Source: Flavobacterium sp. (lineage in GTDB: Bacteria; Bacteroidota; Bacteroidia; Flavobacteriales; Flavobacteriaceae). Taken from it: 40,846 nucleotides of DNA. The DNA is taken from NCBI GenBank assembly GCA_018883065.1, contig VEQT01000020.1, positions 1 to 40,846 on the forward strand, in the 5' to 3' direction. The stretch's first letter is position 1. Each line of letters opens with the position of its first letter. Of the stretch, positions 1 to 40,846 are shown in pieces. The notes under the pieces are model-generated. The model was not told where the DNA came from. It made no database searches and was given only the letters and a program-made list of their open reading frames with translations. Made by a program: the position numbers and the translations under genes.

Positions 1-118
1 GACCAAGTCCCATGGACGTTAAAGAAGTTATGAGTTATGAATTTTTCCTGAGGCAGACTTTATGACTTTGCTTCGCCTGTTCGCTTCGCTCGGGTCGACT
101 TTATGACTTCATTTGATA
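1..118. repeat. Intergenic repeat family, copy 1
   Basis: Non-coding stretch upstream of the toxin-antitoxin pair. It contains GTTATGAGTTATGA, then TTTTTCCTGAGGCAGACTTT, then TTATGACTT units. The same words recur around 795-880, 2308-2395, 2480-2612 and 3990-4030. The copies are diverged and lack any reading frame that looks real. They appear to be a dispersed intergenic repeat of this genome. Confidence 0.6.
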
Positions 119-141
119 TATACAAAAAAGATATACATTTG
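113..141 (+). promoter_or_regulatory. Predicted promoter of the mazEF-type pair
   Basis: TTG at 113-115, an 18-bp spacer, and TACATTTG at 134-141 match the Bacteroidetes sigma-ABfr consensus (TTG near -33, TAnnTTTG near -7). The antitoxin start codon is 20 bp downstream of the -7 box. The assignment is by consensus only. Confidence 0.6.
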
Positions 142-160
142 CAATATAAATTTTAGACAT

Positions 161-391
161 ATGAAAACAGTATCTTTAAAAATTGATGATTCAATATTTG
201 GCGAAACCGAAAAAATTCTTTCACGCATAAGTATGCCAAGAAATAGGTATATAAACGAAGCGATAGCCTATTACAATAAAGTGCAAAAAAGACAAATTTT
301 AGAGCAGAGACTGCTAGCCGAATCAAATTTGGTAAAAAAAGACTCCTTAAATATATTGAAAGATTTTGAAAATATCGATTATGCTGATTAA
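161..391 (+). CDS. Antitoxin of a MazEF-type toxin-antitoxin pair
   Basis: A 76-residue protein, read from the ATG at 161 (MKTVSLKIDDSIF). An upstream TTG in frame at 113 would start inside the predicted promoter and is rejected. The N-terminal beta strand followed by two predicted helices (around residues 12-45) fits a ribbon-helix-helix DNA-binding domain. The charged C-terminal tail (residues 45-76) would be the toxin-neutralising part. It overlaps the downstream MazF-like toxin gene by 11 bp, which is typical of translationally coupled TA pairs. Such antitoxins usually repress their own promoter and neutralise the toxin. The family assignment rests on size, fold pattern and the partner gene. 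Confidence 0.75.
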   Translation: MKTVSLKIDDSIFGETEKILSRISMPRNRYINEAIAYYNKVQKRQILEQRLLAESNLVKKDSLNILKDFENIDYAD

Positions 392-728
392 TCAATTTGA
401 AATTTGGATTGCCGATTTAAACCCACAAATTGGCACTGAAGCAGGAAAAACCAGACCTGTTTTAATTGTTCAGTCCAATCTGCTCAACACGGTTCCACAT
501 CCGTCTACAATTATTTGTCCCATAACAACACAAGTTCAAAAAGAGGCTGTAATTTTGAGGGTACATTTAAAAAAAGGCATGGCAAATCTTCATGAAAATT
601 GTGATGTCATGATTGATCAAATTAGAGCAATTGACAATAAACGCCTGGTAAAAAAAGTGGGGACTTTGCCTCCACATTTGATCAATCAAATTAAAGAAAA
701 CATTGCTATACTCTTAGATTTGGATTAA
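381..728 (+). CDS. MazF/PemK-family mRNA interferase toxin
   Basis: A 115-residue protein, read from the ATG at 381 (MLINQFEIWIADLNPQIG); the longer TTG start at 366 is less likely. Family hallmarks are visible: the N-terminal G-x-E-x-G-K-T-R-P-V-L-I-V strand, the central I-I-C-P-I-T segment, and D-Q-I-R-A-I-D near residue 88. These elements form the RNA-binding and catalytic surface in MazF/PemK endoribonucleases. The length is normal for the family. It overlaps the antitoxin gene by 11 bp and is presumably co-transcribed from the promoter at 113-141. Expected role: sequence-specific cleavage of mRNA when the antitoxin is degraded. Confidence 0.9.
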   Translation: MLINQFEIWIADLNPQIGTEAGKTRPVLIVQSNLLNTVPHPSTIICPITTQVQKEAVILRVHLKKGMANLHENCDVMIDQIRAIDNKRLVKKVGTLPPHLINQIKENIAILLDLD

Positions 729-898
729 CAAAAAAGCATCAAAAGCAAAATAGTGGTTGTCTGTTCTTTGTTGTAAAAGTATACTAAGGACTTTTGTGAG
801 TTATGCGTTTTTTCCTGAGGCAGACATTATGACTTTGGACTTTACAACTTTCGACTTTGGACTTTACGACTTTCGACTTAATAAGATTGCTACATTCA
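729..898. repeat. Intergenic repeat family, copy 2
   Basis: Spacer between the toxin gene and the convergent ATPase gene. From about 795 it repeats the words seen at 1-118 (GAGTTATGCG, TTTTTCCTGAGGCAGACATT) and adds tandem GGACTTTACAACTTTCGACT units. The short open frame across it is made of repeat units and has no protein-like composition, so no gene is called. Confidence 0.6.
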
Positions 899-2113
899 CT
901 AATAACGGTTATCTAACAAGAAATCATGTATTTGAAAATGCTTAACTCCTTGTACATCTTCTTTCCAAAATTCATCCATGGTAACTACATATTTTGGAAA
1001 TTGATCGGGTAACGCAAGTAGTGGGCTAAACTCCCTTTCAATTGTTGTATCACTTTCTAATTTATAGGCTACTTGAACGTAAATGCGTTTTCCTTGTTTT
1101 TCAGCAATAAAATCAATTTCTCTTGTATCTAATTTACCTATATAGACTTGATACTCTCTTCGTTTGAGTTCTAAAAAAACGATGTTTTCTAAAATTCCTG
1201 AAATCATTTGATCGCGGTAGCCCATCATAGCATAAATCAGCGACAAATCACTTACAAAAAATTTTTCCTGGGTTTTTAGAATTTCTTTTCCTTTGATATC
1301 AAATCGGGATACTCTATACAGTATAAAAGCTCCTTCTAAAGCAGTTAAATAATTATAAATGGTGTTGACATCTGTTTTTCTGTACTGACTTTTAAAATAA
1401 TCGGCTATACTTTTTCCTGAAAAAGTATTTCCAACATTATCAAAAACATAGCGAATAACTCGTTCCAATAATTCAATATCTCTAATTTTATACCGTTGTA
1501 TTGTATCACGCAAAAGAACGGACGCATAAATATCTCGAATGACTTTGTAGGTTGCGTGTTCATCATAATTAGCCGTATGTACCAAAGGGAACCCCCCTTT
1601 TCTGAGATAGGTTGCAAAAGATTCTTTTGTGCCTAAAACGGGGGTTTGATAAACAGCATTAAAAGCTAAATATTCGCTAAATGACAACGTGTAAACCGGA
1701 ATTTCAATATACCTTCCCGCTAAATAGGTAGCTAACTCTGATGATAATAAATGAGAATTAGAGCCCGTAAGATAGATATCAACTGAGTAGTCTACCAATA
1801 ATGAATTGATTACTTTTTCCCATTCTTGTACTTCTTGAATCTCGTCTAGCAACAGATAAAACTTCTGTCCTTTAGTCATTATTGCAGCCAAATGTGCATA
1901 TAATGAAGTAGCATTTTTTAAGTGTTCGGTAGTAAAACTCTCAAAGTTTAATGTATGTATGGTGTTTACTGGAATCCCTTTGCGTACTAATTCTTCTTTT
2001 AAAAGCAACAATACAGTTGATTTCCCTGACCTTCTTATACCAGTTAAAATTTTAACTAGTGGTTTATCAATCCATTGCTGTAATTGTGTTAAATAGGACG
2101 TTCTTTTTATCAT
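899..2113 (-). CDS. AAA_14/DUF4143-family ATPase
   Basis: A 404-residue protein with an ATG start at 2113. Residues 1-130 are a P-loop domain: Walker A G-I-R-R-S-G-K-S-T at residues 25-33 and Walker B F-Y-L-L-L-D-E-I-Q-E-V near residue 90. The C-terminal part is the DUF4143 region, which resembles a restriction-endonuclease fold and has R-E-I-D-F ending at residue 335. The usual E-x-K position reads Q-V-A (347-349), so a nuclease would be inactive here. The family is very common in Bacteroidetes, often in several copies, and its function is not established; a link to mobile or defence contexts is only inferred. The gene stands alone, flanked by intergenic repeats and convergent with the toxin gene. 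Confidence 0.85.
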   Translation of the reverse strand: MIKRTSYLTQLQQWIDKPLVKILTGIRRSGKSTVLLLLKEELVRKGIPVNTIHTLNFESFTTEHLKNATSLYAHLAAIMTKGQKFYLLLDEIQEVQEWEKVINSLLVDYSVDIYLTGSNSHLLSSELATYLAGRYIEIPVYTLSFSEYLAFNAVYQTPVLGTKESFATYLRKGGFPLVHTANYDEHATYKVIRDIYASVLLRDTIQRYKIRDIELLERVIRYVFDNVGNTFSGKSIADYFKSQYRKTDVNTIYNYLTALEGAFILYRVSRFDIKGKEILKTQEKFFVSDLSLIYAMMGYRDQMISGILENIVFLELKRREYQVYIGKLDTREIDFIAEKQGKRIYVQVAYKLESDTTIEREFSPLLALPDQFPKYVVTMDEFWKEDVQGVKHFQIHDFLLDNRY

Positions 2114-2671
2114 TTTTTATGCTTTAAAACACAAATATATTGCTTTTTACTGTTCTTTTTATAGGTATAAGCATAAAAAGTTTTGAAAATGGATACTGCC
2201 TATCGAAAACTAGAGGAACGGTATTTCCGTTTATTGTATTTTAAACAGACAAAAACATGCGAGCAATGACACAATCCTATCGCTCTTGAACACCTTACAA
2301 ATCCGAAGGAAGTTAGTAGTTATGAATTATGAGTTATGCGTTTTTTCTAAAAGCAGACTTTATGACTTTGGACTTTACAACTTTTGACTTAAAGATTATC
2401 TTGCAAAGACGCGGTACCGATAAATCGGTGCGCAAAGTCCTTTTTTGTGGCTTTGCGACTTCGCGACTTTGTGTGAAACCAAATCCAATGGGCGCTAAGT
2501 AAGTCATAAGTGTAGGAGTTATGAGTTTTTTTCTTCGTCAGACTTTATGACTTTCGACTTTACAACTTTTGACTTTTAGTCTTTTGACTTTACAACTTTT
2601 GACTTAAAGATTTGCCTTGTCCTAAAATAGGTTTACACAAAAATGTAAACTTTTTTTTAAGTCGAGGCATT
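2114..2671. repeat. Repeat-rich spacer (copies 3 and 4 of the family)
   Basis: This is 558 bp without a credible gene. It holds two copies of the intergenic repeat (about 2308-2395 and 2480-2612) with GACTTTATGACTTT followed by GACTTTACAACTTTTGACTT units; the second copy is partly duplicated in tandem. A small hairpin ACCGAT-AA-ATCGGT lies at 2416-2429. The word TCCTAAAATAGGTT near 2621 recurs near 4388. Confidence 0.55.
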
Positions 2672-3793
2672 TTACAATAAAAATTCTTCGAAATTGTCCC
2701 GGTGAATGATTTTAAATTCACTAGTTGGATACGTTTCTAAAAATAGTTTAGGTATTTTATGTTTAGCCATTGGATTCCATTTGCATTCAAAAGCGGTTAT
2801 CAGGCCGTTTTGCTCTTCAATATAATCAATCTCTTTTTGTTCTTTGGTACGCCAATACCACGAGTTGGTCCAATTTTGAGTATTTTGATTTCGTTTCATT
2901 CGTTCTGAAACAATAAAATTCTCCCATAACGCGCCAGCATCTGTGCGCAGTTCAATATGATTGAAATTGGCGATTAATGCATTTCGAATCCCATTGTCGT
3001 AAAAGTAAATTTTTCTGCTTTTTTTGAGTTCAGAACGAAGATTTCTGCTAAACGATCCCAATCTGAAAACAACATAGGTTTGTTCCAATACTTCGATGTA
3101 TTTTTCAACAGTTTTAGCGTCAAGACCCGTGAGCCTTGACAACTCATTGAATGAAACTTGAGCACCAACTTGGTAGGCCAAAGCTTGCAATAACGCAATG
3201 AGTCTTTCTGGTTTTTTAATTTGCTCTAACAACAACACATCTTTGTATAAATAACTGGAAGACAACTGTTTCAACAATTCTTTTTCATGCCCTGAAGCCG
3301 TTATTATTTCAGGATAATATCCATATATTAATCGGTGTTCCAGTAATCTTTTTTCTTCCAACAACCCATGATGAGCAACCATTTCTGCAAAGGATAATGG
3401 ATGCATTTTATATTCCCATTTGCGGCCCGTTAATGGCTCATTAAGTTTATTTGCTAATTCAAATGAAGAACTTCCCGTAACCACCAATTGAACTTCTGGG
3501 ATTTGATCCGTAATCAATTTCATGCGTAATCCGATGTCTTGAATGCGCTGCGCCTCATCGATAACAATTATTTTTTTAGTGCCAAAAATGGCTTTTAATC
3601 GAGTGGCCGAAATAGTAGCAAAGAGCGTTTGTACGTCTAACTCATCTCCATTCAACCATAAAACGGCATCAGAATTACCAAACAACATATTTAGTAAAGT
3701 AGTTTTACCAACTTGACGAGCTCCAAGCAAAACAATAGCTTTGCCTGAATGAAGTTTACTTTTTAATAGTTTTTCTAGCGTTCTTTCTATCAT
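2672..3793 (-). CDS. AAA_14/DUF4143-family ATPase
   Basis: A 373-residue protein with an ATG start at 3793. Walker A is G-A-R-Q-V-G-K-T-T (24-32) and Walker B is I-I-V-I-D-E-A-Q-R (about 73-81). A sensor-like V-V-T-G-S-S-S-F-E-L follows. The C-terminal DUF4143 domain keeps a PD-(D/E)XK-like pattern, E-I-D-Y with D323 and E336-C-K338, unlike the neighbouring paralogue, where the ExK is lost. The two ATPases are only distantly similar, so they are not a recent duplication. A winged-helix-like segment sits near residues 210-250. Function is unknown; the family is widespread and often found in variable regions. Both flanks are repeat-rich spacers. Confidence 0.85.
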   Translation of the reverse strand: MIERTLEKLLKSKLHSGKAIVLLGARQVGKTTLLNMLFGNSDAVLWLNGDELDVQTLFATISATRLKAIFGTKKIIVIDEAQRIQDIGLRMKLITDQIPEVQLVVTGSSSFELANKLNEPLTGRKWEYKMHPLSFAEMVAHHGLLEEKRLLEHRLIYGYYPEIITASGHEKELLKQLSSSYLYKDVLLLEQIKKPERLIALLQALAYQVGAQVSFNELSRLTGLDAKTVEKYIEVLEQTYVVFRLGSFSRNLRSELKKSRKIYFYDNGIRNALIANFNHIELRTDAGALWENFIVSERMKRNQNTQNWTNSWYWRTKEQKEIDYIEEQNGLITAFECKWNPMAKHKIPKLFLETYPTSEFKIIHRDNFEEFLL

Positions 3794-4563
3794 ATTTCAA
3801 TAAATAAGATGGCTAAATTACAACTATTTCGGAATTAATTCCTTAATTGTTGCTATTTTTTAGGATTCAAATCTATAAAAGTATGGTAATTCAACTTTTT
3901 GAACTTAGCCGTAACGCGTGTATGGTTTTGCTTCGACTGTTCGTCCCGAAGCTTCGAGACTCGCGACGACTTCAAGTTGCTCACCTGCCAAATCCCATGG
4001 GCGTTAAGAAAGTTATAAATTATGAGTTATTCCAAAAATATAGGAATTTGGAATTTAACTTATTGGAATTTAAAATATTCGTGCATTCGTGGCTAAAAGC
4101 AAACAGCTGCTCTTTGTATACTCCTCAAACTCCCCTCTTGAGAGGGGCTGGGGGTGTGTTTTATTAGTTGTAAGTTAATCATTGACAGTTTACAGCATTT
4201 CTTAGATTACATCTTAATTCAAAAATCACATATCAACATTCGTTGATCGTTTATCTTAACCTTTCTTTTTCCTTGATGAAAAAGAAACAAAAAATCAAGA
4301 CCTGGATTTTCGGCCATCCACTAGTGGTTCACTTCCTAAAACACAAAAACTCGCCCGTTCGTTACCTCGCGGGCTCAAACTGTCTTGTCCTAAAATAGGT
4401 TGTTGGTCCCGAAGCTTCGGGATTGGAATTTTTAGATTTATTTATTGGAATTTCAAAGCGCTGTCTCTCATCTAAACTCTTTTAGTCTGTCATCTAAAAA
4501 ACATCCGTGCATTCGTGGCTAATCGCTGATTGCTAACAGCTGACTTCTTTAACACAAAAACCT
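3794..4563. repeat. Long gene-free spacer with mixed intergenic repeats
   Basis: Almost 800 bp with no convincing gene. It contains a fifth copy of the repeat words at 3990-4030 (CCCATGGGCGTTAAGAAAGT and TTATGAGTTAT), a hairpin CCCCTC-TTGA-GAGGGG near 4133-4150 followed by CTGGGGGTG, and the duplicated phrase CGTGCATTCGTGGCTAA near 4080 and 4505. A perfect 16-bp palindrome TCCCGAAGCTTCGGGA lies at 4407-4422. The open frame at 3847-4167 runs through these repeats and is not called. The area looks like an accumulation site of repeat remnants. Confidence 0.5.
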
Positions 4564-4571
4564 TACATTTG
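4564..4571 (+). promoter_or_regulatory. Possible -7 element of tspO
   Basis: TACATTTG matches the Bacteroidetes TAnnTTTG -7 consensus 13 bp before the tspO start codon. No TTG is found at the expected -33 distance, so the promoter is uncertain. If correct, the mRNA would have a very short leader. Confidence 0.4.
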
Positions 4572-4584
4572 AAAAAAAATCCCT

Positions 4585-5061
4585 ATGAATAAATACCTCA
4601 AAATTGCTGTTTTTGTAGCGAGTTGTTTGGCTATTGGCTACTTATCCGGTTTAGTAACGCGTGAAGCGATTCCTACCTGGTATGCCACCTTGATAAAACC
4701 CAGTTTCAATCCGCCCAATTGGGTGTTTGCACCGGTTTGGAGCAGTTTATATCTGGCCATGGGTGTAGCCGCAGGTTTAATTTGGAGTAGAATGGACTTT
4801 GAACCGGCCGCTGTTAAGAAAGCGCTCTTGTTTTTCTGGATTCAGCTGGGCTTGAACGCGTTGTGGTCTATCTTGTTTTTTGGTTTACACAACCCACTTT
4901 TGGCGCTACTTGAAATTGTTTTGTTGTGGTTGATGATCTATGAGACCTGGACGCAATTTCGCCATATCCATAAAATAGCAGGCTATTTATTGGTCCCCTA
5001 TTTGCTTTGGGTGAGTTTTGCTTCAGTGCTTAACGCCAGTATTTGGTGGCTAAACCGCTAA
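4585..5061 (+). CDS. tspO: TspO/MBR-family membrane protein
   Basis: A 158-residue integral membrane protein with five hydrophobic segments. Family signatures are clear: L-I-K-P-S-F-N-P-P-N-W-V-F-A-P-V-W (around residues 36-52), Q-L-G-L-N-A-L-W-S-I-L-F-F (about 92-104), and P-Y-L-L-W-V-S-F-A-S-V-L-N near the C terminus. TspO proteins bind porphyrins and other tetrapyrroles, and act in stress or light-related regulation in bacteria. Length and start are normal. The gene is convergent with the flavoprotein gene and overlaps its 3' end by 12 bp (5050-5061), so there is no room for a terminator between them. Confidence 0.93.
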   Translation: MNKYLKIAVFVASCLAIGYLSGLVTREAIPTWYATLIKPSFNPPNWVFAPVWSSLYLAMGVAAGLIWSRMDFEPAAVKKALLFFWIQLGLNALWSILFFGLHNPLLALLEIVLLWLMIYETWTQFRHIHKIAGYLLVPYLLWVSFASVLNASIWWLNR

Positions 5062-6276
5062 ATTTTCGACAATGGCTTTGGCGGCAATAAATCCCGAAGT
5101 CCACGCATTTTGAAAATTAAATCCGCCAGTTATAGCATCGACATCTACGATTTCTCCCGCAAAATAAAGTGACGGATAACGTTTACTTTGCATGGTTTTG
5201 AACTGAACCTCTTTGAGGTCAATTCCACCGGCTGTGACAAACTCATCCTTAAATGTACTTTTTCCTTTTATGTTCAGCTGACAAGCACACAACTGTTCGG
5301 CCAATTGGTTCAGTTGTAATTTGCTGCTGTCGGCCCATTTGGTTTGTTCCTGAAATCCAGCTGCAGTGGTGAGACTTTCCCACAACCGATTGGGTAAGTC
5401 AAAAGGCGATTTGCTCTGCACCGCACGTTTGGCCAGTTCGGTTCGAAACCGCTGCAATTGGGCCAAGGTATTGGCCAAGGTAGAATCGGGCAACCAATTA
5501 ATTTGAACCGTAAATTGATACTGCTTTTCGGCTAATTGTCGAGCGCCCCAAGCCGACAAACGGAGCACCGCCGGCCCACTTATACCCCAATGGGTAATTA
5601 ACAACGGACCTGTTTCTTGCAGTTTGGTTCCTACTACAGCAATTTGCGCCTGGGTAGAAACCCCCATCAAATTGTTTATGCGTGAATCTTTGCAATTAAA
5701 CGTAAACAAAGAAGGAACAGGTGCCACGATTGGATGACCTATTTTTTGGAGTACATCCCACATTTTGGGATTGCTGCCAGTAGCCATAAGGAGTTGGTCA
5801 CAGCTAAAATTACTTGTCACCGTGTGAATTTTCCAACCCGTTTCTTGCGGTAAAATATCTTGTACCGATTGACCCAAAAAAACATGTATGCCTAATTTTT
5901 TGGCTGTTTGCGTAAAACAACTCACGATGGTTTCCGAAGAATTCGATAACGGAAACATCCGTCCATCGGCTTCGGTTTTGAGTTCCACACCATGTTGGGT
6001 AAACCAATCAACTGTATCGCCCGAACAAAACTGATGAAAAGGGCCGCGCAGTTCGCGTTCGCCTCGGGGATAATTTTTCACCAAGGCATTCGGATCAAAA
6101 CAAGCATGCGTCACGTTGCAGCGTCCACCGCCCGAAATACGGACTTTGCCGAGTACTTCTTGTCCACGTTCGAGTATGGCTATGCGCATACCCGGATGAT
6201 TCTCGGCACAATTGATGGCCGTAAAAAATCCAGCAGCACCGCCGCCCACTACCACAAGGTCAAAATGATTAGACAT
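5050..6276 (-). CDS. BaiN/HI0933-family NAD(P)/FAD-dependent oxidoreductase
   Basis: A 408-residue flavoprotein with an ATG at 6276. The N-terminal dinucleotide-binding motif is V-V-V-G-G-G-A-A-G-F-F (residues 8-18). The family signature I-S-G-G-G-R-C-N-V-T lies at about 47-56. The C-terminal FAD motif contains A-G-E-I-V-D-V-D-A-I-T-G-G-F-N-F-Q. The protein is cytosolic, since no signal peptide is seen. Members of this family (YhiN, HI0933, BaiN) reduce double bonds of poorly defined substrates, so the exact reaction cannot be read from sequence. Its start lies just past the terminator of the starch operon, so it needs its own promoter. Confidence 0.9.
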   Translation of the reverse strand: MSNHFDLVVVGGGAAGFFTAINCAENHPGMRIAILERGQEVLGKVRISGGGRCNVTHACFDPNALVKNYPRGERELRGPFHQFCSGDTVDWFTQHGVELKTEADGRMFPLSNSSETIVSCFTQTAKKLGIHVFLGQSVQDILPQETGWKIHTVTSNFSCDQLLMATGSNPKMWDVLQKIGHPIVAPVPSLFTFNCKDSRINNLMGVSTQAQIAVVGTKLQETGPLLITHWGISGPAVLRLSAWGARQLAEKQYQFTVQINWLPDSTLANTLAQLQRFRTELAKRAVQSKSPFDLPNRLWESLTTAAGFQEQTKWADSSKLQLNQLAEQLCACQLNIKGKSTFKDEFVTAGGIDLKEVQFKTMQSKRYPSLYFAGEIVDVDAITGGFNFQNAWTSGFIAAKAIVENLAV

Positions 6277-6290
6277 GGAATCCGATTAAA

Positions 6291-6330
6291 AAAATAGCGC
6301 TGCTAAAGTACTCGAGCAGCGCCATTTTTT
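6291..6330 (-). terminator. Rho-independent terminator of the starch-degradation operon
   Basis: Inverted repeat GCGCTGCT (6297-6304) and AGCAGCGC (6315-6322) with a 10-nt loop. On the minus strand it is followed by a T-run (TATTTTTTT). It lies directly after the stop codon of the last minus-strand GH13 gene and before the flavoprotein gene. Confidence 0.8.
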
Positions 6331-6334
6331 GTAG

Positions 6335-7732
6335 TTATTGTACTAGAATTTTGTACTCCCAAGGTTTAAAACTGTGGGATTGGTTTTGATTCAACAGGAT
6401 TTTTTCTCCAGACATATAATCAACAAAATTTCCGGGTAAAGGCAAAGTAAAGGTGGTAGGTTTTTTACTCATATTGGCTACATATATCACTTTTTTACCG
6501 TCTTTCTCACGCACAAAAGCCAAAATAGAGGTGTCGTTGGATGTGGCCAAACGCAAGTAGCTTGCTTTTACTTTACCGCCATGCAGCGCTACATTGTTGG
6601 TTTTTAAAGCGCCTAATTTTTCGTACACCGCACCCATTTTCCCTACTGTATGCGGAATGGTGTCTTTTTCAAAAAAGCGAAGGCGTTTTTTCAAGTCATA
6701 TTCTTGTCCGTTGTATATTAACGGCATCCCCGGCATGGTAAAACTCAAAGCCGCAAAGGTTTCTACTGCATTGCCCATGCGCTCGTATTCTGTTCCGTTC
6801 CACGAATTCTCGTCGTGATTGGATGTAAAGTTCATGTAGATGTCGTCTTTTTGCAAGACCGTATCAATTTTGGTCATGTAGGCATCAAAGTCTTTGACTG
6901 TTTTCTCCCCTTTGGCTATTTGGTTAAACAAATGGTGGGCTTCCCAACCGTATTGCATGTCAAATGCATTTTTCAATAATTCCGGTTTTTCAGCCTCGGC
7001 CAATAAAAAAATAGGTTTTACTTTGTTTAATTCTACTTTGGTCGCATCCCAAAAATCAGTAGGAACTTCACCGGCTACGTCGCAACGGAATCCGTCTACA
7101 TTAAAATCGGTGAGCCAGTATTTCATATCAGCCACCATGGCTTTGCGCATGGCCTTGTTGTCGAAGTCCAACTCCATTACATCAGTCCAATCAAATGGGG
7201 CAATCATTTTCCCGGCTTTGTCTCGCGTATAATAATCTGAATGAGCCGAAACCCATGGATGATCCCAAGCGGTGTGATTGGCTACCCAGTCTAAGATAAC
7301 ATACATGCCGTTTTCGTGAGCTGTTTGGATTAATTTAGCGAAATCTGCTTTGGTTCCAAATTTTGTGTTTAGGCTGCGGTAATCTTTTACCGAATAGTAG
7401 CTCCCCAAGTATTTTTCTTTTTCTACCGGATCGGTAATTTGTTCAATTGAAGTATCCCCTTTGGCTTTGCGGTTTTTTACACCTATTTCGTGTATGGGCA
7501 TTAGCCATAGAATTTTTACACCCATTCTTTTCAAATTGGGAATATCTTTGGTAAACGCATTAAATGTTCCTTCGGGCGAATACTGACGAATATTCACTTC
7601 ATAAATCACGGCATTATCTGCCAATTCGGGTGTAACTACAGGAATTTCTGACACCCCTTTTGGGCTATCCTCGGCTTTTTTACAGCTAAACACACCAGTG
7701 GCAAGACACAGGGCTAAGATTACTTTTTTCAT
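6335..7732 (-). CDS. GH13-family alpha-amylase, lipoprotein
   Basis: A 465-residue glycoside hydrolase. The N terminus is a lipoprotein signal with the lipobox ending G-V-F-S-C17, so it is anchored in the outer membrane or periplasm. The charged K-K-A-E-D after the cysteine could favour surface export, but this is uncertain. GH13 regions are complete: D-W-V-A-N-H (148-153), G-F-R-C-D218 (nucleophile), A-E246 (acid/base) and S-N-H-D307 (transition-state stabiliser). It is the last gene of the minus-strand operon, 1 bp after its neighbour, and is followed by a terminator. Expected role: hydrolysis of alpha-1,4 glucans or maltodextrins. Confidence 0.92.
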   Translation of the reverse strand: MKKVILALCLATGVFSCKKAEDSPKGVSEIPVVTPELADNAVIYEVNIRQYSPEGTFNAFTKDIPNLKRMGVKILWLMPIHEIGVKNRKAKGDTSIEQITDPVEKEKYLGSYYSVKDYRSLNTKFGTKADFAKLIQTAHENGMYVILDWVANHTAWDHPWVSAHSDYYTRDKAGKMIAPFDWTDVMELDFDNKAMRKAMVADMKYWLTDFNVDGFRCDVAGEVPTDFWDATKVELNKVKPIFLLAEAEKPELLKNAFDMQYGWEAHHLFNQIAKGEKTVKDFDAYMTKIDTVLQKDDIYMNFTSNHDENSWNGTEYERMGNAVETFAALSFTMPGMPLIYNGQEYDLKKRLRFFEKDTIPHTVGKMGAVYEKLGALKTNNVALHGGKVKASYLRLATSNDTSILAFVREKDGKKVIYVANMSKKPTTFTLPLPGNFVDYMSGEKILLNQNQSHSFKPWEYKILVQ

Positions 7733-7733
7733 G

Positions 7734-9377
7734 TTATTGTTTTTCGATTAATAAAAGGGTTGCTGGGGTATTGAGGGTAATTTTTCCATTGGTGACTACA
7801 GCGGTTTTTCCAGAATAGGCATCACGGACTTTTGTTCCATTCGGAAAAATAGTTCCGGCCGAAATGGTTTTGCTGCCCAACGGTAAATCAAGACCAATTA
7901 CTACTTGATCGGTATACTTTCCTTGTGACCATTTACGGGAAAAAACGTAATTTTTATCCGTTATTTTTTTATGTACTCCTGCCCCAACGGCCGGATGATT
8001 TTTCCTAAAAACGCCTAATTTTTGCCAATGTTTCAATACATTTTGAGCAAACTCATCTGTCTGAATGGCATCCCAATTCATAAATGAACGCAAGGTTGCA
8101 TCGCCTTGGGTGCCTTCAATATCCAGTGATCGTGCGCTTTCGTCACCGTAATACACTTGTGCAATTCCTGGTGTCAACAGTAATTTAGTAGCGCTTTCAA
8201 ATGCTCTGTCGCGTTTTTTGTCAAATGGATAACTGTCGTCGTGTGAAGAAATATAATTCATGACCGTGTGGCCTTTGAGCTCGTTATGCAAAATAGTGGA
8301 ATACTTAGAAAACAAGGGCTCATAAGCCAATTTTGCTTCGTTTCTAAAATCAAAATTGATGAGCGCAGTAAAGCCATTGGCAAAATAATTTACCCTTCGG
8401 TCTCCAAAACTATATGCCAATTTATCGCCTATGTTGTACCCATATACCTCGCCTACCGTAAAAAACGGATTATTATCCAACACTTTAGTGGGGTTATTTT
8501 TCTTGTATTCGGCAAATTTGGTATCACATATTTTCTTGAAATCGGCCCACACGTATTCGGAGGTGTGTTTGGCCGTATCCACTCGGTAGCCGTCAATACC
8601 GTATTTGGTAATGTAATCAGACAACCATTTCATAATGTAATAGCGCGGCGCTTGCGGGTAACCGGTGCTGGTAAAAAACTGCTCCAATGAGGCCATTTCT
8701 GTTTCGTAACGCCCTTCTTCTTTCCATTTATTGGCCAAAAAAACAGGTACATCAACAGAAAAATCGCTCTCCGTTTTTACATCGGGTAAATTCTCAACAA
8801 GCGTACAATTGATGTAGGTATCATAGGATTTATAGGTGCATTTTGGGGCGGTGCGCACCCACGTTTCAGGATAAACGGCATCTTCGGGTGTGACAGGTCC
8901 AGTGTGGTTAACCACTGCGTCTAACAAAACACGAATACCATGGGCATGGGCTTTATCGACCAACTCTTTTAAGTCTGCTGCAGTCCCGAAATTGGGATCC
9001 AAGGCCGTCCAATCGCGGGTCCAATAGCCGTGAAACCCGTAAGAAAAACCGGTACCTTCGTCAACCCCATCGTGAATTTGTTCCACAACGGGCGTCATCC
9101 AAATGGCATTGATTCCCAGCGCATCAAAGTAACCTTCATCAATTTTTTGAATTACGCCACGCAAATCGCCTCCTTCAAACCCTCGCAATTTTCCGGTTGG
9201 TTTGGTGCGGTGGTAATTGTGGTCGTTGGCCGTATTTCCGTTTTGAAAACGATCGGTAAGTAAAAAATAGACTGTAGCACTTTCCCAACTAAATGGTTTT
9301 TTTACTGGTGTTTGTGCCATCATTCCTTGAACGGTACTTAATAAAAGTAGGACAAATAAAGTATATGTTTTTTTCAT
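7734..9377 (-). CDS. Periplasmic GH13 alpha-amylase, MalS-like
   Basis: A 547-residue enzyme with a cleavable signal peptide (residues 1-21, ending M-M-A-Q). All GH13 motifs are present: D-A-V-V-N-H (153-158), G-Y-R-V-D267 (nucleophile), G-E310-V-Y-G (acid/base) and S-S-H-D380-D. The Y-G-F-H-G-Y-W-T-R-D-W-T region and the overall layout resemble the periplasmic alpha-amylase MalS (subfamily GH13_19); that subfamily call is from memory. It probably trims imported malto-oligosaccharides in the periplasm. It lies 2 bp after GH31 and 1 bp before the lipoprotein amylase, so it is translationally coupled in the operon. Confidence 0.92.
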   Translation of the reverse strand: MKKTYTLFVLLLLSTVQGMMAQTPVKKPFSWESATVYFLLTDRFQNGNTANDHNYHRTKPTGKLRGFEGGDLRGVIQKIDEGYFDALGINAIWMTPVVEQIHDGVDEGTGFSYGFHGYWTRDWTALDPNFGTAADLKELVDKAHAHGIRVLLDAVVNHTGPVTPEDAVYPETWVRTAPKCTYKSYDTYINCTLVENLPDVKTESDFSVDVPVFLANKWKEEGRYETEMASLEQFFTSTGYPQAPRYYIMKWLSDYITKYGIDGYRVDTAKHTSEYVWADFKKICDTKFAEYKKNNPTKVLDNNPFFTVGEVYGYNIGDKLAYSFGDRRVNYFANGFTALINFDFRNEAKLAYEPLFSKYSTILHNELKGHTVMNYISSHDDSYPFDKKRDRAFESATKLLLTPGIAQVYYGDESARSLDIEGTQGDATLRSFMNWDAIQTDEFAQNVLKHWQKLGVFRKNHPAVGAGVHKKITDKNYVFSRKWSQGKYTDQVVIGLDLPLGSKTISAGTIFPNGTKVRDAYSGKTAVVTNGKITLNTPATLLLIEKQ

Positions 9378-9379
9378 TC

Positions 9380-11749
9380 TTAACGTATTTGAAGGGTAAT
9401 TGGGTTTTTGAAATCGGTGAGCGGAATGATTAATTGGGTTTGATCTTTTGAGCGTACAAACGGAATGGGCTTGCCATTGGCGGTTACTTGAGAAACGGAT
9501 CGGGTAAACTGATGTAGGATTAAATTTACCTTTTTGGGCGCCGACACAAAGGCTTTTCCGGTTTCGGTAGAAAGTTTAATTTCGAGTATCTCGGGCGTGG
9601 TAGTTTGACTAAAATGCAACCTTTCGTAGGCCCCTGTTGCATAGGCATTGGGTGTTTTGCCATCATCGTTGTAGATACTTCCAGATGAAATTGGTGTAGC
9701 CTCATCGTGGTAATAATGCACATACAATTGGTTGAGTGTATATTCTCTCGTATTTTGAATGGTGTTAATCATCGGTATAAACGATCCGCCTCGCACGTAG
9801 ATGGGCAAATGATCATCGGCTACAGCCACTTCTTTTTGGGTTCCTCCAGAAATGCGTTCGTTGGTGTACCAATCAAACCAGGAATTGGTTTTAGGAAAAT
9901 AAACAGTTGTGGTTTTTACGTTGGGTTGTGTGATGGGTGTAACCAAAAAATTTGGTCCCCATAAATACGTGCTGCAATTGCTCCAAAGTGAAGTGTTTTG
10001 GGGTTCTTCAAAAATCAATGGACGCATGAGCGGAGTTCCTTTTTGACTGTTTTCGAAGGCCAAGGTGTAGTTGTATGGCAACATTTGGTAACGCATCTCC
10101 ACTAGTTTTTTGGCTTTGGCTTTGGTGTCAACGTCTTTATAAGCCACCTCTGAGGCTACGGCTTCGTGCGCATGCGGTCTGAAAATGGGCTGAAACACCC
10201 CATATTGCAACCAACGCAAATACAAATTATTGTCAAAGTAATCACCGGCAAAGCCACCCAAATCTGAGTGCATATACCCTATGCCTTGCATGCCCATTTC
10301 TAAGGCAATTTCAGGTTGTGATTGCAAGCCTTCCCAGGAACGACTTACGTCGCCACTCCACGGTATGATCCCGTAACGTTGGGAACCCGAATAGCCCGAT
10401 CGCATCAAGATAAACGGTCGTTGGTTGGAAAATTCGCGTTGGTAGCCCTCGGCAATGAGTTTGGCCCAGTTGTGTCCGTAAATGTTGTGCACCGTGCTGG
10501 CTTTTCCACCTACTGTAATGGCTTTGGAAGGGAAACTTTCGGGTTCGCCCAAATCGCCCCAAAAACCTGTTACACCTTGATTTATAAGTCCCTTATAGAT
10601 ATCCCAAAACCACTGTTTGGCTTGGGGCTTAAACACATCGATGATGCCAGTATGCCCAAAATAAAAATCATAGGTACACGTTTTGCCATCGGCTTGGGTG
10701 GCCAATACGCCTTTTTCTTCGGCTTCTTTCCATTTGGAAGAAGTGCTTAATACAAAAGGCTCGGTAATTAAAACGGTTTGTATGCCTTTGTCTTGAAAGG
10801 ACTTCATCATTTTTTCGGGATTGGGGAAGGTTTCTTTGTCCCAGCTCAAATTGCCCATAGTACCTTGAATGGTCTTTCCAAACCAGTACAAATCCAAAAT
10901 AATGGCGTCAAGCGGAATGCGGTCGTCTTGAAATTTCTGAATGGTTTTTTCGGTTTCTTCTTGTGAATGGTAGCCAAAGCGCGAAGCAAAATTGCCAAAA
11001 ACCCAACGCGGTGGCAAGGGTTGTAATCCGGTAAGTTGTGTATAGTTTTCGGTGAGTGCTGTCCATGAATTGGCGGCAATCACTTGGTAGGTTTTGCGAC
11101 CCGAAACAGATTCGTAAGCCAACGTATTATTTTTTTGGCTGTCTAAGTCCAAAAATCCCAAAGCCGAGTTGTCAAAATGCACCGCATACAACTGCGAGGA
11201 TAGTACCAACGGAATACAAAAGTTAAGTGTTTCGGCGCGGTTGCTGTAACCGTAGCGCGGTTGGTTTTTGAGTTCTAGTTTATTTCCGCGGCGATTCAAT
11301 CCCAAGGCGCGAGATCCCCCACCATACAAGGCTTCATTGGCCGAAATCGAAAAGTCAATTACAAAGGAACTGTCGCGCTGTACAAATCCATTTTTCTCGG
11401 ACAACAGCGGTTTATCGCGGTACCAATACTGCAGCTGAAAAGGCGCTTTTTGAATGCGCACTTCCAATCCAACCGAACGCAATCGAACTTCGTTTTTGGA
11501 ATCGGTTAGTTTGGTCTTCAAGGCCGTGGGTTGCATCACTACCGCATGAGAAGCAGCTGAAACCAATTCGCCCTTGGGTAAAAATGTGGTTTCAAAAATG
11601 GTTGCAGAATAGGGTGTAATGCGGTAAAGACCATCATTGGTTTGAATTTCTAAGGTATTTTTATTCCACTTTTGGCCCACAAACGAGCGGGTAGCCTGTT
11701 GCGCGAATGAGGCGGTACAAATCCAAAGAAAAAGCAAACGTAAGGTCAT
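9380..11749 (-). CDS. GH31-family alpha-glucosidase, secreted
   Basis: A 789-residue enzyme with a signal peptide (about residues 1-17, ending S-F-A-Q). Domains in order: N-terminal beta-sandwich (about 30-230), TIM barrel (about 240-580), and C-terminal beta domains including a DUF5110-type end. The catalytic nucleophile is D399 in G-F-W-G-D-L-G-E-P-E, and the acid/base is D467 in W-S-G-D-V-S. The likely reaction is removal of terminal alpha-linked glucose from maltodextrins or isomalto-oligosaccharides. Linkage preference cannot be read from sequence. It sits between two GH13 genes with 4-bp and 2-bp gaps. Confidence 0.93.
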   Translation of the reverse strand: MTLRLLFLWICTASFAQQATRSFVGQKWNKNTLEIQTNDGLYRITPYSATIFETTFLPKGELVSAASHAVVMQPTALKTKLTDSKNEVRLRSVGLEVRIQKAPFQLQYWYRDKPLLSEKNGFVQRDSSFVIDFSISANEALYGGGSRALGLNRRGNKLELKNQPRYGYSNRAETLNFCIPLVLSSQLYAVHFDNSALGFLDLDSQKNNTLAYESVSGRKTYQVIAANSWTALTENYTQLTGLQPLPPRWVFGNFASRFGYHSQEETEKTIQKFQDDRIPLDAIILDLYWFGKTIQGTMGNLSWDKETFPNPEKMMKSFQDKGIQTVLITEPFVLSTSSKWKEAEEKGVLATQADGKTCTYDFYFGHTGIIDVFKPQAKQWFWDIYKGLINQGVTGFWGDLGEPESFPSKAITVGGKASTVHNIYGHNWAKLIAEGYQREFSNQRPFILMRSGYSGSQRYGIIPWSGDVSRSWEGLQSQPEIALEMGMQGIGYMHSDLGGFAGDYFDNNLYLRWLQYGVFQPIFRPHAHEAVASEVAYKDVDTKAKAKKLVEMRYQMLPYNYTLAFENSQKGTPLMRPLIFEEPQNTSLWSNCSTYLWGPNFLVTPITQPNVKTTTVYFPKTNSWFDWYTNERISGGTQKEVAVADDHLPIYVRGGSFIPMINTIQNTREYTLNQLYVHYYHDEATPISSGSIYNDDGKTPNAYATGAYERLHFSQTTTPEILEIKLSTETGKAFVSAPKKVNLILHQFTRSVSQVTANGKPIPFVRSKDQTQLIIPLTDFKNPITLQIR

Positions 11750-11753
11750 CGTA

Positions 11754-13589
11754 TTATTTTTTTAGCTCAAAAATGAGTGCAGATTTTGCGTTAATTTCTA
11801 CTTCATTGTCCAAAGCAATTACCTGGCCATTTAATACATCATGAGCAGAACGGTAGCCATTAATTTGCTCATGAAACCGAGATAAATTTATTTTTTGGGA
11901 AGTTGTATTGTTATTTATTACCACCATCACAGTCTCTTGTTCGTTGTAACGGAAGTACACATACACATTGTTTTGTGGCAAATAATGCGTCATTTTTCCG
12001 GTATGAATTACCGTTTTTGCTTTGCGCCAATTGAATAATTTGGCTGTAAAATCAAAATATTTTTGTTGGGTTTCATTGCGGCCAGCTGCTGTAAATGCTG
12101 AAGCAGCATCGCCTTTCCAACCACCGGGAAAATCATGGCGAATGTCGGCATCGCCTTTTTCTTTATTGCCCGCCATTCCAATTTCGGAACCATAGTACAA
12201 TTGTGGAATTCCGCGAACTGTAGCCAAAACGCTCATAGCCATTTGGTATTTATTGAAATCGCCTTGGTATATTTCATTGAAGCGATTGGTGTCGTGATTT
12301 TCAGCAAACACCAATAAATTATCGGTATTGGGATACAAGAAATCGTTGGTGAAATTGTCATACACTTTTATCAAACCCTTGCTCCACGTGGCTTGGTCTT
12401 CGTTAAATACCCCGTCGTTGATTACTTGTTGCAACGTAAAATCCATTACCGATGGCAAATACGAATTGTAGTGCTGAATGGCGGCAATTGGACTGTCCTT
12501 TTGCCAATAGGCCATTTGTGCTTGGTCTTGCATCCACACCTCGCCTACAATATTAAAATAAGGATATTCGTTGGTGATGGCTTTGGTCCATTGGGCGATG
12601 CCTTTTTTGTCATTATATGAATAGGTGTCTACGCGAAATCCATCCAAATCGGCCGATTCGATCCACCACAGCGCATTTTGCGTAAGGTAGTTTAGCACCA
12701 AGGGATTCGACTGATTCAAATCGGGCATCGATTTCACAAACCAGCCATCGGCACACAAACGCGCATCGTCAGTTGCCGCATGCGGATCAAACTGTGTGCT
12801 CATGTGGTAATTGGTTTGAGCATAACCCGGAAACTGATGAATCCAATCGTAGGTAGGTAAATCGCTCATCATCCAGTGGGCAGCACCCCAGTGATTAGTT
12901 ACATAATCCATAATGTTTTTCATGCCGCGTTGGTGCAAAGCAGTGCTCAATTTTTGGTAATCGGCGTTGGTTCCGTAGCGCGCGTCAATTTGATAGACGT
13001 CAGATTGGCCATAGCCGTGATACGAACCACGGGGGTCGTTGTCTTCGCAAAGCGGCGTACACCAAAGCGCAGTTGCGCCCAAGGATTGAATGTAATCCAG
13101 CTGCTGAATAATTCCTTCAATATCTCCGCCGTGACGTCCGCCGGGATTAGCCCGATTGGCTTTTTCGGTAAGTTTATCTTGGCTGTCGTTGTTGGGATTT
13201 CCGTTGGCAAATCGATCGGGCATAAGCAAGTAAATCAGGTCGGCCGAGCTAAAACTGTTGCGAAATCTTGAATTGGGTTTACGGGACTTCAAGCTATAGG
13301 ATTGGGTAAATGATTTCGCTCCTTGGCTGAAAGTGAATTGCAAATCTTGCGCCGGAACCTCTTGGGTGTCAATGGTGACAAACACATAATTGGGGTTTTC
13401 GGTTTTTTGCACGTTTTTAATTACCACCCCATTCGAAACTGCAATACTATTTTGGGCAATGTTCTTACCGTAAAACATAATTTGCACTTCGGAATTGGTC
13501 ATGCCGCTCCACCAAAAAGGCGGTTCTATTTTTTGAATTTGCGCAAAAACCGCAGAACTAAACAACAATAAAAACGCAAATTTTTTCAT
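11754..13589 (-). CDS. susA: SusA-like GH13 neopullulanase/cyclomaltodextrinase
   Basis: A 611-residue enzyme with signal peptide M-K-K-F-A-F-L-L-L-F-S-S-A-V-F-A. Residues 20-100 are the N-terminal beta-sandwich of cyclomaltodextrinases, starting with I-E-P-P-F-W-W-S-G-M. The GH13 barrel follows, with D-Y-V-T-N-H (228-233), G-F-R-V-D321, G-E350-V-W and A-E-N-H-D433. A C-terminal beta domain ends the protein. This matches SusA-type periplasmic neopullulanases of Bacteroides starch loci. Expected substrates are maltodextrins, cyclodextrins or pullulan fragments. It is the third enzyme gene after the transporter gene in the same operon. Confidence 0.92.
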   Translation of the reverse strand: MKKFAFLLLFSSAVFAQIQKIEPPFWWSGMTNSEVQIMFYGKNIAQNSIAVSNGVVIKNVQKTENPNYVFVTIDTQEVPAQDLQFTFSQGAKSFTQSYSLKSRKPNSRFRNSFSSADLIYLLMPDRFANGNPNNDSQDKLTEKANRANPGGRHGGDIEGIIQQLDYIQSLGATALWCTPLCEDNDPRGSYHGYGQSDVYQIDARYGTNADYQKLSTALHQRGMKNIMDYVTNHWGAAHWMMSDLPTYDWIHQFPGYAQTNYHMSTQFDPHAATDDARLCADGWFVKSMPDLNQSNPLVLNYLTQNALWWIESADLDGFRVDTYSYNDKKGIAQWTKAITNEYPYFNIVGEVWMQDQAQMAYWQKDSPIAAIQHYNSYLPSVMDFTLQQVINDGVFNEDQATWSKGLIKVYDNFTNDFLYPNTDNLLVFAENHDTNRFNEIYQGDFNKYQMAMSVLATVRGIPQLYYGSEIGMAGNKEKGDADIRHDFPGGWKGDAASAFTAAGRNETQQKYFDFTAKLFNWRKAKTVIHTGKMTHYLPQNNVYVYFRYNEQETVMVVINNNTTSQKINLSRFHEQINGYRSAHDVLNGQVIALDNEVEINAKSALIFELKK

Positions 13590-13639
13590 GATTTCCTATG
13601 AATTATCATTTGTAAATATTCAACATTAAGACAATTTGG

Positions 13640-15943
13640 TTACTTCCTATTCAAATTTTCGGGTTTTACTACTACATTTTTTCCATTGACCACCACAGTT
13701 ATTTCGTGGTCGCCTTCTAATGAAAAACTTGTCCCTGTTTGACTTACCGAAACGTGTACAATTTGATTTCTAAAATTAATTTTAAACGAATAAGCCTCCC
13801 ACTCTTTTGGAATTTTTGGCTCAAAATGCAGGGTGTTTTCTTTTACACGCATGCCGCCAAATCCTTCTACGATGCTCATCCAAGTGCCCGCCATAGAGGT
13901 GATGTGACAACCCTCTTCAACCTCTTTGTTGTAATCGTCGAGATCCAAACGTGAGGTGCGTAAATAAAAAGTATACGCCATATCCATCTTGTTTAATACG
14001 GCTGCTTGAATAGAATGCACACAAGGCGAAAGTGAACTTTCATGTACCGTAAAAGGTTCATAAAAATTAAAATGACGCTCTAATTCGGCTTTGGAAAAAT
14101 GATCCTCAAAAAAGTAAAACCCTTGTAAAACATCGGCTTGTTTGATGTAGGGCGAACGCAAAATGCGGTCCCATGACCACTTTTGATTAATTGGGCGTTG
14201 GCTGCGATCTAAATCGGCTACTTTCACCAACTCTTTATCTAAGAATCCGTCTTGCTGCAAATACACCTGATGGGTTTCATCATATGGAAAATACATGTTA
14301 TCGGCCACCTTTTTCCAAATTTGCAATTCGGCATCTGATAAGTTGGTTTTTTGGGTGATGCGTTTGTGATCGGCAGGATATTCAACAGCAACTTTTTGCA
14401 ATTGCGCATACGTATAGTCAATACACCATTTGGCGATGTAGTTGGTATAAAAATTATTGTTGACATTGTTTTCGTATTCGTTCGGGCCGGTTACACCCAA
14501 AATCATGTATTGATTTTTATGGGTAGAGAACGTCGCACGCTGTTGCCAAAAACGAGCAATACCTATCAATACTTCTAAACCTTTTTCGGGAATGTACGAA
14601 TAATCGCCGGTGAAACGGTGGTAATTATAAATCGCAAAAGCAATCGCGCCGTTGCGGTGAATTTCTTCGAAGGTAATTTCCCACTCGTTGTGGCATTCTT
14701 CCCCGTTCATGGTTACCATCGGGTACAAGGCAGCACCATTGGTAAAACCCAATTTGGCCGCATTTTCGATGGCTTTGTCCAGTTGATTGTAGCGGTAGGT
14801 CAATAAATTTCGTGCCACTTGCTGGTCTTTGGTAGCCATGTAAAATGGAATACAATAGGCTTCGGTATCCCAATAGGTTGATCCGCCGTATTTCTCGCCA
14901 GTAAACCCTTTTGGGCCAATATTGAGTCGAGAATCTTTTCCTAAATACGTTTGATTCAATTGAAAAATATTAAAGCGAATGCCTTGCTGTGCTTTTACAT
15001 CGCCTGCAATGGTAATGTCACTCATTTCCCAAATTTTGGCCCAAGCATTTTTTTGCATGTCCGCCAATTGATCATAACCCAATACCTGTCCTTTTTCAAT
15101 TACTTCACGGGCAGCCTTGATTGTGTTTTCGTGGTTCATCGAAACCGTGTAGCCTCCCAATTTTTGAATGGTAGCGGTTTGTCCTTTTGTCACACCCAGC
15201 TCGTAGGAATACTGAATTTTTTCTGCTGTTTTGGTTACTATTGCTGGAGCTATTGTCATTTTATGGCCAGCCAACAAAAGGGAATTGTGCATAAAAGTCG
15301 TGGCGGTAAAATGTGTTTTAAATGTGCGAGCTGTTACAAAAGCTGAATTCTCAGTTTGTTGAACCGCTTGTGGCTCCCAAAATTTTTCTTCCCAATTGGC
15401 GTCTTCGTTGTGTACGCCAGCATCTACATAGGGTTTAAATACTATTTTGGCATCGCCATTGAGTGGGGTTATGTTGTAGTTGATGACACCCAATTCGTCA
15501 ATATCTAACGATAAAAATCGGCAAACATCAACGGCTATTTCGGTCCCATTTGGCAAAGTGGCCTCAAACGAGCGGGTGTACATTCCTTCTTTCATGTTAA
15601 GTTCTCTACGGAACTGGCGCACCGACGTACAGGTATTCAAATCGAGTGCTTCGCCATTAATTTCAATATCAATTCCAATCCAATTGGGTGCATTGAGTAC
15701 TTTGGCAAAATATTCGGGATACCCATTTTTCCACCAACCCACTTTGGTTTTATCGGGGTAATAGATTCCAGCAATATAACTTCCTTGAAAGGTGTGTCCG
15801 GTATAGGCTTCTTCAAAATTGGCGCGTTGCCCCATGGCTCCATTCCCGATACTAAATAAACTCTCGGATGATTTTACGCGATCGGCATTAAATTCTTCTT
15901 CAATAATTGACCAGTTGTCTGGTTTAATGTAATCTTGGTTCAT
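13640..15943 (-). CDS. GH65 maltose phosphorylase
   Basis: A 767-residue cytosolic enzyme. The ATG at 15943 (MNQDYIKPDNWSI) is chosen; the frame extends 26 residues further up, but that stretch is an intergenic repeat. The (alpha/alpha)6 barrel carries Y-W-D-T-E-A-Y near residue 407 and the catalytic acid E489 in G-V-T-G-P-N-E-Y-E, matching the G-P-D-E-Y-H region of GH65. No signal peptide is seen. Together with the adjacent beta-phosphoglucomutase it implies phosphorolysis of maltose to glucose and beta-glucose 1-phosphate. Kojibiose or trehalose specificity is possible but less likely in this starch locus. Confidence 0.92.
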   Translation of the reverse strand: MNQDYIKPDNWSIIEEEFNADRVKSSESLFSIGNGAMGQRANFEEAYTGHTFQGSYIAGIYYPDKTKVGWWKNGYPEYFAKVLNAPNWIGIDIEINGEALDLNTCTSVRQFRRELNMKEGMYTRSFEATLPNGTEIAVDVCRFLSLDIDELGVINYNITPLNGDAKIVFKPYVDAGVHNEDANWEEKFWEPQAVQQTENSAFVTARTFKTHFTATTFMHNSLLLAGHKMTIAPAIVTKTAEKIQYSYELGVTKGQTATIQKLGGYTVSMNHENTIKAAREVIEKGQVLGYDQLADMQKNAWAKIWEMSDITIAGDVKAQQGIRFNIFQLNQTYLGKDSRLNIGPKGFTGEKYGGSTYWDTEAYCIPFYMATKDQQVARNLLTYRYNQLDKAIENAAKLGFTNGAALYPMVTMNGEECHNEWEITFEEIHRNGAIAFAIYNYHRFTGDYSYIPEKGLEVLIGIARFWQQRATFSTHKNQYMILGVTGPNEYENNVNNNFYTNYIAKWCIDYTYAQLQKVAVEYPADHKRITQKTNLSDAELQIWKKVADNMYFPYDETHQVYLQQDGFLDKELVKVADLDRSQRPINQKWSWDRILRSPYIKQADVLQGFYFFEDHFSKAELERHFNFYEPFTVHESSLSPCVHSIQAAVLNKMDMAYTFYLRTSRLDLDDYNKEVEEGCHITSMAGTWMSIVEGFGGMRVKENTLHFEPKIPKEWEAYSFKINFRNQIVHVSVSQTGTSFSLEGDHEITVVVNGKNVVVKPENLNRK

Positions 15944-15960
15944 TATACTTATTTGTTTAA

Positions 15961-16024
15961 AAAAAGTTTCACGTTTTAGGTTTCGGGTTAGCACTAACTT
16001 GAAACCTGAAACTTGAAACAAAAA
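15961..16024. repeat. Intergenic repeat with TTGAAACCTGAAACTTGAAA
   Basis: The 81-bp gap between pgmB and the GH65 gene contains a 26-bp sequence (15999-16024) that recurs exactly at 30966-30991. A diverged inverted partner (AGTTTCACG and GGTTTCGGG) lies at 15965-15988. It looks like a short REP-type repeat inserted inside the operon. Confidence 0.6.
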
Positions 16025-16675
16025 TTAATTGAGTAACGATTCCAAAAAGGTCTCATTAATTTCTGTAAAGTTGTTAAATATATATTTTGCTTCGTGTAAA
16101 ATAGAGGCTTCACCAATACCTATACTCGTCATTTGTGCGATATTGGCTGCCTGAATTCCGGCCACCGAATCTTCGAACACAATTGAATTTTCATTAGAAA
16201 CACCCACTTTTTGAGCGGCTTGAATAAAAACTTCTGGATCAGGTTTGGCGTTGGTTACATCATTGCCATCAACTATCGCATCAAACAAAGGCATAATTCC
16301 AGTTTTCTCTAATATGGGTCGGGCATTTTTACTCGCTGATCCTAACGCAATGTATTGGCCTTTTTCTTTGAGAAAATGCAGAACTGCCCATACACCAGGT
16401 AACAACTCCGTCGCATCCATATGCACCAAATAGGACAGATACTCTTCGTTTTTTTGGTGCAACCAAACGGCTTTTTGTTCGGGTGTAGCGGCTACCTTAC
16501 CCAATTCTAAAATGATATCCAACGAACGCACCCGGCTTACGCCTTTAAGCAATTCGTTGTGCTCATGCGTAAAATCAATATGTAATTCCTGAGCAATTTT
16601 TTGCCAGGCTAAAAAATGGTATTTGGCGGTATCGACAATTACGCCGTCTAGGTCGAAAATGAAGGCTTTTTTCAC
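16025..16675 (-). CDS. pgmB: Beta-phosphoglucomutase
   Basis: A 216-residue HAD-superfamily protein. The catalytic motif F-D8-L-D10-G-V-I-V-D-T is at the N terminus. A cap region follows (about 15-90), then L-G-S-A-S-K-N-A (motif II) and V-F-E-D-S-V-A-G-I-Q-A-A (motif IV). The start codon is GTG at 16675, 2 bp after the transporter stop codon, so the two are probably translationally coupled. It converts beta-glucose 1-phosphate, the product of GH65 maltose phosphorylase, into glucose 6-phosphate. The context with the phosphorylase gene makes the specific assignment strong. Confidence 0.93.
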   Translation of the reverse strand: MKKAFIFDLDGVIVDTAKYHFLAWQKIAQELHIDFTHEHNELLKGVSRVRSLDIILELGKVAATPEQKAVWLHQKNEEYLSYLVHMDATELLPGVWAVLHFLKEKGQYIALGSASKNARPILEKTGIMPLFDAIVDGNDVTNAKPDPEVFIQAAQKVGVSNENSIVFEDSVAGIQAANIAQMTSIGIGEASILHEAKYIFNNFTEINETFLESLLN

Positions 16676-16677
16676 AG

Positions 16678-18039
16678 TTAGGCAATGTTTTTTACGTCAT
16701 CTACATCTTTTACACGTACGACCAAAACAGCCGCAATCAAGAAACTTACTCCACTGGTGATTAACGCATAAATGGCATTGTCGTGGTATAAATATTGTAC
16801 AATTGGACCGCCTATGATGGCATTGATAATTTGTGGAATCACAATAAAGAAATTGAAAATTCCCATGTACACGCCCATCTTTTTGGGTGTAATGGCTCCG
16901 GCTAAAATAGCATACGGCATTGATAAAATACTGGCCCAAGCAATTCCCAATAATACCATGGAAAGAATTAACCAATTTTCATCGGGCATAAAATACATAG
17001 AGATTAACCCAATTCCTCCAATGATCAAGGAAATGGAATGCGTAAGTTTTCGTCCAATTTTCTTGGCGATATAAGGCAATGCAAAGGCATAAATGGCAGA
17101 AACTAGGTTGTAAATTCCAAATAAGATTCCTACCCAGTCACCCGCATTTTGGTAGGCCTGACTATCATGATCCTCAATTGGCAAATGATAAATGTGGTGC
17201 GCGACGGCTGGGGTAGTAAAAACCCACATCCCAAACAATCCAAACCACGAGAAAAATTGTACCCAACTAAGCTGACGCATGGTGGTGGGCATTTTTTGAA
17301 AATCAGTGAAAATATCGGTAAGTTTTGAAGGCTTTTCGTCTTCTTTTTGTAGGGCTTCTGCATGGGCTTTCTCGTCGGCAAATTGCGCCAATTCTTGGGG
17401 CGAATATTCACGAACCGAAAAAATAGAAATCAAAATAGAGGCAATTAACACCAAGGCGCCAATAATGAACGATAACACCAAATTGAGTGGTGCACTTCCG
17501 CCAATGGCTTCGTTGGAAATACCCATCCAATTGGTAAGCACATAGGGCAACCACGAACCAATTACAGCGCCAAATCCAATCAACGCAGTTTGTACGCTAA
17601 ATCCTAAGGTGCGCTGATCGGTGTGCAAGGTGTCGCCCACCAAAGCACGAAACGGCTCCATGGCAATATTAAACGAGGCATCCATGATCATGAGCATGCC
17701 TGCTCCAACCCATAAAGACGGTAAAATAGAGGTGAGTAAATTGGCTTGCGGCATGAGCACCAAACCGATAGAAGCCAAGACGGCTCCCAATAAGAAAAAA
17801 GGTTTTCGGCGACCAAAACGGCCCCACGTATTGTCACTGTAATGGCCAATCAACGGCTGAACAATCAAGCCCATTAAAGGCGCGATGATCCAAAACCAGG
17901 ACAATTCGTGCACGTCGGCACCAAAAATTTGGAGAATTCTACTGGCGTTAGCATTTTGAAGGGCGAAACCCATTTGTATACCCAAAAATCCGAAACTCAT
18001 GCTCCAGATTTGCCAGTAACTTAATTTACGCTTTTCCAT
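16678..18039 (-). CDS. MFS sugar transporter (SLC45/GPH type), probable maltose symporter
   Basis: A 453-residue protein with about 12 hydrophobic segments and an ATG at 18039. After the second segment it has G-H-Y-S-D-N-T-W-G-R-F-G-R-R-K-P, the loop motif of the sucrose/maltose H+ symporter group. A hydrophilic loop (about residues 210-250, rich in E and K) separates the two halves. It is the first gene of the minus-strand operon, so it probably carries maltose or short maltodextrins from the periplasm to the phosphorylase. Its promoter and leader element lie at 18100-18164. Confidence 0.9.
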   Translation of the reverse strand: MEKRKLSYWQIWSMSFGFLGIQMGFALQNANASRILQIFGADVHELSWFWIIAPLMGLIVQPLIGHYSDNTWGRFGRRKPFFLLGAVLASIGLVLMPQANLLTSILPSLWVGAGMLMIMDASFNIAMEPFRALVGDTLHTDQRTLGFSVQTALIGFGAVIGSWLPYVLTNWMGISNEAIGGSAPLNLVLSFIIGALVLIASILISIFSVREYSPQELAQFADEKAHAEALQKEDEKPSKLTDIFTDFQKMPTTMRQLSWVQFFSWFGLFGMWVFTTPAVAHHIYHLPIEDHDSQAYQNAGDWVGILFGIYNLVSAIYAFALPYIAKKIGRKLTHSISLIIGGIGLISMYFMPDENWLILSMVLLGIAWASILSMPYAILAGAITPKKMGVYMGIFNFFIVIPQIINAIIGGPIVQYLYHDNAIYALITSGVSFLIAAVLVVRVKDVDDVKNIA

Positions 18040-18067
18040 TATCGTTATTTTATGGATTGATAAAAAC

Positions 18068-18086
18068 GATAAGCGCGTGGCTTATC
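18068..18086. promoter_or_regulatory. Inverted repeat in the transporter leader
   Basis: GATAAGC (18068-18074) and GCTTATC (18080-18086) are separated by GCGTG, about 29 bp before the transporter start codon. The half-site GCTTATC also occurs next to the operator-like element of susC at 19533-19539 (CGCTTATC). It may be a regulator site or an mRNA hairpin. Confidence 0.4.
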
Positions 18087-18101
18087 AAAACTACTTTAAG
18101 G

Positions 18102-18130
18102 TTCGAAGTAAAAGTATACGTTTTGATAAC
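18102..18130. promoter_or_regulatory. Operator-like element shared with the susC promoter
   Basis: The two palindromic hexamers TTCGAA (18102-18107) and GTATAC (18114-18119), separated by GTAAAA, are followed by GTTTTGATAA. The same block with a one-base-shorter spacer occurs at 19516-19541 in front of susC. It lies just downstream of the predicted -7 box, a typical repressor position. Confidence 0.6.
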
Positions 18131-18136
18131 TGGCGG

Positions 18137-18164
18137 TAAATATACTACTATTTTTAAATTCCAA
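18137..18164 (-). promoter_or_regulatory. Predicted promoter of the minus-strand starch operon
   Basis: Read on the minus strand: TTG (18162-18164), a 17-bp spacer, then TATATTTA (18137-18144). This is close to the Bacteroidetes TAnnTTTG consensus and has the same form and spacing as the susC promoter. It leaves a leader of about 100 nt before the transporter start. Confidence 0.5.
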
Positions 18165-18263
18165 TAGAAATTTGAACAGATTGACTAAGATCGAGATTTT
18201 CGATTAAGTAAACCACAGTTCTTAATATACTTCTAACAATTCTTAATTATTAATTTTTCATTA

Positions 18264-19292
18264 TTAATTAATATGGGGTGTAGATTCACGAGAAACCAAC
18301 TCGGTTTCAATCACCTCAGTTTTGTAGGATTCCTCGGCTTCTTCGTTGGCTTCCAAACGGTCAATGAGCATGGTAGCTGCTTTTCCACCCATTTTGATGC
18401 CATTTTGACTTACAGTGGTAATGCTGGGCGACGAATATTTTGAGATAATTCCATCGGTAAAACCAATCACAGCTAAATCTTCTGGTATGGCAATGTGTGC
18501 ATTTTTGGCGGCTTTAATGGCCGTTACGGCAAACAATTCATTTACGGCGAAAACGGCATCTAAATCTTGTGTAGTAAGTAACGCCTCAATTTGATCGGAA
18601 CAATGATCGATGTCTTCAATTTTAACAATTCGATTTACATCTATTGCGATGTCATTGTTGCGAAGGGCCTGCAAATACCCTTCGGTACGAAATTTTCCTA
18701 CACTCACATAATCAACCGTGGTGATTAATGCAATTTTTTTGTAGCCCTTATCGATTAAACTTTGCACGGCTTGAAAAGCCGCTAAGCTGTCGTCAATAAT
18801 GACTTTGTCACATAAAATATCGTTGGTTACCCGGTCAAACATCACCACCGGCATCCCTTGGTTAATGACCTCAGAAATGTGATGAAAATCTTTTTTGGCC
18901 TGTGTTTCCTTAGAGAGCGAAAGAATGAATCCGTCAATGCTACCATTGGCCAACATCTCCATGTTAATTACCTCTTTATCAAAAGATTCATTTGACAAAC
19001 ACACCATTACGTTATAGCCGCGTTCATTGGCCACCATTTCGATTCCGCTGATTACAGTTGCAAAAAAATGATGTACAATTTCAGGAATAATGATCCCAAT
19101 GGTTTTGGTTTTTTTGTTTTTTAAACTCAACGCAATAAGGTTGGGCTTATAATTATATAATTTGGCAAACGCTTGCACTTTTTGGCGCGTATCTTCGCTG
19201 ATTTCAGAACTATCACGTAGGGATTTAGAGACAGTCGAAATAGAAACATCTAATTCTTTTGCGATTTGTTTTAAGGTAACCTTCCGTTTCAT
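18264..19292 (-). CDS. LacI-family transcriptional regulator of the starch locus
   Basis: A 342-residue protein, read from the ATG at 19292 (MKRKVTLKQIAKELD); an earlier in-frame start at 19319 lacks support. Residues 4-55 are the LacI helix-turn-helix with D-V-S-I-S-T-V-S-K-S-L-R as recognition region and the hinge helix A-L-S-L-K-N-K-K-T. The rest is a periplasmic-binding-like sensor domain, presumably for maltose or a related sugar. It lies between the enzyme/transport operon and susC, with 224 bp before the transporter gene. A perfect palindrome of LacI type stands 154 bp upstream of its start, so auto-regulation and control of susC are likely. Confidence 0.92.
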   Translation of the reverse strand: MKRKVTLKQIAKELDVSISTVSKSLRDSSEISEDTRQKVQAFAKLYNYKPNLIALSLKNKKTKTIGIIIPEIVHHFFATVISGIEMVANERGYNVMVCLSNESFDKEVINMEMLANGSIDGFILSLSKETQAKKDFHHISEVINQGMPVVMFDRVTNDILCDKVIIDDSLAAFQAVQSLIDKGYKKIALITTVDYVSVGKFRTEGYLQALRNNDIAIDVNRIVKIEDIDHCSDQIEALLTTQDLDAVFAVNELFAVTAIKAAKNAHIAIPEDLAVIGFTDGIISKYSSPSITTVSQNGIKMGGKAATMLIDRLEANEEAEESYKTEVIETELVSRESTPHIN

Positions 19293-19445
19293 ATGATTTC
19301 CAAAATTGGTGTGAAGCAAATTAACAAAACAATTTTCTTGACTTGCAATTGATAGTTTTTTTGTTCTGCAAATAAAGGCCTATTTTTAACTCGAATTTTT
19401 GATAACGTCCTTTAATACCGGAAGAAAAGCATAAAGTTTTCAACA

Positions 19446-19459
19446 CGAAAACGTTTTCG
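19446..19459. promoter_or_regulatory. LacI-type operator palindrome
   Basis: CGAAAACGTTTTCG is a perfect 14-bp palindrome with the central CpG typical of LacI-family operators. It lies between the divergent lacI and susC genes, about 26 bp upstream of the predicted susC -33 element. The binding protein is inferred to be the adjacent LacI regulator. Confidence 0.65.
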
Positions 19460-19484
19460 GATAGCTAATATACAGTCTAGGGCT

Positions 19485-19512
19485 TTGATATCCGTTTTTT
19501 TACATAAATTTA
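19485..19512 (+). promoter_or_regulatory. Predicted susC promoter
   Basis: TTG (19485-19487), a 17-bp spacer, and TAAATTTA (19505-19512) have the same form and spacing as the promoter of the divergent operon. The leader would be about 50 nt and contains the shared TTCGAA/GTATAC element. Confidence 0.5.
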
Positions 19513-19515
19513 ACC

Positions 19516-19541
19516 TTCGAAGTAAAGTATACGCTTATCAA
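19516..19541. promoter_or_regulatory. Operator-like element shared with the transporter promoter
   Basis: TTCGAA (19516-19521), spacer GTAAA, GTATAC (19527-19532), then GCTTATCAA. It is nearly identical to 18102-18130. It starts 4 bp after the predicted -7 box, so a bound protein could block transcription initiation. Confidence 0.6.
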
Positions 19542-19567
19542 ATGAATTTGTAATCTAAACAAAATGT

Positions 19568-22500
19568 ATGAAAACAATTTACAAAAAGTTGTTACTATTA
19601 ACGCTGCTTTTGCCCTTTAGTGCGCTTGCACAGAGTGTGCTTGAAGGAAAAGTAGTTGACAAAATTTCCAAACAACCTCTACCGGGTGTAAACATAGTAG
19701 TTCAAGGAGCTACAAACAGCACCCAAACTGATTTTGACGGAAAATTCCGTTTAACAAAAATCAAAAAAGGAGACAAAATCACCGTCTCCTACATCGGGTA
19801 CAACTCGATTAGCATTCCCTTTACAGGGCAAAACAACATAACTGTTTCCCTGGAGGAAAGCTCGAACCAACTTCAAGAAGTTGTAGTTCAAGTGGGATAC
19901 GGTACTGCCAAGAAGAAGGATGCAACTGGATCTGTTGCTTTAATCACAGCCAAAGATTTCAACAAAGGAGCAATTGTTTCTGTTGATCAGTTGCTTACTG
20001 GTAAAGCGGCAGGGGTGCGTATCACCAACAATGGTGGCTCACCTGATTCAGCACCAAACATTCGTATTCGTGGTGGAGCATCATTAAACGCAAACAACAG
20101 CCCATTGATTATTATTGACGGGGTGCCGTTGGGCGATTTAAATCCTGCTGGAGTTAGTAACCCGTTTACGCTTATTAACCCAAATGATGTAGAAAGTTTT
20201 TCGATATTAAAAGACGCATCGGCTACTGCAATTTATGGTGTACGTGCTTCGAATGGTATCATTATTATTACAACTAAAAAAGGAACTGTTGGTGCGCCAC
20301 AGTACAATTATTCATCTAATATATCTATAGGGAGAGTAGACAATAAATTAAGGGTAATGAACGGCCCCAATTTTACCCGTTTCATTCAAGAATACCATCC
20401 AGACTATACCAATTTTCTTGGTATTGATGACCCTTCTACTGCGGCAGTCGACAATCCTACTACACCGGAAATTGAAGGTAGAATTTTAAGCAACACCGAT
20501 TGGCAAGAAGCTGTTTTTAGAACGGCCATTTCTACCGATAATACCTTTAGTGCACGTGCAAACTTGTACAAGAAAATTCCATTTAGATTTTCTGTTGGAC
20601 TGACCAACAACCAAGGTGTTATTAAGACCAATGACTACAAACGATTAAGTTATTCGTTTAAAATGACTCCAAAGGTTTGGAACGACAATTTAAAAATTGA
20701 TTTAAATGCAAAAGGTACTTATACCGATAAAAACGACATTGACGAAGGTGGTGCCTTAGGCGGTGCCTTAAACATGGACCCAACCAAACCAATTTACGGA
20801 AATCAATTGAATAACCGATTCGGTGGTTATTACCAAGATGTGTTTTTCAATGACGGAGCCACGCGTGACTTTTATAGTTTATTAGGAGCATGGAATCCTG
20901 TAGCCTTATTAAACCAACGCACTAGACCACAACGTACTACCCGATTCTTAGGGAATATAGAGTTTGATTATAAACTCCCTTTTTTACGTGATTTACGTGC
21001 AGTGCTTAACTTAGGATTAGATGCCTCACGTTCAAGAATTCGTGAAGTATTCTCAGAAAATGCATTGGCAACTTATCAAATAGACCAAAACAATCCTGAT
21101 CCAAATACCAATTATGTATTTAATCCAGGTTTGAACTACATGGAAAACCAAACTTCCACCAATCAAACCATGGATGCTTACCTTGCCTACTCTAAAAACC
21201 TTACAGGTTTCATTACACGAGTAGATGCACAGGCGGGATATTCGTACCAAAACTTTGTAACCGATGGAAACAAAGATCTGTTTTCGTACACGGCTGATGG
21301 CTCGGGTTCGGGGATTAGACAACCGTTTATTGAAAACGCGCGTAATCCAACTAATCGATACTATTTGCCGCTTAATTTACAAGCCTATTTTGCACGAGCT
21401 AATTTTGATGTGTTAAACAAATATTTGTTTACAGCCACTTTCCGTGCTGATGGCACCTCATTGTTCTTAAAAAATAAACGTTGGGGTTATTTCCCAGCTG
21501 TAGGTGCGGCCTGGAAAATGAAAGAGGAAAATTTCTTGAAAAACTCCAATTTTATTCAAGACTTGAAAATGCGTGTGAGCTGGGGTAAAACTGGCCAATC
21601 ATCGATTACTGATGTAGTGGGCTTCTTCCCAACTCGTCCTTTCTTTGAAGTAGGAAATGCTAATGGGCAATATTTGCCTGGCGTAAATACCTATACCGCA
21701 CAACCCTATGACCCAAATATTACATGGGAGAAAACGACGACGCTCAATTTTGGAATTGATTTTGACGTATTTAAAAACAGCTTTTTATCAGGAAGTTTAG
21801 ACATATACAACCGTAAAACCACCGACTTGCTTTCAAAAGTTCCAAGTTTGCCAGGTCAGAGTACTGCCGCAACCGAATTTATTTCTAATGTTGGATCAAT
21901 TGAAGGAAGAGGTTTTGAATTGAACTTGAACGTAAAAGCCATTCAATCGGATAACTTAAATGTAAACTTGGGAGGAAACTTGGCCTACAATTACAGTGAA
22001 GTAACTGACTTAAAAGGCGTTTCTGTGGTGCAAGATACAGGTAGTGGTTTGAACCAAACTGGAGTTTACTTGGCTTTCAATCCCGTAGGACATCAACCGT
22101 ATTCGGCTTGGGTGTTTGAGCAAATCTACGACGCAAACGGGCAACCCATTGTGGGTGCTTATGTTGACCGCAATGACGACGGTAGAATCAACAACGATGA
22201 CCGTTACTATGTGGCTATGCGACCAAACTGGACCTATGGTTTTAGTACGGCGTTCAACTACAAAAATTGGGATTTAACTGCCAACTTCCGCGGACAAGTG
22301 GGTGGTGAAGTGTATAACTTGAAAACACTAACCAACGGAAACACGCAAAGTGCAGTAGGATTTAGCGGAAATTATTTAATCAACGTACTGGATTTCTATG
22401 ACGGCGCTGCTAATCCGTTGTTTACTAATTTTAACGGAAACGCAACTTTTTCTGATTATCTATTAGAAGATGCTTCATTCTTGCGATGCGACAACGTAAC

Positions 22501-22690
22501 CTTAGGGTATAAATTTAAAGACAACTTGCCATTTTTAAACAAAGCAGGAGTTCGCCTTTATGGTTCAGTTAATAATTTATTTTTATTGACTAAATATTCA
22601 GGTCAAGATCCGGAGAACTTTAACGGTATTGATCGCAATTTTTATCCCCGACCTAGAACCTACACCTTTGGTGTGAGCATTGACTTTTAA
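19568..22690 (+). CDS. susC: SusC-family TonB-dependent outer-membrane transporter
   Basis: A 1040-residue outer-membrane protein. Signal peptide residues 1-22 (ending A-L-A-Q), then a carboxypeptidase-D-like domain (about 25-95, L-E-G-K-V-V-D-K and D-F-D-G-K-F). The plug follows, with V-Q-V-G-Y-G-T-A-K-K-K-D and I-R-I-R-G-G-A-S-L. A 22-strand barrel ends in the aromatic Y-T-F-G-V-S-I-D-F. SusC imports malto-oligosaccharides through the outer membrane using TonB energy, in complex with SusD. It is the first gene of the plus-strand operon, 12 bp before susD. Length is normal for the family. Confidence 0.95.
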   Translation: MKTIYKKLLLLTLLLPFSALAQSVLEGKVVDKISKQPLPGVNIVVQGATNSTQTDFDGKFRLTKIKKGDKITVSYIGYNSISIPFTGQNNITVSLEESSNQLQEVVVQVGYGTAKKKDATGSVALITAKDFNKGAIVSVDQLLTGKAAGVRITNNGGSPDSAPNIRIRGGASLNANNSPLIIIDGVPLGDLNPAGVSNPFTLINPNDVESFSILKDASATAIYGVRASNGIIIITTKKGTVGAPQYNYSSNISIGRVDNKLRVMNGPNFTRFIQEYHPDYTNFLGIDDPSTAAVDNPTTPEIEGRILSNTDWQEAVFRTAISTDNTFSARANLYKKIPFRFSVGLTNNQGVIKTNDYKRLSYSFKMTPKVWNDNLKIDLNAKGTYTDKNDIDEGGALGGALNMDPTKPIYGNQLNNRFGGYYQDVFFNDGATRDFYSLLGAWNPVALLNQRTRPQRTTRFLGNIEFDYKLPFLRDLRAVLNLGLDASRSRIREVFSENALATYQIDQNNPDPNTNYVFNPGLNYMENQTSTNQTMDAYLAYSKNLTGFITRVDAQAGYSYQNFVTDGNKDLFSYTADGSGSGIRQPFIENARNPTNRYYLPLNLQAYFARANFDVLNKYLFTATFRADGTSLFLKNKRWGYFPAVGAAWKMKEENFLKNSNFIQDLKMRVSWGKTGQSSITDVVGFFPTRPFFEVGNANGQYLPGVNTYTAQPYDPNITWEKTTTLNFGIDFDVFKNSFLSGSLDIYNRKTTDLLSKVPSLPGQSTAATEFISNVGSIEGRGFELNLNVKAIQSDNLNVNLGGNLAYNYSEVTDLKGVSVVQDTGSGLNQTGVYLAFNPVGHQPYSAWVFEQIYDANGQPIVGAYVDRNDDGRINNDDRYYVAMRPNWTYGFSTAFNYKNWDLTANFRGQVGGEVYNLKTLTNGNTQSAVGFSGNYLINVLDFYDGAANPLFTNFNGNATFSDYLLEDASFLRCDNVTLGYKFKDNLPFLNKAGVRLYGSVNNLFLLTKYSGQDPENFNGIDRNFYPRPRTYTFGVSIDF

Positions 22691-22702
22691 TACGACAACA
22701 TT

Positions 22703-24271
22703 ATGAAAAATATCAAAATTAAAGGATTTGGAATATTGGCAGGATTACTCCTATTGAGTGGCTGCGATAACGATTTCAATACGGAACCAAAAAACCAATT
22801 GACTTTAGAACAATTGTTGGCCGAAGATCCCAATGCAATTCAAGGCCTATTGTCTAAAATATATGGCTCATTTGCACTATCTGGTGCTAATGGACCAGGG
22901 AGTACTGACACCCCGGGTGATGACGCGGGTGAATCGCCATTCTTACGTGGAATCATAAATTTACAGGATTTCTCTGCCGATGACATGAAAAACCGTTGGG
23001 GTGATAATGGATTAGACCAATTAACAACGGCAACCGACTGGGATGATAACAATAAATTCTTCCGTTACCTCTACAACCGTGTGTATTATACGGTTCCACA
23101 ATGCAACAACTTGATTGCCGTAATGCAAAATGTAACAGTGCCTAACCAAGAACAATACACCAGTGAATTGCGCTTCTTGCGTTCGTTGGCTTATTATTAC
23201 TTAATAGATTGTTTTGGAAAAGGGGTATTGGTTACTGAAGCCGATTTGGGAAGTTCTGTGCCAAAAGAACAAGCTACAAGAACCGAGCTTTTTGAATTTG
23301 TTGAACAAGAATTATTGGCTATCCAAAGTACGCTACCAGTTAGTAACGGTTATGGCAGAGCAAATAAAGCATGTGCTAGAATGTTATTGGCCAAATTGTA
23401 TTTGAATGCCGAAGTTTATACTGGTACTGCACGATATACCGATGCATTGACCCAAATTAACTTGGTTATTGACGAAGGCGGTTACACTTTAGCCCCTGAA
23501 TTCCAAAGTTTATTTTCAGGTGACAACGATGTAACCATTGCAAAAAATGAAATTATTTATGCGTTGATTGCTGATCCGATTACGAGTCAAAGTTATGGCA
23601 ACACTACCTATTTAGTAAACGGAAGTTTAAGTGGTGACACCATGACACTTAACGATTACGGTGCAACAAGCGGCTGGGGTGGTCACCGATCTACCAAAGC
23701 ATGGTATGGTTTATTTGGCAACAGTGCAGCAGATTTGGCCGCTTCAACTGACGATCGAGCAAAACAATTTTGGACACAAGGTCACAATTATGAAATGAAC
23801 GACTACAAAATATGGAAAGACGGATACCCTTGTACCAAGTTCAGAAATACTTTTGCGGTGGGCACCTCAATTGCAACCGATTTTTCTGGAACTGATTTCC
23901 CCTTATTTCGATTGGCTGATGCGTATTTAATGTATGCCGAATGTGTATTACGTGGTGCTACCAATGGCACTCCCGGACAGGCTTTGCAATACGTAAATGC
24001 AGTACGTAGCCGTTCAAATGCAGCACCTATTTCAGCTGGCGACTTAACACTCAACTTTATTTTGGATGAAAGAGGTCGTGAATTGAACTTTGAAGGGCAC
24101 CGTCGATCTGACTTGATTCGTTTTGGGAAATTTACAGGAGGAAGTTATCTGTGGCCATGGAAAGGTGGCGTGAAAGAAGGAACATCAATTCCTGAACACT
24201 ATAACTTGTATCCTATTCCATTGAAAGCAATGCAAGCCAATCCGAACTTGACTCAAAATCCTGGTTATTAA
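22703..24271 (+). CDS. susD: SusD/RagB-family starch-binding lipoprotein
   Basis: A 522-residue surface lipoprotein. The lipobox L-L-L-L-S-G-C21 is followed by D-N-D, an acidic stretch fitting surface export in this phylum. The N-terminal half contains TPR-like helices (for example S-E-L-R-F-L-R-S-L-A-Y-Y-Y-L). The C-terminal half has the family motif F-I-L-D-E-R-G-R-E-L-N-F-E-G-H-R-R. SusD caps the SusC pore and binds glycan at the cell surface. Paired directly with susC; the order susC-susD-susE is the classical one. Confidence 0.95.
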   Translation: MKNIKIKGFGILAGLLLLSGCDNDFNTEPKNQLTLEQLLAEDPNAIQGLLSKIYGSFALSGANGPGSTDTPGDDAGESPFLRGIINLQDFSADDMKNRWGDNGLDQLTTATDWDDNNKFFRYLYNRVYYTVPQCNNLIAVMQNVTVPNQEQYTSELRFLRSLAYYYLIDCFGKGVLVTEADLGSSVPKEQATRTELFEFVEQELLAIQSTLPVSNGYGRANKACARMLLAKLYLNAEVYTGTARYTDALTQINLVIDEGGYTLAPEFQSLFSGDNDVTIAKNEIIYALIADPITSQSYGNTTYLVNGSLSGDTMTLNDYGATSGWGGHRSTKAWYGLFGNSAADLAASTDDRAKQFWTQGHNYEMNDYKIWKDGYPCTKFRNTFAVGTSIATDFSGTDFPLFRLADAYLMYAECVLRGATNGTPGQALQYVNAVRSRSNAAPISAGDLTLNFILDERGRELNFEGHRRSDLIRFGKFTGGSYLWPWKGGVKEGTSIPEHYNLYPIPLKAMQANPNLTQNPGY

Positions 24272-24292
24272 TATTGAAATCCATTGAAAAAG

Positions 24293-25456
24293 ATGAAAAA
24301 TTATATACAATCATTTCTTTGCGTTAGCGCATTACTTGCATTGGGCGCATGCACTACCAACGACAAAGAACCTATTGCGTCAGCCAACGGATTTGAGTTG
24401 AGAAAAGACGATGCAATCACAGCAGCAAGTACCCTAACCCAAGCCAATGATGCAGATGTATTTGCTGCGTTCAATTGGGACGAAAGCAACAATGGTGTTC
24501 CCACAGTTGCCTCGTATTCGCTTGTGGTTTCAGATCATGATAATGACCCTACCTTTACCAATGCTGTAGTCTATACTGGACTTGGAATAACGGTTACTCC
24601 TGAATCTCGTTCTTGTACACTGAAAAACAGTGAAATGAATGCCTTAATGAATCAATTGACTTCATTTAATTGTGGAGCAATGAATATTGACGTACGCATT
24701 AAATCTGTATTGGGAATCAATAACCAATTAATTCAATATTCAAACCCCATTACGTTTACAGTAACGGGATATTCAACTGCTAAACCTATTTTAGGTTTAG
24801 TTAAAGATGGATCAAATGCTGAAACTTCACCACGTTTATTGGCACAGAGTTTTACTTCGCTTTCAACCTTTGAAGGCTACTTTTACTTAGAAACTGGCTC
24901 CTATAAATTGTATCGTCCAGATCCGTGTGGAAGTTTTGCTAGTCCAACCATTTATGGTGGATCAGCAGGTATATTATCAGAAGGGCAATCAGCACCAAGC
25001 ATTCAAGTAGCAACTGCTGGGCATTATCTTGTAAAGGCAGATATCACTCCAGCTGGAATGACTTACTCCATCAAGTTTTATAAAGCATTTGGCCTGTTTG
25101 GAACAGCAAAAGGAACGTTAGGCTCTGGAAATGCTGTACCAATGACCGATGAAAACAATACAAACCAGTGGAAATTAACGATAGAGTTGTTTAAAGGGCG
25201 AAAATTTAAATTCAAATCAAACGATTGGACTGCAGCCCTTAGCGGAAATCCTCCATCAGTACCAAGTGGTGCAGGTACCACTATTATTTCTACTCTCGGA
25301 AAAGGAACAGTTGCAGGTACAGTTGTAGAAATGAATACCGGAGGGGAAATTACTGTTCCCGGAACTGATGATGGAACCAAAGTAAAATATGATGTAATCT
25401 TGGATGTAAGCAACCCAAGAAACTACACCTATTCCCTTGAAATAAACCCAAATTAA
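24293..25456 (+). CDS. SusE-like outer-membrane starch-binding lipoprotein
   Basis: A 387-residue lipoprotein, read from the ATG at 24293 (MKNYIQSFLCV); a TTG start at 24284 would add three residues. Lipobox A-L-G-A-C then T-T-N-D-K-E. Residues about 35-165 match the SusE N-terminal region, with A-A-F-N-W-D and Y-S-L-V-V-S-D. Two carbohydrate-binding-like beta domains follow (about 170-255 and 260-387; W-K-L-T-I-E-L-F-K-G-R-K-F-K-F-K in the second). Only one such gene is present, with no separate SusF. It should help retain starch at the surface. The next gene starts 38 bp downstream. Confidence 0.85.
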   Translation: MKNYIQSFLCVSALLALGACTTNDKEPIASANGFELRKDDAITAASTLTQANDADVFAAFNWDESNNGVPTVASYSLVVSDHDNDPTFTNAVVYTGLGITVTPESRSCTLKNSEMNALMNQLTSFNCGAMNIDVRIKSVLGINNQLIQYSNPITFTVTGYSTAKPILGLVKDGSNAETSPRLLAQSFTSLSTFEGYFYLETGSYKLYRPDPCGSFASPTIYGGSAGILSEGQSAPSIQVATAGHYLVKADITPAGMTYSIKFYKAFGLFGTAKGTLGSGNAVPMTDENNTNQWKLTIELFKGRKFKFKSNDWTAALSGNPPSVPSGAGTTIISTLGKGTVAGTVVEMNTGGEITVPGTDDGTKVKYDVILDVSNPRNYTYSLEINPN

Positions 25457-25494
25457 CGAGTACAATTCATGCTTAACCTATAACCTAATTTATT

Positions 25495-28377
25495 ATGAAA
25501 AATACAATTTTGTTCAGTTATATAGCGCTATTCTTGTCCTTTAGTAGTGTGGCTCAGGTTACCATTTCACCTGCTACATTTGCGGTTACTGATCCCATTA
25601 CTATAACTGTCTCTTTTGCAAGCGCAACGTGTAATACAATGGGTGCTAATCCTGCAAAAGTCTATATGCACGCAGGTATTGGAAATGATGCCAATCCATG
25701 GGGATTTAACGTAATCGGCAATTGGGGCCAAGACAATGGGGTTGGATACATGACCAATAATGGCAACGGAACGTGGAGTATCACCATTACACCTAGCACT
25801 TATTTTAACTTGAATGCTACCCAACAAGCAACAGCTACCCGAATGGGTATGGTGTTTAGAAATGCCACCGGCACGCAAACACTAAAATTGGCGCCAAGCT
25901 GTGGAGATTTCTTTTTTAATGTAGGGTATTTCCAAGTTAACCTAACCGCCCCATTGGTAAATAGCACAAATTTGATAAACAGTGGCAGTAATTTTAATGT
26001 GCAAGCAACCAACACCAATGGAGTAGCAAATTATGATTTGAAAGCCAATGGAGTGAGTCTAAATACTGCAACGGGAGTTAGTTCATATAATTATACCCAT
26101 ACCAACATCACAAGCAATCAAAATTATGAATTAACGGTTACACAAGGAACAGAATCGCAAACCAAGAGTTTTATTGCCCTTGTTAATCCTGGATTAATTA
26201 ATCAAGCTTTACCCAGTAATGTGGTAGAAGGAATTAATTATAATCCGACAGATGCAACCAAAGCTACCTTGGTTTTGGATGCGCCCAATAAAGAATACGT
26301 GTATGTAGCCGGTAGTTTTAACAACTACCAACCCACAGGGGTCTATGCAATGAAAAAAGACCCAAGTTCAACTAAATTTTGGTTAGAACTTACTGGCTTA
26401 GTTCCCGGACAAACCTATACGTACCAGTATTGGGTGGGCGATGCAAATCCAATAGCCAATTCACCCGCTTTAGTCAAAACGGCTGATCCCTATTCTACCT
26501 TGGTTCTATCCCCGTTTGATGATCCATACATCCCGGCAACCAGCTATCCAAATTTACCTGCCTATCCAACAGGACAAAGCAGAGAAGTTACCGTATTAAA
26601 AACGGGGCAAACTCCCTACAATTGGCAAGTAACTAATTTCAATAAACCCAAAAAAGAAGACCTTGTGGTTTATGAAGTATTGGTTCGTGATTTTGCCTCA
26701 CGACGCAACTTTCAGGATTTAATTGATCGTATAGGATATTTTAAAAATTTAAATATCAATGCGATTCAATTAATGCCCGTTATGGAATTTGAAGGCAACG
26801 AAAGTTGGGGATACAATACCTCCTTTCATATGGCCTTGGATAAATTTTATGGAACTCCCGATAAAATGAAAGAACTGGTTGATGTGTGTCACCAAAACGG
26901 GATTGCCGTAATTCTAGATGTAGCATTAAATCATGCCTTTGGACGTAACCCCATGAACCGCATGTGGATGTCTGATCCAGATGGAGATGGTTGGGGTGGC
27001 CCAAGTACTGACAGCCCTTACTTTAATGTAACAGCAACTCACAGTTACAGTGTAGGTAGTGATTTTAACCACCAACAAGCACGCACCAAAACGTATGTAA
27101 AGCGAGTAGTAAAACAATGGATCGAAGAATTTAAAATTGATGGATTTCGATGGGATTTAACCAAAGGTTTTACACAAAACTGCACCGGTAGTGACGCCTG
27201 TACCAATTCATATCAGCAAGACCGTGTTGATGTTTTAAAAGAGTACGCCGATTATTCGTGGAGTTTAGATCCGTCTCATTATGTTATTTTCGAACATTTG
27301 GGTGCCGACAACGAAGAACAGCAATGGGCCAACTACCGCATCAACGAGACACCCAGTAAAGGAGTCATGATGTGGGGTGAAATGTTTGCCGCCTATAAAC
27401 AGTTGGCAATGGGCTATTCTTCAAATGCGGATATTACACGCATGGGACATGTAAGCCATGGTTTTAATGCCAAACGCGTAATAGGATATCCGGAAAGTCA
27501 CGACAAAGACCGAGTGATGTATGAAGCAATAACTTATGGAAATACGGGTGGAACAAATCCACCCAATAACAACTTAAACAACGCATTGGGAAGAATGTCG
27601 GCTATTGGAGCCACATCAATTTTAGTTCCAGGACCTAAAATGATTTGGCATTTTGCTGAATTGGGGATGAACGATTCCATTTACACCTGTTCAAATGGGA
27701 CTGTTAATTCTGAATCAGATGCAACTGCAGGTGATTGTAAATTAGATACAAAACCGCAACCTCAGTGGGTTAACAATTGGCTTACTAGCCCTCAAAGAGC
27801 ACCTATCTATGCCAATTATTCCCGACTGATTGACTTAAAAATCAATGAACCCGTATTTGAAGGCAATTATGCCATCAGCCCAAATGGAACTAATTTATAT
27901 CAACGTATATATATATTTGACACAAGCTTACCTGCCAATCAAATACAAAATGTAGTGGTTTTGGCCAACTTTTCAAGTTCAACTGCCAACATTACTCCTG
28001 ATTTTCCATTTACAGGAACCTGGTACAATTTAATGGATGACACAAGTATAAGCGTAACGAGCACTACAGCGCAATTGAGTATTGGTGCCGGACAATTTAG
28101 AGTGTATGGAAACCGACCAAGCACTTTATCTGCCTCTACATTTGATCCATTAGAAGATGTGAAAATTTACCCGAATCCAAGTAGTTCATACTTCAGTATC
28201 TCAAAAGCAGTAAATCAAGCGGATATATTTACTACAACTGGACAACTTGTTCGTTCTTTTGGAGCTGAATTAGAAGGATACCAATACAACATTTCGGATT
28301 TGTCAAAAGGACTATATTTAGTTAAAATAACCGACGAAAACGGACGAAGTAAACTCATTAAGTTTGTAAAAAACTAA
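25495..28377 (+). CDS. Multidomain GH13 alpha-amylase exported by the type IX system
   Basis: A 960-residue enzyme. Signal peptide 1-20 (ending S-V-A-Q), N-terminal beta domains (about 22-260), then a CBM48/E-set-like module (about 285-350, Y-V-Y-V-A-G-S-F-N-N-Y-Q-P). The GH13 barrel spans about 385-860, with D-V-A-L-N-H, G-F-R-W-D554 (nucleophile), F-E600 (acid/base) and E-S-H-D670. The last ~75 residues are a type A T9SS sorting domain, with I-Y-P-N-P, L-S-K-G-L-Y-L-V-K and K-F-V-K-N. It is therefore secreted or surface-attached and makes the first cuts in starch. A terminator follows. Confidence 0.93.
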   Translation: MKNTILFSYIALFLSFSSVAQVTISPATFAVTDPITITVSFASATCNTMGANPAKVYMHAGIGNDANPWGFNVIGNWGQDNGVGYMTNNGNGTWSITITPSTYFNLNATQQATATRMGMVFRNATGTQTLKLAPSCGDFFFNVGYFQVNLTAPLVNSTNLINSGSNFNVQATNTNGVANYDLKANGVSLNTATGVSSYNYTHTNITSNQNYELTVTQGTESQTKSFIALVNPGLINQALPSNVVEGINYNPTDATKATLVLDAPNKEYVYVAGSFNNYQPTGVYAMKKDPSSTKFWLELTGLVPGQTYTYQYWVGDANPIANSPALVKTADPYSTLVLSPFDDPYIPATSYPNLPAYPTGQSREVTVLKTGQTPYNWQVTNFNKPKKEDLVVYEVLVRDFASRRNFQDLIDRIGYFKNLNINAIQLMPVMEFEGNESWGYNTSFHMALDKFYGTPDKMKELVDVCHQNGIAVILDVALNHAFGRNPMNRMWMSDPDGDGWGGPSTDSPYFNVTATHSYSVGSDFNHQQARTKTYVKRVVKQWIEEFKIDGFRWDLTKGFTQNCTGSDACTNSYQQDRVDVLKEYADYSWSLDPSHYVIFEHLGADNEEQQWANYRINETPSKGVMMWGEMFAAYKQLAMGYSSNADITRMGHVSHGFNAKRVIGYPESHDKDRVMYEAITYGNTGGTNPPNNNLNNALGRMSAIGATSILVPGPKMIWHFAELGMNDSIYTCSNGTVNSESDATAGDCKLDTKPQPQWVNNWLTSPQRAPIYANYSRLIDLKINEPVFEGNYAISPNGTNLYQRIYIFDTSLPANQIQNVVVLANFSSSTANITPDFPFTGTWYNLMDDTSISVTSTTAQLSIGAGQFRVYGNRPSTLSASTFDPLEDVKIYPNPSSSYFSISKAVNQADIFTTTGQLVRSFGAELEGYQYNISDLSKGLYLVKITDENGRSKLIKFVKN

Positions 28378-28394
28378 TACTTTAAAACCAATGT

Positions 28395-28426
28395 AAAAAT
28401 CCCGACTCATCCTCGGGATTTTTTTT
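28395..28426 (+). terminator. Rho-independent terminator of the susCDE-amylase operon
   Basis: Stem AAAAATCCCGA (28395-28405) pairs with TCGGGATTTTT (28413-28423) around a 7-nt loop, followed by more T. It lies 18 bp after the amylase stop codon. The A/T tract on both sides could also let it work in reverse. Confidence 0.88.
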
Positions 28427-28506
28427 ATGTAGTTCATCGGTTTCTCTTGTTTATAACTGAGAGGAAACAAGCTATTCATTACATTTGTTATCCCAAAAAT
28501 AGCCTT

Positions 28507-28989
28507 ATGCCTTGGTTTGTAGTATACACAAAACCCCGTAACGAAAAAAAAGTAGCCGAACAGCTTGAAAAATTAGGAATTACAGCCTACTGTCCCATGA
28601 CTATTCAAGTTCGACAATGGTCTGACCGGAAGAAAAAAGTAGAGGTCCCTTTATTAAACTCGTATGTATTTGTTCAGCTAGCAGAAGCCGATCGAAAATT
28701 GGTTTTTGAAGTTCCAGGAATTGTTCGGTATTTGTTCTGGTTGGGCGAGCCCGCAATTGTTCGAGACGAAGAAATAAAGACTTTACAAAATTGGCTTTCT
28801 CTTGATTTTGCAGAACTCGAAGTAAAGTCGCTCAAACCCGGAGATACAATCATGCTTAAAGAAGGTGCATTTAAAAATCAAGAAGCGCGCATAAAAACAA
28901 TCTCAAAAAACAAAATGCAGTTGGTGCTAACTTCCTTGGGAATACTTGTAACGCTTACTACTGCTGCAGTTTCTCCAAATCTAAAATAG
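28507..28989 (+). CDS. UpxY-like NusG-family transcription antiterminator
   Basis: A 160-residue protein, read from the ATG at 28507 (MPWFVVYTKPRNEKK), 20 bp after a TACATTTG -7-like box at 28480-28487. The NusG N-terminal domain spans residues 1-95, with W-F-V-V-Y-T-K-P and Y-V-F-V, and a KOW-like domain (L-K-P-G-D-T-I-M-L-K-E-G) follows. UpxY proteins antiterminate specific long operons, usually polysaccharide loci they head. Here no such operon follows. The gene is convergent with the MmcQ/YjbR gene and overlaps it by 32 bp. Its target is unknown; it may act on a distant locus. Confidence 0.88.
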   Translation: MPWFVVYTKPRNEKKVAEQLEKLGITAYCPMTIQVRQWSDRKKKVEVPLLNSYVFVQLAEADRKLVFEVPGIVRYLFWLGEPAIVRDEEIKTLQNWLSLDFAELEVKSLKPGDTIMLKEGAFKNQEARIKTISKNKMQLVLTSLGILVTLTTAAVSPNLK

Positions 28990-29338
28990 TTTGCTTCAGT
29001 TTTTTGGTTAAGCCATTGTATACTAATGTATACGATTCGTCCACCATTTGCAATACCCGTTTATCCGAAACATCCCCATTGCAATCAACTGTATTCCAAT
29101 GCATTTTATTTGAATGATAACCCGGACGAACGGATGCATACCGTTCACGTAGTGCTTCATTCTCTTCTGGATCACCTTTTAAATTTAGAGTTGGCCTGTT
29201 ATTCTCCCACTCTTGTAGTGATGTCATGCAAAATATTTTACCCCCTACTTTAAAAACCAAGGTGTCTTCGTCAAATGGAAAATGTTCGGTTGAACCTGGC
29301 TTGGCGATGCAATAGCTATAGACGTCTTGTAAATTCAT
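28958..29338 (-). CDS. MmcQ/YjbR-family protein
   Basis: A 126-residue cytosolic protein with an ATG at 29338. Family features are P-G-S-T-E-H-F-P-F-D-E-D-T-L-V-F-K-V-G near the N terminus and P-G-Y-H-S-N-K-M-H-W-N-T-V in the middle, as in the CyaY-like fold proteins often labelled DNA-binding. Their biological role is not well defined. The C terminus overlaps the convergent UpxY-like gene by 32 bp. Confidence 0.87.
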   Translation of the reverse strand: MNLQDVYSYCIAKPGSTEHFPFDEDTLVFKVGGKIFCMTSLQEWENNRPTLNLKGDPEENEALRERYASVRPGYHSNKMHWNTVDCNGDVSDKRVLQMVDESYTLVYNGLTKKLKQTILDLEKLQQ

Positions 29339-29475
29339 AGTAGATTGGTTTTTTCAAAACTACATTCTTTTTTTGAAATTGAACGGATAAAATATCCTGT
29401 TTTAGTTGGTGAAAAACGAGTACAAAACCACTTTTTATTTGACATTTTTCTACAATGTACAATCCGTAAAATTCC

Positions 29476-29483
29476 TATATTTG
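29476..29483 (+). promoter_or_regulatory. Possible -7 element of the dipeptidase gene
   Basis: TATATTTG matches TAnnTTTG, 23 bp before the dipeptidase start codon. No TTG is seen at the usual distance, so this is a half match only. Confidence 0.4.
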
Positions 29484-29506
29484 ACTCACAAATTGTATAA
29501 AATGAT

Positions 29507-30892
29507 ATGGACGATATAAAGAAATACGTACAAGAACATAAAGATCGATTTATTTCAGAACTAATTGACTTGTTAAAAATACCATCGGTAAGTGCCGATA
29601 CCGCTTATTCGCAAGATGTTTTTGATACCGCCGAAGCTGTAAAAGTGAGTTTAGAAAAAGCAGGTGTTGATTTTGCCGAAATTTGTGACACGCCTGGCTA
29701 TCCTATCGTTTATGGACAAAAAATAATTGACCCCAATTTACCTACCGTATTGGTCTATGGCCATTACGATGTGCAACCACCCGATCCAATTGAGTTGTGG
29801 ACATCGCCGCCTTTTGAACCTGTAATTAAACCCACTGAAATACATCCAGAAGGGGCCATTTTTGCACGCGGTTCTTGTGATGACAAAGGCCAAATGTACA
29901 TGCACGTGAAGGCATTTGAATATATGGTTCAATCCAATACCTTGCCTTGCAATGTAAAATTCATGATTGAGGGAGAAGAAGAAGTGGGCTCCAAAAGTTT
30001 AGGTTGGTTTGTAGAGCGCAATCAAGAAAAACTCAAAAACGACGTGATCTTGATTTCAGATACAGGCATGATTTCAAATCAACAACCTTCTATTACAACC
30101 GGATTACGTGGCTTGAGTTATGTAGAAGTAGAGGTTACAGGACCGAACCGCGATTTACACTCCGGATTGTATGGTGGTGCCGTAGCCAATCCGATTAATG
30201 TTTTAACCAAAATGATTGCTTCGTTACACGACGAAAACAACCACATTACTATTCCCGGTTTTTACGAAGCTGTCGAGGAACTCACCCAGGCCGAACGTGC
30301 CGAAATGGCCAAGGCACCTTTTTCATTAGACAATTACAAAAAATCCTTGGATTTAAATGATGTATATGGCGAAGCCGGCTATGTAACCAACGAACGTAAT
30401 TCCATCCGACCCACACTTGACGTGAACGGGATTTGGGGTGGGTATATCGGTGAAGGCGCCAAAACTGTAATTGCCAGCAAGGCCTACGCTAAAATTTCTA
30501 TGCGCTTGGTGCCACACCAAGATTGGCAAACCATTACACAATTATTTAAAACTCATTTTGAGCGCATTGCGCCCAGTAGCGTAACCGTAAAAGTGACCGA
30601 ACACCACGGCGGACAAGCCTATGTTACGCCTATAGATAGCATTGGCTACCAAGCAGCAAACAAAGCCTACACCGAAACCTTTGGCGTACCCGCGATTCCA
30701 GTGCGTTCGGGTGGAAGTATTCCTATAGTTGCCTTGTTTGAAAAAGAACTCAAAAGCAAAACCATCTTGATGGGATTTGGTCTCGACAGCGATGCCATAC
30801 ATTCACCCAATGAACATTTTGGCATTTTCAACTACTTAAAAGGTATCGAAACCATTCCGTTGTTTTACAAGTATTTTGTGGAGTTGAGTTAA
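29507..30892 (+). CDS. M20-family dipeptidase
   Basis: A 461-residue cytosolic metallopeptidase. Zinc-binding motifs: Y-G-H86-Y-D88-V-Q-P-P-D, R-G-S-C-D-D-K-G (D124/D125) and I-E-G-E-E-E-V-G-S (153-161). The dimerisation lid contains D-L-H-S-G-L-Y-G-G. The C-terminal metal ligand is in D-S-D-A-I-H-S-P-N-E-H. This is the CNDP/dipeptidase branch of M20. It probably cleaves dipeptides; the exact substrate is not readable. It is a single gene with its own upstream region, convergent with the glycosyltransferase gene. Confidence 0.92.
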   Translation: MDDIKKYVQEHKDRFISELIDLLKIPSVSADTAYSQDVFDTAEAVKVSLEKAGVDFAEICDTPGYPIVYGQKIIDPNLPTVLVYGHYDVQPPDPIELWTSPPFEPVIKPTEIHPEGAIFARGSCDDKGQMYMHVKAFEYMVQSNTLPCNVKFMIEGEEEVGSKSLGWFVERNQEKLKNDVILISDTGMISNQQPSITTGLRGLSYVEVEVTGPNRDLHSGLYGGAVANPINVLTKMIASLHDENNHITIPGFYEAVEELTQAERAEMAKAPFSLDNYKKSLDLNDVYGEAGYVTNERNSIRPTLDVNGIWGGYIGEGAKTVIASKAYAKISMRLVPHQDWQTITQLFKTHFERIAPSSVTVKVTEHHGGQAYVTPIDSIGYQAANKAYTETFGVPAIPVRSGGSIPIVALFEKELKSKTILMGFGLDSDAIHSPNEHFGIFNYLKGIETIPLFYKYFVELS

Positions 30893-30893
30893 G

Positions 30894-30983
30894 TCAAGTT
30901 TCAGGTTTCAGGTTTCAGGTTTCATAAAAAAACGTATTAAGTTAGGATATTAACTATCAAATGAGTTGAAACCTGAAACTTGA
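30894..30983. repeat. 17-bp inverted repeat between convergent genes
   Basis: TCAAGTTTCAGGTTTCA (30894-30910) is perfectly complementary to 30967-30983, with a 56-bp interval. The left arm continues as three tandem TTTCAGG units. The right arm and its flank form the 26-bp sequence also found at 15999-16024. It may act as a bidirectional terminator, but it looks mainly like a dispersed genomic repeat. Confidence 0.7.
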
Positions 30984-30992
30984 AACAAAAAA

Positions 30993-32225
30993 TCATTTCC
31001 CCTTCTCCTCAATCCACTTCGACAAATATTTGGTGCTTTGCAAGCTGTGGTGATGCAATAGTGCGCCAATAAAATTTGTAGCGCGGTGAGTTGCTATGTG
31101 TTCAAGTAAGTAGTTAATCTGATCAATAAACGGCATAGCAAACTGGTTTTTGTCAAATCGTGTATTCACCAATTGCACGCCATTTTTTTGGGCTTTACAC
31201 CAGTTGTCTTCATTTTGATACAACCAAACGGCTGCCTCTACAAAGGCATTTTTCTCATCGGTTATAATCCCATTCCAAGGCAAATCACCGTGCATTGATT
31301 CGGCACCCATGGTTGTCGTTACACTTGGTGTTCCGCAGCACATGGCTTCCACTAATTTGCCTTTGGCTCCCGCGCCAAATGGAATGGGTGCCAATAAAAC
31401 CCGAGCGTTTTGTAGTACTTCTTGCGCCGATTTGGCTCTGCCCAAAACCAAAAAACGTTCGCTGGGTTTGTGTAATTCTAGTGCTTTCTGTGGTGGATAG
31501 GCGCCGTATATTTTAAGGTTTGCCGTTGGTATGTGTTTGGATAATATCGGCCAAATGTGCTGCTTTAAATACAAAACCGTTTGCCAATTGGGCTCGTGCA
31601 AAAAGTTTCCGATGAATACAAAATCACTTCGTACATCAAATTTAGGCCAACTGGCTTCTTCTTTGGCCGTAATTGGCTCTGACAATAATGGCAAATAAAA
31701 CAATAAATTGTGGTTAATGCCAAAGGTGTTTTGCAACAAATCCAGTTCGAATTCTGAGATAATCAGCGAGAGGTCGCAACGTAAAATACTGGCAATTTCA
31801 CGTTTTGCGACATCTGAAAATAAATCGGCGGGGATTAAATCCCGTTTTTGTTTGTGGGCTTTTTGTCTGGCCAAGCGCAAACAATGCAGGTCTTCGGTAT
31901 CTAAAATACGCAGCGCATTGGGGCACTGTTCGGCCACGCGCCAACCAAATTGTTCTTCGGTTACAAAGCGATCAAAGAGCACAACTTGTGGGTTGAGCGC
32001 TTGCACATAGGCGTCAAAACTGCTGTGGTTTAGGCGAATTTCTTGAGTAGAAATTCCTTTAGAAAGGAGGTCAGCCGAATGGGGCGATGTACTCGCAGCC
32101 GAAGCAAAATGTATGTCCCAATTTGTATTGGCAAACAGTTCGATGAGATGCAACATGTGGCTGCCAGCTGCCGATGAATTGGGCTCAGGCCAAACTAAAC
32201 CTATAATGAGTATTTTTTTTTGCAT
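30993..32225 (-). CDS. Glycosyltransferase, GT4-like
   Basis: A 410-residue protein with an ATG at 32225. The N-terminal Rossmann half starts with K-K-I-L-I-I-G-L-V-W-P-E-P-N-S-S-A-A-G-S. The C-terminal half has D-F-V-F-I-G-N-F, L-K-I-Y-G-A-Y-P-P and the donor-binding stretch A-P-I-P-F-G-A-G-A-K-G-K-L-V-E-A-M, then G-T-P-S-V-T-T. This is the retaining GT-B fold. Sugar donor and acceptor are unknown. There are no neighbouring polysaccharide genes, so the pathway is not indicated by context. Confidence 0.82.
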   Translation of the reverse strand: MQKKILIIGLVWPEPNSSAAGSHMLHLIELFANTNWDIHFASAASTSPHSADLLSKGISTQEIRLNHSSFDAYVQALNPQVVLFDRFVTEEQFGWRVAEQCPNALRILDTEDLHCLRLARQKAHKQKRDLIPADLFSDVAKREIASILRCDLSLIISEFELDLLQNTFGINHNLLFYLPLLSEPITAKEEASWPKFDVRSDFVFIGNFLHEPNWQTVLYLKQHIWPILSKHIPTANLKIYGAYPPQKALELHKPSERFLVLGRAKSAQEVLQNARVLLAPIPFGAGAKGKLVEAMCCGTPSVTTTMGAESMHGDLPWNGIITDEKNAFVEAAVWLYQNEDNWCKAQKNGVQLVNTRFDKNQFAMPFIDQINYLLEHIATHRATNFIGALLHHHSLQSTKYLSKWIEEKGK

Positions 32226-32435
32226 ACTACAAGAAGTTGTCGAAAGGTAGGAATTTTTTGCAGTTGCCTATTCAATACCAAACTCAAAAAAATAGTGATT
32301 GTAGAATTTAAGTTTGCAAAATTCATAAGACCCAATTGCCCAATAACTTGAGATCTTCAAAGTAATAATTATCGATTTTCGAGCTAGTTTTGCTTACTTT
32401 GCAGCATGTAAATAGATCTTGCATGAAATTGTAGC

Positions 32436-33206
32436 ATGAAAATTACCATTCACATCCAGTCCATTCCGTACACTGTTGATTTTGCTGAACCAATTGACAT
32501 CTCTTTACCCCTAAGCGATTCAGATCAAAATCCATTGGCGTGGTACCTTGAAAAACCCCGTATTGAACCCGTAAAAACGGCTAACTGGGTGGGACAAGTA
32601 GCGCAAGGGAGCTCAACTAATTTTAACAACATTTTTTTTAATCCACACGGACATGGAACGCATACTGAATGTTTGGGGCATATTACAAAGGAGTTTTATA
32701 GCATCAACCGCTGTTTGACCACCTTCTTTTTTATGGCTGAATTAATTAGCATAACACCTTCACTAGTAGATGGTGATGCGCTAATCACTAAAATACAACT
32801 TGTCGAGTTACTGAAAGATAAAAAACCCGAGGCATTGGTCATTCGAACACTTCCAAATGCAGTCACCAAAAAAAACATAAACTATTCACACACCAACCCG
32901 CCCTATTTGACGCAAGAAGCGGCGGAGTTTATCAGAGAATTGGAAATTAAACATTTACTTATTGATTTACCAAGTGTAGATCGAGAAGTAGACGGTGGAA
33001 AATTGCTAGCACACAAAGCATTTTGGAATGTTACAAATGTAGAACTGCTTAACGCGGATGCGAGGATGGATTGTACCATAACCGAATTAATTTTCGTGCC
33101 AGACACCATAATAGATGGGGCCTTTTTGTTGAATTTGCAAATCGCTTCTTTTGAAAACGACGCCAGCCCTAGTAAACCGGTTTTGTATAGACTAATCAAC
33201 ACGTAA
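32436..33206 (+). CDS. Cyclase-family (kynurenine formamidase-like) hydrolase
   Basis: A 256-residue protein with an ATG at 32436. The metal-binding motif N-P-H-G-H-G-T-H-T-E-C-L-G-H (residues 69-82) corresponds to H-x-G-T-H-x-D-x-P-x-H of the cyclase family, with E78 in place of D. Later motifs are L-L-I-D-L-P-S-V-D-R and L-A-H-K-A-F-W-N. Family members hydrolyse amides or esters, such as N-formylkynurenine; the substrate here is not known, and the altered motif suggests a separate subfamily. It is the last host gene before the tRNA. Confidence 0.83.
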   Translation: MKITIHIQSIPYTVDFAEPIDISLPLSDSDQNPLAWYLEKPRIEPVKTANWVGQVAQGSSTNFNNIFFNPHGHGTHTECLGHITKEFYSINRCLTTFFFMAELISITPSLVDGDALITKIQLVELLKDKKPEALVIRTLPNAVTKKNINYSHTNPPYLTQEAAEFIRELEIKHLLIDLPSVDREVDGGKLLAHKAFWNVTNVELLNADARMDCTITELIFVPDTIIDGAFLLNLQIASFENDASPSKPVLYRLINT

Positions 33207-33288
33207 GTCGACTATAAAAATTTCAAATTGCAAGCAATTAAGGATGCAAATGGCTGTATAAAAGCGTAAATCTTTCTGAAAAGCCCTT

Positions 33289-33317
33289 TTGCTATTTAAA
33301 AAATAAATCTATATTTG
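33289..33317 (+). promoter_or_regulatory. Predicted promoter of tRNA-Leu
   Basis: TTG (33289-33291), an 18-bp spacer and a perfect TAnnTTTG box TATATTTG (33310-33317). The mature tRNA begins 14 bp further on. Confidence 0.7.
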
Positions 33318-33331
33318 CAGCCACATTTCCC

Positions 33332-33413
33332 GCGGGTATGGTGAAATTGGTAGACATGCCAGACTTAGGATCTGGTGCCGCAAGGCGTGTAGGTTCGAGT
33401 CCTATTACCCGCA
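33332..33413 (+). tRNA. tRNA-Leu (anticodon TAG)
   Basis: The 82-nt gene folds fully. Acceptor stem GCGGGTA pairs with TACCCGC, with discriminator A and no encoded CCA. The D arm contains TTGGTAGAC. The anticodon stem CCAGA/TCTGG encloses CTTAGGA, giving anticodon TAG (33366-33368). The long variable arm TGCCGCAAGGCGT is typical of class II tRNAs. The T arm is GTAGG-TTCGAGT-CCTAT. The region downstream looks like an integrated element, so this 3' end is the probable attachment site. Confidence 0.97.
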
Positions 33414-33420
33414 CTTTAAT

Positions 33421-33462
33421 AATCTCTAAAGCGTTAATAATAAACGATTTAGAGATTTTTTA
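33421..33462 (+). terminator. Terminator after tRNA-Leu
   Basis: Stem AATCTCTAAAGCG (33421-33433) pairs with CGATTTAGAGATT (33445-33457), with one mismatch and an 11-nt loop, followed by T-rich TTTTTATTTT. It would end the tRNA transcript. Confidence 0.8.
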
Positions 33463-33469
33463 TTTTAAT

Positions 33470-33490
33470 ATTCCCCGATAATTCCCCGAT
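33470..33490. repeat. Tandem ATTCCCCGAT repeats beside the integration site
   Basis: ATTCCCCGAT occurs at 33470-33479 and 33481-33490, with an 11-bp period. It lies about 57 bp after the tRNA end and may be an integrase or excisionase arm-type binding site. No function is proven. Confidence 0.5.
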
Positions 33491-33556
33491 TTTTGATTTT
33501 ATATGTTAGCTCATTTAATTTCATTAAATTCGATTAATTATAATAAAAGCGATTAA

Positions 33557-34462
33557 ATGGCACTTAAATATTTTAATATTCTTGATATACGAACATTTTC
33601 AGATAAGTCGGAAAATGAGCAAAAAGTCATTTTGATTGAAAAAAACATTTATGAAATAGGCACAAGCATTCAGAGTGATATTTCTTTAGATGAATATGAA
33701 ATTCAGCGAGGGAGTAATAATTATCCAAAGTATCTCGGTCAAGATTTTGAATTAAACGGTGTCAATTACAAATTAAACGATGATTTTTTAGATGAAGTTT
33801 TTAATGAATGTATAAACTATCACAAATCTCATCATACGGCACTAATTGAAAATAATATTGAAACCCTAAAATTGCAAGCGGAACTTTCCGGAGACAATTT
33901 CATTAATGAACAGCGTCAAAAGGAAATTAAGAATTATAACGGCTATCTTTCTAAAAATCTCTTTAAAAAGCTTCACAAATTAGATTTTGAAAATGAGCAA
34001 GAACATTTTGATATACTTAAAAGTTATCTCGCTGTAAATTGGTTTGATTTATCGGATTATCTGTTTGGCTTAAACAATATTTCAAATTATCATATTGTTT
34101 CAACTTATTACAGCTATATGAGAACGAATAGGACATTGTTTTTATTAAACTCTAAAATAGTAAACGATGAAACTGTTGAAAAAGAAGATAAGAAATTCAG
34201 CAGACCAAAATTCATTGCAATGCTAAATGAATTAGGCTTTTTTAAATGGAACTCTATAAAAGATTTATCCAATGAACAAAAAGCAAAAATTATCCTAGCA
34301 TTACTTCAACAAGATTACAATAGCAAAAGTGCTATTCACAATGTTGTAAAAAATTTTCAAGCACTAAATCCACAAAGCGAATTAAATCCCAAAAAATTTA
34401 CTGCAAGCACCCATTTGGAGGAGGTAAAAAAGACTTTGAACAAAATATCTAATAAATTGTAA
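33557..34462 (+). CDS. Hypothetical protein of the accessory element
   Basis: A 301-residue protein not recognised. It is soluble, rich in K, N, E and largely helical by eye, with no signal peptide or membrane segment. The C-terminal part (about 230-301: F-F-K-W-N-S-I-K-D-L and A-K-I-I-L-A-L-L-Q-Q) resembles a small helical or DNA-binding domain, but no motif is decisive. It is the first gene of the element after the tRNA, in the position where regulators of mobile elements are often found. The coding sequence is more AT-rich than the starch locus. Confidence 0.8.
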   Translation: MALKYFNILDIRTFSDKSENEQKVILIEKNIYEIGTSIQSDISLDEYEIQRGSNNYPKYLGQDFELNGVNYKLNDDFLDEVFNECINYHKSHHTALIENNIETLKLQAELSGDNFINEQRQKEIKNYNGYLSKNLFKKLHKLDFENEQEHFDILKSYLAVNWFDLSDYLFGLNNISNYHIVSTYYSYMRTNRTLFLLNSKIVNDETVEKEDKKFSRPKFIAMLNELGFFKWNSIKDLSNEQKAKIILALLQQDYNSKSAIHNVVKNFQALNPQSELNPKKFTASTHLEEVKKTLNKISNKL

Positions 34463-34559
34463 TTGTGTTTTATTTGAATTTGGTGGAATAAGTTGGTGGA
34501 TTCCACCCCCTCTGATGCGAATTAATTTTGACTCATAATAATTTAAACAAGTTAATATT

Positions 34560-34853
34560 ATGAGAGAAACAATCCAAATCGAAAACATTAATTCAGAGGA
34601 TTTCAAAAACCAAATCATCAATGGAGTAGTTGAGCAAATGAAAAATTTGTCTCAAAATTTTACTGCGAAAGTAGAACCCGACACACTTCTCACACGAGAA
34701 GAAACTGCAAAATTGCTTTCAATTTCTTTAGTCTCCCTTTGGAGCTTAACTAAACAAAAAACTTTCCCAGTTTATCATATTGGTAAAAGCGTTAGGTATA
34801 AGAAAAGTGAGGTCTTAAATGCTTTAGAGCAAATGAATAAATGCAATCATTAA
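34560..34853 (+). CDS. Excisionase/HTH_17-like DNA-binding protein
   Basis: A 97-residue protein with an N-terminal helical extension (about 1-38). A MerR-like winged helix follows: L-L-T-R-E-E-T-A-K-L-L-S-I-S then S-L-W-S-L-T-K-Q and V-Y-H-I-G-K-S-V-R-Y-K-K-S-E-V. This is the family of excisionases and element-borne regulators. It is followed after 9 bp by a small gene and then the primase-helicase gene, suggesting one operon for maintenance or transfer of the element. Confidence 0.85.
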   Translation: MRETIQIENINSEDFKNQIINGVVEQMKNLSQNFTAKVEPDTLLTREETAKLLSISLVSLWSLTKQKTFPVYHIGKSVRYKKSEVLNALEQMNKCNH

Positions 34854-34862
34854 TTCCTTGCC

Positions 34863-35186
34863 ATGAATGCTTATAATGACATCGTTTTGCAAGATGTTTT
34901 TTTTCATCTGTCAAAACTCAAAGGCGATTTTGCAAAGCTAAAAATCGAAAATAACAGAAATCAATTATTAGTCTTTGCAATGAATGATTTTACTAATAAA
35001 ATTGAATTAATTGAGCAAATAATTAAAAGCTATGATAGCCATAATTTTAAATCAATTACCAACAAAATTAATTCAGTTTTATTAGGAGACCCTGAATTGC
35101 ATTGTGTAAATGTAATTATCAAGAAAAGTAAATTTTTATCTCAAATTGATAAATCGAAAACCGCTTTAATTATTCATTTAATATGA
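34863..35186 (+). CDS. Small hypothetical protein of the element
   Basis: A 107-residue protein, not recognised. It has a helical, K/N/I-rich sequence with no signal peptide or clear motif. Its stop codon overlaps the next start in an ATGA overlap (35183-35186), which points to translational coupling with the primase-helicase. Confidence 0.7.
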   Translation: MNAYNDIVLQDVFFHLSKLKGDFAKLKIENNRNQLLVFAMNDFTNKIELIEQIIKSYDSHNFKSITNKINSVLLGDPELHCVNVIIKKSKFLSQIDKSKTALIIHLI

Positions 35187-36388
35187 AAGATATAGAACAA
35201 TATATTAGGGTTGGTACAGATTATTTAAAAGAAATAAATCTACCGTTAATTAGTGGTGATTCTACAAAAATCTATTCAAAATGGAACAAGCATACAATTA
35301 TTGATGATTTTGGTCGGGATGCCTTAAACAAAATAAAAAAATACGAGGGATTTTGTATAATACCTTCACATTTAGACTATAAAAAGGAAGTAAATAACTT
35401 TATCAATCGCTACGAACCATTATCCTATAAAATTTCAGAAAAAGGAGATTGGAAAAACATTGAATTGTTTCTTCAACACATTTTTAATGAGCAATATGAA
35501 ATAGGTTTAGATTATTTAACTATACTCTGGAAAAACCCTATACAGATACTTCCTATTCTATGTTTAGTAAGCTCCGAAAGGAACACAGGGAAATCTACCT
35601 TTCTAAAATTGTTAAAATTGATTTTTGAGGGTAACATGACAATTAATAAAAATGAGGATTTTAGAAGTCGTTTTAATTCGGATTGGGCTTCAAAGCTAAT
35701 TATTGCAATTGACGAAGTATTATTAGATAAAAAGGAAGATAGTGAACGCATCAAAAATCTATCAACATCCGGTCATTATAAAAGTGAAAGTAAAGGCGTT
35801 GATAAAGCAGAGATTGAATTTTTTGGCAAGTTTATTTTATGCTCCAATAACGAAGAAAATTTTATCAAAACCGACAATAAAGAGATTAGATACTGGGTTA
35901 GAAAAATAGAACCATTTACTGAAGAAAATCCAAACTTATTGGAAATGATGAAATACGAAGTTCCTAACTTTATTTGGTTTTTAACCAATAGAGAAATTAA
36001 AACGAAAAGAACTACTCGAATGTGGTTTACAAAAGAACAAATACATACAAAGGCACTTGACGTTTTAGTTAATGGAAACAAAACTTATACTGAAAAAGAA
36101 TTAGAAGACTTCATAATAGAGCAATTCCAAACCCTCGAAATGGATGAATTATGCTATTCGACAAATGACCTTATCGAAGAGCTTAACAAAGCTAATATTA
36201 GAGTTACTAAAAGTTATATCTCAACTATAATTACTGAACACTTTAAATTAGAATCTAAAAACAGTTGTTATAAACTATCCCGTTTAGATTTGTCAACTGC
36301 AAATAATGGAAGTTGGAGCGTTTATCAGGAAAACAGAAAAGGTAGATTTTACACTTTCAGAAAAGAAGACTTTATAAAATCATGTTGA
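35183..36388 (+). CDS. D5/DUF5906-like primase-helicase of a mobile element
   Basis: A 401-residue protein of the SF3-type helicase group found in phage/plasmid primases. Walker A S-E-R-N-T-G-K-S-T (131-139), Walker B K-L-I-I-A-I-D-E (171-178), and the sensor-like F-I-L-C-S-N-N-E. A C-terminal winged-helix-like region with D-L-I-E-E-L-N-K-A-N-I-R-V-T follows. No primase (AEP) domain is present, so a partner primase may be elsewhere. Its presence suggests that the element can replicate. The repeat-rich spacer immediately after it is a candidate origin. Confidence 0.85.
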   Translation: MKDIEQYIRVGTDYLKEINLPLISGDSTKIYSKWNKHTIIDDFGRDALNKIKKYEGFCIIPSHLDYKKEVNNFINRYEPLSYKISEKGDWKNIELFLQHIFNEQYEIGLDYLTILWKNPIQILPILCLVSSERNTGKSTFLKLLKLIFEGNMTINKNEDFRSRFNSDWASKLIIAIDEVLLDKKEDSERIKNLSTSGHYKSESKGVDKAEIEFFGKFILCSNNEENFIKTDNKEIRYWVRKIEPFTEENPNLLEMMKYEVPNFIWFLTNREIKTKRTTRMWFTKEQIHTKALDVLVNGNKTYTEKELEDFIIEQFQTLEMDELCYSTNDLIEELNKANIRVTKSYISTIITEHFKLESKNSCYKLSRLDLSTANNGSWSVYQENRKGRFYTFRKEDFIKSC

Positions 36389-36600
36389 TTTGTTGACAAT
36401 GAATTGCAATGCTAATAAAATCAACATATAACAACATCAACAATCATTCAACAACTATTCGACAAATAAAAATTGCAATTTAACAAAGTTTATAATGTTG
36501 AATAGTTGTTGACCATTTGTTGAGCTTGCAAACCGTTAAAATATCTATTGTTATTTAAAAATGTCAACAAATCAACAAAAGATTTAATCTAAACGATAGT
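36389..36600. repeat. TTGTTGA/TCAACAA repeats with a 13-bp inverted repeat (candidate origin)
   Basis: TTGTTGA occurs at 36390, 36506 and 36517. Its complement TCAACAA occurs at 36448, 36564 and 36572. TCAACAACTATTC (36448-36460) and GAATAGTTGTTGA (36500-36512) form a perfect 13-bp inverted repeat around an ATTGCAAT palindrome at 36472-36479. The position right after the primase-helicase suggests an origin or transfer site. Confidence 0.55.
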
Positions 36601-36917
36601 TCGTATAAATAACTCCTAGTACTCTTTTTATTGCAGACTTAATTTATCGGTAAAACAGCACTTGCAAATAGGATTATAAATACTTTGCAAACATACACAA
36701 CAAGCATTGCAATACCCCTCAATTATTATTGCAATTCAATTGCAATAGCCTAAATAAGTGTTGAAAATTAACGCATTACACATTGCTAACGACTAATTAA
36801 TCATTGCAATCCTATTGCAATTCTTTTAAACTTCATTGCAATCCTAATTTCCTTTGTAAAACAATTATTGCAAAGCCGTTGATTTTTTTATATTTACAGA
36901 AACAAATCAATTGCAAT
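36403..36917. repeat. Nine-copy ATTGCAAT palindrome array
   Basis: Exact copies start at 36403, 36472, 36706, 36728, 36739, 36803, 36814, 36835 and 36910. Intervals of 22, 11, 11 and 21 bp within the two clusters keep the sites on one DNA face. A near copy (ATTGCAAA) at 36867 overlaps the predicted -33 of the restriction gene, and the last copy overlaps its ATG. By base composition about 0.02 copies would be expected in this length. The binding protein is unknown. Confidence 0.75.
36868..36896 (+). promoter_or_regulatory. Predicted promoter of the Type IIG gene
   Basis: TTG (36868-36870), an 18-bp spacer and TATATTTA (36889-36896). The start codon is 20 bp downstream. ATTGCAAT-type sites overlap the -33 element and the start codon, so it is likely regulated. 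Confidence 0.5.
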
Positions 36918-39900
36918 GAATATTCAACTTCTTGAACCTCGAAAAGCATTAAATAAAGCATTTCTAAAAATCAAACCAAATAGAACTGGAATTGAATTAT
37001 TCAAATCCAATTTAATTGCAATTTTAGATTCTATCAACGAAAAAGAAAGCGAAGAGTTTCATAAAAATCTTGTCATTGAGTTTTTAAAGAAAACCTATTA
37101 TGACCCTACTAATTTTGTAAATACCAAAGGCAGAAACGATTTAGTAATTCATAATGGTAAAGATGCCAAAACTAGTGTTGGAGTTATAATAGAGGTTAAA
37201 AGTCCAACTAATAAATCTGAAATGGTTTCCGTTGACAATCTCAACGGAAAAGCATTGCAAGAATTAGTTTTATATTATATGCGTGAGCGTATTACTCATA
37301 AAAATACCGAATTAAAACACGTTGTAATTTCAAACATACACGAATGGTTTGTTTTTGATGCACAGCTATTTAATAAGTTGTTTGCAGAAAACAAAACCTT
37401 TGTCAAGCAATTTATTGATTTTGAAGAGAAACGTTTGTCAGGGAGTAAAACGGATTATTTTTACAACGATATTGCAAAACCATACATTGCAAGTTTGCAA
37501 GGCACCATTGAGTTTGCGCATTTCGACATTAGAAAGTACGACAAACCATTGCGCAATAATGATAAAAATGACGACAAAAGTCTAATTGCATTATTCAAAT
37601 TACTTTCTCCGGAACATTTATTAAAGTTATCATTTGCAAATGACAGCAATTCATTAGATAAAAACTTTTACAATGAATTACTTCACATTATAGGTTTGAC
37701 CGAAGTAAAAGAGGGAGGCAAAAAGCTAATAAAACGCCATGAGAAGGAAAATAGAAATGATGGTTCGCTACTTGAAAATGCAATATTACAACTTGAGAGT
37801 GAAGATAAACTAAACTACATCTCTAATTTAAAGCAATACGGGGATAACAAAGAACAACAACTCTTTGCAATAGGATTAGAGCTTACAATTACTTGGGTGA
37901 ATAGAATTTTATTTCTAAAATTACTCGAAGCTCAATTAATATCATATCATAAAGGCGATAAAAGCTACTCGTTTTTAAATGCAGAATTAATAAAGGATTA
38001 TGATGTTTTAAATAACCTTTTCTTTAAAGTTTTAGCAAAAAAAACGGATGAACGTATTGATAGATTAGTAAAAGATTTTGAAAAAGTACCTTACTTAAAT
38101 AGTTCCTTATTTGAGCCAACTGAATTAGAAAGAATTGCATTGTCTATTAACCAATTAGAAGATAATATTTCTTTACCATTATTGCCTTCTACCGTAATTA
38201 AAGATGCGAATGGTAAGAAAGTAACTGGGACTAAAAATGCTTTAAATTATTTCTTTTCGTTTCTCGATGCTTATGACTTTGCAAGTGAAGGAAGTGAAGA
38301 CATTCAAGAAGACAATAAAACTTTAATCAATGCTTCTGTACTTGGGTTAATATTTGAAAAAATCAATGGTTACAAAGATGGCTCATTCTTTACACCTAGT
38401 TTTATTACTATGTATATGTGTAAAGAAACTATCCGAAGAACTGTTTTGCAAAAGTTTAACGATGAATTGCAATGGTCTTGCAATGACTTTTCTGAATTAT
38501 ACAACAACATAAAAGACAAAAAAGAAGCTAATAGTATAATCAACTCTATAAAAATTTGTGACCCAGCGGTTGGTTCGGGGCATTTTTTAGTTTCGGCATT
38601 AAATGAAATCATAGCCATTAAACACGATTTAGGAATTTTAATTGATAATCAAGGTAAGACCTTACGTGATTATGCAATTGAAGTTGTAAATGACGAATTG
38701 ATTATTACCGATGATGATGGTATTCCATTTCAATACAATATATCCAATAAAGAAAGTCAACGCATTCAAGAAACTCTGTTTCACGAAAAACAAACCATTA
38801 TTGAAAATTGTCTTTTTGGTGTAGATTTAAATCCAAATTCCGTAAAAATTTGCCGTTTACGTTTGTGGATTGAATTACTTAAAAATGCTTATTACAAAAA
38901 CGATAGCAATGAGTTAGAAACGCTTCCAAACATCGATATTAATATTAAATGTGGAAACTCTTTAATTTCTCGATTTGATTTGGATGCCGATTTAAAGCAA
39001 ACCTTGAAAAAAAGTAAGTTAACAATTCAGTCTTATAAAGATGCCGTTAAAACTTATCAAAATGCAGATAGTAAAGAACAAAAAAAGGAAATGGAAGATT
39101 TAATTGCCAATATAAAAAGCAATTTTAAAACTGAAATAAGTGCTAACAGTAAAGAAATAAGAGACCTCCAAAAAATAACATTTGAATACAACAACAAATA
39201 TGTAACGGAACAACTTTTTGAAGTTCAACTAACCAAAGCCCAATTAAAAGATAAAAAACAACTTGAAGAGAAAATTAAAAATCATCAGGCAATTATTGAC
39301 GATATAAAAACCAACAAAATTTATGAAAATGCTTTTGAATGGAGATTTGAATTTCCTGAAGTATTGAATGATGAAGGTGATTTCATTGGATTTGATGCTA
39401 TAATTGGAAACCCTCCTTACATCCAATTACAAAAAATGGGGGTGGATGGTGCTTCTCTGGAAAAAATGAAATTTGAAACATATGTTAGAACAGGAGATAT
39501 TTATAGCTTGTTTTATGAATTAGGGTTTAAATTGCTCAAAGAGAATGGATTGTTAGCTTATATAACATCGAATAAATGGATGAGAGCAGCATATGGAGAA
39601 AGTCTTCGAAAATACTTTGTTGAAAAAACAAATCCTTTTTTGCTACTTGATTTTGGTGGTGTTCAGGTATTTGATTCCGCAACGGTTGATACAAATATTT
39701 TAATTGGCTGTAAAGCAAAATATGATGGTAATACAAATGCGTGTTTATTAAATAACGATTTTGACCCCGAATTATTAGAAAGCTTTATAAAAAACAATTC
39801 TACTTCAACACGTTTTAAAAATGAAAGTTGGGTTGTTTTATCTTCTGTTGAAAAAAGGATAAAAGAGAAAATAGAAAAAATAGGAACTCCTTTAAAAGAT

Positions 39901-40059
39901 TGGGATATAAATATATATCGAGGGATTTTAACAGGTTACAATGATGCTTTTATAATAGATGGAAAGAAAAGAGATGAATTAATAAAAGAAGATCCAAAAA
40001 GTGCCGACATTATAAGACTCTTTTTTTCAAACATATCTAATTCACTAGTACTGAATTGA
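36916..40059 (+). CDS. Type IIG (Eco57I-like) restriction-modification enzyme, truncated in this orientation
   Basis: A 1047-residue protein. A PD-(D/E)XK nuclease is at the N terminus (D75, E93-V-K95). A helical connector follows, then a gamma-type N6-adenine methyltransferase with S-F-F-T-P-S-F, motif I D549-P-A-V-G-S-G-H-F and motif IV N832-P-P-Y. The target-recognition region begins at about residue 900 but breaks off: after S-A-D-I-I-R (residue 1034) come 13 unrelated residues and a stop. Such enzymes need this region for DNA specificity, so this form is probably inactive. The missing part lies inverted just downstream (40012-40646). Inverting it gives a continuous frame of about 1244 residues. 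Expression is likely tied to the ATTGCAAT sites. Confidence 0.88.
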   Translation: MNIQLLEPRKALNKAFLKIKPNRTGIELFKSNLIAILDSINEKESEEFHKNLVIEFLKKTYYDPTNFVNTKGRNDLVIHNGKDAKTSVGVIIEVKSPTNKSEMVSVDNLNGKALQELVLYYMRERITHKNTELKHVVISNIHEWFVFDAQLFNKLFAENKTFVKQFIDFEEKRLSGSKTDYFYNDIAKPYIASLQGTIEFAHFDIRKYDKPLRNNDKNDDKSLIALFKLLSPEHLLKLSFANDSNSLDKNFYNELLHIIGLTEVKEGGKKLIKRHEKENRNDGSLLENAILQLESEDKLNYISNLKQYGDNKEQQLFAIGLELTITWVNRILFLKLLEAQLISYHKGDKSYSFLNAELIKDYDVLNNLFFKVLAKKTDERIDRLVKDFEKVPYLNSSLFEPTELERIALSINQLEDNISLPLLPSTVIKDANGKKVTGTKNALNYFFSFLDAYDFASEGSEDIQEDNKTLINASVLGLIFEKINGYKDGSFFTPSFITMYMCKETIRRTVLQKFNDELQWSCNDFSELYNNIKDKKEANSIINSIKICDPAVGSGHFLVSALNEIIAIKHDLGILIDNQGKTLRDYAIEVVNDELIITDDDGIPFQYNISNKESQRIQETLFHEKQTIIENCLFGVDLNPNSVKICRLRLWIELLKNAYYKNDSNELETLPNIDINIKCGNSLISRFDLDADLKQTLKKSKLTIQSYKDAVKTYQNADSKEQKKEMEDLIANIKSNFKTEISANSKEIRDLQKITFEYNNKYVTEQLFEVQLTKAQLKDKKQLEEKIKNHQAIIDDIKTNKIYENAFEWRFEFPEVLNDEGDFIGFDAIIGNPPYIQLQKMGVDGASLEKMKFETYVRTGDIYSLFYELGFKLLKENGLLAYITSNKWMRAAYGESLRKYFVEKTNPFLLLDFGGVQVFDSATVDTNILIGCKAKYDGNTNACLLNNDFDPELLESFIKNNSTSTRFKNESWVVLSSVEKRIKEKIEKIGTPLKDWDINIYRGILTGYNDAFIIDGKKRDELIKEDPKSADIIRLFFSNISNSLVLN
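40012..40018 (+). repeat. Left inverted-repeat site of the putative invertible cassette
   Basis: ATAAGAC lies in the restriction gene, where it encodes the end of I-I-R. Its inverted partner is GTCTTAT at 40640-40646. Recombination between them would restore the long frame. Flanks are only partly similar (ATTA before, TTTT shortly after), so the true crossover site may be longer and imperfect. Confidence 0.6.
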
Positions 40060-40646
40060 TATAATTCATAAAAAATTCCATCTAGTTGTTTTTCTATTTT
40101 TAATCTTTCATTTTCATCGTCTAGCTCTCTAATTTCATCGACCAAACTATTTATTTTTGTCTCTAAATGACTTTCGATTTTTGGAACTGAAATATTATCA
40201 AAGGCTTGTACACTTATTAACAAGTCTCCCGTGCCGGTTTTAGGAGAATCTTGTAAAATATAATTCCCAATTTTAGAATTAAAAAAAGCAGTTAAATATT
40301 TGATGCTTTCACCAGTAGCAAAACACGTGCTGTCAAGTGAAATACAACCTGTCTCATCAAAACTAAAACGCAAAATTGAACCTATTCTTTTCCAAACAAT
40401 TTTCTGTTTAGAAAAATCCTCGATATAAGCACAGTTCCTCAAATTATAAATTGTGTCTCCTTTGTCTAGTCTTTTCTCCAATTGCAATAAGTATTTATCA
40501 AAATGATTTTTGATTGCTGGGTAATCATTAATGTTTATTGGACTTATCCCTTTTTCTTTTAATCCGTTGTGAGAATTAATTAGCCACAAATCAGCAAAAT
40601 CATAGCTGTATTTTTTTATATCTCTGCCACGTAAAATCGGTCTTAT
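40012..40646 (-). CDS. Silent C-terminal specificity cassette of the Type IIG enzyme (no start codon)
   Basis: Open on the minus strand, but with no ATG and no ribosome-binding context. It begins I-R-P-I-L-R-G-R-D-I-K-K-Y-S-Y-D-F, the conserved junction of Eco57I-type enzymes. It continues through W-K-R-I-G-S-I-L-R-F and F-F-N-S-K-I-G-N-Y-I-L to a family-like C terminus with L-D-G-I-F-Y-E-L-Y, then M-F-E-K-K. After that the frame runs into antisense of the plus-strand gene. In forward orientation it would join residue 1034 of the enzyme in frame and end S-L-I plus TAA at 40648-40650. It is therefore a switchable or stored module rather than a separate gene. Confidence 0.8.
40640..40646 (-). 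repeat. Right inverted-repeat site of the putative invertible cassette
   Basis: GTCTTAT on the plus strand is the inverse of ATAAGAC at 40012. On the minus strand it reads I-R-(P) in the cassette frame, and in the neighbouring frame it contains the stop TAA of the next module (40643-40645). Confidence 0.6.
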
Positions 40647-40846
40647 TTAATTTCTATAAAACCAATTGCTTTTCTGTCATCTTCATCAATTTCATGAATA
40701 TCAAAAATTAATTCATCTAATTCCTTTTCCAATTGGGTAGTTGAAATATTGTCTTTTTTTAATTCTTCTATCATTTTAATCAAAACAGATATTTTTTCAT
40801 CTGTATCGGTTTCAACTTTTTTTACAAAAACTTTATCAAAGTATAT
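40643..40846 (-). CDS. C-terminal end of a second Type IIG specificity module (partial, runs off the window)
   Basis: The minus strand is open from the window edge to a stop at 40643-40645 and gives 67 residues. They include Y-F-D-K-V-F-V-K-K-V, a predicted coiled-coil stretch E-L-K-K-D-N-I-S-T-T-Q-L-E-K-E-L, and the family-like tail L-I-F-D-I-H-E-I-D-E-D-D-R-K-A-I-G-F-I-E-I-K. This matches the C-terminal ends of Eco57I-type enzymes and differs from the first cassette. It may be an alternative specificity module or the 3' end of another intact gene beyond the window. Confidence 0.7.
   Translation of the reverse strand: MYFDKVFVKKVETDTDEKISVLIKMIEELKKDNISTTQLEKELDELIFDIHEIDEDDRKAIGFIEIK

What the first reader, a model, noticed from the sequence alone, without database searches (positions are those of the whole stretch)
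39936..40650. Inverted specificity cassette that would complete the truncated Type IIG restriction-modification gene
The plus-strand gene stops 13 codons after S-A-D-I-I-R, in the target-recognition region. Directly downstream, on the opposite strand, lies a start-less frame that begins I-R-P-I-L-R-G-R-D, which is exactly what should follow. The bounds are ATAAGAC (40012-40018) and GTCTTAT (40640-40646). Reversing the segment between them gives one open frame of about 1244 codons: the left junction reads ATT-ATA-AGA-CCG, and the right junction reads AGT-CTT-ATT-TAA. Both junctions stay in frame and a stop falls right after the second. Such a perfect fit is hard to explain by chance. It suggests a reversible on/off or specificity switch. 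Switches of this sort are known for Type I hsdS and BREX pglX, and seem uncommon for single-chain Type IIG enzymes. The recombinase is not in the window.
Basis: partly seen in the sequence, partly recalled or inferred. Interest (0 to 1): 0.93.

Follow-up and report, generated by a model that had tools for sequence, protein, structure and literature searches.

The report
Flipped tail of a switchable restriction enzyme
In a bacterial gene predicted to encode a one-piece restriction enzyme, the part that would recognise DNA lies back to front between two 7-base inverted repeats, likely the "off" position of a DNA switch that would also change which sequence the enzyme recognises.

Summary
Inverting 40012-40646 in silico turns the truncated Type IIG gene into a 1244-codon frame. 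It aligns without a gap to an intact 1244-aa natural protein, P0001 (core 89.4%, cassette 79.5%, junction 27/31). Forward is therefore the coding order; the window holds the reverse. Past the right repeat the minus strand carries the C-terminus of a probable second cassette, cut by the contig end.

Relatives explain the design. In 13 of 80 fetched loci a convergent silent TRD piece lies beside a ~200-aa serine invertase. Two Lactococcus IIG plasmids carry the same cassettes in exchanged positions. I read the window as the OFF state of such a switch.

Not shown: reversibility here, the invertase (no serine recombinase found in this assembly), or that the right repeat is a true site (absent from 14 of 14 relatives' junctions). 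Programmed inversion of Type II systems has been reported (recalled, not read): a new variant of a known kind.

The parts
36916..40059 (+). Truncated Type IIG restriction-methyltransferase ORF, 1047 aa (DUF7149, DUF7814, Eco57I methylase, first half-TRD), as it stands
   Evidence: motifs EVKSP at residue 93, DPAVGSGHFL at 549, NPPY at 832 (their catalytic meaning is recalled)
40012..40646 (-). Inverted segment carrying the second half-TRD (TRD2) and C-terminus; would complete the gene in the other orientation
39939..40646 (-). Start-less 236-codon minus-strand frame IRPILRGRD...; its last ~24 codons are antisense to the core gene
40012..40018 (+). Left repeat ATAAGAC, at I-I-R-P (site B)
   Evidence: same place as the start of the TRD2-only silent cassettes in L139 and L161
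40640..40646 (-). Right repeat GTCTTAT, at the convergent stop codons of the two cassettes in the forward form
   Evidence: not found at 14 of 14 relatives' junctions
40643..40846 (-). C-terminal 67 codons and stop of a probable second TRD2 cassette, cut by the contig end
   Evidence: 31% identity over 52 residues, E 0.005; same C-terminus in L125; L057 similar

Best explanation
The window shows the second half of the predicted target-recognition domain (TRD2) of a Type IIG-family restriction-methyltransferase gene lying inverted, so that the frame is truncated, and this is likely the OFF state of a specificity switch run by a Mpi-family serine invertase whose gene is predicted to lie just beyond the contig end. 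Shown: the inverted segment, the 1244-codon forward frame, an intact natural homologue in that order, and in relatives the silent cassettes, paired inverted sites and adjacent invertase. Inferred: the invertase would recombine site B (ATAAGAC at I-I-R-P) with an inverted partner; with a site at the start of the silent TRD2 it would swap recognition halves, and with the site at the convergent stop codons it would turn TRD2 round and end the protein 13 codons past site B. Because nuclease and methylase share one chain and one TRD, such a flip should silence both together and not leave the nuclease unchecked.
For: Forward ORF aligns gaplessly to P0001 over 1244 of 1244 residues; P0001 matches the plus and then the minus strand of the window. 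F. yafengii (L055/L139) and G376 (L161) have an invertase beside a TRD2-only silent cassette that begins at the window's left breakpoint position; window, P0001 and L055 all lack the SDYFRQ stretch of site A. Invertase within the flank in 13 of 80 relatives, each with a convergent TRD ORF; the two tested pass NCBIfam NF009949, Mpi family. Paired inverted site A in 9 of those 13. Two Lactococcus plasmids with the same invertase protein carry cassettes in exchanged positions: 496 bp at 99.2% and 535 bp at 85%, backbone 91.7%. TRD1 exchanged between L057 and L058 and both halves between L088 and L089. Four contigs end at the sites (L098, L100, L174, L162). A probable second cassette lies beside the inverted one.
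Against: No PF00239 hit in the own genome and no hit to the F. yafengii invertase there at E <= 1e-30. The two sites share only 7 bp. The right repeat is absent from 14 of 14 relatives' convergent junctions. No other locus seen is in this OFF form: of 54 relatives reaching site B, 44 have at least 150 aa beyond it and no antisense cassette was found at the core. No general excess of contig ends downstream (11 of 70 against 13 of 70 upstream within 1 kb; 19 against 14 within 1.6 kb). Exchanged cassettes between species could also come from horizontal transfer; three TRD1 pairs and two TRD2 pairs were flagged as unexchanged. No reads were available.
Confidence: 0.68

Rival explanations
1. A one-off accidental inversion at a 7-bp microhomology made a dead gene; there is no working switch in this strain.
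For: Only 7 bp shared, right repeat not seen in relatives, no serine recombinase found in the assembly, OFF form seen only here.
Against: The left breakpoint coincides with the start of invertase-linked TRD2-only cassettes in F. yafengii and G376; the right one lies exactly at the stop codons; both frames are otherwise intact; the assembly simply ends 200 bp further on.
Confidence: 0.22
2. Assembly or library artefact: the forward form is the only one in the cells.
For: Contig of a 95-contig draft, ending 200 bp past the right site; no reads could be checked.
Against: A 7-bp overlap is far below usual assembly k-mers (established knowledge), and two matching reciprocal junctions are needed, where a chimeric read would make one (inference).
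Confidence: 0.08

Closest known systems
Gene-altering programmed inversions in Type II R-M systems (Milman, Yelin and Kishony 2023; title seen in the reference list shown, content recalled, paper not held)
   Same: Inversion between a gene and a partial copy changes the encoded restriction-modification protein
   Different: From recall I cannot say whether it names a Mpi-family invertase, a TRD2-only cassette or an OFF orientation
Phase-variable Type I hsdS inversion systems (Ben-Assa 2020, Atack 2020: titles seen in reference lists; passages on hsdS)
   Same: Inverted silent specificity cassettes exchanged by recombination
   Different: There a separate S subunit is changed; here the TRD is part of a single-chain nuclease-methylase. 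links its hsdS inverton group to tyrosine-type recombinases; here the neighbour is a serine invertase
Mpi, the global serine invertase of Bacteroides fragilis (passage)
   Same: Same NCBIfam family, NF009949
   Different: Mpi inverts at least thirteen scattered regions, among them polysaccharide loci; in the relatives here the family member sits beside one IIG gene
Phase-variable Type IIG enzyme of Campylobacter jejuni (Anjum 2016; title seen in the reference lists)
   Different: Recalled to work by a repeat tract and frameshift, not by DNA inversion

Membership tests
Type IIG restriction-modification enzyme | Nuclease, N6-adenine methylase and TRD in one chain | tested here: met
   Met by profile for the forward form and P0001: PDLC03612 spans both pieces, Eco57I methylase and DUF7149/7814, TaqI_C over cut-off in the minus frame (33.1 against 26.5) but just under it in P0001 (24.9). 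The present orientation lacks TRD2. The nuclease is read from a motif only.
Type IIG restriction-modification enzyme | Cuts and methylates DNA at one recognition sequence | not testable with these tools
   Needs enzyme or methylome data
Programmed (invertase-driven) gene-altering inversion | Inverted repeats flank the segment and both junctions keep the frame | tested here: met
   7-bp ATAAGAC/GTCTTAT; 1244-codon frame
Programmed (invertase-driven) gene-altering inversion | Recombinase gene in cis | tested here: inconclusive
   None in the window; 0 PF00239 hits in the own genome, but the contig ends before the place where relatives have it
Programmed (invertase-driven) gene-altering inversion | Both orientations occur in one population | not testable with these tools
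   No reads. Indirect only: exchanged cassettes between two Lactococcus plasmids
Mpi-family serine invertase (partner gene) | Score above NF009949 cut-off of 272 bits | tested here: met
   Relatives only: L139 329.5 and L057 343.8 bits. For the window's own genome no such gene was found
BREX PglX | Score above the NCBIfam cut-off | tested here: not met
   Best BREX model 83.9 bits against a cut-off of 500, plus-strand piece

The most novel reading that the evidence does not exclude
A three-position switch for a single-chain restriction enzyme: one serine invertase uses three sites, giving specificity 1, specificity 2 and a built-in OFF position in which the TRD half is parked back to front, so that nuclease and methylase are lost together and regained together.
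Probability: 0.3. Interest if true: 0.78.

Novelty: new variant of a known kind. Interest (0 to 1): 0.6.

Why it matters
Type IIG enzymes cut and methylate with one shared recognition domain, so swapping a TRD half should change both activities at once and not leave the nuclease unguarded. That would make them natural subjects for invertase-driven diversification of phage defence and of methylation patterns. The relatives give a concrete, testable machine: a small Mpi-family invertase, a ~20-bp site whose start GAGCGATTAT is shared by Bacteroidota and by Lactococcus plasmids, and half-TRD cassettes. The window suggests an extra OFF position.

Tried and rejected
A general excess of assembly breaks downstream of the gene was tested and not found: contig ends within 1 kb in 11 of 70 loci downstream and 13 of 70 upstream; within 1.6 kb 19 and 14. 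Seventy of the 80 loci were entered; left out were seven whose match stops before residue 900 (L078, L105, L109, L111, L117, L122, L127) and L118, L120, L132. Only individual contig ends at the sites are cited.

A tyrosine recombinase as the agent: 7 PF00589 hits in the own genome, none on this contig. In 18 relatives' genomes hits are many and the list was cut; I did not compare them with the loci one by one, so this is set aside, not excluded.

BREX PglX membership: far below cut-off. Phage origin of the enzyme: no match to P0001 in the phage collection at E <= 1e-50. Plasmids: no near-DNA match to the window gene; 13 records match P0001, all under 60% identity. H1 (Bacteroides finegoldii) shows two site-specific integrases upstream but no invertase annotated in the stretch shown. 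Other plasmid invertase neighbourhoods looked at (Pedobacter, Desulforapulum, Campylobacter lari, Parabacteroides) show no TRD cassette by annotation.

L055 and L096 minus-strand hits to the window's cassette frame are antisense core sequence, not cassettes.

The genome of P0001 could not be fetched: two draws of the genus (398 and 123 genomes) did not give it.

Literature: 10 of 10 searches used; no title or abstract start listed describes inversion of a Type IIG gene. Passages, not whole texts, were seen of PMC5903667, PMC5608340, PMC6753208, PMC4081073, PMC12632263, PMC11868660, PMC11892184 and PMC13076061. Milman 2023, Huang 2020 and Chanin 2024 are not held.

Full report
WHAT WAS CHECKED. 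The window is contig C71 of a 95-contig draft genome (2.39 Mb, 97.84% complete, 0.36% contamination) and the contig ends at 40846. Genomes of the window's own genus carry contigs of the same length as named Flavobacterium contigs (for example G282 and F. yafengii), so the genus is read as Flavobacterium (inference). The plus-strand ORF 36916-40059 encodes 1047 aa with DUF7149, DUF7814 and an Eco57I methylase domain. PADLOC names it a Type IIG restriction enzyme-methyltransferase (PDLC03612, E 3.5e-256, profile 3-1009 of 1247). The minus-strand frame from 40646 continues the same profile at 1024-1246 (E 2.1e-45) and carries a TaqI-like specificity domain. 'TRD1' and 'TRD2' below are my names for the two halves of the recognition region before and after I-I-R-P-I-L-R-G-R-D.

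FORWARD FORM. Inverting 40012-40646 in a script gives one 1244-codon frame. A protein search with it (region 930-1244) found P0001, also 1244 aa, from a 4.23-Mb contig. P0001 against the own genome returns residues 1-1035 on the plus strand (89%) and 1032-1236 on the minus strand (82%). A global alignment of the forward frame to P0001 has no gaps: 924/1034 identical in the core, 167/210 in the cassette, 27/31 across the junction, but 6/20 at the very C-terminus. Forward is therefore the coding order of a natural protein, and the window shows the same cassette turned round. The right breakpoint is read from the repeat and the stop codon, since P0001 diverges there.

SECOND CASSETTE. Beyond 40646 the minus strand encodes 67 aa ending IGFIEIK-stop. 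Its match to the first cassette is weak (31% over 52 residues, E 0.005), but the silent copy of L125 ends IGFIEIK-stop and that of L057 IGFIEIN. In the forward form the two cassettes would converge with overlapping ends; in relatives 13 of 14 such pairs overlap or lie within a few bases, L123 being apart. The right-hand repeat lies exactly at this meeting point.

RELATIVES. Of 171 relatives in GTDB genomes the best 80 were kept. A TRD ORF on the minus strand, convergent with the gene, was found in 14 of 80: L057, L058, L059, L084, L088, L089, L091, L092, L095, L099, L103, L123, L125 and L128; in L099 and L103 it is a short piece (133 and 145 aa). All of these but L059, whose contig ends, have a ~200-aa serine recombinase within the stored flank, 13 in all. 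Two of the invertases (L057, L139) were tested against NCBIfam and pass NF009949, master DNA invertase Mpi family. In 9 of the 14 a pattern search found a site like GAGCGATTATTTTAGACAG, called site A here, both in the gene upstream of TRD1 and, inverted, at the start of the silent copy; L059 and L128 show only the copy in the gene, and L099, L103 and L125 none. Above the silent site the two copies stop being alike, so the border is sharp. Site B is the I-I-R-P-I-L-R-G-R-D stretch; some pairs (L084, L088, L092, L125) share long identical stretches there, others little more than the coding similarity.

CLOSEST DESIGN. Flavobacterium yafengii (L055, best identity 78%), P0001 and the window all lack the SDYFRQ stretch that encodes site A. 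On another contig (L139) the F. yafengii invertase gene sits beside a silent cassette that begins ATTATTAATAGACCGATTTT = I-I-N-R-P-I, without a TRD1. The two contigs end in 117 identical bases. G376 (L161) has the same layout: invertase, TRD2-only cassette, then a convergent TRD2 cut by the contig end. G207 (L162) begins at such a site just 5' of its invertase. The window's left breakpoint, ATTATAAGACCGATTTT in the forward form, lies at this same place. In 7 of the 10 a TRD ORF lies beside it in the stretch fetched.

EVIDENCE THAT SUCH CASSETTES MOVE. Two Lactococcus plasmids carry an enzyme whose best PADLOC match is REase_MTase_IIG, a convergent silent piece and the same invertase protein WP_021164920.1. 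A 496-bp piece at 99.2% is expressed in one and silent in the other; a 535-bp piece at 85% shows the reverse; the backbone is 91.7% identical. The sites read GAGCGATTATGTACGACAAAAT in three of four places and GAGCGATTATGTTAAACAAAAT in the fourth, close to site A of Bacteroidota. In a matrix of 12 loci (13 entered, L128 dropped out for want of the motif) TRD1 is exchanged between Chryseobacterium L057 and L058 (94 and 91% across positions, 67 and 68% in the same position), both halves between L088 and L089, and TRD1 but not TRD2 between L091 and L092. In all, 5 TRD1 pairs and 4 TRD2 pairs were flagged exchanged, 3 and 2 unexchanged, and the rest undecided; TRD2 of L057 and L058 is mixed. Transfer between species could give the same picture. 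Expressed and silent TRD2 of one locus are only 28-40% identical, so different specificities are predicted. Four contigs end at the sites (L098 at B, L100 and L174 at A, L162 at B), as mixed orientations in the sequenced DNA would cause (inference), but there is no general excess of contig ends there.

AGAINST. No serine recombinase was found in the own genome (0 PF00239 hits; no hit to the F. yafengii invertase at E <= 1e-30). The sites share only 7 bp. The right repeat was found in 0 of 14 relatives' convergent junctions. Of 54 relatives among the 80 that reach residue 1015, 44 have at least 150 aa beyond; of the other 10, seven run open into the contig end, L108 breaks frame shortly before its end, L096 is truncated right after I-I-R-P with no TRD2 found, and L118 is short for a reason not examined. 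No antisense cassette at the core was found in these by the two searches made. The OFF form is thus seen only in the window.

MECHANISM. Shown: the inverted cassette, the forward frame, the conserved protein in that order, and the linked invertase and silent cassettes in relatives. Inferred: an invertase of the Mpi family beyond the contig end recombines site B with inverted partners. Joining the silent cassette would change the recognition half; joining the stop-codon site would park TRD2 backwards and truncate the enzyme. Loss of TRD2 should remove both methylation and cutting. The chief rival is a single accidental inversion that made a dead gene.

NOVELTY. From recall, Milman and colleagues (2023) already list Type II R-M systems among targets of gene-altering programmed inversions; here only the title could be seen, in a reference list. 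The kind is therefore taken as known. What the present calls add is the link to a Mpi-family invertase and a shared site start across phyla, the TRD2-only design, and an OFF orientation.

Noticed in passing
L125 (Helicobacter sp. 13S00482-2), around 11199 and 12487: Gene and silent partner share a long identical inverted repeat around site B, beside an invertase 58% identical to that of L057: the design reaches Campylobacterota.
   Followed up: partly
window 33332-36388: A tRNA-Leu gene is followed by an unknown ORF, an excisionase-like HTH protein and a DUF5906 (primase/helicase-like) protein just upstream of the IIG gene, as in an integrated mobile element.
   Followed up: no
L096 (Prevotellaceae MAG), near 11048: The IIG gene is cut right after I-I-R-P and no TRD2 was found on either strand, as if the cassette had been lost at site B.
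   Followed up: partly
L200 and L201 (Lactococcus plasmids pJM1F and pUCCL629A): An IIG-type methylase with an upstream DEAD/DEAH helicase gene uses the same invertase family and site; the two plasmids show the cassettes in exchanged positions.
   Followed up: partly
G014 contigs C223, C41, C50, C70: One genome holds several fragmentary relatives of this enzyme at contig ends.
   Followed up: no
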